In this document: piece by piece, positions 1 through 38,303 of the stretch | How positions within the stretch are numbered: position 1 is the first letter of the stretch | Layout: each line of letters opens with the position of its first letter | Source of the DNA: Myxococcales bacterium | Lineage (GTDB): Bacteria > Myxococcota_A > Polyangia > Fen-1088 | NCBI GenBank assembly: GCA_003153015.1 | Contig: PMBS01000137.1 | Location: forward strand, 1-38,303 | Direction: 5' to 3' | Length of the DNA: 38,303 bases | The notes under the pieces: generated by a model | Told to the model about the DNA's origin: nothing | What the model saw: only the letters and a program-made list of their open reading frames with translations | Database searches by the model: none | Made by a program: the position numbers and the translations under genes

Positions 1-1246
1 CGCCCTGCGCGGTGTTGTTGGTGATACTGGCGTAGCTAGTGCCGTAGATGTAAATGCCCGACGTACTCAGGTTTTGGTAGAGTGGATAGGTTTGGTAGAG
101 CTTGCCCGGCGCGTGCAGCCAGACATGCCCCACCAATCCACCGTGGCTCGGGTTGGTTGCATTCGCGTTCCAGTAGAAGCCGCCCCCGCTGTTGTCGACG
201 CGAACCGCGAGAACGTTGTCGGTGGTCCCGTCAGCAGTGACTTTCCCGGTGATATCGATGCCGCACGGTGAGACACCGTCGGCGTAGGTTCCGACCGCTG
301 TTCCGTTGATATAGAAGCTGGCGCTTTGCCGGATCCGTTGGAATTCGACGACCAACTTGTTGCCAGCGAGTGCAGCAGGAATCTTGAAATGCTTACGGTA
401 CCACGCCGGTCCTTGGTACAAGCCATGGTCACCGCCGCTGTGGCTGATGTAACCTCTGTAGGAATCCACGTCATTGTACGAATGCGGCGTGCTGACCGTA
501 CTCCAACCGGAACCGGTGTCGGCGAACGTTGTGGCCTGGGCGCCGCTAACGTCCGATTTGTTGAACTGCCAACCCGGGTCCATGCTGTAGTCGGCTTCGC
601 CTGCAGGGGAGGTGCTGCCTCCCATTGGGACTGCGGTGAAACCACCTGCCCCGTTGCCGCCCTGGGTCGGGACGGTCTGGCCGCCGTTGGTGACCACACC
701 ACCCGACGGAACTGTCTGACCCCCGGTAGCGGTTGCGCCGCCGGCCCTCACGGTCCCGCCCCCGGTAGCGGTAGCGCCACCAGTCTTCACAGTTCCGCCG
801 CCGGTAGACGTGGCGCCCCCGGCCGTCACAGTTCCGCCCCCGGTAGCAATTGCGCCACCGGCCGTCACAGTTCCGCCCCCGGTAGCAATTGCGCCACCGG
901 CCTTCACGGTTCCGCCCCCGGTAGCGCTGCCGCCGCTGCCCACCACGGTCTGGCCGCCGGTCGCGCTGCCGCCGCTGCCCACCACGGTTTGGCCGCCGGA
1001 GCTCTTTCCGCCCGAGCCAGGGTTGGTAGTGCCTCCGCCCGAGTTGCCCCCCCCTGATACGGTGCCTCCCCCTGATACGGTGCCTCCCCCTGTTGCACCT
1101 CCTCCGCTGGTCGTCGACGAGCCGCCGGAACTCTGTGAGCTACCGCCGGTACTCCCGGGGTGCGGGGCGGCTGTCTCGCTTGAGCACGCAGAAGCGACAA
1201 GGGTCGCTGAGAGGAGGACAGTCAAGAGGGAACATTTACTTTGCAT
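1..1246 (-). CDS. GH2-like glycoside hydrolase lipoprotein (C-terminus outside window)
   Basis: Partial gene: the first 415 codons are present and the reading frame runs off the left edge. ATG at 1246 follows a strong AAGGAG site. Residues 1-20 form a signal peptide ending VASAC, a probable lipobox, so the protein is probably lipid-anchored and exported. Residues about 22-205 are a repetitive Gly/Ser/Thr linker with recurring ATGGGTV and GSGGSATGGQTVV units. After it comes a beta-sandwich typical of the sugar-binding domain of glycoside hydrolase family 2: WSTVSTPHSYND, then YRGYISHSGGDHG, then WYRKHFKIP, and NKLVVEFQRIRQSASFYING. GH2 enzymes include beta-galactosidases and beta-mannosidases, but the catalytic barrel lies outside the window, so substrate cannot be given. 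GH2 assignment is by motif recognition; the long linker suggests a surface-displayed polysaccharide-degrading enzyme. Confidence 0.8.
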   Translation of the reverse strand, partial: MQSKCSLLTVLLSATLVASACSSETAAPHPGSTGGSSQSSGGSSTTSGGGATGGGTVSGGGTVSGGGNSGGGTTNPGSGGKSSGGQTVVGSGGSATGGQTVVGSGGSATGGGTVKAGGAIATGGGTVTAGGAIATGGGTVTAGGATSTGGGTVKTGGATATGGGTVRAGGATATGGQTVPSGGVVTNGGQTVPTQGGNGAGGFTAVPMGGSTSPAGEADYSMDPGWQFNKSDVSGAQATTFADTGSGWSTVSTPHSYNDVDSYRGYISHSGGDHGLYQGPAWYRKHFKIPAALAGNKLVVEFQRIRQSASFYINGTAVGTYADGVSPCGIDITGKVTADGTTDNVLAVRVDNSGGGFYWNANATNPSHGGLVGHVWLHAPGKLYQTYPLYQNLSTSGIYIYGTSYASITNNTAQG

Positions 1247-1323
1247 GAGAAACTCCTTCTAGATACTAAGGGGCGGCTACTCCGCAAGACGGGTCATTCT
1301 GGATCCGCCAAAAACCGGGAATC

Positions 1324-2463
1324 TCAGAACGCGAAACCGAGCCGCATAGCGGCAAATGGTCGCCACCGCGAGGGCGTCCATAGAACGCGCCTTCCGCCAG
1401 AACTGTCGACCAAATACTGCGGGGCTATGAGATCGAAATCGACTCCAACGCGCACGGATACGAGAAAGCGGTCGTAGGCACTCTCAAGCGCGGCCACCGC
1501 GAGAACCAGGGGATCGGTCGCCCAGAAGGCCGGCTCTGCACCGTTCCCATTTGGTGTCACATGCGTTGCGTCCACCCCCGCCCCTAGGCCAAACGACGCA
1601 GAGAGGTGCGAGGTGATGGCCTTGGGAAAGGCAACTGAGATCCGAATCCCGGACGAGAGCAACTGCGTGCCCACGTCTGCGCGGGTCACCATCTTCTGGA
1701 AATGCTGCGACAGCGTCATGCCCAGGCAAAGACGCGGCCAGCGCCGCTCCACTCCCAATTCCGGACCGTGCGCGACCAAATCAGTCGACAGCATGGTCCC
1801 TGAATAGCCCGCCGCGATCGCCCATCCGGGCTGTCGACCGATCGCTTCCGTCACCGGTGACGGAGCCGGCACCGGTGGCGGTGGCGGTGGCGCTGGCGGT
1901 GGCGCTGGCGGCGGCGGCGGCGGCGGTGGCGGCGGTGGCGCTGGAGAAGACGCCAAGGATCGTTCGAACTCGTCGCGGCTCACACCCAGCGCGCGTCCCT
2001 TCAAGATGGCCTCCACCGAGCTGTCCACAACGAAGCGTATCAGCTCCAACTCGACCACGTCCGGATCTGCGTGCACCGCCAGGGGGCGCAAATAGACGAG
2101 CCCACTTCGCGCATCCAGGAGATACATCGTGGGTTGGCCTGCGGTCAGATCCAGCCAAAGGTGCGCCACGGGTCCGGTGGGCGAGCGATCGATGGGCAAG
2201 CGGGCGATGTCAAGTGGATCGATCCGGGCCGCGCTGACCGCGACGATGTCCAATCCCTGGCCGTCTAGCGAACCGCGGAGCACGGCGACAATTTTCTCGA
2301 CTACCGCCGGGTCAGCGGCCAGCACCGCATTGATGTGCTGCCGTTCTTCCGCTGCCGCTGATCGCGGCATGGCGACCACGGCGGCCAGCAATAGGCATGG
2401 CAGGACCAGCTCAAGGCAGGCGGGCCAGAGCGCGGGTGCAGCGCCGCTTTTCCGACCGTTCAC
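1324..2463 (-). CDS. Secreted Pro-rich protein with predicted outer-membrane beta-barrel C-terminus
   Basis: 379 residues from a GTG at 2463, 13 bases after the stop of the anti-sigma gene, so co-transcribed with it. The frame stays open further upstream, but that part is a shadow of the anti-sigma gene. Residues about 10-38 are a hydrophobic signal segment ending PRSAAAEE. Residues about 40-180 are soluble and unrecognised. A run of prolines with interspersed alanines (encoded around 1870-1945) forms a rigid spacer. The last 170 residues alternate hydrophobic and polar positions with aromatic girdle residues and end in phenylalanine (RLGFAF), the usual C-terminal signature of outer-membrane barrels. 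Inference: an envelope protein that the upstream ECF sigma controls or senses. The barrel prediction is by eye; no family was recognised. GTG has only a weak ribosome site, so the start is moderately certain. Confidence 0.6.
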   Translation of the reverse strand: MNGRKSGAAPALWPACLELVLPCLLLAAVVAMPRSAAAEERQHINAVLAADPAVVEKIVAVLRGSLDGQGLDIVAVSAARIDPLDIARLPIDRSPTGPVAHLWLDLTAGQPTMYLLDARSGLVYLRPLAVHADPDVVELELIRFVVDSSVEAILKGRALGVSRDEFERSLASSPAPPPPPPPPPPPAPPPAPPPPPPVPAPSPVTEAIGRQPGWAIAAGYSGTMLSTDLVAHGPELGVERRWPRLCLGMTLSQHFQKMVTRADVGTQLLSSGIRISVAFPKAITSHLSASFGLGAGVDATHVTPNGNGAEPAFWATDPLVLAVAALESAYDRFLVSVRVGVDFDLIAPQYLVDSSGGRRVLWTPSRWRPFAAMRLGFAF

Positions 2464-2476
2464 GCCCCAACCATAC

Positions 2477-3376
2477 TTAGCGAGAATGCTCGATGCCAGG
2501 CATAGCTTCTGGCAGGCGGCGCATCTGAGACAAGCGCTCTCTGGCTTGGCGGGCGTAGACCGTTCCGGGGTAGGAGTCGAGCAGCCTCTCCCAGGTCTCG
2601 CGCTCAGCGGAAAGGTGCCCCATCTGTCCCAGCGCGGTCGCGCGGCCAGCCAGGGCCTCCTGCGAAGCCTCGCCCGCGTATGCCAGGTGCTGGTCGAATT
2701 GGGCGAGGGCCTGAGCAGGGCGCCCGCGGTCGAGCAGCATGCGGCCAGCCACGGCGAATGAGATCCGGCTTTCGCGCGTCTTGGGGAAGAGCTGCTGCAG
2801 CTTGCGGAAAACCGCGATGGCTTCGTCCACCCGGTTGCGGTCGCGCAAGTGGGAAGCCTGCGCAAAAAGCGAGGCTGCGCTCGGCTGCACGCGCGGTGCC
2901 TGGGGAATGACGGGGCTCTCCTCTATGAGTTCGGCCTGCGCAGACGAGGGCGACTCCGACAAAGCCACGGCTGCCCTGGGTGGAGCTGCTGTCCGCGCGG
3001 CAGGTCGCACCATGGTCCCCTGGGGCACAACCTGCTCGCGGGCGGGATTCTGCCTAGACCATAATGCTGCGCTTGCCACGCTACCCAGCGCCATCAGCAT
3101 CCCTGCGGTTGCCAGCAGCCAGCGCCTCCGGGGCGGCCAGAAAAGCAGCGCCGGCCAGCGTGCGCGTCCGAACTGGGCCAACGCGTGGTCCACGGCAAGG
3201 CTGTTCAGGCGGCTACCCCAGGGCTGCAGCTTTTGTCGCGAGCGAGCAAGTGCCAGGTGAGCCTCACAGGCGCCGCAAGCGGCGAGGTGCTCCTCCAAAG
3301 CGCGCTGTTCCGTTCTAGACAGCTCGCCCCGCAGGGCCCGGTCAAGGGCCTCCTCGGGATGCGCTTCAGAATCCAT
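2477..3376 (-). CDS. Zinc-finger anti-sigma factor with TM segment and TPR-like repeats
   Basis: 299 residues. ATG at 3376 follows a good GGAAGGGG site and overlaps the end of the sigma gene by 11 bases, so the two are translationally coupled. The N-terminal ZAS-type zinc finger shows H30, C34 and C37 (H-x3-C-x2-C) in HLAACGAC, the element that binds region 4 of ECF sigma factors. One membrane helix follows at residues about 84-107 (WLLATAGMLMALGSVASAALW), then an Ala/Pro-rich stretch, then about 165-285 with helical TPR-like repeats (AIAVFRKLQQLFPKTRES; ALAQFDQHLAYAG; ETWERLLDSYPGTVYA). Known for the family: the cytoplasmic finger holds sigma inactive and the periplasmic part receives a signal. 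The TPR-like periplasmic domain is common in delta-proteobacterial versions. Role is inferred from motif plus operon position. Confidence 0.85.
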   Translation of the reverse strand: MDSEAHPEEALDRALRGELSRTEQRALEEHLAACGACEAHLALARSRQKLQPWGSRLNSLAVDHALAQFGRARWPALLFWPPRRRWLLATAGMLMALGSVASAALWSRQNPAREQVVPQGTMVRPAARTAAPPRAAVALSESPSSAQAELIEESPVIPQAPRVQPSAASLFAQASHLRDRNRVDEAIAVFRKLQQLFPKTRESRISFAVAGRMLLDRGRPAQALAQFDQHLAYAGEASQEALAGRATALGQMGHLSAERETWERLLDSYPGTVYARQARERLSQMRRLPEAMPGIEHSR

Positions 3377-4001
3377 GCTCGCCCCTTCCAGCCTCCGTTT
3401 CCCCGTCGAGCCGACGCCGCAGGTAATCCTTGGCCAAACGCAGACGGCTCTTGGTCGTGTTGACTGGCACCTGGGTAGCCACGGCTATCTCTTCCACCGA
3501 GCAACCCAAGACCATGCGCATGAGAATGGTCTCGGCCTGCACCGCCGACAGCTCGTCGATGGTATCGCGCACCAGCCAGAGGTTGGGAAGTGAGTCATCG
3601 CTTCCGGCAAAGCTCGGGACGGAAGCCTGCTCAGCGAGCGTGCGCAACCGCTGCTCTCGACTTCGTGCTCGCTTGCGCGCGGCGATGGATGATCGCAGTG
3701 CGATGCGGTTCGTGTAGTGCACGATAGCCCCCTCGACACGGTACTTGGGGAGGGCCCGCAGGATGTCGATCAAGCACTCCTGGACCGCATCTTCCAAGTC
3801 GACGTGGCCAGCTCCCAATACGCCACGGCAGACGTTACGTACCGACGGCGCGATGGCTTCCAGAAAAGTGCGCATGGCCGCGGGCGCGTGTGTCCGCGCC
3901 GCCAACGCCAGGGCTGTCAGATCGGACGAACTCGCATCGGACGAGTAGCTGCGCGCCTCGGCGGGAACGGCAAAACGAAATCTGCTTTCCGCGGAGGCCA
4001 T
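3366..4001 (-). CDS. ECF-type RNA polymerase sigma factor
   Basis: 211 residues from ATG 4001. An in-frame TTG at 4037 would add 12 residues, but there the TTGACA itself looks like a -35 element, so the ATG is preferred. Region 2 is in the first half (AIAPSVRNVCRGVLGAGHVDLEDAVQECLIDILRALPKYR; the DLEDAVQE is the region 2.2 core-binding helix). Region 4 is near the end: DELSAVQAETILMRMVLGCSVEEIAVATQVPVNTTKSRLRLAKDYLRR, a helix-turn-helix that reads the -35 element. There is no region 1.1 or 3, as expected for the extracytoplasmic-function class. It heads a three-gene operon with its anti-sigma and a predicted envelope barrel protein, so it probably controls an envelope response. Subgroup not assignable by eye. 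Confidence 0.88.
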   Translation of the reverse strand: MASAESRFRFAVPAEARSYSSDASSSDLTALALAARTHAPAAMRTFLEAIAPSVRNVCRGVLGAGHVDLEDAVQECLIDILRALPKYRVEGAIVHYTNRIALRSSIAARKRARSREQRLRTLAEQASVPSFAGSDDSLPNLWLVRDTIDELSAVQAETILMRMVLGCSVEEIAVATQVPVNTTKSRLRLAKDYLRRRLDGETEAGRGEHGF

Positions 4002-4006
4002 ACCCA

Positions 4007-4037
4007 AGTGTAGCGCCGAAGAATGCGAGGTTGTCAA
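4007..4037 (-). promoter_or_regulatory. Possible sigma70-type promoter for the ECF operon
   Basis: On the minus strand TTGACA (4037-4032) is a perfect -35 match. TACACT (4012-4007) matches four of six -10 positions. The spacer is 19 bases, longer than ideal. The ATG at 4001 lies only five bases beyond the -10, so transcription from this site would give a leaderless or nearly leaderless message. The weak spacing makes this tentative. Confidence 0.3.
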
Positions 4038-4058
4038 CTACGAGTTGCCAGATGAACC

Positions 4059-5075
4059 CTACCGCCATGCTTCATAGATGACGCCGGGAGCTCCGACTGC
4101 CTCCCTGGTGAACAAGATATGGGTTCCATCCTGCGACACCCAGGGATAGCGCTCCGAGACACTCGTGTTGAGGGAGTCCAGGGTAATCTTCGGAGCAGAA
4201 AAAGCTATGATCGAGTCGAGACGGCTGACTTCAACAAGATCCCACGATTTTCCGTTGCTAGGGGCTCGGGAACTCCAAATAAGGGAAAGCGAATCATGGA
4301 AAAGCGCAGGATCCGCGTCCGCCCTTCCCGAGTTGATGCCCGAAAGCGGCTGGACATTTCCCCAGTCTACCGCGGGGTCGGTACGTGACGCGGAGTAGAG
4401 GTTAAAGTCCTCTGTGCCCCGCGGGGCGGAGCAAAAAGTCATGAAAAGCCCACTGGGATTCACGCTGGGGCCCCTGATCTCCGCGGTGGAAAAGCCAAGC
4501 CCCTGCACGAGCACAGCCTTGGGCCACTTCTGCTCCCTGGTGGTTCGCTGCGAGAAATAGATCTGATAACCCTCGCCCAATTGGTCACTTGCGAAGTACA
4601 TGGTCAAGCCATCATTGGAAACGTCTGGATCCTGCTCGTTGTAGACGCTGACGAATTCGTTAACCAGCGTGGCCGGGTTCCAGTTCCACCCGGCATCGCG
4701 TGAGGCCCGCGTGCTGGTCCAGATGTGCAAGCTCGCCTCACCCTGCCTTGCGCACGAAAAATAGAGCTCCAATTCATCGGCGGTGAGCGTCGGGCACTGG
4801 CAGTCGGTTGTGTCGGCGACCAGCCCTGTCACCGCCGTCGGCGTGGAGAAGGGACGCCACCCCAGAGCGGCGTCCCCCAGAGCGATGTCCCCCAGAGCGA
4901 TGTCCCCCAGAGCGATGTCCTCCAGAGCGACATCCCCTAGAGCGATGTCCCAGCCTCCATCCATATTCATATCCATCTGGACGGCCACCACCCGGTCTGT
5001 CTTCATGCAGCCGATTGCCCCGAGAAGCACTCCGACCACTGTGCCGATCCGTCGAACTCTCATGCTGCCGCGCAT
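4059..5075 (-). CDS. PD40/TolB-like beta-propeller lipoprotein
   Basis: 338 residues from ATG 5075; an alternative ATG at 5063 is possible. The N-terminus RRIGTVVGVLLGAIGC is a short signal with a lipobox-type cysteine. Residues about 40-72 are a tandem of the pentapeptide D-I-A-L-G encoded by a 15-base repeat. The rest contains several WD40-like PD40 blades: CPTLTADELELYFSC, DPDVSNDGLTMYFASDQLGEGYQIY, GPSVNPSGLFMTFCS, DPALFHDSLSLIWSSRAP, YPWVSQDGTHILFTRE. Each carries the typical P-x-x-S-x-D-G-x-x-x-x-F core of propellers found in TolB and in many secreted myxobacterial proteins. Likely an exported propeller binding a protein or sugar; no specific partner can be named. It lies just upstream of the sigma operon on the same strand, 21 bases before the upstream TTG. 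Confidence 0.8.
   Translation of the reverse strand: MRGSMRVRRIGTVVGVLLGAIGCMKTDRVVAVQMDMNMDGGWDIALGDVALEDIALGDIALGDIALGDAALGWRPFSTPTAVTGLVADTTDCQCPTLTADELELYFSCARQGEASLHIWTSTRASRDAGWNWNPATLVNEFVSVYNEQDPDVSNDGLTMYFASDQLGEGYQIYFSQRTTREQKWPKAVLVQGLGFSTAEIRGPSVNPSGLFMTFCSAPRGTEDFNLYSASRTDPAVDWGNVQPLSGINSGRADADPALFHDSLSLIWSSRAPSNGKSWDLVEVSRLDSIIAFSAPKITLDSLNTSVSERYPWVSQDGTHILFTREAVGAPGVIYEAWR
4861..4951. repeat. 15-base tandem repeat coding for DIALG pentapeptides
   Basis: Six near-identical 15-base units (consensus on the plus strand CCCAGAGCGATGTCC) lie head to tail inside the propeller lipoprotein gene, in frame, giving D-[IV]-A-L-[GE] units. The copies differ by single bases, so the array is a coding minisatellite that could change length by slippage without shifting frame. 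Confidence 0.9.
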
Positions 5076-5133
5076 GACCTTGCTTTGTCAGGGATGGTAA
5101 CCGGTTCGGTTGGGGTTTCAGACAGATTTCTGG

Positions 5134-6201
5134 CTAGTAGATTATGTTGTTCACCTTCCCACAGTTGACAAAGCTGAGGGTGGTTTGAATCTCGAAATTC
5201 GACTGGTTGGTGTGGCGTTCCGCGTGGAAAACCGCGATGTCGTAAACATTTCCCAGCGTTAGTCCTAGCGAATCAATAAGAACTGTCTGGCTCTCCTGCG
5301 CATGGCGCCCTCCCTTGTTGATGACCCTCTGGTTGTTGATAAATACAAACAGGTCGTCATCGCCGCTGAACGTAAATTGTTCCCCCCCCTTGTAGCTGAA
5401 GGCAGTGTGAATCTCCGTGGTGAAGGCGAAGTTGTGATTCTGGCCTTCGTTGCCAAAGCCCTGATTATCGAGGGGAAAGAAAGATGAATTGGGCAAGGTC
5501 GCTGCAAAAGTGGGTACCCCATTGGCGTCGTTGACCAAATGCAGCGCCAATATGTACGACATGTTGACCCCTGGAACGTCGTTGTACCACTGGTCGAAAT
5601 AGGCCTTGCCGTGGGTGGACGGGGAGTTGCCGGTCGCGTTGGCATAGGCCGGCTTGCCGTCGGGGCCCAGGGTACTGGCCACGATCCCCGGATCGTCTGC
5701 AACCTGTGCCGTCTCAAAATCCGGGTGGCCGCCGGAGCGATTTCCCATCTTGAAGTCGCGAGCCACGCCGAGAAGGGCAGCACACTGAGTGGCAGGAGTG
5801 GAAGTCCCAATGCTCCCTCCTGCCGCGCCAGCGTCTCCGGATGAATCAATCGGTGGACCGAGAGCATAGGCGCCAGTGGCCGCATCCGTCACGTTCACGA
5901 AGGGCGGCGAAGGAGGCGGCCACACGGCAGCCAGAGACTGTCCCGTGCCCGCGTCATCATCCCCGGTATTGGTGTCGATCACGGTAGAGCCGCCAAGATT
6001 GTGTATGATTCCGGTTTGACCTCCGCCGTTGCCCCCGCTTCCCGCTCCGCTGTTGCCCCCGCTTCCCGCCCCTGCGCCGTTGCCCCCGCTTCCCACCGTC
6101 GAGCCGACTGGCAACTCCGGCCCACAGTCCATCAGAGACACGCTGATGAATAGACAGGTCGCAAGCCCAGCTAGGGTGTTGCCAACCATTGTGCTCTTCA
6201 T
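5134..6201 (-). CDS. Secreted fibro-slime domain protein
   Basis: 355 residues from ATG 6201, chosen because a strong GGGAGGC ribosome site lies just upstream and a signal peptide starts there (MKSTMVGNTLAGLATCLFISVSLMDCG, lipobox-like end). The frame is open for 61 more codons upstream, which do not look coding. Residues about 30-65 are a GSGGNGAGAGSGGN linker. Residues about 145-345 match the fibro-slime domain: RDFKMGNRSGGHPDFE, then GIVASTLGPDGKPAY, FDQWYNDVPGVN, then FFPLDNQGFGNEGQNHNFAFT, YKGGEQFTFSGDDDLFVFIN, RHAQESQTVLIDSLGL and VYDIAVFHAERHTNQSNFEI. That pattern, including the GDDD loop and the ending FHAERH-x-x-x-S-N-F, is close to PA14-type carbohydrate- or calcium-binding sandwiches. 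Known family members are surface or matrix proteins in Dictyostelium and in cellulolytic and myxobacterial bacteria. Likely adhesive or matrix role. Confidence 0.85.
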   Translation of the reverse strand: MKSTMVGNTLAGLATCLFISVSLMDCGPELPVGSTVGSGGNGAGAGSGGNSGAGSGGNGGGQTGIIHNLGGSTVIDTNTGDDDAGTGQSLAAVWPPPSPPFVNVTDAATGAYALGPPIDSSGDAGAAGGSIGTSTPATQCAALLGVARDFKMGNRSGGHPDFETAQVADDPGIVASTLGPDGKPAYANATGNSPSTHGKAYFDQWYNDVPGVNMSYILALHLVNDANGVPTFAATLPNSSFFPLDNQGFGNEGQNHNFAFTTEIHTAFSYKGGEQFTFSGDDDLFVFINNQRVINKGGRHAQESQTVLIDSLGLTLGNVYDIAVFHAERHTNQSNFEIQTTLSFVNCGKVNNIIY

Positions 6202-6745
6202 AATGCCTCCCTGGCTGAGTTTCCGCGCACACGCGACCCTCCAGCCGGATCGCCATACTAATGTGATACGCTTTTCCACTGCCGTCAACGGATAGGGTCT
6301 GGAGCCAGTGCCGACATCACGGTGACCTGGACTAGTCTCGGAATGACATCTACCTCTGCCACTGTGCGCGACCTCCGGTCCCACACCGATCTAGTTTCCA
6401 TCGCCACCCAGTACACGGCCACGGTTGCGTCGCGCGGCGTGGTCATGCTCAAGGTGGTAGGCAGTTGACTCTGCGCCGCTCGATAACGCACGTTGTTCTT
6501 CGCCTTTCGCGGCACCTGCGCGCGACCCGGTCTGCGAAGCACGTGAGCCTCACGGATACACCGGCATCACTGCAACCACTTGAAATCATTGTCAGTATCT
6601 CTCGCTGCAGGGAAGCCGGAGGGGATGAGGCAATTTGGGGGTCTGAGAAGCCCGATTTGCACTTGCCTTAGCCGGCGGCTCCGTGATAGCAATTTCGTCC
6701 GTGCGTTCTTTTGCACGAAATGCTAGCCGTTGTGTGAGGCGAACC
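6202..6745. other. Intergenic stretch with no convincing gene
   Basis: A 544-base gap between the divergent fibro-slime gene and a small plus-strand lipoprotein gene. Short open frames exist on both strands (for example 85 codons on the minus strand, 6285-6542), but none has a ribosome site, recognisable domain or signal peptide. It should contain the promoters of both flanking genes; no clear -35/-10 pair was found. Confidence 0.5.
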
Positions 6746-7000
6746 ATGAACTTCTCTAGGGTAGTCTTGTGCGTAGTACTGTCGGCCGGTGCATTGCTGG
6801 GTTCCTCCTGTTCTTCTGACGAGCCGACATGCCTATCGACTGGCATTACCTGTGAGAAGAACAAGAGCGACGTAGAAGCGTGCTGCAATAGCGGCGCGAC
6901 GCAGTGCGAGTACGTGGTCGGCACCAAGCACTACCCGTGCAGCGGGACCGACTGCAACGCGGCGGCAGGCACCGTACAAAGCGACTGCACAAGCCATTGA
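6746..7000 (+). CDS. Small Cys-rich lipoprotein
   Basis: 84 residues from ATG 6746, preceded by GAGGCG. The frame is open upstream but the signal peptide begins here: MNFSRVVLCVVLSAGALLGSSC has a positively charged start, a hydrophobic core and a lipobox-like LGSSC. The mature part has eight cysteines (the lipobox Cys, then T-C-L, I-T-C, A-C-C, Q-C-E, P-C-S, D-C-N, D-C-T), so a small disulfide-stabilised fold is expected. No family recognised. The next gene starts 9 bases downstream on the same strand, suggesting an operon. Confidence 0.65.
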   Translation: MNFSRVVLCVVLSAGALLGSSCSSDEPTCLSTGITCEKNKSDVEACCNSGATQCEYVVGTKHYPCSGTDCNAAAGTVQSDCTSH

Positions 7001-7008
7001 GGTAGCGC

Positions 7009-7476
7009 GTGAGGCTTGCTCGGGGCCTCTTGCTGGCGGCGGGTCTGTCAGCGTTTCCGATGATGGGTGTTGTGGCCGTGCTGCTTTGGGGGCCCGCGGA
7101 TTCAAGACCGCGTCTTGAGGCGGCGGCGGATGCGGAGTACTCCAGCGAGCCTCCCAATCCGTCTGCCGAGGCACCTACTCGGCCAAGAGCGCGCACACGT
7201 CCACCGACTGAGAAACCGCCGTTTCGGCTGGAGTTGCATCCGTCGATCTCCCATCCAGCGGCGAATCCTCCTGCCATTGCCACTCCGGCTGACAACTGGG
7301 TTGATCCCGCAGAGATCCATAGAAATGTGGCGTCCCTACAACTGAGAGAGGCCTTCCGGGAAAAGAGTGGGGACATGATCGGAGCCGAGAACTCGCGCAA
7401 GCAAATCGCGGAGCTGAAGGCCCGCCTGCCAGCAGATCCCGTGGCCGACGCCGCCGGCAGTGCAGTCCGTAACTGA
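7009..7476 (+). CDS. Hypothetical single-span membrane protein
   Basis: 155 residues from GTG 7009, preceded by GAGGTAGC and only 9 bases after the previous stop. Residues 5-28 (RGLLLAAGLSAFPMMGVVAVLLWG) form one membrane helix or uncleaved signal. A Pro/Arg-rich linker follows (PRARTRPPTEKPP), then a charged helical tail (PAEIHRNVASLQLREAFREKSGDMIGAENSRKQIAELKARLP) that looks like a short coiled coil. No family recognised. It probably forms a small operon with the Cys-rich lipoprotein. Confidence 0.6.
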   Translation: MRLARGLLLAAGLSAFPMMGVVAVLLWGPADSRPRLEAAADAEYSSEPPNPSAEAPTRPRARTRPPTEKPPFRLELHPSISHPAANPPAIATPADNWVDPAEIHRNVASLQLREAFREKSGDMIGAENSRKQIAELKARLPADPVADAAGSAVRN

Positions 7477-7514
7477 CGCCGGAATCGTCGCCACGGTTGT
7501 CGCCGATTCCGGCG
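7477..7514. terminator. Perfect 11-bp inverted repeat between convergent genes
   Basis: CGCCGGAATCG at 7477-7487 is the exact reverse complement of CGATTCCGGCG at 7504-7514, with a 16-base loop. It starts on the base after the stop of the plus-strand gene and sits 26 bases beyond the stop of the convergent GH59 gene. There is no T-run, so it would be a Rho-assisted or RNA-stabilising hairpin rather than a classic intrinsic terminator. Confidence 0.55.
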
Positions 7515-7540
7515 CTCAGAACTTCACCTCAGGAATTTGG

Positions 7541-10165
7541 TCACAGATGGGTGCGGCGCCGATCATGGCGGAGCAGTGCGGTCCCGGCGAGGATGACGAA
7601 CAGGACCAGTCCCGCTCCGTGGTCGTTCGTGCTGCCTATGCTGCACGAACCGGCAGAAGACGCCTTCTGGGTGGTTCCGGCGTCGCCCTGCCCACTGGAT
7701 CCGCCTTGGCCGGGTGTGCCGGGGGTCCCGCCTGCGCCGGGGCTTCCACCTGTGCCGATGATTCCGCCGGTGCCGGGACTTCCACCTGTGCCGATGGTTC
7801 CGCCCCTGCCGGGGATCCCTCCCGTGCTAGTAGGGCTTCCACCCGTGCCGGGGCTCCCACCTGTGCCTGGGCTTCCGCCCGTGCCGGACATCCCGCCGGT
7901 GGTGGTGGTCCCGCCGGTGCTGGGGCTGAGGCTCCCGCCAACGCCGGGGCTTCCGCCAGCGCGGGTGATCCCACCGGTGGCAGTGATTCCACCGGTCCCC
8001 ATGGCTCCGCCTGTGCCAGTGTTGCCACCAGTGCGGGTGGTTCCGCCCGTGCCAGTGGTTCCACCGCTGCCAGGGGCTCCACCAGAACCGGTGCTGCCGC
8101 CGGTGCCCGTACTTCCACCTGCGCCGCCGTCGGGCGGACTTTGACCGTCCTGGGGGAAAACCGTCGGAGCGGGCTTGGCCCCGTTCACGGTGTTGACGAT
8201 CAGGTTGTCGAACAAAGCGGTGGTCTTCGCCGCGGTGCCGAGCCCGACGTTGCCTTTGGAGTACTTGCTATCCGTAGCCGACAAGACCTGTGTGCCGTCG
8301 ACCGAACCCTTGATCGATGTGCCCTGGAAGACCAGCTTCATGTTGTGCCAGCTACCCGCGGCCAGGGTTGCCTGCCCAGTCGCGATGGCCGCACCCGCGC
8401 CACCTCCGGTGGACGATGCATACAAGCTGCAGGCGCCACTAGGACTCAGCGTCATATAGTACGCGTTTGGATTGGTGCCGTAGCCGGTTCCCGTCGAGCT
8501 GATTCTCCCCAACAGCGACGCCCAGCCCGAAGTGGTCTCTATCGAGACGTCGGCGCTGACCTCATAGTCCGTCCAGGCGGTATTGCCCACGATGGTGTAC
8601 GGATTAGTTTCGGGAGCCCAACTCTGCGCCGGCTGACTCACCACCTGTCGCAGACAGTTTCCAGTTCCATCCGCACGCTTGAAGAGTTCGAACCCACCCG
8701 CGATGTCGTTGTGGTAGTACGGCCGGTAGCCGACCGTCTTGAAGTCAGCGTAGTGATCGTACGTCTCGTAGTAGGGCATCGGGAAGGTCGCCGCCGCCGG
8801 TGCTGTCGCCGCGCCCTTCTGCTGGCCAGTTGTCGTGCTGATCGTGTAGATCGAATTCGCATCGAGGGCCACGGTGAACGACCCGTTGACCGGGGTGACG
8901 TCCGCCTGCTTCTGGAACTGCGCAGTCGAATTGCTACGCCAAACCGAAACCGTCCCGGTCGAAAGGCCGCCCGTGACGTTGAACGTGACATTCTTTGTCG
9001 CCGTGGCACCTGACGTCTGCGCGATGACCGTGTAGTCGCCACCACCAGGAGCCACCATGGTGACGTAGTTTCCACCACCCGAAAAGTTTCCGCACGCGGC
9101 GTCCAGATATTTCCAGCCCACCTTGGTGAACTGACCCACGTGGGCATAGCCCCACAGCGCAGGATTGATCGTATAATTGCCGCTCCAGGGAGAGCTCGCA
9201 ACCCCCATGGTCACATCGTAGAACGGCTCGTTCGAATAGTACGCGGTGATGAGATACCAATATATGGTCTTCGTGATCTTGCTATTGACGTAGTTGAAAT
9301 TGAACGCGCTGACGATGTCGATTGCGCACTGAAACCCGTGCTCGTACACGTGCTCTTCGGTGTCCCAGATTGGCTTGCCGATGGCGATGACGTTCGCGGG
9401 TGGCGGGGTTCCGTTGGTCGAGCCATATGACGCCGTGGTGTGGCTACCGATGGCATATACCGCAGCCTTCAAGGTAGCGTCGGTGTTCATCCCGGTGGCC
9501 CAGTTCCAGCTCGTGCTTCCCCAGTTGTCAAAGGCGTGGATGCCGACGCTGGTGAGGCCGTTCTTGTCCAGGGTGGGGCGGAATATGGTCTTCAGCCAGC
9601 TCGTGTTGTCGCCCTTTTCGTTCCGGCACCCAATGTAGTTGATGTCGAGGCCATGGGCGGACTTCGCGCCCATGATCCACTTGGACAAGTAGTCAGCCGT
9701 GTCTTGCGACCAGAAGTTGCCATTGCCGACCCACGCCGGGGCCGACCAGGCCGCGGAATCCAGCACGACGAGCGGGTTCCGTTTCCTTGCCTCTTCCATC
9801 AGCCACCACTCGTAGCCACGGTCGTAGTTCTCATCCGTCTTCGAATGCATGTGGCTCAGCTCCGAGCCCTGGGTCGAATTCCCATCACCAGGTATTTCGA
9901 CATACAGTTCCTGCAAGGCTGCCCCGTAATTCGGCTTGAAAAGGTAGTCGAGAATCTGCGTGCGCTGGGGCTCGACGTAGTCCCTGAGCAGGGGGGAGGT
10001 TGCACCGCCGCCGGTCACGGCGCCGATTCCGTCATAAGTGCGCCCAGCGCCCGCGCCGTCGATCGTGATGGTCTGGGCAAGAGCGTCGACACTGCTGCCC
10101 AGACACCACGCGACCGAGACCACCGGAAGCAGAGCAATTGCGACGCGCTTGCTGGCAGCAGTCAT
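7541..10165 (-). CDS. GH59 galactosylceramidase-like glycosidase with MYXO-CTERM tail
   Basis: 874 residues; ATG 10165 follows GGAGG. Signal peptide 1-30 (ends VDALAQ). Residues about 35-345 closely resemble galactocerebrosidase (GH59): TYDGIGAVTGGGATSPLLRDY, QILDYLFKPNYGAALQ, DENYDRGYEWWLMEEARKRNP, LDINYIG-x-RNEKG. The acid/base Glu is E183 (NEKG) and the nucleophile is E270 (WDTEE), aligned to the family's NER and SSED glutamates. A beta-sandwich follows to about 460, then a laminin/concanavalin-like domain to about 680 (SGWASLLGRIS, NMKLVFQGTSIKGSVDG), then about 150 residues of GTGGS linker. The last 34 residues show C841, a hydrophobic helix and RRR, a MYXO-CTERM-like sorting signal. Known activity of the family is removal of beta-galactose from galactosylceramide and related galactosides; the natural substrate here is unknown. 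Likely surface-anchored and then released. Confidence 0.9.
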   Translation of the reverse strand: MTAASKRVAIALLPVVSVAWCLGSSVDALAQTITIDGAGAGRTYDGIGAVTGGGATSPLLRDYVEPQRTQILDYLFKPNYGAALQELYVEIPGDGNSTQGSELSHMHSKTDENYDRGYEWWLMEEARKRNPLVVLDSAAWSAPAWVGNGNFWSQDTADYLSKWIMGAKSAHGLDINYIGCRNEKGDNTSWLKTIFRPTLDKNGLTSVGIHAFDNWGSTSWNWATGMNTDATLKAAVYAIGSHTTASYGSTNGTPPPANVIAIGKPIWDTEEHVYEHGFQCAIDIVSAFNFNYVNSKITKTIYWYLITAYYSNEPFYDVTMGVASSPWSGNYTINPALWGYAHVGQFTKVGWKYLDAACGNFSGGGNYVTMVAPGGGDYTVIAQTSGATATKNVTFNVTGGLSTGTVSVWRSNSTAQFQKQADVTPVNGSFTVALDANSIYTISTTTGQQKGAATAPAAATFPMPYYETYDHYADFKTVGYRPYYHNDIAGGFELFKRADGTGNCLRQVVSQPAQSWAPETNPYTIVGNTAWTDYEVSADVSIETTSGWASLLGRISSTGTGYGTNPNAYYMTLSPSGACSLYASSTGGGAGAAIATGQATLAAGSWHNMKLVFQGTSIKGSVDGTQVLSATDSKYSKGNVGLGTAAKTTALFDNLIVNTVNGAKPAPTVFPQDGQSPPDGGAGGSTGTGGSTGSGGAPGSGGTTGTGGTTRTGGNTGTGGAMGTGGITATGGITRAGGSPGVGGSLSPSTGGTTTTGGMSGTGGSPGTGGSPGTGGSPTSTGGIPGRGGTIGTGGSPGTGGIIGTGGSPGAGGTPGTPGQGGSSGQGDAGTTQKASSAGSCSIGSTNDHGAGLVLFVILAGTALLRHDRRRTHL

Positions 10166-10444
10166 GGACAGCCTCCTTCGCGCGACGCCTCGCCGGCAGA
10201 AAGGTACTTCATGAAACTCCTCTCATGGTGGGCAGTTGCAGCCACCCTCGAAGGTGGCCAGTCGAAAACTGCGAGGACGAACCTCGCGTAATGCATCGCA
10301 CTAGAGGCTAGTCGAATCCCGCCAACTGTCCTTTTGACAAAGCTAGGGCAGCTTCGAGACAGGACCTTCTGCAATTCTGTCTGCTGCAAATGCAAAACGC
10401 CGAAGAAATGCACCTGCGTTAACTGGCTTCGCAGTCCCGTTGGA

Positions 10445-10714
10445 CTGGATGCCGAGTCGGAGCGTGAGGTACAAGAGGGGATCGACGGGCTGCTCGGGGG
10501 CCAAACCACCATCGTGATTGCGCACCGACTGAGCACCATCTTCAGGGCGGATCGTATCCTGGTGTTTGACAAGGGGAACATTGCCGAATCGGGTACCCAC
10601 GATGAGCTGATTGACCGGCGTGGCCTCTATGCCAACTTGCTGCAGGTACAAATGGGCCTCAACGAGCGCAGTATCGGAGTTCTGAAACAGAGAGGGCATC
10701 GCGGCGACGGTTGA
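10445..10714 (+). pseudogene. Relic of an ABC transporter ATP-binding domain
   Basis: Only the last part of an export-type ABC ATPase remains. [13 protein letters not shown] is the D-loop just after where Walker B should be. [22 protein letters not shown] contains the H-loop histidine, and [20 protein letters not shown] is the usual C-terminal end. Walker A, the Q-loop, the LSGGQ signature and the transmembrane domain are absent; the sequence upstream of 10445 is unrelated in every frame. It therefore cannot hydrolyse ATP and is a gene remnant, left by deletion or recombination. The open frame starts at 10334, but the first 37 codons have no similarity to ABC proteins and no ribosome site. 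Confidence 0.8.
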
Positions 10715-10733
10715 AGCCGACGCTCGCGCTCTC

Positions 10734-10757
10734 GCGGGTCCGAGCCCGCTCTTTTCT
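10734..10757 (+). terminator. Intrinsic terminator-like hairpin after the ABC relic
   Basis: GCGGG (10734-10738) pairs with CCCGC (10745-10749) around a 6-base loop and is followed by TCTTTTCTT. It lies 20 bases after the relic's stop codon and ahead of the esterase gene, where it would insulate that gene from upstream transcription. Confidence 0.5.
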
Positions 10758-10811
10758 TGAAAGGTTTTCCCGGATGACCGCCCTTGTTCTTTGTTAGGTA
10801 TGAGGAGCCAA

Positions 10812-11990
10812 ATGTCCATCACACGGCCACGACTCTTGAACCCCTCTCGATACCTCTTGCTCGGCGCAGCCCTCGTTGCTGGGGCGCTATGCTCAGCCTG
10901 CACCAGCGGCACAGAAACCCCGTCGCTGTCGACTGGTGGGCTGCAAGCCACCGGGGGCCGGTCCAGTACTGGCGGCGTTGCCAGCAGCGGCGGCGCGGTT
11001 GTCACAGGGGGCTCGATAGGGACTGGCGGGCTCGTGACCACGGGTGGGGCCGCAGGTGGGACCACAACGCAGGGTGGGTCGACGACCCAAGGCGGGTCGA
11101 CTGCAAAGGGTGGGTCGACGACCCAAGGCGGGTCGACAACGCAAGGGGGAACGACTGGCCAGGGAGGCACCGGCGGTCGCGATGCCGGGGCCGATGCGGC
11201 CCCACGTGATGTCGCCGCGGATCGAGGGAATTCGACCGGCGGAGCCACGGGTACCGGCGGAGCCACGGGCACGGGCGGGGCAACGGGCACGGGTGGGGCA
11301 ACGGGTGGGGGCGGAAGCACGCACACGGGCGTTTGGAAGATTATGCTCCTTGGTGATTCGATTACGGCGACTACCTGCTACCCACAACTCCTGTATCAAG
11401 ATCTCAAGAGTGCCGGTCACTCGCATTTCTCATTCATAGGCAGTGTTATCAACAATCAAGGCTGCGGCGTCACAAGCCCCGCCGGTGGTTTTCTGACCGA
11501 GGGGCATAGTGGAAAGCTGGTAGTCACCGAGACGAACAATGGCGACGTGGCGAGCTGGTTCAAGGCCAACCCGCCTGACATTGTTGTCATGCACTTTGCC
11601 ACCAATGACGTTTGGGGCAACGGCGACCGGGCTACGGCCACGAAAGTCATTGATGCCTACACAACCGTGCTTTCACAATTGCGAGCAGTCAACCCAAGTG
11701 CGATCATGTTCGTGGCTCAGATCATCCCGGTCAACCCCTCCATGAATGGTTGCTCTTCCTCCAAACCGTGCAACTTCGAAGTAACAGTAGATTCGCTAAT
11801 CCCAGCTTGGGCCACGTCCCACAGTACGGCAGCATCACCCGTTATTGCGGTGGATTTGGAAACGCTCTACAACAATGGCTACTTTCCCGGCTCCACGTAC
11901 ACCTCTGACGGTGTCCATCCGACGCTGACGGGGTCGCAGCCAATGGGAAGCACGATGTCGGCGGCCATTATCGCGAAGGGCTACTTCTGA
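10812..11990 (+). CDS. SGNH/GDSL-family esterase lipoprotein (CE3-like)
   Basis: 392 residues from ATG 10812, which sits behind AGGAG; ATG 10800 is less well placed. A signal peptide ends LCSAC (lipobox-like, C30). Residues about 40-175 are a repetitive linker (GSTTQGGST, GGATGTGGATG). The catalytic domain begins at KIMLLGDSIT: S183 is the nucleophile of block I. Block III is ATNDVW with N265 as the oxyanion residue. Block V is SDGVHP with D366 and H369 completing the triad. Glycine of block II probably lies in the G-x-GCG stretch. Spacing and the WKIMLLGDSITA start resemble acetylxylan esterases of carbohydrate esterase family 3. Expected job: removing acetyl groups from polysaccharides outside the cell, in keeping with the nearby GH2 and GH59 enzymes. 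Substrate is inferred only. Confidence 0.87.
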   Translation: MSITRPRLLNPSRYLLLGAALVAGALCSACTSGTETPSLSTGGLQATGGRSSTGGVASSGGAVVTGGSIGTGGLVTTGGAAGGTTTQGGSTTQGGSTAKGGSTTQGGSTTQGGTTGQGGTGGRDAGADAAPRDVAADRGNSTGGATGTGGATGTGGATGTGGATGGGGSTHTGVWKIMLLGDSITATTCYPQLLYQDLKSAGHSHFSFIGSVINNQGCGVTSPAGGFLTEGHSGKLVVTETNNGDVASWFKANPPDIVVMHFATNDVWGNGDRATATKVIDAYTTVLSQLRAVNPSAIMFVAQIIPVNPSMNGCSSSKPCNFEVTVDSLIPAWATSHSTAASPVIAVDLETLYNNGYFPGSTYTSDGVHPTLTGSQPMGSTMSAAIIAKGYF

Positions 11991-12219
11991 CAAGCTGGGC
12001 CGCAGGGCCGACGGCAACCTTCCGAGCCTTTGCCCCACTCGACTGACCTCACGGGAATGCCGTACTCGGCCGAGGTGGCATACGGCCGCTGTTGTTGTGA
12101 ACGAGCTACTTCTGAGCCTGCAGGAGGCCAAGACAATCTCCCCAACCCGTTGCATGGCTTTCAGCCAATGAATGTGCTTGGCTCCTTGCCGGCCCTGCGG
12201 CTAGGGCAGCGTCAGTGCA

Positions 12220-14523
12220 CTAGCGCCAGCGAGCCATGAAGGCGACGTTGTGGGCTGCGACGGTACCCGTCGCGGCTAGAGTTGCGCTCCCGACTACCAC
12301 GTTGCCATCGTCGGAAATAGCCCGTGGATTCAACGTGAGTCCGTTGAGGTCGACTCCTTCGGCGACCAGGATATCACTGAGCAAACGCGGTTGACCGCTC
12401 GGAAGTTCCCAGACGAAGGCACCCTGGATGGAGTCGCCCTCGCCAAGCAGGACACTTCCGTCACTGCTCGCGTCCGCGAGACCCCAGACCCCCAGAACGC
12501 TCTGCGAGAGGATGACGGACCCGGTTGCCTGGGTCCACTTGAAAGGGGTACCGGGGCCCGCAAATGCACCGAAGATCCCGAAGATGGCGCTGCCATCTGA
12601 GGTGACCGCGATCAGGTTGGTCGACAAGAAGCCCACCGGAAAACTCAAGACCTGACCCGCGGCAGTGCCAGACCACACGATCCCCACGTAGTCAGTTGAA
12701 TCCGTGCCGAAGCCGATCACGGTGGAGCCGTCTCTGCTGATATGGTCAGCCTCGCTGGCTGTTGCGCCTGTCGCGGCTGCCATTGGTGCCATCCCAGTGG
12801 CGCTTGTCCAGCGGAATGGGCCAGAGCCCGACGCGAAGCGATCCGTGTAGCCAACAATTGTGGATCCGTCGGCTGTCACACTCTGGGCGGACTCTTTGGC
12901 CGTACCAGAGGACGCCAGTGGCACCATGCCAGTGGCCTTTGTCCATCGGAAAGCTTGCTGCGGCAAGCCCTCTATCGACGAGACAAGTTGCCCGACAATC
13001 ACGGCACCGTCCGCGTTGATGCCGTTGCCGACGCTCGATGCGATCGAAGGGGAGAGAACCAATGGCAATGATCCCGTCGTCAGTGTCCAGATAAATGCCG
13101 CACCCGCCTGGCTGCCGGTGACGACCGTGCCGTCGGCGTTGGTGGCGAACGCATATGAGTCGGTCGTAACTGTGCTCGGCGTGAGCACGGCAAAGCGGTT
13201 GAGATCGCAGTTTGGTCCGGTGAGTCCGGGTGGGCACGCGCAGCCTCCCGTTGCGGATGCACAATCGTATTGGCAAGACTTCGCGGCAGGCAGTTTGCAA
13301 ACACCGGCGTTGCAAGTCCCGGCTGCTTGGTAGCTGCCGTTGGTGCAGGACGGGGTGCCGCAGGCTGCGGTCGAGTAGGCGCAAGCCGTACTCGTGCCAT
13401 CGCACTTGCCGCCGCAGGTACCCGTTCCTGTGCAGGCCGTGTGACCGGTATGAGGGGTGACGTTGGCACCCAGAGTCGTACAGGTTCCGAGCGCTGTCGT
13501 GATGTCACAGGCCTCGCAGGAACCCGCGCAGGCCTTGTCGCAGCAGACGCCGTCCGGAGAACAACTCGTCCCGCTGACACATCCTCCGGCAACGGACTGG
13601 CAGGTCTGGCCCTTCTTGGCCTTGCACTTGCCAGTGGCATCGCAGGTGCCAGCGCAGAACCCGGTATCATCCTGGCTCTTGACCACCGTGCAGACGCTGT
13701 CCGTGCATGCCTGGCACGTGCCGGTGCAGTCGCTGCGCTTGACACATCCGACGCACTGGTTGGTGGTCGTGTCGCATGTCGAGGCCGCGCCGGTGCAATA
13801 CCTGTTCGCCGTGCAGGCGACGCATAGGCCGCTGGCGGCGGCGCAGGCGGGGGTGTCTGACCGGCCTGTGCAGTCGTTGTCGTTGGAGCATTTTGTGCAT
13901 CGGTTGGCCAAACAGAGCGGTTTCTGCGGCGAACAGTCCTTGTCGGTGCTGCAAGTGCCGGCAGCGTCCACCGTGAGCCCAATAGGGGGCACTTCAGGGG
14001 CTGGTGCGTCCGGAGGGTCGTTCGCGGCGGGCGCGTCCGAGACCACAGCCAGTGGCGCATCAGGTGCAGCGTCTGCCGGCGCGTCAGGTAACGCGTCTGT
14101 CGGCGCGTCAGGGCGCGAGTCCAGCGGCGCATCCGGCGGAACGAACACCGGCGCTTGGTCCAGCTCGAGGCCATCCAGACCAGGGGTGGTGCTCACTGGT
14201 GCGTCGTGCGAAACGGACACCGCCACGGAATCCGACTCGGACGCATCCCGGCCGATGGCAGGCCCCAAGGACGCGTCGGTCCCAGCCAGCGCGTCCTTGC
14301 CCGCGACCGCGTCAACCGTGCTGTTGCTGTCAACGGCCACAAGGCCATCGGTACCGCCGTCGATGTCCCGTACGCACTTCCAATCAGCGGTACACGTGTA
14401 CCCTTTCTGGCATTCATCCTGGGGCGAGCACACGCTCCAATCTCGCACCACACAGGAAAGTCCCGATGTCGCTGGAACGAGGAGTGCCAGCACCCCCGAA
14501 CATACGACGTGTCGGTTTCTCAT
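12220..14523 (-). CDS. Secreted Cys-rich protein with HAF-repeat propeller-like domain
   Basis: 767 residues from ATG 14523, where a signal peptide starts (MRNRHVVCSGVLALLVPATSGLSC). Residues about 60-195 are an Asp/Ala/Pro-rich linker (repeats such as PDAPTDALPDAPADAAPDAP). Residues about 195-440 hold dozens of cysteines in disulfide-rich units (CSTDKDC, CTKCSNDNDCTG, CVACTANRYCTG, CDKACAGSCEAC), ending in an EGF-like CACPPGLTGPNC. Residues about 450-767 carry at least six HAF-type repeats of the form A-x-x-x-S-x-D-G-S-x-x-x-G, then F-x-W-T-x-A-T-G-M (for example SVTADGSTIVGY, PFRWTSATGM). These architectures are frequent in Myxococcota; function is unknown, probably a surface or matrix protein. 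The frame extends 29 codons upstream without coding character. Confidence 0.82.
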   Translation of the reverse strand: MRNRHVVCSGVLALLVPATSGLSCVVRDWSVCSPQDECQKGYTCTADWKCVRDIDGGTDGLVAVDSNSTVDAVAGKDALAGTDASLGPAIGRDASESDSVAVSVSHDAPVSTTPGLDGLELDQAPVFVPPDAPLDSRPDAPTDALPDAPADAAPDAPLAVVSDAPAANDPPDAPAPEVPPIGLTVDAAGTCSTDKDCSPQKPLCLANRCTKCSNDNDCTGRSDTPACAAASGLCVACTANRYCTGAASTCDTTTNQCVGCVKRSDCTGTCQACTDSVCTVVKSQDDTGFCAGTCDATGKCKAKKGQTCQSVAGGCVSGTSCSPDGVCCDKACAGSCEACDITTALGTCTTLGANVTPHTGHTACTGTGTCGGKCDGTSTACAYSTAACGTPSCTNGSYQAAGTCNAGVCKLPAAKSCQYDCASATGGCACPPGLTGPNCDLNRFAVLTPSTVTTDSYAFATNADGTVVTGSQAGAAFIWTLTTGSLPLVLSPSIASSVGNGINADGAVIVGQLVSSIEGLPQQAFRWTKATGMVPLASSGTAKESAQSVTADGSTIVGYTDRFASGSGPFRWTSATGMAPMAAATGATASEADHISRDGSTVIGFGTDSTDYVGIVWSGTAAGQVLSFPVGFLSTNLIAVTSDGSAIFGIFGAFAGPGTPFKWTQATGSVILSQSVLGVWGLADASSDGSVLLGEGDSIQGAFVWELPSGQPRLLSDILVAEGVDLNGLTLNPRAISDDGNVVVGSATLAATGTVAAHNVAFMARWR

Positions 14524-14907
14524 GTCTGAGGTTCTCGGCTGGAGGTTGAGGAAGTTGCGCAGAAAATGAGCGAAGAGATAGCATGAGCCACGGCTCAGCT
14601 CCGGCGCCAAGTCGCGGTCGCACCCGGCATTCGGGAGGCATCACGCTCGTGCCGTGTGTTCCTTGCCCTTCTGCTGGCAAGTCGGAAAGCCACGCGGCAG
14701 ACGATGCCACGAGGGTCTGGCCTGTCAAGCGCCAGGTGCCGCCCGACCGCGACTTCCATCGCCGGAACTGGCGAAAGCCCGGCTAGATGTAGCGCAACAA
14801 CATAAAATGCGGCTAAGTCCGAACCATTTGCGATCATCAGGTAGGACCTCAATTCTCAGGCAGCCGACGACGCTGCCGGTGAACAATTCGGCTAGAATCG
14901 CCTGCCT
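14524..14907. other. Divergent promoter region, no gene seen
   Basis: 384 bases between the minus-strand Cys-rich/HAF gene and the plus-strand radical SAM gene. Short frames here have no ribosome site or recognisable product. The only promoter-like element noticed is a TAGAAT hexamer at 14893-14898. Confidence 0.5.
14893..14898 (+). promoter_or_regulatory. Possible -10 element for the radical SAM gene
   Basis: TAGAAT matches five of six positions of the -10 consensus and ends nine bases before the ATG at 14908. There is no Shine-Dalgarno sequence before that ATG, so a leaderless or very short-leader message is plausible. No good -35 was found at 16-18 bases. Confidence 0.3.
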
Positions 14908-16881
14908 ATGCCGCCGGTTGAACCCTCGGATCTCCTGCTCCTCAACGCCTCCAATCTGCCAGCGACTCCCATCTTCCCCTACGCCTTTGTGCAGGTGACG
15001 GCGCTGGCGCGCCGCTTTGGCTTGCGGGTCGCGCGCTTCGACTTTGTCGGCTTGCCCAAACCGCGCTGGCCGATGCTGCTGGCCGACCTCATCGCGCGCC
15101 ACCGTCCGCGCATGATCGGCCTGCACCTGCGCCAGGCCGACACCGTGGTGGCCTCGGATTACCTACCCCCGCCTGAAGGCGATCCCGCCAAGTACTTCCT
15201 GCCGGTGGACGACACCGCCTTGCTCGTGCACCACATCCGCGCGCTCACCGAGCTGCCCGTGGTCGCTGGTGGATTCGGATTCAGCGCCCAGGCTTTGCGG
15301 ACGGCGCAGCGCTTGGGCGTGGATTTTGGCGTGCAGGGCGAGCCCGACGGCTTCTTCCAGCGGTGGGAGGACGTCCTTGCGGGCCGGCGCCTCGAGCAGG
15401 TGCCCAACCTGGTCTTTCGCCAGGGCCGGCGCTTTCGCGCCAACCCGCGCGTGTTCTTTCCCCCCTCGCCCGAGGGTGAGTACGACGAAACCTTGATTGA
15501 CGAGCTGGTTCGCTTTTACGGCGAACGGCCGCTCCTCGACGGCGCGCTCGTCCATGCGCCGGTGGAGATCGCGCGCGGCTGTCCCTTCCGTTGCTATTTC
15601 TGCAACGAGCCCGCGGTCAAGGGCCGCAAGGTCCGCTACCGACCCTGGGCAGCGGTCCAGCAGGATCTTGACCTTCTCGAGCGCAACGGTGTCCGCTACG
15701 TGTGGTTCGTGTGCTCTGAGATCAATATCGATCCGGCCCAGTCCCGCGCTCTCACCCGTCGCATGGCGGCCCGCAACCGCGGACGTGAGCCCGCTCGCCG
15801 CACACGCTGGCGCTCGTACAACATCCCGCGCATGTCCTCCGCGGACACACGGCGCATGATCGCCGCCGGCTTCGAGCCAGGCTGGAATGACTTCCCCTCC
15901 TTCGACGACCGGAACCTGACCCGCTGCCGCGTCCCCTTCCGATCGGCCGCTGCCCTGGCCTACTACCGGCGCTTTCTCGATTGGGCCGACTCCCAGCCGG
16001 TTCCGCCGCGCGATCGGCAAACCTTCTACCTCTTCTTGGGCAACGCCTTCTCCGACGCGCGCACCATCGCCACCACCTTGCGCACGGTTGATCGGCACCG
16101 GCTGGCGGACCGCCACGAGATTGCCTCCCTGGGCGCCGCCACTCGCGTCTTCGAGATTGACGGCGTGCTCACCTGCGGCGATGCCCGCAGCATGACCACG
16201 CTAGGCCGCGCGGGCAAGACCCGGCTCGACGTTGTGGGACCCACGTACCACTATCCGCCAGCCCTGGTTCGTCACCTGGGCAGCGAAAGGGCGTTGCGCG
16301 AGTTCTTGGCCTATGTCGCTTCGACTTTCCTTTCCACCGAACACGAGCGCCAGCGCGACTGGCCGGGATTCCTTGGCAAGAGCCTCGGTCCGGCGGCGCT
16401 GCTCGCCCGCATGCGCGAGGCGAAGAAAGCGGGCGGCGTGAAATCGCTGCGTCTGGACGCGGCCGGATACGCGCAGCTCGGCGCGCGTATCCAGCGCATC
16501 CTGCAGCAAGTGTGGCGCAAACCGGATGCGAGCGCGGTTTCCCGCCTGCTTTCTCCCGGCGACGAGCGCGAAGCCATGAACTACGTGGCGCAAGCCGTGG
16601 CCATCCAGCTCTTGCGCCCGCATGCGCGCGCCTTCCGCCGCGTGTTGCGCTTCCTGCGCATCCCCGCCGATCGCGACGGATTCCATTCGCTTACGCCCTA
16701 TCGGGTGGCCGAGATCCTCTACCGGCGCTGGGACAGCACCGACGCCTTGCTTGTCGAAATCAGCGAGACCTGCGCCATCGCGCCTGGGAGCCTCGACGCC
16801 TTGGCCCTGCACTACCTGCTTTTCGAGAACAACGTGTGCATCCGCAGGGAATACCGCGCGCTTCTCTTCCGATCGCCATGA
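14908..16881 (+). CDS. B12-binding-domain radical SAM protein
   Basis: 657 residues from ATG 14908. Residues about 6-150 are a Rossmann-like cobalamin-binding-type domain (LLLLNASNLPATPIFPYAFVQVTALARRFGLRVARFDF, then AGGFGFS and GVDFGVQGEPD). The radical SAM core has the 4Fe-4S motif C225-x3-C229-x2-C232 in ARGCPFRCYFCNEP, followed by the strand YVWFVCSEINID. The C-terminal about 250 residues are helical and Arg-rich, without a recognised family. The domain order is that of class B radical SAM enzymes, which use methylcobalamin for methylations or ring contractions, but the canonical D-x-H-x-x-G cobalamin motif was not seen, so B12 binding is uncertain. It is a stand-alone gene, with no biosynthetic neighbours that would reveal the substrate. 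Confidence 0.8.
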   Translation: MPPVEPSDLLLLNASNLPATPIFPYAFVQVTALARRFGLRVARFDFVGLPKPRWPMLLADLIARHRPRMIGLHLRQADTVVASDYLPPPEGDPAKYFLPVDDTALLVHHIRALTELPVVAGGFGFSAQALRTAQRLGVDFGVQGEPDGFFQRWEDVLAGRRLEQVPNLVFRQGRRFRANPRVFFPPSPEGEYDETLIDELVRFYGERPLLDGALVHAPVEIARGCPFRCYFCNEPAVKGRKVRYRPWAAVQQDLDLLERNGVRYVWFVCSEINIDPAQSRALTRRMAARNRGREPARRTRWRSYNIPRMSSADTRRMIAAGFEPGWNDFPSFDDRNLTRCRVPFRSAAALAYYRRFLDWADSQPVPPRDRQTFYLFLGNAFSDARTIATTLRTVDRHRLADRHEIASLGAATRVFEIDGVLTCGDARSMTTLGRAGKTRLDVVGPTYHYPPALVRHLGSERALREFLAYVASTFLSTEHERQRDWPGFLGKSLGPAALLARMREAKKAGGVKSLRLDAAGYAQLGARIQRILQQVWRKPDASAVSRLLSPGDEREAMNYVAQAVAIQLLRPHARAFRRVLRFLRIPADRDGFHSLTPYRVAEILYRRWDSTDALLVEISETCAIAPGSLDALALHYLLFENNVCIRREYRALLFRSP

Positions 16882-17039
16882 TGCCAGGGCGTGCCTGCGC
16901 GTGAGGGCGCCGCGACATCGGGATAGGCCCTGCAGTCGAGCGTTAAGAGTTTTCCTGGCAGCCACAGTTGCACTTGCGTGCGCCCAACCCCAGACTATTC
17001 TGGTTCGTGGCTTTGGCCCTGCAGTTGGTCAAGATCGAC

Positions 17040-17483
17040 ATGCGGAAGAAATCTCTCGCGCAAGTATTCTTCGGGGCGATCCTTGTCGTGGCTTCGTGCG
17101 GCCGCGATGGCTTGACGGTGTCTTCCCGAACCGACGGCGGCGCTGGCGGCGCGACCGGCGGAGGCGGCTTTGGGTTTCCGCTCCCGGACGGTGGGATTGC
17201 AGCCCTGCTGGGGGATGGCGGTGTTGGCCAGCTCATCTGCGGGCCTGAGGTTCGGCTGGGCGCGCCTTGTTCCGCCGGTGTGCCGATTTGCGTTCTTTCC
17301 AGCCTGGGTGGCGTCTGTGCTTGTCTCTCCGGAACCTATCTCTGTCCGGCGAGTACGGCCCCGGCCTCGCCTTGTCCGCCCGGGGCAGCGAACGGAGTGA
17401 GCTGCAGGTCACCGCTTTCCATCTGCATTGGTGGAGTGGCGGCTGCCTGCATTTGCGGCTTGGGAACCTACACCTGCCTGTAG
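17040..17483 (+). CDS. Small Cys-rich lipoprotein
   Basis: 147 residues from ATG 17040; the frame is open for 24 codons upstream but the signal peptide MRKKSLAQVFFGAILVVASC starts here and ends in a clear lipobox (VASC). A GGAGGATGGGGFGFPLPDGG linker follows, then a disulfide-type domain with about ten cysteines in repeats of the form C-x-C-x-S/G-x-G-T-Y-x-C (CACLSGTYLCP; CICGLGTYTCL). No family recognised. Its stop lies 14 bases from the convergent DUF1573 gene. Likely an outer-membrane or surface lipoprotein. Confidence 0.7.
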   Translation: MRKKSLAQVFFGAILVVASCGRDGLTVSSRTDGGAGGATGGGGFGFPLPDGGIAALLGDGGVGQLICGPEVRLGAPCSAGVPICVLSSLGGVCACLSGTYLCPASTAPASPCPPGAANGVSCRSPLSICIGGVAAACICGLGTYTCL

Positions 17484-17497
17484 AATCCCGGTCGTGG

Positions 17498-18604
17498 TCA
17501 CCGCGGCGCTGATGGAGGCGGAGGTGACGGAGGACCTGCCACACCGGGAGTCTTCAGCTCTACTACCTTCTTCGGCTCGGCTGGGTCGTTGCTGATGAGT
17601 TGCAGCTTGCCGATGCCCGGTTCGGCGTGCTTGCCGGGCGGGGGCCCGTTCCAGGTCACCCTCACTTTGAATATTGCGTTCGCTTCCGGCTTTTCGACTG
17701 CGGCCACAAACGGGCCTTCGAGTACACGAACCCGCAACACTCTGAAATTCGGCTTCTTGCTCGAAACCCGCAGCACCCGCTCTCGGCCCTCGCCCGGCCC
17801 GGCACCGAAGCTCAAGTGGTCCGGCTCTACCTGAAGCGTGCTCGACACGCCCCAGGTTAGGTGCAACTCAAGTTGCTCTGGCTTGGGCAGGCCGGTGGCG
17901 ACGGTTACCTTGCCAGATCCGGCGGAAACCCTGTCGCCCTTGAGCTTGAGCTCCAGCCCTTTCTTGACCGTGCCACCCGCCTGCTCCTCGATGGGGCGCA
18001 CGCTCAGTACATTGAGGATGGGGTCCTTGTCCGCGGCCACTGGCATATCAGCTCGCGCTTGGCTCTCCAACTTGATAACTCTCGGGGTGGCCTCACCCAC
18101 CAGCTTGCCGGTCAGCCACACCTTCTCTACGTGTGGAACTCCATACTCGGTCGCCACGCGCACATAGCTCTGCTCAAGGGCTAGCAGTCGTTCCACGTTG
18201 GCGGTTAGCGTGACCGTGGTGTGGGCCTGGCCCACGGCATTCGATTCGATAGTAATCGTGGTGCGGCTGGGCCCGACCCGGTTGTGGGTGTCGAAGGAGG
18301 CTTCGACCTCGCCGGTTCCCCCCGGTGCAATCGAGTTGCTCTTCAGCGCGGCCACCGTGCACCCGCACGACGCATGAGCACCGTTGATGAGCAGCGGTGC
18401 ATTGCCCGGGTTCTTCACCACGAAGACGTACCTGAGCTTGTCGCCCTCAATCACCGTGCCGAAATCGTGCAGCTCGGTTTCGAACGCGATTCTTGCTCCG
18501 CCCGCATCCACCGACGCGCGCGCCGACCTGGCAAAATGACTGGCCCGACCTCCGCATCCGAGGAGGCACAGCGAGAGAACCAGGAGAGCGCGAGAGCGCA
18601 TCAT
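17498..18604 (-). CDS. DUF1573 family lipoprotein
   Basis: 368 residues from ATG 18604, where the signal peptide begins (MMRSRALLVLSLCLLGCGG, lipobox LLGC). Residues about 40-140 match DUF1573, an Ig-like fold: ELHDFGTVIEGDKLRYVFVVKNPGNAPLLINGAHASCGCTVAALKSNSIAPGG, containing the hallmark SCGCT and the F-D-T after it. The remaining residues form two further beta-rich stretches ending in a Pro/Ser-rich tail. The domain is common in Bacteroidetes, Planctomycetes and Myxococcota as an exported structural module, without an established activity. Isolated gene; no operon partner visible. The frame runs 25 codons upstream, but without signal-peptide character. Confidence 0.85.
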   Translation of the reverse strand: MMRSRALLVLSLCLLGCGGRASHFARSARASVDAGGARIAFETELHDFGTVIEGDKLRYVFVVKNPGNAPLLINGAHASCGCTVAALKSNSIAPGGTGEVEASFDTHNRVGPSRTTITIESNAVGQAHTTVTLTANVERLLALEQSYVRVATEYGVPHVEKVWLTGKLVGEATPRVIKLESQARADMPVAADKDPILNVLSVRPIEEQAGGTVKKGLELKLKGDRVSAGSGKVTVATGLPKPEQLELHLTWGVSSTLQVEPDHLSFGAGPGEGRERVLRVSSKKPNFRVLRVRVLEGPFVAAVEKPEANAIFKVRVTWNGPPPGKHAEPGIGKLQLISNDPAEPKKVVELKTPGVAGPPSPPPPSAPR

Positions 18605-18700
18605 GTTGCGAACCGCGGCGAGCCAGACTATTGCAGCTTCACGAAGCATCGGGCGAGAGTACCAGAGGATGTGGACCAAAGGGAACTTGCAGAGCGCAGT

Positions 18701-18905
18701 CTAGGGACAGGCGGGAAACTGGTTGGTCCCCACGCAGTCACCGTCAGGGACCAGCACCACGCCCGAGTCCTGCAGGGTGGCGCCGTTCACGTCGGTCACA
18801 CGGAAGGTGTAAATAGACGCTCGTGGTATCTACCGCAATGCTGCCGGGGTCGTCCTGAACTGGAGCGAGCGTAATGTGGATCCCGCCGTCTTTGGAGACT
18901 TTCAT
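18701..18905 (-). pseudogene. Frameshifted 3' remnant of a secreted (expansin-like?) protein gene
   Basis: Two frames join into a sensible protein end. From about 18905, MKVSKDGGIHITLAP and DDPGSIAVDTTS are read in one frame. After a one-base shift near 18815 the text continues as YTFRVTDVNGATLQDSGV, then DGDCVGTNQFPACP and a stop at 18701. The V-T-D-V-N-G and Q-F-P-A-C-P ending recall the C-terminal tail of bacterial expansin-like secreted proteins, but that is a resemblance only. The upstream part of the gene is missing, replaced by the tRNA fragment and island sequence, so this is a broken gene at the junction. Confidence 0.55.
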
Positions 18906-18918
18906 CCAGGTCTTGCAG

Positions 18919-18966
18919 TGCGGGGAGGGGGACTCGAACCCCCATATCTTTCGATACCAGATCCTA
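18919..18966 (-). tRNA. tRNA 3' fragment (probable att site of an integrated element)
   Basis: On the minus strand a T-arm is clear: stem GGGGG (18943-18939) and CCCCC (18931-18927) around the canonical loop TTCGAGT. The acceptor 3' strand TCCCCGC and discriminator A follow, ending at 18919; CCA is not encoded. Before it is a small hairpin TATC-GAA-GATA that could be a long variable arm (Ser, Leu or Tyr class), and AGGAT that could be the anticodon-stem 3' strand. The expected acceptor 5' strand GCGGGGA and D-arm are absent to the right, so this is not a working tRNA. Such fragments arise when an integrase recombines into a tRNA 3' end. Confidence 0.7.
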
Positions 18967-19147
18967 AGAACGTGAAAGCCCAATTTCTCCGTCGAGAACT
19001 TGTGTCGTGGCGGGCACTTACCGTCACCAAGGGTCAGGGAGCGCCACGCTCCGCCACGCACAAGTGGGGGATTTGGTGGGGGATCTGGGGGCATTTTTCG
19101 ACACCAGAATGGGCCGTCTGGTGTCGCCCTGCCCCGCTTACCCTTCG

Positions 19148-20404
19148 CTACCACCAACGGGAAGGACGAGCCACTACCCCCAAGTATTCGCGATCATGGA
19201 ACCAGTCGGGAAGCCAGCCCCTTCCGGACCGATGATGGTTGGGACCGAATACGGTATCTGCTGCGATGGATTCGCCCTTCAATCGCTTGGCTAGAACGAC
19301 TGGGTAGATCGCCGCGCTGACAAATGGAGCCGCAAACGATGTTCCGTAAGCCTCAGGTTGATTCTTAAACATGGTGACCCCGTCAGGCACATCCTTGTTG
19401 TCGCCGCCAAATGCATGGGCGGTAATCACGCCGTCACCGACTGCGCTGCTGTATGACGCTCGTTTCCCGGTGGAGTCTAATGCCGAGGCAAGTACAAGTG
19501 TACGTGTGTCAACGGAGACAAAACGAGAATTGCCGCGTTGGCCAGAATTGCCAGCGGCCATAACAGTAATCGTCGTCGCGCCCGCCAGACGGAAGACAAA
19601 TGGAAGGACCTGTGAGCAAATTGGCGGGATTGGACACGTCTCGCCGCAGCCAGGACAAACAAGCGAGTCATCCACCGGGGCGAGGCTGAGATTCACGACG
19701 GCTGGGCTGGTTCTGGATACAACATCGGCGTAAGTTCGTGCGACTCGCAGAGCTGTGACATCAGCGTTGGCGTTGCCAAGTTTCGCCGACACCAGGTCAA
19801 CCTTCTTTGGCAGGCATGCGTCCAGCACCCGGGCTACTCGCGTGCCGTGGCCACAAGTGTCAACAGATCGTCCTCTGGCGACCTTCCGGACGGTCTCGTC
19901 CTCAGAGTAGTCGAACTGGTCAATTCTGCGCCCGGACAGCAGTGCCTCAGGATCAACCCCGCTGTCCACCAACGCGATCGGAGTGCGCCTCGGCAGGAGT
20001 AGAGAGTTTACCTCCTTCGACTCCAATATCCTCTCGACAAGTCCTCGAACATTGTCCGCCCATGATTGGGCGGGTGGGCTCATCTCCAAGTCTCGGCGCT
20101 TGGCGGTGGGCACAGTGGCGAACGGGAGATAGGTGTTCACATCGGCGACAGCCTCGCCCGCGAAAACTGCGCCACCTAGTGCAGCTGCGAGATGAGACAC
20201 CGCTCGAATTTCCTCGCCAATCGGCAGCTCGGTTGCGTGAGCGATCCACACATTGCGGAAGGGGTCTTCCTCTGGTGTTTCGTGTTGTCCGGGATAGGCG
20301 AGTGGGTGGATTTCCAGATTACCTGGCAGCTGAAGCTCTGACAGACGCTGGATTGTGCGCGATGGCCCCACGGCGACCGCTTCTCCGGGAACGATATTGC
20401 ACAT
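19148..20404 (-). CDS. S8 subtilase, cytoplasmic, paired with a trypsin-co-occurring-domain protein
   Basis: 418 residues from ATG 20404, behind GGAGGAA. No signal peptide. The peptidase S8 catalytic set is complete: D147 (IALVDSGVD), H186 (CGHGTRVA), the oxyanion N286 (AAGNSG) and S356 (YGTSFAAPFVSA). Residues 1-130 are an N-terminal region of unknown fold. An insertion with four cysteines (CPGCGETCPIPPIC, residues 250-263) could bind zinc. The upstream gene ends 15 bases before this start, with the ribosome site in between, so they form one operon. Intracellular subtilases in such pairs are predicted from comparative genomics to act as effectors or processing enzymes in bacterial conflict systems. 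Target unknown. Confidence 0.85.
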   Translation of the reverse strand: MCNIVPGEAVAVGPSRTIQRLSELQLPGNLEIHPLAYPGQHETPEEDPFRNVWIAHATELPIGEEIRAVSHLAAALGGAVFAGEAVADVNTYLPFATVPTAKRRDLEMSPPAQSWADNVRGLVERILESKEVNSLLLPRRTPIALVDSGVDPEALLSGRRIDQFDYSEDETVRKVARGRSVDTCGHGTRVARVLDACLPKKVDLVSAKLGNANADVTALRVARTYADVVSRTSPAVVNLSLAPVDDSLVCPGCGETCPIPPICSQVLPFVFRLAGATTITVMAAGNSGQRGNSRFVSVDTRTLVLASALDSTGKRASYSSAVGDGVITAHAFGGDNKDVPDGVTMFKNQPEAYGTSFAAPFVSAAIYPVVLAKRLKGESIAADTVFGPNHHRSGRGWLPDWFHDREYLGVVARPSRWW

Positions 20405-20419
20405 ATAGGCTTTCCTCCG

Positions 20420-20749
20420 CTACTTGGCAGCGCTTCCGCTTGACGGCGCACCGGACCATTTCAACTTGACCGCTACAGAAGCCGACGACTTTCCAGAAAC
20501 CACCAGCCATTGGCCCCCGACTTCCAGTGCCACGCTCAGAGACAGCTCGACTTCACTTGGAAGGCGAACTCCCGAATCCGACAATGCCGACCAGAATTGC
20601 TTTCCGGCGTCCCCGAGGGCCACCCCGAGCGTCGCGAAGGATTCGGTCGCTCTCGCGGTAAGTTTGTCGCGGGTCTCCGCGCTTGAGAACCCTCCTTCCT
20701 CATCTCGGTGCAGGACTATCTCCATCCGTGGGGTTTTCTGAGCGACCAT
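20420..20749 (-). CDS. Trypsin-co-occurring domain protein (CU044_2847-like)
   Basis: 109 residues from ATG 20749, behind GGAGGGG (the open frame begins at 20803, but with no site there). Small single-domain protein: a beta start (RMEIVLHRDEEGG), a helix (ATESFATLGVALGDAGKQFWSAL), then the core LPSEVELSLSVALEVGGQWLVVSGKSSASVAVKLKW. The P-x-E-V-E-x-x-x-x-x-x-L and final V-x-L-x-W pattern is that of the trypsin-co-occurring domain family, which sits beside trypsin-like or caspase-like proteases in predicted bacterial immunity loci and probably recruits or regulates the protease. Here the partner is a subtilase. The family assignment is by pattern and not checked by search. Confidence 0.7.
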   Translation of the reverse strand: MVAQKTPRMEIVLHRDEEGGFSSAETRDKLTARATESFATLGVALGDAGKQFWSALSDSGVRLPSEVELSLSVALEVGGQWLVVSGKSSASVAVKLKWSGAPSSGSAAK

Positions 20750-20950
20750 GGGTCCCCTCCTGCGACGGACTCTTGCCTTGCTGTCTGGCTGAGTCAATGG
20801 CAAAGATCATCCCGCGCCGCGCCAATCACTGCGGGACCCGGAACGGCCAGGAGGAGCCCAGGTGCTACAGTTCCTCGCCGGAAAGGCGCTAAGGACATGC
20901 CTTGGACCTGGCCCGTGCCCGACCCTCGACGCCCACCTTGGCAAGAGAAC

Positions 20951-20966
20951 AATTCCCGAGGGAATT
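20951..20966. promoter_or_regulatory. Inverted repeat, possible operator
   Basis: AATTCCC and GGGAATT, seven-base arms separated by two bases, form a near-perfect dyad about 200 bases upstream of the co-occurring-domain gene. No T-run on either side, so an operator is likelier than a terminator. Confidence 0.4.
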
Positions 20967-20986
20967 CCTAACCTAACAACCACTTA

Positions 20987-21027
20987 CATGTGTCCAGGCG
21001 TTTCACGGTGTTTCGTCCTGACACATG
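20987..21027. promoter_or_regulatory. Long inverted repeat, possible operator or RNA hairpin
   Basis: CATGTGTC-C-AGG (20987-20998) is complementary to CCTGACACATG (21017-21027) with one bulged base, giving an 11-bp stem with an 18-base loop. It lies in the same intergenic region as the shorter dyad. Confidence 0.45.
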
Positions 21028-21098
21028 AAACTGTGGACTGGACTGTGGACGGAAGTCCGGGCCGATGGACGCGCTTGCAGCGCTTGCCCTTCCTTGCT

Positions 21099-21623
21099 TC
21101 AGGGACGCAACTTCGTGAGATCCCAATCGAGAAACCACTGCCGCAATTCTTTGCCGGTCATGTGGCGGCGGGTTACCAGCGTCTTGGCTAGGTCTTTGAC
21201 CACCGGCCAGAAGCGGACTACGACGCCCTCAGTGCGAAGATCCATCCAGCGTAGGTACGTTTCCAAGAGCTGTCCCTCTCCACCCACATAGCTCGCCAGG
21301 TGAATTACTTTCTGACGATCACTACGGCTGTGGTAGTCGCGCACGCTGTGCCGATTGAACCTTTTTTGGGCGACCCTCCCGGAAAGGCTGACAATGATCT
21401 GGTCCTCAAGGCGATCTCGGGTGGCCCCAGTCAGCTCAACCTCGGGGTCTCGCCCCTTTAGCAGCGACTCACTTCGGAAGAAACCAAGATTGCCCTCGCC
21501 AGGCTCAATACTGATTTCTCGCACCGCCTTGAGGCCCGTGAGCATCCAGGCTGCTACAGCGTGTCCAGCTTCGTGGTGCGCAGTAGCTAGCTCTGCCAAT
21601 CTTTTTCGTCTAGCGGGTGCCAT
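21099..21623 (-). CDS. Stand-alone M41 (FtsH-like) zinc metalloprotease domain
   Basis: 174 residues from ATG 21623; a TTG at 21662 would overlap the upstream nuclease gene by 14 bases. The FtsH peptidase motif HEAGH is at H17-E18-x-x-H21 (ATAHHEAGHAVAAWMLTG), with REISIEPGEGNLGFF matching the strand that follows in M41 enzymes. The third zinc ligand is probably D102 (RSDRQKVIHLASYVGG), in the place of the family's conserved Asp. There is no AAA+ ATPase domain and no membrane segment, so it cannot unfold substrates by itself. It starts 25 bases after the stop of the PD-(D/E)XK gene, on the same strand, so the two are almost certainly one operon. Predicted role: a protease that activates or processes the nuclease or a toxin-like target; this is inference. 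Confidence 0.78.
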   Translation of the reverse strand: MAPARRKRLAELATAHHEAGHAVAAWMLTGLKAVREISIEPGEGNLGFFRSESLLKGRDPEVELTGATRDRLEDQIIVSLSGRVAQKRFNRHSVRDYHSRSDRQKVIHLASYVGGEGQLLETYLRWMDLRTEGVVVRFWPVVKDLAKTLVTRRHMTGKELRQWFLDWDLTKLRP

Positions 21624-21648
21624 GGTGTGTTTCTCGCTGTTCTGAGGA

Positions 21649-23088
21649 TCACGCGAAGCCAACCAGCGCTTGAAAACTCTGTTTCAAGAGGTCGAACTCG
21701 TACAGGTGTCCTCCACTTTCCCTGTGGGCTGCGAGATGCGACAAATCTGAGTCATCCAGAGCGATGACGTAGCCGCGGTGGTCGTTTGCCGTGTCCCTGC
21801 AGCTCTTCAGAAACCGCTCCTTGTCCTCGAACGCGCGACACACCAACAGGCCAACTTGACCGCGACTCGGCGAAAATCGGCCGGAGATCTGGTCTAGCTC
21901 GGGGTTCCCCACCTCTCCTCCGTAGTTTTTGCACTCCACAAAAACGTGCGCGGCAGGGTAGTGTTGCCCAACCCAGTGAAAGAAGCCGCGGGTAGCGCTG
22001 TTGGTGTAGGTGATGTCGATCCGCTTCCGGCCGTCGTGTATCCGAGCCTGGGGCTGAGGATTTGTCAGCGATGGATAGAAGATGGCCGTCAAGAATGCTT
22101 CGACCTTCTTCTCATAGTCACCGGACGCATCAGGCCCCGTTGCAATCCGAAGCACATCCTGAAGGAGGGCGTTCCAATCCGGCCGCGCTGCGTTCTCCTC
22201 GTCAGCAAGTGCCTCTTGCGTCAAGGGGCGACCAAAGCTCCTGAGTTTCATTCCGCGGTAACCGTCGAGCAGTTCAGGCTTCTGGAGGGTCTCGCGGACT
22301 ACCACGCCCTTGCCGCGTCCATACTTGGCGACGAGATCCTTCGTCAACACCCTCCTTCGGCCATCCTTCAGCGTGCGAACAAGCTCCGAGTTCGCACTCA
22401 GTTCGCGCTCTCGGAGGTATTCCAGAATGTAGTTCTTGAAGTACTCATCAAAATTGTAGTCCATCCGACGGCGCACAATGACCTTGGGAACCAGGACGAG
22501 CTTCTGATTAGCCGGAACCGGCAGCGCAACGTATCTGGAGTGCCAGTCATGCTGGCCGGGATCCCATAGCGGTCCGGAATCCACGTCGTCCTCCAAGGGA
22601 ATCCCGTAGTACGCGCACATTTCCTGCGTGTACGTGACTAGTGGCGCGCGGATCACGTTCGTGGTGATGTCGGAGATGATGTCGTCGCCAATGCCTTCGA
22701 TCATGAGGATGCTGTCCTCTAGATCTTGGAGAAGACCACTCTTGACAGCGTCGCTCCGTCTGAGTGATTCCCACACGGAAACCGCCGACACCGGCCCGAG
22801 CGCTCTGCCACGGGGCCGCCCCTTCGATAGCCCCAGTCGCGTCTCATTTGGCTCCCGGAGCATCGATAGAAGCCTCTTTGCATCCAGTTCTCGGCCAGAG
22901 CGGATCGCCGAAAGAATCGTCTCGAAGAAGTTCTGAAGAAGCGAAACACATTCCGCGCCCCAGTCCGACGGCAGGAGGCGAAGGGCTCGCGGATCGGTGA
23001 ATACCGGCAAGTCTGCGTCGATGTCCACGTCTACGAAATCGAGTCCGGGCTGTGTCCGGCCGAGTTTGTAGTATTCTGAGACACGCAC
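21649..23088 (-). CDS. PD-(D/E)XK restriction-endonuclease-like protein
   Basis: 479 residues from GTG 23088. Residues 1-320 have no recognised domain. They start MRVSEYYKLGRTQPGLDFVDVDIDADLPVFTDPRALRLL and include an Arg-rich basic segment (PKVIVRRRMDYNFDEYF), possibly for sensing or DNA binding. Residues about 320-430 form a restriction-endonuclease-like core: E330 in YEKKVEAFL, D358 in RKRIDITYT, and E385-x-K387 in HVFVECKNYGGEVGNPELDQISGRF. This E...D...ExK order with the QISGRF helix resembles Mrr-type and related DNA nucleases. The 5' end shows a TACAAT six bases before the GTG, suggesting a leaderless message. The partner protease gene follows at once. Likely defence effector; DNA specificity unknown. 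Confidence 0.72.
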   Translation of the reverse strand: MRVSEYYKLGRTQPGLDFVDVDIDADLPVFTDPRALRLLPSDWGAECVSLLQNFFETILSAIRSGRELDAKRLLSMLREPNETRLGLSKGRPRGRALGPVSAVSVWESLRRSDAVKSGLLQDLEDSILMIEGIGDDIISDITTNVIRAPLVTYTQEMCAYYGIPLEDDVDSGPLWDPGQHDWHSRYVALPVPANQKLVLVPKVIVRRRMDYNFDEYFKNYILEYLRERELSANSELVRTLKDGRRRVLTKDLVAKYGRGKGVVVRETLQKPELLDGYRGMKLRSFGRPLTQEALADEENAARPDWNALLQDVLRIATGPDASGDYEKKVEAFLTAIFYPSLTNPQPQARIHDGRKRIDITYTNSATRGFFHWVGQHYPAAHVFVECKNYGGEVGNPELDQISGRFSPSRGQVGLLVCRAFEDKERFLKSCRDTANDHRGYVIALDDSDLSHLAAHRESGGHLYEFDLLKQSFQALVGFA

Positions 23089-23094
23089 CGGATG

Positions 23095-23100
23095 ATTGTA
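23095..23100 (-). promoter_or_regulatory. Possible -10 element of the nuclease-protease operon
   Basis: TACAAT on the minus strand matches five of six -10 positions and ends six bases before the GTG start, with no Shine-Dalgarno sequence. Transcription would start at or near the GTG (leaderless). No strong -35 was seen. Confidence 0.35.
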
Positions 23101-23302
23101 ACGCGTATACTCGCGGGCAGCCGTCTCATCTTCAACTACAAGCTACGTCCTCCCCTCAGTCCTGCCTGACCTGATCATGGCCCCAGAGTCGGCCTCTGGC
23201 TGGCTGAAGGGTTGGCGGTCGTCTGAGTGGCGGCGACACCAAGTTCAGGGTCGAGACCGGACGTGACAGCGCGTGTCTTCGATGAACGGCCCCGCGAGGC
23301 GT

Positions 23303-23779
23303 CTACTTCTTGTGCAGCCTCGTGTAGCTGCGAATCAGGGCCTCGGAGCCACGAGGGAGGGTGACCTCATCGCCCGATTCCCAGCCGAGGTGCTCCTTCA
23401 CCAAGCGGCCGATGCGCTGATGGACGAACTGGCGCCGTTGCTCGGCGGTCACCTGCCGGGATGGCGGCTTCAGTGCGCTGGCGTGGAGGCTGGCTAGCCG
23501 CCGCGTCTTCTTGATCTCGTTGAACACGTCCAAGGTGACATGTTCGTCGAATCGACCATTGCGGCTGTCTAGATACCGGACTATCTCCTCCGACAGTTCC
23601 TTGAACGCCGCCCGAGGGTCGTCATCGTCGATCAACTTGGCTCGCTTCGACTCTTCTATGGTGAGGTGCTCGACTAGCACGGAGTCGGTGACTCCCCGAG
23701 CCTCAGCAAGTTCGCGAAGCAGCACTAGAACCGGAGCGTCGATTCGGAATGACACAAGAGCTGTAGATGATGGCGCCAT
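23303..23779 (-). CDS. Ribbon-helix-helix-like regulator, probably autorepressing
   Basis: 158 residues from ATG 23779, behind AAGGAGG (the open frame reaches 23893 but that part is operator DNA). The N-terminus reads as a ribbon-helix-helix fold: a strand ALVSFRIDAP, helix VLVLLRELAEARG, turn TD, helix SVLVEHLTIEESKRA. The C-terminal two thirds are charged and helical (VRYLDSRNGRFDEHVTLDVFNEIKKTRRL; VTAEQRRQFVHQRIGRLVKEHLG) and may bind a partner. Two palindromic sites lie directly upstream, one across its own -10, so autorepression is likely. It is divergent from the TIGR04141-like gene, whose promoter shares the region. An antitoxin-like role is possible. RHH assignment is by eye. Confidence 0.6.
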   Translation of the reverse strand: MAPSSTALVSFRIDAPVLVLLRELAEARGVTDSVLVEHLTIEESKRAKLIDDDDPRAAFKELSEEIVRYLDSRNGRFDEHVTLDVFNEIKKTRRLASLHASALKPPSRQVTAEQRRQFVHQRIGRLVKEHLGWESGDEVTLPRGSEALIRSYTRLHKK

Positions 23780-23813
23780 GATGATCCTCCTTTTGGGGTG
23801 CTTGCAATTGGCC

Positions 23814-23837
23814 CCAGCTACTGTATACAGTAGCTGG
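23814..23837. promoter_or_regulatory. Perfect 24-bp palindrome, probable operator O1
   Basis: The 12-base left arm CCAGCTACTGTA is followed by its exact reverse complement TACAGTAGCTGG, with no loop. It lies 35 bases before the regulator's ATG and covers the predicted -10, as expected for an autoregulatory site bound by a dimer or tetramer of a small repressor. Confidence 0.7.
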
Positions 23838-23850
23838 CATTGAAGTGCAA
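23822..23850 (-). promoter_or_regulatory. Predicted promoter of the regulator gene
   Basis: On the minus strand a weak -35 TTGCAC (23850-23845) and a -10 TATACA (23827-23822) are separated by 17 bases. The -10 falls inside the perfect palindrome, so repressor binding would block it. Matches are moderate. Confidence 0.4.
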
Positions 23851-23871
23851 GCACCTGTATACAGTAGCTGG
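23848..23871. promoter_or_regulatory. Second copy of the palindrome, probable operator O2
   Basis: CTGTATACAGTAGCTGG (23855-23871) repeats 17 bases of O1 exactly; the seven left-arm bases match at four positions. Centre-to-centre spacing from O1 is 34 bases, about three helical turns, which suits cooperative binding on one face. It lies on the side facing the divergent gene at 24005. Confidence 0.6.
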
Positions 23872-24004
23872 CGTCTTGGAACGGGGACCACACCTCGGAT
23901 GCGCGGCAGCGTAGCTCGCCTCCTCACAAAGACCCGCCCGCCCTGGAGGCACTGGCAGCGAATTGCATCTACATGCGCTGCGGCGTAAGATCCCATATCG
24001 CGGA

Positions 24005-25594
24005 ATGCCCAAGACCGGCAAGGCCCCCTCCCGTCCGTTGACGATCTACCTCCTCAAGGCAGGACACACGCCGGAGACTGCGGTCAAGGATCTCGGCAAG
24101 CTGCGGAAATTCTCTGTCGGTGAGAACGGCAGCATCGGTGATTTGTACTTGAGTGTGGCACCCGCCCGCCCGCCGCGATGGGTCTCTCTCTTCCGGGGCG
24201 CTACTTCGCCTGAGCTGCCTGTTCTCCTCGGGAGTCCGCCGTCCGGGGTCTTGCTGATTGAGAACGGCGGGCATTTCTTTGCCCTGACCTTTGGGTATGG
24301 CCGTCATCTCATCATGCCCGGAACCTACGAGGAAAACTTCGGCCTCATTGTCACGCTGAATAGCGTCCCGGGCGACCGCATCCGTAGCATCGACGTCACA
24401 TCGTTCGACGCGATTTCCAGCCACTCACGGACTCAGGCCAGCCGGGAGGGCTCCATCCGCGAATTCGGGATGGACATCGAGCAGGACCTCCTTCGTGCGG
24501 TCACCGGCACGCCTGCTGACACGACACTTGGAGCCCGCCTTACCGGCATGGACGCCTTGCATACTGTTGTTCAGGTCAACCTCTGTGACCTACCAGCGCT
24601 CCTGGGGCGCTACTACGAGCGGCATCAGGACCAGGGATACAAGACTCTCTATCCTTGGATCGACCAGATCGCCGAAGTTCGGGACAGTGCACGCCGAGCC
24701 AAGCTCGACGACGCGCTCGTAGACAGGCTTCGCAGGGGCAACCTCGACCGCTTGTGGCTGGCCGTGCCTGAAATCCTCGACTGGACTGACGTCGGAGGCT
24801 TCCGTTACTCACGGACCTCCGGGGACGGCCTACACCTCGACCTCCACGCGAGGGACTTCCTGGCCACGCTCAGGGATCCGACAGCGCTCACGACTGACTG
24901 CCTGCGGACCGAGCGTGTACGTTGCTTTTCCGCCTCGACGGATATGCCCAGAGAAACCTGGACCGTCTACCAGTGCGTCTACTGCGAAATCGACGAGGGT
25001 GGTGAGATGTATCTCCTGTCAGCCGGCAGGTGGTACCGTGTCGCGAAGAGCTTCGTGTCGGACGTGAACGCCGCGATTGGCAGACTTGCGCTGGTTGATG
25101 AGCCACTGCCCGCCTACGAAGCTGGGGACAGAACCGAGGGCGACTACAACAGACGCATCGCCGCCGGCGATCCCGCGCACTACGCGCTCATGGACGCCAA
25201 GATGATCGAGTATGGTGGTGGGAAGAGCACCATCGAGTTCTGTGACCTCTTCACCAAGGACCGCCGGATGATCCATGTGAAGCGCTACTCCGGCTCCAGT
25301 ACCCTCAGCCATCTGTTTGCCCAGGGCGAGTTGTCCGGAAATCTCTTTGTAGCGGAGAAGACGTTCCGGGAAAAGGTGATAGCCAAGCTTCCCGCTTCAC
25401 ACAGAGACCTTGTGCCCACGAAGCGGCCCGCACCAGATACGTTCGAGGTGATGTTCTGTGTGGTCAGCCGATCGAAGAAGCCCATCGCGGAGGCGCTGCC
25501 CTTCTTCAGTCGGCTGAACTTGCGTAACAGGGCGCGAGTTCTGGCGAACTACGGGTACCGGGTCAGTCTTGCAAAAATCCAAGCATCCAGCTGA
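24005..25594 (+). CDS. TIGR04141/DUF6119 family protein
   Basis: 529 residues from ATG 24005. The start MPKTGKAPSRPLTIYLLKAGHTPETAVKDL, then LSVAPARPPRWVSLFRG, and then GVLLIENGGHFFALTFGYGRHLIMPGTYEENFGLIVTLNSV-x-x-D-x-I-x-S-x-D are the hallmarks of the sporadically distributed TIGR04141 family (DUF6119). Later conserved parts are HTVVQVNLCDLPALLGRYYERH, ILDWTDVGGFRYSR, WTVYQCVYCEIDEGGEMYLLSAGRWYRVAKSF, FCDLFTKDRRMIHVKRYSGSSTLSHLFAQGELSGNLF. Members occur irregularly in genomes and near mobile or defence genes; biochemical function is not established. It is divergent from the RHH-like regulator and probably under the same operators. Start chosen because the family motif begins there; the frame is open 14 codons further. 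Confidence 0.8.
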   Translation: MPKTGKAPSRPLTIYLLKAGHTPETAVKDLGKLRKFSVGENGSIGDLYLSVAPARPPRWVSLFRGATSPELPVLLGSPPSGVLLIENGGHFFALTFGYGRHLIMPGTYEENFGLIVTLNSVPGDRIRSIDVTSFDAISSHSRTQASREGSIREFGMDIEQDLLRAVTGTPADTTLGARLTGMDALHTVVQVNLCDLPALLGRYYERHQDQGYKTLYPWIDQIAEVRDSARRAKLDDALVDRLRRGNLDRLWLAVPEILDWTDVGGFRYSRTSGDGLHLDLHARDFLATLRDPTALTTDCLRTERVRCFSASTDMPRETWTVYQCVYCEIDEGGEMYLLSAGRWYRVAKSFVSDVNAAIGRLALVDEPLPAYEAGDRTEGDYNRRIAAGDPAHYALMDAKMIEYGGGKSTIEFCDLFTKDRRMIHVKRYSGSSTLSHLFAQGELSGNLFVAEKTFREKVIAKLPASHRDLVPTKRPAPDTFEVMFCVVSRSKKPIAEALPFFSRLNLRNRARVLANYGYRVSLAKIQASS

Positions 25595-25682
25595 ATCTCC
25601 CCAGTCAAGAGTGCGACAACCGGGTTCACGCGATCGAGCACGTCATCCTCCGGGCTGGAACGCTGAGCTTTCGCGCTATCAT

Positions 25683-26480
25683 TCAAGGCACGCTGACCCC
25701 GGCCTGCACGGCCGTGCGAATCAGTTGCGAGACGTGACGGGAGAACTTCGTTGCGCTCATGCGGTCGTGGAGTGCATCGCTGCGGTGCTCGTTGAAAGTG
25801 TGGGTGTGGTAGGGGCTCGCCTTTGCAAACATCACGAGAGTCCCCCGCAAGTGGCGTGTGACGGGGCGCCACCCTGGCTCACGGACGTCGTGGTTCCAAC
25901 GATCCAGAGATTCGTATTTTCCGGGGGCAACCTCTATCAGCTCCTCGCGTGGGTCGGCCGAGCCAGGGTAGATGTTGGTGGGTTCGAGCGCGTCGAGTTC
26001 CAGGCGGAAATAGGACATGCTCCAGTGTGGCGGGTACGCCTGGAACGCGAGCGAGCGCGGACGGACAATGAACACGCCGTCGTGGTCAAATAGGAGTTCT
26101 ATGCATCCTGCCTCATGCGAGCGTCGCGCCTTCGTGAGTTCGAGCCACCCGCCCTCCGGCAAGTATGTGCAGTTCAGGCTGGGCGCGCCAAGCTGGGAGA
26201 GGACCGCGCATATCTCGTCAACACCAGTCCACTTCCGGGTGGCCGGGAGCTTGGACCCGAAGACTGATCCAAGCGCGGCCTTCCACATTTGGATGTTCTT
26301 CTCCTCGAACTGCCGCCGGACGCGCGCCCCCTTCGTGGCCGCGTCATCTCGCTGCAAGGCGGTAACTCGACTCCTTTGAGGGCGTTGCGCTGACGCCTCA
26401 ATCCGCGCCTTGGTATGGGCCTTGTCCGAATTCCCCATTGGCGATCTCACTGGCTTCTTGAGCTGATCTCTCCGGGGCAT
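25683..26480 (-). CDS. Hypothetical protein
   Basis: 265 residues from ATG 26480, which has a good AGGAAGGA site; an upstream in-frame start at 26522 lacks one. The first 65 residues are basic and probably disordered (RRDQLKKPVRSP...RPQRSRVTALQRDDAATKGARVRRQFEEK). The rest is a soluble alpha/beta protein with many aromatic residues (GGWLELTKARRSHEAGCIELLFDHDGVFIVRPRSLAFQAYPPHWSMSYFRLELDALEP; PGKYESLDRWNHDV), ending in an Arg/His-rich helix. No family recognised. It is convergent with the TIGR04141-like gene (88 bases apart) and divergent from the reverse transcriptase. Given its neighbours it may belong to a defence module, but nothing in the sequence shows an activity. Confidence 0.6.
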   Translation of the reverse strand: MPRRDQLKKPVRSPMGNSDKAHTKARIEASAQRPQRSRVTALQRDDAATKGARVRRQFEEKNIQMWKAALGSVFGSKLPATRKWTGVDEICAVLSQLGAPSLNCTYLPEGGWLELTKARRSHEAGCIELLFDHDGVFIVRPRSLAFQAYPPHWSMSYFRLELDALEPTNIYPGSADPREELIEVAPGKYESLDRWNHDVREPGWRPVTRHLRGTLVMFAKASPYHTHTFNEHRSDALHDRMSATKFSRHVSQLIRTAVQAGVSVP

Positions 26481-26711
26481 CGTGTTCCTTCCTCGCGAGA
26501 ACTGACGCCCGCAGCTTGCCACAGCAGGCCGCCGAGGTGCGACGATTCTTCACCACGATACCGGACGCCTAGTGTCGGTGGGCGCGTCGGTACTTGGGCG
26601 ATGCATCGATGGGTGGATTCGGGACAGAGAACGAGATGCGCTCGCGCCTCGTCAGCGCAACACGCGGTTGCCTGCGCTCGAACGCGTTCGAGCTGCTCTG
26701 ATGTTCAGGCG

Positions 26712-26739
26712 TTGACACCATTTTCGTTGCCCATATTCT
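26712..26739 (+). promoter_or_regulatory. sigma70-type promoter upstream of the reverse transcriptase
   Basis: A perfect -35 TTGACA (26712-26717) and a -10 TATTCT (26734-26739, four of six) are separated by 16 bases, predicting a start near 26746. This leaves about 180 bases of transcribed leader before the reverse transcriptase start. Confidence 0.6.
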
Positions 26740-26745
26740 GCGGGG

Positions 26746-26927
26746 CGGGCTCCCTCTGGGCTGGGCTGGGTGCCACAATAGGCGACCCAGTTTTTTCCTG
26801 ACATTCAGTGACGACCGGTGCGGGGGATAGGCGCTGCTCGCAGTGTCCTATCCGGTCGTTCGTCAGGAGATGCATCCCCCTTCCGCGGGCACAAATGAGA
26901 CCCTAGCTGTGGGAGCCCACTAATATC
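26746..26927 (+). ncRNA. Structured leader / candidate non-coding RNA of the reverse transcriptase
   Basis: From the predicted transcription start to the RT start codon the sequence is rich in structure. (1) GGGCTCCC at 26747-26754 is exactly complementary to GGGAGCCC at 26911-26918, enclosing the whole leader. (2) A stem CTGGGTGCC / GGC-G-ACCCAG at 26765-26790 is followed by TTTTTT. (3) A stem-loop at 26796-26868 is built of TCCTGAC/GTCAGGA, ACGACC/GGTCGT, GGATAGG/CCTATCC and a CGCTG/CAGTG tip. Closing terminal repeats around stem-loops immediately before an RT gene are the layout of retron msr-msd RNAs and of some DRT ncRNAs. The GGGAG of the right repeat is also the only candidate ribosome site, so translational control is an alternative reading. 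Confidence 0.45.
26765..26796 (+). terminator. Intrinsic terminator-like hairpin inside the RT leader
   Basis: CTGGGTGCC (26765-26773) pairs with GGC-G-ACCCAG (26780-26790), one bulged base, followed directly by TTTTTT. It lies 26 bases after the -10, so it could end a short RNA, attenuate transcription into the RT gene, or be a structural element of a longer RNA. Confidence 0.55.
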
Positions 26928-28769
26928 GTGCGTAAGCTGCAATACTACTTCTCGGATCGTCGTCTCGTTGCGCTGCTCTGCCGGAAACGGATCGCGCTTG
27001 CGAGGAAGAACCGTCGAGTTCAGTTCGTGGCTCGCGCGTCTGGCGGGACGGTCGACTCCGAGCAAGATGAACTGCAGACACTCCTGCCCCCACGTGGACA
27101 TTGGCCTCGCCCCCGGCGACGAGCACGCTGCGAATCCCCAGATCCCCCCGCAACTGTAGCCAAGACGCTGGCCTGGCATGTGCTTCGGGTGGTCTCAGGA
27201 AAGCAGGCCACGTATTCCTGGGCAAAACGCCTTCGCCGTTTTCTGGACGACTGCCGGCACGAGGCGCTCTCGTGGGACAGGTCGAAGGTCCACAAGGCCA
27301 GACGCGTCGTTGCCATCCCGAAGGAACGGCCGGGAAACGGCCAGACGTACAGAGTCGTGGTGACCTACTCCCTGCGCGACAGCTTGATTGCTAGCGGGTT
27401 TGCCGCCTACCTGGGTGCGGCCATCGATGGCGCGTTGGACGATTGTTGCTTTGCATTCAGACCGGTCCGGAATGGAGAAGCGAGGACCCACCACGACGCA
27501 GTGGACGGCTTCCGAGTATTTGCCAGCCAGATCGCCAAGGGAACCGATCTCTGGGTCGCGGAATGCGACATCCAGGGATTCTTCGACTCGGTTCCGCACA
27601 AGGTGGCGAGGGCTCGGCTTCGCGCCATGGCGGCGAAGACGGGGACAACGTTGGACGAGCGAGCCATTGCGTTCCTCCGTTCATTCCTGACTGGCTACAA
27701 CTACGCGTCGGCGCGGAAGAAGGCGATCAAGCAACTTCGAGTGCAACACGTGGACAGGCCTATCCTGTTCGACCCGGACGCAGCTTTGGCCGATGTGGGG
27801 GACAAGATTGTCGACCGGGGAAAGCGCGGCATCCCACAGGGATCACCACTGTCCGGCGTGCTCGCGAATGCCATCTTGGCAGCCGCGGACGAACGTTGCG
27901 TGAAGAAGCTTCGCCGCAATGGACGGTCCCACTACGCAAGGTACTGCGACGACGTTCTTCTGGTCAGCACGAACCGGGAGTCTTGCCGTTCGGCCCTCGA
28001 CGCGTATGTGCGTAAACTTGGCAAGCTTGGTTTGGCGCACCACCCGCCTCATACCGTCCGCCGCTACTGGGGGCGAAACATGAGGCGCTTCTGGGAGGAG
28101 AAGTCCAAGCTGCCATATCGTTGGCGCTCGACAGGACGTGCGCTGGGCGTTCCGTGGGTCGGCTTTCTCGGCTATCAGTTCAAGCGTGACGGTACGCTGC
28201 GAATCCGGCAGGCGTCGATTCGGCGCGAGATCGCCAAGCAACGGAAGATCGTGGACGATGTCCTCAGGAGCATGCAGACCGCGGCGCGCGCCCAGCGTGC
28301 GCGCGGGATCGCTCACAAGATTCCGCCCACGCACAGGATCGAGCACAAGGTCCGGATGCACTTGGTCGCGATCGGCGTTGGGTACCCATCGGAACATGGC
28401 ACGAGCCCATCTTCCTCGTCGCTGAGCTGGTGCAAAGCGTACCCCCTGTTGCGAAGTGGGCCGGTAGAGCTTCAGCCGCTGAAAGACCTCGATCGGGGCC
28501 GCACCTCCGCCATGAAAGCCCTTCGCGGGAGACTGACCACCCTGGTGAACACGTCGAAGGACATAGTGGAGTGCACCTCGACGCCCGCGGCTCGAAGGCC
28601 ATTTGGGCTACACTACGTCGGTCACTCGTTGAGCTACCACGGCCAATTCCTACCCGCCCGAAGGACTACCGCTACGCCGGTCACACCTGTTTCAACCCGA
28701 GGTGGTTCGGTTTCTGCCCGCGCCAAAGGAATCACGCCCAAAAGGGGGCGACACACATGTCCAAGATGA
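26928..28769 (+). CDS. Reverse transcriptase (unassigned, DRT/unknown-group-like)
   Basis: 613 residues from GTG 26928; start uncertain since no ATG or clear site lies nearby. Motif order: fingers VVAIPKERPGNGQTYRVV and DDCCFAFRPVRNG; motif A ECDIQGFFDS with D214; motif B GIPQGSPLSGVLANAIL (301-317); motif C ARYCDDVLLV with D341 and D342; motif D region WVGFLGYQF (410-418). The catalytic aspartates are intact. No group II intron maturase X domain or HNH endonuclease is evident, and the retron NAxxH and VTG motifs are absent. Residues about 420-540 are basic thumb-like helices; the last 60 are low-complexity and may not be part of the fold. The structured leader upstream and the defence neighbourhood suggest a defence-associated RT. 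Template, product and effector are unknown. Confidence 0.8.
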   Translation: MRKLQYYFSDRRLVALLCRKRIALARKNRRVQFVARASGGTVDSEQDELQTLLPPRGHWPRPRRRARCESPDPPATVAKTLAWHVLRVVSGKQATYSWAKRLRRFLDDCRHEALSWDRSKVHKARRVVAIPKERPGNGQTYRVVVTYSLRDSLIASGFAAYLGAAIDGALDDCCFAFRPVRNGEARTHHDAVDGFRVFASQIAKGTDLWVAECDIQGFFDSVPHKVARARLRAMAAKTGTTLDERAIAFLRSFLTGYNYASARKKAIKQLRVQHVDRPILFDPDAALADVGDKIVDRGKRGIPQGSPLSGVLANAILAAADERCVKKLRRNGRSHYARYCDDVLLVSTNRESCRSALDAYVRKLGKLGLAHHPPHTVRRYWGRNMRRFWEEKSKLPYRWRSTGRALGVPWVGFLGYQFKRDGTLRIRQASIRREIAKQRKIVDDVLRSMQTAARAQRARGIAHKIPPTHRIEHKVRMHLVAIGVGYPSEHGTSPSSSSLSWCKAYPLLRSGPVELQPLKDLDRGRTSAMKALRGRLTTLVNTSKDIVECTSTPAARRPFGLHYVGHSLSYHGQFLPARRTTATPVTPVSTRGGSVSARAKGITPKRGRHTCPR

Positions 28770-29079
28770 TGTTGAGCCGTCGCTCGTCCTTCCCAGCTGC
28801 CCTTGAGCGGATGCCGGCTTCCTAGCATCAGATCGTTGACAGAAGGGGCTACAAACCAATGCCATTACAAGCCCTATGAGACTTCGAGCACCGACTCGAT
28901 CAGGTACAGCGGTTGGTGGATCCTCAGATCGCTCTTGTCCGCTCGAAAAAGGGGCCGAAGCTCTGATGGAGAACGGCGGAAGCGGATTCTCGCGGACAAA
29001 CTGGTCATCGACGCGCTCGTTTCGGATCGACGGACGCGGTAACGTTGGGCGAGCTGGATAAGTGTGAGGCGAATCAAGA
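28770..29079. other. Intergenic stretch with no gene seen
   Basis: 310 bases between the reverse transcriptase and the membrane protein gene. Short frames in several phases lack ribosome sites and recognisable products. No promoter, strong hairpin or terminator was seen, so it is not clear whether the membrane protein is transcribed with the RT. Confidence 0.4.
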
Positions 29080-29904
29080 ATGACATCCCAACCTGCTCAC
29101 CAGCGCGCCTGGACCTGGGCCAGATGGCTACTCCTCGGCTTCCTTGGCGCTGGCGCATTCCTGGGCGCGATCAGCAACTCCATTGCCATCGCCACGTGGC
29201 GAGTGACCCTGTGGGGTACATGTATCGTTCTCGCGGCATGGCTGACAATTGAAATCGCTGCTCGGTATCGACTCCTCACCTGGGTCTTTGGTACACATCC
29301 GACCGTCATCCGCGCGTTTGGCCCCAGGCCTCGGATCTTGATGATAGGTGCTGTCGCGGTCCTTTGGATTCCGCGCGCCGTTGAGATTCTAGGCTTTTCT
29401 TCCGCGGCTGCACCGGAAGTGCAAGCGATATTCTTTCCGAAGAGCGCAGTTCTCGGCAAAGTTGTGCCACACCTTTCGTCTGACGGCAGTTCCTCTCCCG
29501 TGACGATTTACGTCGGCATGAAGAACGCGGGCGGAAGACGTGCTTCCGGCGCGGTAATGACTATCAGTTTCAGGAAGGGTGTCGACGCACGAGCTGTGGA
29601 GGGCCAATGGAAACAAACTGCGGACCTGTCCGGCTATAGCCACTTTGGCTTCGAGGACTCGGCGTTGCCGCTCTATGCTCGGTCGGATCGATACGTGGGC
29701 GCCTTTCAAGTGCGGCTTCCGAAAAGAACCGACAGGCGCGAGATCCTTGCCTGGTTTGAGTTGCACGGCGACTTCGTTCGCAAGGAGGGGCTCCTCTACT
29801 ACGATCGGGCCGCTGATGAGTATCAGGCGTGGCACACGGCGACGCTGAACGAGGCATCTCTAGTCTGGAACGCTCACGTCACGGCGTGGAACCAAGCGCA
29901 ATAG
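29080..29904 (+). CDS. Membrane protein with three N-terminal TM helices
   Basis: 274 residues from ATG 29080, with GAGG about 14 bases upstream. Hydrophobic helices lie at about 16-36 (WLLLGFLGAGAFLGAISNSIA), 41-60 (RVTLWGTCIVLAAWLTIEIA) and 86-105 (ILMIGAVAVLWIPRAVEILG). Residues about 115-274 form a soluble beta-rich domain (VTIYVGMKNAGGRRASGAVMTISFRKGVDARAV; YVGAFQVRLPKRTDRREILAWFELHGDF). No family recognised. It follows the reverse transcriptase on the same strand after 310 bases. Membrane proteins of this size are common effectors in abortive-infection systems, but nothing in the sequence proves that here; an ordinary envelope protein is equally possible. Confidence 0.6.
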   Translation: MTSQPAHQRAWTWARWLLLGFLGAGAFLGAISNSIAIATWRVTLWGTCIVLAAWLTIEIAARYRLLTWVFGTHPTVIRAFGPRPRILMIGAVAVLWIPRAVEILGFSSAAAPEVQAIFFPKSAVLGKVVPHLSSDGSSSPVTIYVGMKNAGGRRASGAVMTISFRKGVDARAVEGQWKQTADLSGYSHFGFEDSALPLYARSDRYVGAFQVRLPKRTDRREILAWFELHGDFVRKEGLLYYDRAADEYQAWHTATLNEASLVWNAHVTAWNQAQ

Positions 29905-30485
29905 GTGAGCAGCATCTCGTGTACGGGGAATCCATGTGACCAATGGCCCTGAGAGTAGGCGCCGAAGACAAGGCAGTGCCGCCGCCAGCACGAGAGGGTC
30001 GCTGCGCCGTTTGCGAAATCCCCGACACCTTCCTGAACGACGTTAGACTCTTGTCGAGGAAGAATGCCCTCGCCCTCCGCATCTTGGAATCCGACCCAGG
30101 GACGTTTTCCAAGGGTCCAAAACTGTTCCAGAAGGTCGTTCATCGGGGATCAAGGTTCTTCTGTCCTCCTCCCATCCCCGTGGTCCCGGTCTAGGTGCGC
30201 CGGGAACGTCGTCCGGTTCCTACGGGATGGCGCGTCGCGAAGTCGTCACTGCACCTGTCGAAGCCACCTTGCGAGGTCAAGTCGCCGAGAGTCTTCCCAA
30301 CAGCCCGCAGCTTCGAGCGACAAACCGAATCAACTAGGCGCAGATCTACTTTCAGCGTGCAGCACTCCCGGAACGTCTGCGCCGAGGCGTCTACAAGATC
30401 TCCGACCGAGGTCGCGAGCTTGTTCAGACGTCACCGACGACGCTGATCATGGGGTAGACTGGCCGCGTGTAGGGATGCAGCATCG
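29905..30485. other. Intergenic stretch upstream of the Argonaute operon, no gene supported
   Basis: 581 bases. Frames of 80-140 codons exist on both strands (for example 29943-30194 plus, 29874-30143 minus), but they lack ribosome sites, start at weak positions and have odd composition. No hairpin, repeat or tRNA was recognised. It should hold the Argonaute promoter; no convincing -35/-10 pair was found. Confidence 0.45.
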
Positions 30486-32795
30486 ATGAGCGCACGTCTT
30501 CTCTTCTCTGCGATCGAGATCCGTTTCGCCGCCCAGGACTTCACCGGCGCGCTAATTCCGTATGAAAGCGACGACGCCTTTCATACTCTGCGGAAGCGAA
30601 CCGACCTACTTGCGTACCGGCGTCGCGGTAGGCCGGAGGACCCGCAGGTGCTCGTCGTTCCGACGACGAACGCTCCATGCGAGGAGATCACGTTCGGCCC
30701 GCTGCCGGTGAAGGACAACCTTCGCGCGCTCGCGCGCTTCATCGAAGATCGCCTTGTCGACCTGCTGCCGAAGTTCGAGCTTCGGCGAACGCGATGGGGC
30801 GTGGATCGGATCCGTCGGAAGGACGACCTTCTTGACGCTGCGTTTGGGCACATGCGCCGCCCGCGTCCCGATCGGCTCGCTGGCTTCCACAAGTTCCACC
30901 GGACAACGTTCCGCGTGCGCCACGAGCACCTGCCGGGTCGTGGTGGCTTGCTCGTGCTAACCGTCGAGTTCCAGCGGCACCAGGAAATCGAACCGACGAT
31001 CGCGGAACTTGCCGGACGTGGTTTCAACTTGAACGGCCTCGAAGTGTTCGCGAGGAAAGAGGGGACGCCGAAGGTTTGGCTCGGCGAGATCTTTCACGCC
31101 GAAGGCGAGACCGTCACGGTGAACGATGGCACGCACGAGGCAACTCTCGACGGGCGCTCTCACCACGTCGAACCATCGACAGAAACCTTCACGACGCTCT
31201 TCGAGCAAGCGCTTGGTCGTGACGGGTACGACGATCTTCAACGCGCCGAGTGGGCTCTCCGAGCGAAGGAGGTTTGTGGCCGAGGCTACGTCGATCGCCT
31301 GGAGCAGGTTGCTGACCACCTTCGGAAAGCCGGCACGCTCTCCGTCGCGCCAGGCATTGCGATTAGCTTCGGTGACATCGTGGCCCTGAGCACGAGCGGG
31401 CGCACGCCATCGGCGATCCAGCTCCCGGACGTGGAGTATTGCTTCTCTTGGGATCGCACGAACATTCACCGGTATCCGGCACGTGGTCTCGACATGTTCG
31501 GCCCATTCGATGGCACGACGTTCGACACGAAGGAGCCGACCGTGCTCGTGGTGTGCCCATCCGATGCCCGAAATGATGTCGACCACTTTGTTCGCAAGTT
31601 GCGCGATGGCGTCGGTGGCGATACGTCACCACGCTTCGGTCGTGGGCTGGTGGGCATCTACCGCTTGACGCGCATCAACACACGCTTCGCCACCGTGAAC
31701 CTCCCGACGAACGGTCCCGTCGGGCAGCTCTACATTGACGTGCTCCGTGATCAGCTCGGAGGGGAGCGAGCGCCGGACATCGTGCTCGTCGTCGTCCGTG
31801 ATCAGGACGCCTTCGTCGATGCCGACAACCCGTACTGGCGTGCGAAGGCATTCCTCCTCGCACAAGGCATCCCCTCGCAAGAGGTTCGCCTCTCCGTGGT
31901 GAGGAGCCGGCCGTCGCAGGTCCCCTACATCCTGGAGAACATCGCGGTCGCCATCTACGCGAAGCTCGGCGGGTCTCCGTGGACGATCCGACCGACGCTT
32001 CCGCTGACGAAGGAGGTCGTCATCGGTATGTCACACGCGCAGTTCGGCGGCCGTTACTCCCCGCTTCGTCGCATCATGGGGATCACAACCGTGTTCAGCA
32101 GCGACGGCACCTACCTGCTCGCTGCCGGATCGCAGCGGTGCGAATACGAGAAGTACCCGGAGGCACTTGCCAACTCGGTCCGCGAGACGCTTTCACGGCT
32201 GGCGAAGGAACAGGGGTGGACGGCTGGCGACGTGGTGCGTCTCGTGTTCCACGCGCCGAAGCCGCTGACAGGAACCGAGATCGGCATGCTTGCGAAGATC
32301 GCCGTGCAGACGCTTGGCGAAGGCATCCAGTTCGAGAGCGCATTCCTGACGATCGAGCGAGATCACCCCTTCAAGGTTGTCGCACCGGACGAGAGGGGGC
32401 GACAGATGTTCGTCGAGCGGTTCGACGGGACTTCCGGAAAGGCGACCGTTGGCGAGTGCGCACCTCACCGAGGGCTTGTCGTTGATCTCGGGAGGACGAA
32501 GAGGCTGCTCTGCGTGAACGGTCCGCTCCTCATGAAGCGCGAGGGTGAGTCGATTCCACAACCGCTCCAGATCACGCTGCACAAGGATTCGACATACAGC
32601 GACATGACGGCGCTCACTCGACAGGTGTTCCATTTCACCGGCCTGTCGTGGCGCTCGATGCTCCCGGTAACTGAGCCCGTCACGATCTTCTACCCGCATC
32701 TGATCGCGGACAAACTCATGCGACTGTCGCCCCTCTCGGACTGGGACGACAAACTCCTCGACACGCGACTCCGGCGAAGTAGGTGGTTCCTGTGA
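30486..32795 (+). CDS. Long prokaryotic Argonaute, predicted catalytically inactive
   Basis: 769 residues from ATG 30486. The MID domain is recognisable: DIVLVVVRDQDAF, then Y450 and K454 (NPYWRAKAFLLAQGIPSQEV, with Q465), and K493 in ILENIAVAIYAKLGGSPWTI, the residues that hold a guide 5' phosphate. The PIWI domain follows (about 505-769): VVIGMSHAQFGG replaces the usual G-I-D, so the first catalytic Asp is absent (M515). RLVFHAPKPLTGTEI stands where active proteins have R-D-G, so the third acidic residue is also missing. The family end is clear: PLQITLHKDSTYSDMTALTRQVFHFTGLSWRSMLPVTEPVTIFYPHLIADKLMRL. A N-terminal lobe and PAZ-like region occupy 1-340. This fits long-B Argonautes, which bind guides, do not cut, and activate a partner. 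Its stop overlaps the nucleosidase start by four bases. Confidence 0.88.
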   Translation: MSARLLFSAIEIRFAAQDFTGALIPYESDDAFHTLRKRTDLLAYRRRGRPEDPQVLVVPTTNAPCEEITFGPLPVKDNLRALARFIEDRLVDLLPKFELRRTRWGVDRIRRKDDLLDAAFGHMRRPRPDRLAGFHKFHRTTFRVRHEHLPGRGGLLVLTVEFQRHQEIEPTIAELAGRGFNLNGLEVFARKEGTPKVWLGEIFHAEGETVTVNDGTHEATLDGRSHHVEPSTETFTTLFEQALGRDGYDDLQRAEWALRAKEVCGRGYVDRLEQVADHLRKAGTLSVAPGIAISFGDIVALSTSGRTPSAIQLPDVEYCFSWDRTNIHRYPARGLDMFGPFDGTTFDTKEPTVLVVCPSDARNDVDHFVRKLRDGVGGDTSPRFGRGLVGIYRLTRINTRFATVNLPTNGPVGQLYIDVLRDQLGGERAPDIVLVVVRDQDAFVDADNPYWRAKAFLLAQGIPSQEVRLSVVRSRPSQVPYILENIAVAIYAKLGGSPWTIRPTLPLTKEVVIGMSHAQFGGRYSPLRRIMGITTVFSSDGTYLLAAGSQRCEYEKYPEALANSVRETLSRLAKEQGWTAGDVVRLVFHAPKPLTGTEIGMLAKIAVQTLGEGIQFESAFLTIERDHPFKVVAPDERGRQMFVERFDGTSGKATVGECAPHRGLVVDLGRTKRLLCVNGPLLMKREGESIPQPLQITLHKDSTYSDMTALTRQVFHFTGLSWRSMLPVTEPVTIFYPHLIADKLMRLSPLSDWDDKLLDTRLRRSRWFL

Positions 32796-34621
32796 CAGCC
32801 GCCTCGACGTTTGCGCTCGACTGGGTGAAATCGCTCAGACGCGTAGTGATCTCCGATGCTCGTGAGCTTGGGGATGTCCGGCGCAACGCGGCTGCTTTCC
32901 TCGCGAGGAGGGCTGGGGACCGACGTTCATCGTTTGAGCGCAATCTGCGGCCCTCGCTTGACGCCACGAGGTTCACCGAGGTGCCATACCTCGCGTCGAT
33001 CGGGTACTTGATAGCGGCCGGTGTTCTCCTTCATCCCCCGATCGACGATCTTCGGAAATCGCTGGAAAAGACCGTTCGTCGTGCCGCCCACACGGTCGAG
33101 CGAAGCGGATATGCCGACGATGCCCTCTGCGCCTGCGGTCTCCTTCTTCTCGCGCGGGCCGTGAACAGCGCGTCCACCGTCGCCAGCATCGATGCGAACC
33201 TGAACAACATGCTCGCCTCCGATGCTTCGATGGCCTGCATCGCCACGGTGACCCTTGGGACGCCGGTTCGAGCTTCCTTTGCACTCGACCGGGATTCGGT
33301 GGAGCAGCTTGCGGTGGCGGTTCTTCTGCACCGGATAGACGACGGTCTCGCTCGAAAGCTCTTCCCCGGCTTTCCAGCCGACGTTGAGGGGCACCTGCTT
33401 GCCTTGCTTGCGAAGCACACGTACTCGCCAGCCGCCGATCTCGCATCGATGCTCGTCCTTGCGGCAATAGAGGCGAGGGTTGCCGTGTCGGATGACGAGC
33501 TGCCCGCTGCCGATGGTCGCTGTGATCTTGGAATCGTTGTTGCACTCAAGGAGGAGTTTCGGATCCTTTTCGAGCGATTCGAGCACCGGCACACGCACGT
33601 CGAAGATGGCGGACGCTCGTACTACATCTTCGACGTGGGCTCGCTCGCAGGGGAGCGCCCCTCTCGGTGTGTGGCAACTCTGGTCGGCGAGATGGGCACG
33701 AACCGTACTGGCGTCGTGACCGAGAAGATGCTCGCCCGTTGGGATCCATCCGTCATCGCGGTCGTCGGAATCGCCGGAGGTATCCACAAAGACGTTCGCT
33801 TGGGCGATGTCATCATCGCATCCGAGGTCTCGAACTACGTAGAGGGCGCTAAGGCCGTCGACGGCGCGTCAGGCACGTCGTTCGATCGAGCCAGCGACTC
33901 GTTCAAGCCGAGGCACCTCCTCCTCGACCGTGTGCGTAACTTTGAGTTCGCGAGCCGCACGAGCTTCCAGAAATGGGAGACCACCTGCGAGAGGAGATGT
34001 GCGGCTCTTGGCGTTGATGTCGAGCCTCTGCGGAAGAGCGAGCTCCTTCCCGCGAAACCTGCCCAACTGGAGGGGCACGTAGCTAGCGGCCCGGCCGTCG
34101 TCACGTCTAGCGCGTTCGTCGCGTGGATTCGCGGCGGTGATCGCACGTGCTTGTGCGTGGAGATGGAGTCTGGTGGTGCGATGATCACGGGCCATATGGA
34201 TCCTTCGCAGCGAGACGTGATCGTGATCCGCTCGATCTCAGACCTCGCTGACGAGCGGAAGGCCGTGCTTGACAAGATCGGCGGTGGCGCGCTCCGTCGG
34301 TACGCGATGGAGAACGCGCTCGACTTTCTGTGGGCTCTCATCGAGGCTGGTGTTCTGCCGAGAGGTCCCGACGACGTTGCGCAAGAGCCGAATAGGACGA
34401 GACCCGAGACAACCGAGGAAGTGCTCCTTCGTGTGCTTCACGAGCACGCCGACGAGAACGGCGAGGTCACCACAAGCTGGGCGGAGATCCGCAGGTGGCT
34501 CGGTGGCACGACCGCCGACGTGCATGCCGCCGCAATCCATTTGAAGGACGACGGGCACTTTCGGTCCCAGATGTTCGAGGGTGGGCCTGACGGCATGTGC
34601 AACGTTGTGCTTCGTCGATAG
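32792..34621 (+). CDS. PNP/MTAN-family nucleosidase, predicted Argonaute effector
   Basis: 609 residues from GTG 32792, overlapping the Argonaute stop as GTGA, with AGGTGG five bases before; GTG 32783 is less likely. Residues 1-240 are an unrecognised helical domain. Residues about 243-515 are a nucleoside phosphorylase/nucleosidase fold: LGIVVALKEEFRILFE with E254/E255 (the MTAN catalytic Glu position), GEMGTNRTG (ribose/phosphate loop), VIAVVGIAGGIHKDVRLGDVIIASEV, CVEMESGGAMI with E457-M458-E459 (ribose binding), and IRSISDLADE with D484, the purine-protonating Asp. All signature residues are intact. Residues about 540-609 look like a winged helix (TSWAEIRRWLGGTTADVHAAAIHLKDDGHF). Enzymes of this fold cleave N-glycosidic bonds; PNP-type effectors in other anti-phage systems destroy ATP. 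Here activation by the Argonaute is inferred from coupling. Confidence 0.88.
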   Translation: MTAASTFALDWVKSLRRVVISDARELGDVRRNAAAFLARRAGDRRSSFERNLRPSLDATRFTEVPYLASIGYLIAAGVLLHPPIDDLRKSLEKTVRRAAHTVERSGYADDALCACGLLLLARAVNSASTVASIDANLNNMLASDASMACIATVTLGTPVRASFALDRDSVEQLAVAVLLHRIDDGLARKLFPGFPADVEGHLLALLAKHTYSPAADLASMLVLAAIEARVAVSDDELPAADGRCDLGIVVALKEEFRILFERFEHRHTHVEDGGRSYYIFDVGSLAGERPSRCVATLVGEMGTNRTGVVTEKMLARWDPSVIAVVGIAGGIHKDVRLGDVIIASEVSNYVEGAKAVDGASGTSFDRASDSFKPRHLLLDRVRNFEFASRTSFQKWETTCERRCAALGVDVEPLRKSELLPAKPAQLEGHVASGPAVVTSSAFVAWIRGGDRTCLCVEMESGGAMITGHMDPSQRDVIVIRSISDLADERKAVLDKIGGGALRRYAMENALDFLWALIEAGVLPRGPDDVAQEPNRTRPETTEEVLLRVLHEHADENGEVTTSWAEIRRWLGGTTADVHAAAIHLKDDGHFRSQMFEGGPDGMCNVVLRR

Positions 34622-34671
34622 GCAGCTGCGAACATCGATCACTCATGGCTTGCTCTGGCGAAGCTGCGATC

Positions 34672-37600
34672 TCACCCCACGACTTCCAAGAACTCCGCGA
34701 TCACTCGGATCTCCCCATCCGCGCGTCGCATCCGCATCGGTTTGAAATCGGGGTTGTCGGGGCGCAGTTCAACCTCCTGCACGCCGCCGTCGGTGCCAAT
34801 CTTGACCACGTGCCAGCGTTTCAGGGTGTAGCTGCCGCCGTGCTCAGGATCAGCGGCCTCGCGTAGCTGAACGACAACGCGGCGGCCGTCGAGCGCTGTG
34901 GCTGCGGGGGCTGCACCGCCGGGGAACAGGCGGAACAAGGCCCAGCTCCCATCCGGGATGAGCGTTTCCATGGAGTGGCCCACCACCTTGGCCACGAAGG
35001 TTCGCTTGTCGAGAGCGTGCTGGGAGTGACGGATCTTGGCCCAGCCAGTGACTTCTGGCGCCTGCGATTCGCCAAACCCACCGGCTGCCGCCGCCAGATC
35101 GTGGACGGGCGCGGCTGTGCGGAACTGGTCGGCGGCTGGAACACTGTCCACCACCTCCAGCTTGGCTTCCCGGCCAAGCAGCGGCTCCATGTCCGGCAGC
35201 AGCGGCAGACTTTCCAGGTGGCGCATCAGATCTGAGATCTCCCGTCGCGATTGCTGGCCCCACCAGGTGATGTCCTTCCGCCCTGCGGGCTCGTTCTCCA
35301 GCAGCATGAGGTAGTGCCAGGGCTCCTTGTCGAACTCGGTCAGAAGCTCGCAGTAGCGCTGACCGCGCCGGGCCTTCTCCTTGTCGCGATCGTCGAAGCG
35401 GCCTTTCACCTCGATGATGAAGTTGTGGAAGACCTCGCCGATGCGGGCACGGGCGATGAAATCCGGGTAGTAGTGCGACAGCAACCCCTGCCAGTCGTAC
35501 TCGATGCAGTACCCGACGCCGCTGCGGTGGTTGTAGACCCAGCCGGTCACGTCCTTGGCCTCGTCCAACAGCCTTGCGACCGCCTCCTCGTCGTCATTCT
35601 CGACGGCTGCCCGGTCAAAGCAGCTCTTCTTGGGGGCGTCCACCACGTGCTTCTTCAGCGCCTGGTAGCCGGCGATCTCATCGGTCTTCCGCTCGGAGAG
35701 CTGGGCCTCGGTGGCGCGTCGTTCGGCCGTGATCGCCTCCTGCAAGCACGGCAACAACGCCTTCTTCACGGCGGCGATCACATCGGCCCGTGCCAGGTTG
35801 CCCAGTGCGATGCGTGCGTGTGGCCCTTCCGGAATGCGATCGAAATAGAGGGGTAGGCCCATGGGCAGGTTGAACGTCTTGCGCTCCAGGAACTCGCGCA
35901 CCACGCCCTTCACCGCCGTCTTGTGGTGGAAGCTGGTGCGCAGGTCGCGCAGAATGGGCACAGCAATCGCCATCTCAATCACGTGGTCAAAGTCGCGGTA
36001 GGAGGGCACCTCCGGAATCACAAACTCCAGCCCATCTTTCTCGGTCTGGCCCAACGCCTCTTTGAGGTAGGTGCGGATCTCGGTGTCGGCGATCTCTTCC
36101 AGCCAGGCCAGGCGTGGCGACAGCGCCGGCACGCGCTCCATGTCGAATGACTTGCGCCAGTCGGGCACCACCTCGCGCAGCCCCTCGAAACGCACCAGGC
36201 GCACGCCGTTGGCTTCGCGCTCGGTCAGATCGGCCCTCTGCAAAACGGGCACGTACTCGCGGGTGTGCTCGATCTCGTCCGAGGACTTCTCCTCGATGAT
36301 GTCCTTGATCTGATCGATGATGCTGCGGAACGAGGGGTGCTCGATGACGTAGAGATCCTCGGTCTTCATGGACGAGCCGCCCTCTTCGTCGATGATGGGC
36401 GGGTGCATCTTGCGCAGACCGCGACCCAGGGTCTGCTCGGTCAGGGTGCGCGAGTCGCAGGGTCGCAGCGGCACAATGACCTTCACGTTCCGGACGTCCC
36501 AGCCCTCCTTGAGCATCATCACGCTGACCACGACGTTGTAGGGGTTGGGCTCCATGACCTGCTGGCCCTGGCTGTCCAGCGCCGGCATCCCGCTGTCGTC
36601 GAGCTTCGGGATCTCGTCGTGGTCCACGGCATTGACCGAGCGCCGAACGGCATCCCATGCGTCCTCGTTGCGTTCTTCCTTCTCGCCGATGTGGATCTCG
36701 ACCACCGTGGACCGCGCTACGCCACCGCTCTTGTCCACGAACAGCGCGGCCTTGCCATCCTGGTAACCCGTGACTGGCCGTCCCTCCAGATCGTCTCTCG
36801 CGGCTTCGCCGTAGCGCAAAAAGTTGGCCACCTCACGCGCCTCGTTCCGGTCGTTCGACAGGATGAACAGAATGGGCTTGCGCTGGTCGCCTTCGTCTTC
36901 GAGCTGCGCCTTGACCTTCTTCCACCGCTCGATGCCGGTGACCAGCAAGTTGCGGTACTTCTCCCAGGCGTTTGGTTGGCCATCGCGGATGTGCGGCTCG
37001 ATCGCGCCGGTCTTCTTGTTGCGGACCTCCACCCGCTCCAGCACCGGCCTCTTGACGATGCCGTCACGAATTGCGTCGGCTAGCGGGTAGTACACGCAGG
37101 TGTGCCGGAACAGATCTGCGGGTTTGAATTCCTTGCCCGACTTCTTGCCTACCTTGGTGGTGGCTGCGCCCGCCTCCTCGAATAGCGTCGCCGAAAGGTC
37201 GACCTGCAAGGCGACGCGCCCAGGCGCCTGCTTGTCGCCGTTCAATCGGCGGATCGAGCGAATCCACGCCATATCCTTCGCCGCCTCATCGTCCTTGGTA
37301 ACGAGCGCCCTTTCTTTCGCTTTCTGCTCAAACTTGGCCTGCCCAGTCTCGTCCCAGACGTGGTGGGCCTCGTCGTTCAGCACAAGCAAGCCACGCGAAC
37401 GGCTGAATCGCTCGATAAGCGGGGACGACACGGCCTCCAGCCGCTCGGGCTCGCCGGCCTGGAATAGCAGCTCCATCTGCCGCTCTTGCCACTGCGCCAG
37501 CGTAGGCGACACTTCCCGCTCACGCAGAAGCTGGTGGAAATTGGTGACCACCAGGGCGCCCTCGTTGGGTGGCAGGCTGCGCGGACAGGTTTCGGGATTG

Positions 37601-38247
37601 TAGACCTTCAGGTTGAAGTCGCGCTCGAAGGCAGGCGGCACCACTGGATCGGCGAAGAACACCGAGGTCTCGCCCGTGGGCGGCGCGAAGTCTTGCAGCA
37701 GCCGGTCCTTCACGAACAGGTTGGGCGCGATCAAGATTGCGTGCTGGCCAAAGCCCAGCTTGCTCTCGCCTTCCAGGACCGCGTTCAAATAGGCCCACGC
37801 AATGATCAGGCTCATCATCTTGGTCTTGCCCGACCCGGTGGCGAGCTGGCCGCCCAGCTTGGTCCACGGATCGCGCTGTGGACCAAGCGGCTCGACTTCG
37901 GCCAGCGTGTACAGATCCTCGGTGCGCCGGATGCCACGCACCTCGTACAGATAGATGAAGGTCTCGACCAGGCGCCGCTGATGCGGCCAGTATTTGAAGG
38001 CTCGGTTCCCGCGCAGCAGGTGCGGCTCGTGCCGGAACCAGTGCTGGAGCAAATGCATGGTCGTGTCGCTCACCGGCTGCTCGCGGTCAGAAACCGGCTG
38101 ATAGCGCGGGGCCTCGATAGGGTACGGTGCAGCTGCGCTGGCCAGCGGGAAGCCGCGCCAGGTGTCCACCAGGCGGGCAACCTCGGCGATCACGCGTGCC
38201 TGGCCCCGCAGATCCGCGATGTCGTCCGAACGGTCGAAGAGCGCCAT
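34672..38247 (-). CDS. Type III-like restriction helicase-nuclease fused to S24 peptidase domain
   Basis: 1191 residues from ATG 38247, overlapping the upstream stop as TGATG. Residues about 85-650 are an SF2 helicase: Walker A ATGSGKT (136-142), LLVLNDEAHHVW (DEAH 292-295), DLSATLF (motif III), and VVVSVMMLKEGWDVRNVKVI with TEQTLGRGLRKM (motifs V and VI). Residues about 900-980 are a PD-(D/E)XK nuclease: YYPDFIARA with D929 and FIIEVKGRF with E946-x-K948. This matches the Res subunit of type III restriction systems. The C-terminal about 120 residues are an S24 (LexA/UmuD-like) module: VVGHSMETLIPDGS with S1092 and SYTLKRW with K1143, the Ser-Lys dyad. Res is normally without this domain. Possible role: autocleavage or damage-dependent control of restriction. 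It is convergent with the nucleosidase gene, 50 bases apart. Confidence 0.87.
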   Translation of the reverse strand: MALFDRSDDIADLRGQARVIAEVARLVDTWRGFPLASAAAPYPIEAPRYQPVSDREQPVSDTTMHLLQHWFRHEPHLLRGNRAFKYWPHQRRLVETFIYLYEVRGIRRTEDLYTLAEVEPLGPQRDPWTKLGGQLATGSGKTKMMSLIIAWAYLNAVLEGESKLGFGQHAILIAPNLFVKDRLLQDFAPPTGETSVFFADPVVPPAFERDFNLKVYNPETCPRSLPPNEGALVVTNFHQLLREREVSPTLAQWQERQMELLFQAGEPERLEAVSSPLIERFSRSRGLLVLNDEAHHVWDETGQAKFEQKAKERALVTKDDEAAKDMAWIRSIRRLNGDKQAPGRVALQVDLSATLFEEAGAATTKVGKKSGKEFKPADLFRHTCVYYPLADAIRDGIVKRPVLERVEVRNKKTGAIEPHIRDGQPNAWEKYRNLLVTGIERWKKVKAQLEDEGDQRKPILFILSNDRNEAREVANFLRYGEAARDDLEGRPVTGYQDGKAALFVDKSGGVARSTVVEIHIGEKEERNEDAWDAVRRSVNAVDHDEIPKLDDSGMPALDSQGQQVMEPNPYNVVVSVMMLKEGWDVRNVKVIVPLRPCDSRTLTEQTLGRGLRKMHPPIIDEEGGSSMKTEDLYVIEHPSFRSIIDQIKDIIEEKSSDEIEHTREYVPVLQRADLTEREANGVRLVRFEGLREVVPDWRKSFDMERVPALSPRLAWLEEIADTEIRTYLKEALGQTEKDGLEFVIPEVPSYRDFDHVIEMAIAVPILRDLRTSFHHKTAVKGVVREFLERKTFNLPMGLPLYFDRIPEGPHARIALGNLARADVIAAVKKALLPCLQEAITAERRATEAQLSERKTDEIAGYQALKKHVVDAPKKSCFDRAAVENDDEEAVARLLDEAKDVTGWVYNHRSGVGYCIEYDWQGLLSHYYPDFIARARIGEVFHNFIIEVKGRFDDRDKEKARRGQRYCELLTEFDKEPWHYLMLLENEPAGRKDITWWGQQSRREISDLMRHLESLPLLPDMEPLLGREAKLEVVDSVPAADQFRTAAPVHDLAAAAGGFGESQAPEVTGWAKIRHSQHALDKRTFVAKVVGHSMETLIPDGSWALFRLFPGGAAPAATALDGRRVVVQLREAADPEHGGSYTLKRWHVVKIGTDGGVQEVELRPDNPDFKPMRMRRADGEIRVIAEFLEVVG

Positions 38248-38303
38248 CACTTCACCTCGATCTGAACGGTCGCGATGCCGTCGTTGCCGAACACGTCGGT
38301 GAC
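38247..38303 (-). CDS. C-terminal end of a probable DNA methyltransferase (Mod), partial
   Basis: Only the last 18 codons lie in the window, ending TGA at 38249-38247 and sharing one base with the restriction gene's ATG. The tail reads VTDVFGNDGIATVQIEVK. The V-D-x-F-G-N-D pattern near the end is typical of the methyltransferase/Mod-like proteins that precede this kind of Res subunit. The tight overlap supports a two-gene restriction-modification operon. Assignment rests mainly on context. Confidence 0.5.
   Translation of the reverse strand, partial: VTDVFGNDGIATVQIEVK

Follow-up and report, generated by a model that had tools for sequence, protein, structure and literature searches.

The restriction subunit and its methylase partner

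The stretch of DNA analysed here, referred to as the window, is an entire draft contig of 38303 bases, the end of which lies 56 bases upstream of the gene under study (Table 1). This gene encodes a Res protein with a LexA-like S24 domain at its C-terminus, and its start codon overlaps the stop codon of a Mod gene, of which only the final codons are contained in the contig. In a relative that is ~95% identical (L004), the Mod gene is complete (positions 6446-9001, 851 aa, N6_N4_Mtase), and in relatives of the window Res the preceding Mod ends in the conserved motif VFGNDGIATV. The start/stop overlap (TGATG), together with the N6/N4 DNA methylase that is whole in L004, identifies the two genes of the window as a Mod-Res pair.

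The features that the window system shares with type III enzymes (NF046055; PADLOC REase_III) are the adjoining N6/N4 methylase Mod and, within Res, an SF2 helicase followed downstream by a PD-(D/E)XK nuclease. The core of this intact nuclease (PDF..EVKG), which is located between the helicase and the S24 domain, is invariant across 11 aligned homologues. The nearest NCBIfam family is the BPTD_3080 restriction endonuclease (NF046055), from which the window Res differs in bearing an S24 domain and in scoring only 258.7 bits against a cut-off of 800, while the PRK15483 model gives 17.8 bits against a cut-off of 564. Since these scores lie under the cut-offs of the curated type III Res families, the protein is named type III-like. 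It is the restriction/translocation subunit of a type III-like Mod-Res restriction-modification system with a C-terminal S24 module.

Table 1. Features of the Res-S24 gene and its surroundings, in positions of the window
Feature	Residues	Positions	Strand	Evidence or remark
Res-S24 gene	1-1191	34672..38247	(-)	Intact ORF, 1191 aa; ATG start overlaps upstream Mod stop (TGATG)
Upstream Mod gene, final codons (...VTDVFGNDGIATVQIEVK, stop)		38247..38303	(-)	Truncated by contig end
ResIII helicase domain (ATGSGKT Walker A; NDEAH)	134-302	37342..37848	(-)	Pfam, 24.3 bits vs gathering cut-off 22.5
Helicase C motifs	568-612	36412..36546	(-)	Weak, under Pfam cut-off
PD-(D/E)XK nuclease region	881-1000	35248..35607	(-)	D929, E946, K948 catalytic; YYPDF...IIEVKG
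Peptidase S24 (LexA-like) domain	1045-1191	34675..35115	(-)	Pfam, profile, AF2, Foldseek
Predicted scissile bond (gcc ggt), PVHDLAAAA/GGF	A1055-G1056	35080..35085	(-)	Alignment, profile
Catalytic Ser (tcc), in GHSM	Ser1092	34972..34974	(-)	Sequence, alignment
Catalytic Lys (aaa), in TLKRW	Lys1143	34819..34821	(-)	Sequence, alignment

The LexA-like domain

The S24 domain takes up the final ~145 residues of Res. Pfam Peptidase_S24 (PF00717) scores 28.6 bits over residues 1057-1185, where 23.3 would suffice for its gathering cut-off, and an AlphaFold2 (AF2) model of residues 1026-1191, with a mean pLDDT of 88, finds LexA (probability 1.00) and lambda cI as its top folds in Foldseek. The leading structures of that comparison, in which the S24 clade and LexA are ~20% identical, are 1jhe, a LexA mutant in a cleavage-favouring form, and the LexA-RecA complexes 8trg, 8gms and 8s7g. 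An alignment of 30 domains of the S24 clade contains ten invariant columns, including P22, A30, G31, G65, S67, M68 and K118, and the profile built from it matches PDB LexA with an E-value of 1.3e-4, placing A1055-G1056 on LexA VAA/G, the Ser on GMSM and the Lys on the position of the LexA Lys. The distance from Gly1056 to Ser1092 is 36 residues, compared with 34 in E. coli LexA, and that from Ser to Lys is 51 residues, compared with 37 in LexA and a range of 42-53 within this S24 family. By definition, S24 peptidases combine Ser-Lys with Ala-Gly (PMC13148647).

The first-pass annotation had proposed that Res carries an S24 LexA-like domain with S1092, in GHSM, and K1143 as its dyad, and both residues are exactly where it placed them, the domain itself being borne out by Pfam, the profile, AF2/Foldseek, conservation and purifying selection. 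A cleavable bond between the nuclease and S24, which had been set beforehand as a check, was found in A1055-G1056, which aligns with the Ala-Gly of LexA; the product of the predicted cut would terminate in ...PVHDLAAAA. A LexA-type domain on the Res subunit, with predicted self-cleavage, is strongly supported by the alignments and the structural model. That S24 could form part of a LexA-type transcription repressor was also considered and rejected, since no HTH adjoins it and it is preceded by the nuclease and a variable 44-residue linker.

Relatives with the same fusion

Ten further Res proteins with the same architecture were identified (L004-L011, L015, L017), plus an eleventh that is a fragment (L016), and these Res-S24 relatives occur in Myxococcota and, going by record titles, in Phycisphaerae and Planctomycetota. 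Their scissile position reads A-G or C-G, which are the bonds at which LexA and UmuD are cut. As to whether homologues lose the dyad, a point raised in the first-pass annotation, [A/C]-G, Ser and Lys are retained in nine of the ten relatives, and the only one that has lost the dyad, L010, lacks the scissile bond, Ser and Lys alike. Although this is one sequence, to which no statistic can be attached, such a joint loss is what one would expect of elements that all take part in the same reaction.

Purifying selection acts on the S24 domain, with a dN/dS of 0.06-0.17 in comparisons with L004, L011, L015 and L016, which is comparable to that of the helicase (0.10-0.17); the linker is under looser constraint in the more distant pairs. 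Relatives that are 50-53% identical (L012-L014, L019) have no S24 domain and either stop near residue 1014 or bear other sequence there, which makes S24 an add-on that the enzyme can do without. In the S24 domain tree, the Res proteins of the window type form a single clade, and thus their fusion probably arose once. A viral or mobile origin of the window fusion was considered as well and finds no support: the scan of viral contigs for the fusion gave just four relatives, all of them without S24 and with matches that stop at residue 967-973, and among the plasmids scanned the S24 domain matched only once, in a Halomonas Schlafen-type locus.

Distribution of the S24 module over other enzymes

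When 379 genomes from the phylum to which the window belongs were searched with the C-terminal part of Res, the matches included, besides orthologues, many large proteins that align through S24 alone, the best of them with 35-46% identity. At a threshold of 1e-12, the S24 profile has matches in 44 of the 360 genomes from the window's own phylum, in 14 of the 246 from that of L017 (Planctomycetota by title), in 10 of the 248 from that of L041 (Chitinophagaceae) and in 8 of the 149 from that of L066 (Acidobacteriota), and at 1e-8 in 6 of the 399 from that of L013 (Chromatiaceae), all of these counts being lower bounds because scoring was limited to the best candidates per genome. The survey of the fusion in other genomes that had been proposed beforehand has in this way led to the ten further Res-S24 proteins and to an S24 clade on other enzymes, in genomes from five phyla. 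The fusion noticed at the outset is one example of a widespread module.

According to Pfam and PADLOC, the partners of S24 comprise type I HsdR of several subfamilies, type III-like Res, type IV PLD-helicase-DUF3427 enzymes, ~2000-aa DEAD-MZB proteins that are nearest to DruE of Druantia, Schlafen group 3 helicases, one Eco57I-type methylase, one GHKL ATPase encoded downstream of hsdM/hsdS-like genes, and short regulators, mostly XRE-like, with an HTH judged by eye. The HsdR, Res, DruE-like and type IV partners are DNA-cleaving or translocating subunits, and among the partners examined S24 was never found attached to HsdM, to HsdS or to a free Mod.

The [A/C]-G bond, Ser and Lys are present in 84 of 91 non-identical S24 domains, a count in which L136 and L137 are scored as A-G solely via an alignment gap (their own motif is AAAAS) and which does not include L010, as it lies under the profile threshold. 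The exceptions are L168 and L170, both PLD-DUF3427 enzymes in which Lys is changed to Arg, L270, with Ala-Ser instead of Ala-Gly, L153, in which Gly and Lys are lost, an additional S24-like ORF in L144, and the partial alignments of L169 and L251. The joint losses, of all three elements in L010 and of Gly and Lys in L153, count in favour of the proposed self-cleavage. Positions P2-P1 are AA in 78 domains.

The S24 domain tree requires at least 27 changes of partner (minimum 13), and its mixing of partners is well supported. The S24 domain of HsdR L130 pairs with that of the GHKL protein L135 with an SH-aLRT of 100, and HsdR L123 has a body that is 78% identical to L114, yet its S24 domain clusters with that of L122 (support 95). 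Both the number of changes and the mixing indicate that the module has repeatedly been passed between enzymes.

Insertion of S24 into the HsdR nuclease

In three HsdR proteins (L246, L248, L250), S24 is not terminal and is instead located within the HSDR_N nuclease, between the first nuclease helix and ADYVL..EAK, with the layout 'ESEADARIAIDDLLRAAGWD...VRAEV', followed by S24 and then by 'GRADYVLYDQRGRPLAVIEAKK'. In the S24-less homologues of Aromatoleum (WP_011255067) and Methylococcus (WP_205434869), the two halves are joined by 2-3 residues. Given that S24 lies between the first helix and the catalytic D..EAK, the predicted self-cleavage would sever the nuclease chain, which favours a switch that turns the enzyme off over one that turns it on, though nicked domains can remain active.

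Possible function of the module

Restriction subunits threaten their own host once damage or repair has given rise to unmodified sites. The first-pass annotation had suggested that a self-cutting restriction enzyme might be a self-limiting safety device, and such a device, driven by RecA, is the best-supported functional reading, above all through the S24 domains inside the HsdR nuclease. It would amount to a built-in restriction alleviation, in which S24 self-cleavage, triggered by RecA, switches the enzyme off, and its chance of being correct is judged to be a little better than even. When host DNA is damaged or re-replicated, RecA-ssDNA filaments would stabilise the cleavable form of S24, and Ser1092 and Lys1143 would then cut Ala1055-Gly1056, so that Res and its S24 domain come apart. 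The end created by this cut, -LAAAA (cf. LexA -VAA and ssrA -LAA), would make the helicase-nuclease a target of ClpXP. Across the S24-bearing enzymes, RecA filaments would in this manner lead to self-cleavage, by which the restriction subunit is removed or broken. We infer each of these elements, namely self-cleavage, RecA as the trigger, inactivation as the result and ClpXP as the finishing protease.

This scheme has precedents, in that S24 autocleavage exposes C-degrons for ClpXP, to which LexA-like N-terminal fragments are handed over (PMC7101444), and in that restriction alleviation in E. coli consists of the degradation of HsdR by ClpXP (PMC11109961, PMC12707154). The host genome contains a canonical LexA (VAAG, GESM, VKR), as well as recA and clpX sequences in fragments. 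However, an -AA end is left by any LexA-type site and is thus weak evidence for a designed degron, as it may simply be inherited, and the cut in the inserted HsdR would keep S24 on the larger fragment, so that removal through a degron cannot be general. Most homologous Res and HsdR proteins lack S24, which would also speak against an off switch, as does the alleviation of EcoKI, which requires neither S24 nor the cleavage of LexA (PMC11109961). Against RecA as the trigger stands the existence of a RecA-independent S24 protein, IrvR (PMC7101444).

An unlikely contender is the opposite arrangement, in which S24 would restrain the nuclease and cleavage prompted by phage- or damage-induced RecA filaments would set free an active enzyme, possibly as an abortive response. 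The conserved S24 triad is consistent with it, and so are the DruE-like and Schlafen helicase partners, which come from families tied to defence and abortive infection, and UmuD, which is activated through self-cleavage, offers a precedent; but the predicted cut in the inserted HsdR lands within the nuclease fold, where it suits breaking an enzyme better than making one, and the S24-less homologues look like complete enzymes. Distinctly unlikely is a RecA-independent timer or stress sensor, in which cleavage that is constitutive or responds to another cue, as in IrvR, would set a short half-life of the enzyme. Self-cleavage without RecA is known from IrvR, a complete LexA-like S24 protein (PMC7101444), and the S24 clade has diverged from LexA (~20% identity) and has a longer Ser-Lys spacing, whereas a response to RecA is found in almost every S24 protein characterised, and the host carries recA sequences and a canonical LexA.

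It is highly unlikely that S24 does not cleave at all and only dimerises Res or tethers it to RecA or DNA. S24 domains form dimers, L168 and L170 retain the domain with an Arg in place of Lys, and L270 retains it with Ala-Ser, but a dimer interface needs no Ser, Lys or [A/C]-G, and these, intact in 84 of the 91 domains, are among the most conserved positions. An artefact has a negligible probability, even though the sequence comes from one draft contig ending close to the gene, since a chimeric assembly is excluded by L004, with the same ~95% identical fusion in an independent assembly, ten other records from separate assemblies share the fusion, and a chance S24-like sequence is excluded by the invariant columns, the profile and fold matches and the purifying selection.

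The presence of S24 on many unrelated anti-virus enzymes suggests that the built-in alleviation proposed here may be a general way to stop restriction when the cell's own DNA is endangered. If this is true, many unrelated defence enzymes would have a common in-built answer to the danger of self-restriction, and the SOS signal would be tied to immunity without a transcription step. The broader proposal, in which a transferable self-cleaving LexA-like module, passed on like a cassette, would link the RecA/DNA-damage signal directly and post-translationally to many unrelated anti-phage enzymes in different phyla and act as a general switch of DNA immunity, is about evenly balanced between being right and being wrong.

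Comparison with known systems

LexA, UmuD and phage cI (family S24) are similar to the window domain in their fold, their Ser-Lys dyad and an Ala/Cys-Gly bond just upstream of the catalytic core. Unlike them, the S24 domain of the window has no DNA-binding or polymerase-partner domain and is joined to a 1000-residue helicase-nuclease. The alleviation of EcoKI by ClpXP is similar in its proposed effect, which is the regulated proteolytic removal of a restriction subunit once damage has left the host DNA with unmodified sites (PMC11109961, PMC12707154); there, however, HsdR has no S24 domain and is attacked in trans by the protease, whereas the predicted trigger of the window Res is its own self-cleavage module. 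Another parallel is found in IrvR and HdiR, in which Ala-Gly autocleavage uncovers a ClpXP degron at the end of the N-terminal fragment (PMC7101444), but these are transcription repressors, unlike the window Res.

In the literature searched, mostly papers available without subscription, no report of S24 fusions to restriction or defence enzymes was found, and an earlier report may exist. LexA and self-cleavage are absent from a 2025 review of restriction-modification, and S24 is absent from a paper on MORC/GHKL restriction-modification systems. Both halves of the protein are known, and what is new, as far as searched, is their combination, the intact cleavage chemistry and the spread over unrelated defence enzymes.

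Candidate defence genes beside Res-S24

The gene for Res-S24, the type III-like restriction subunit with a C-terminal LexA-like peptidase domain, is convergent with a two-gene pair whose members overlap by 13 bases. One encodes a long prokaryotic Argonaute (pAgo; PADLOC class II, 558 bits); the product of the other, 612 residues long, contains a PNP_UDP domain (MTA/SAH nucleosidase-like). The pair resembles a pAgo system whose effector is a nucleosidase. A reverse transcriptase (RT), nearest to RT_UG39, is a candidate DRT defence enzyme, and because RT, pAgo and Res-S24 occur together, the right end of the contig looks like a defence island. The TIGR04141 family, represented near the RT, is sporadically distributed. 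The glycosyl hydrolase family 59 enzyme carries a C-terminal lectin domain.

Features in the window and in related loci (L-numbers)
Feature	Location	Strand	Support
Glycosyl hydrolase family 59 (galactocerebrosidase-like) enzyme, 873 aa	window 7541-10165	-	
TIGR04141 family protein	window 23963-25594	+	474 bits
Reverse transcriptase	window 26928-28769	+	PADLOC RT_UG39 (nearest), 381 bits
pAgo and PNP_UDP-protein genes	window 30486-34621	+	PADLOC, Pfam
Res homologue, degenerate S24	L010 8797-12657		
hsdM/hsdS-like genes, then GHKL ATPase-S24 fusion	L135 3189-8664		
Mid-protein S24	L136 5062-7656; L137 5000-8056		
Two neighbouring S24 ORFs	L144 1438-2774		
Schlafen-group-3 helicase, C-terminal S24, and small neighbour	L164 237-3081; L165 7053-9905; L166 6871-9386		
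PLD-helicase-DUF3427-type, S24	L168 5744-9604; L170 4067-6985		

S24 domains in other proteins

The Schlafen-group-3 fusions of L164, L165 and L166, in Pseudomonadota, lie beside a small gene, MazG-like (nucleotide pyrophosphohydrolase) in appearance as judged by eye, and the two may constitute an undescribed two-gene defence system. In L135, the GHKL ATPase-S24 fusion occupies the place of HsdR after the hsdM/hsdS-like genes.

The PLD-helicase-DUF3427-type proteins retain Cys-Gly and the serine and have arginine at the catalytic lysine position, possibly marking a non-cleaving or altered version. The proteins with a mid-protein S24, which have no Pfam match, carry AAAAS in place of Ala-Gly; the gene in L136 adjoins a 1519-residue GHKL-like gene within a large operon. 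Of the L144 pair, one is an S24 regulator; the other is short and S24-like, with alanine in place of the serine (GDAM). In the L010 Res homologue, scissile site, serine and lysine are all absent, and the protein has gained an additional C-terminal extension of about 100 residues.
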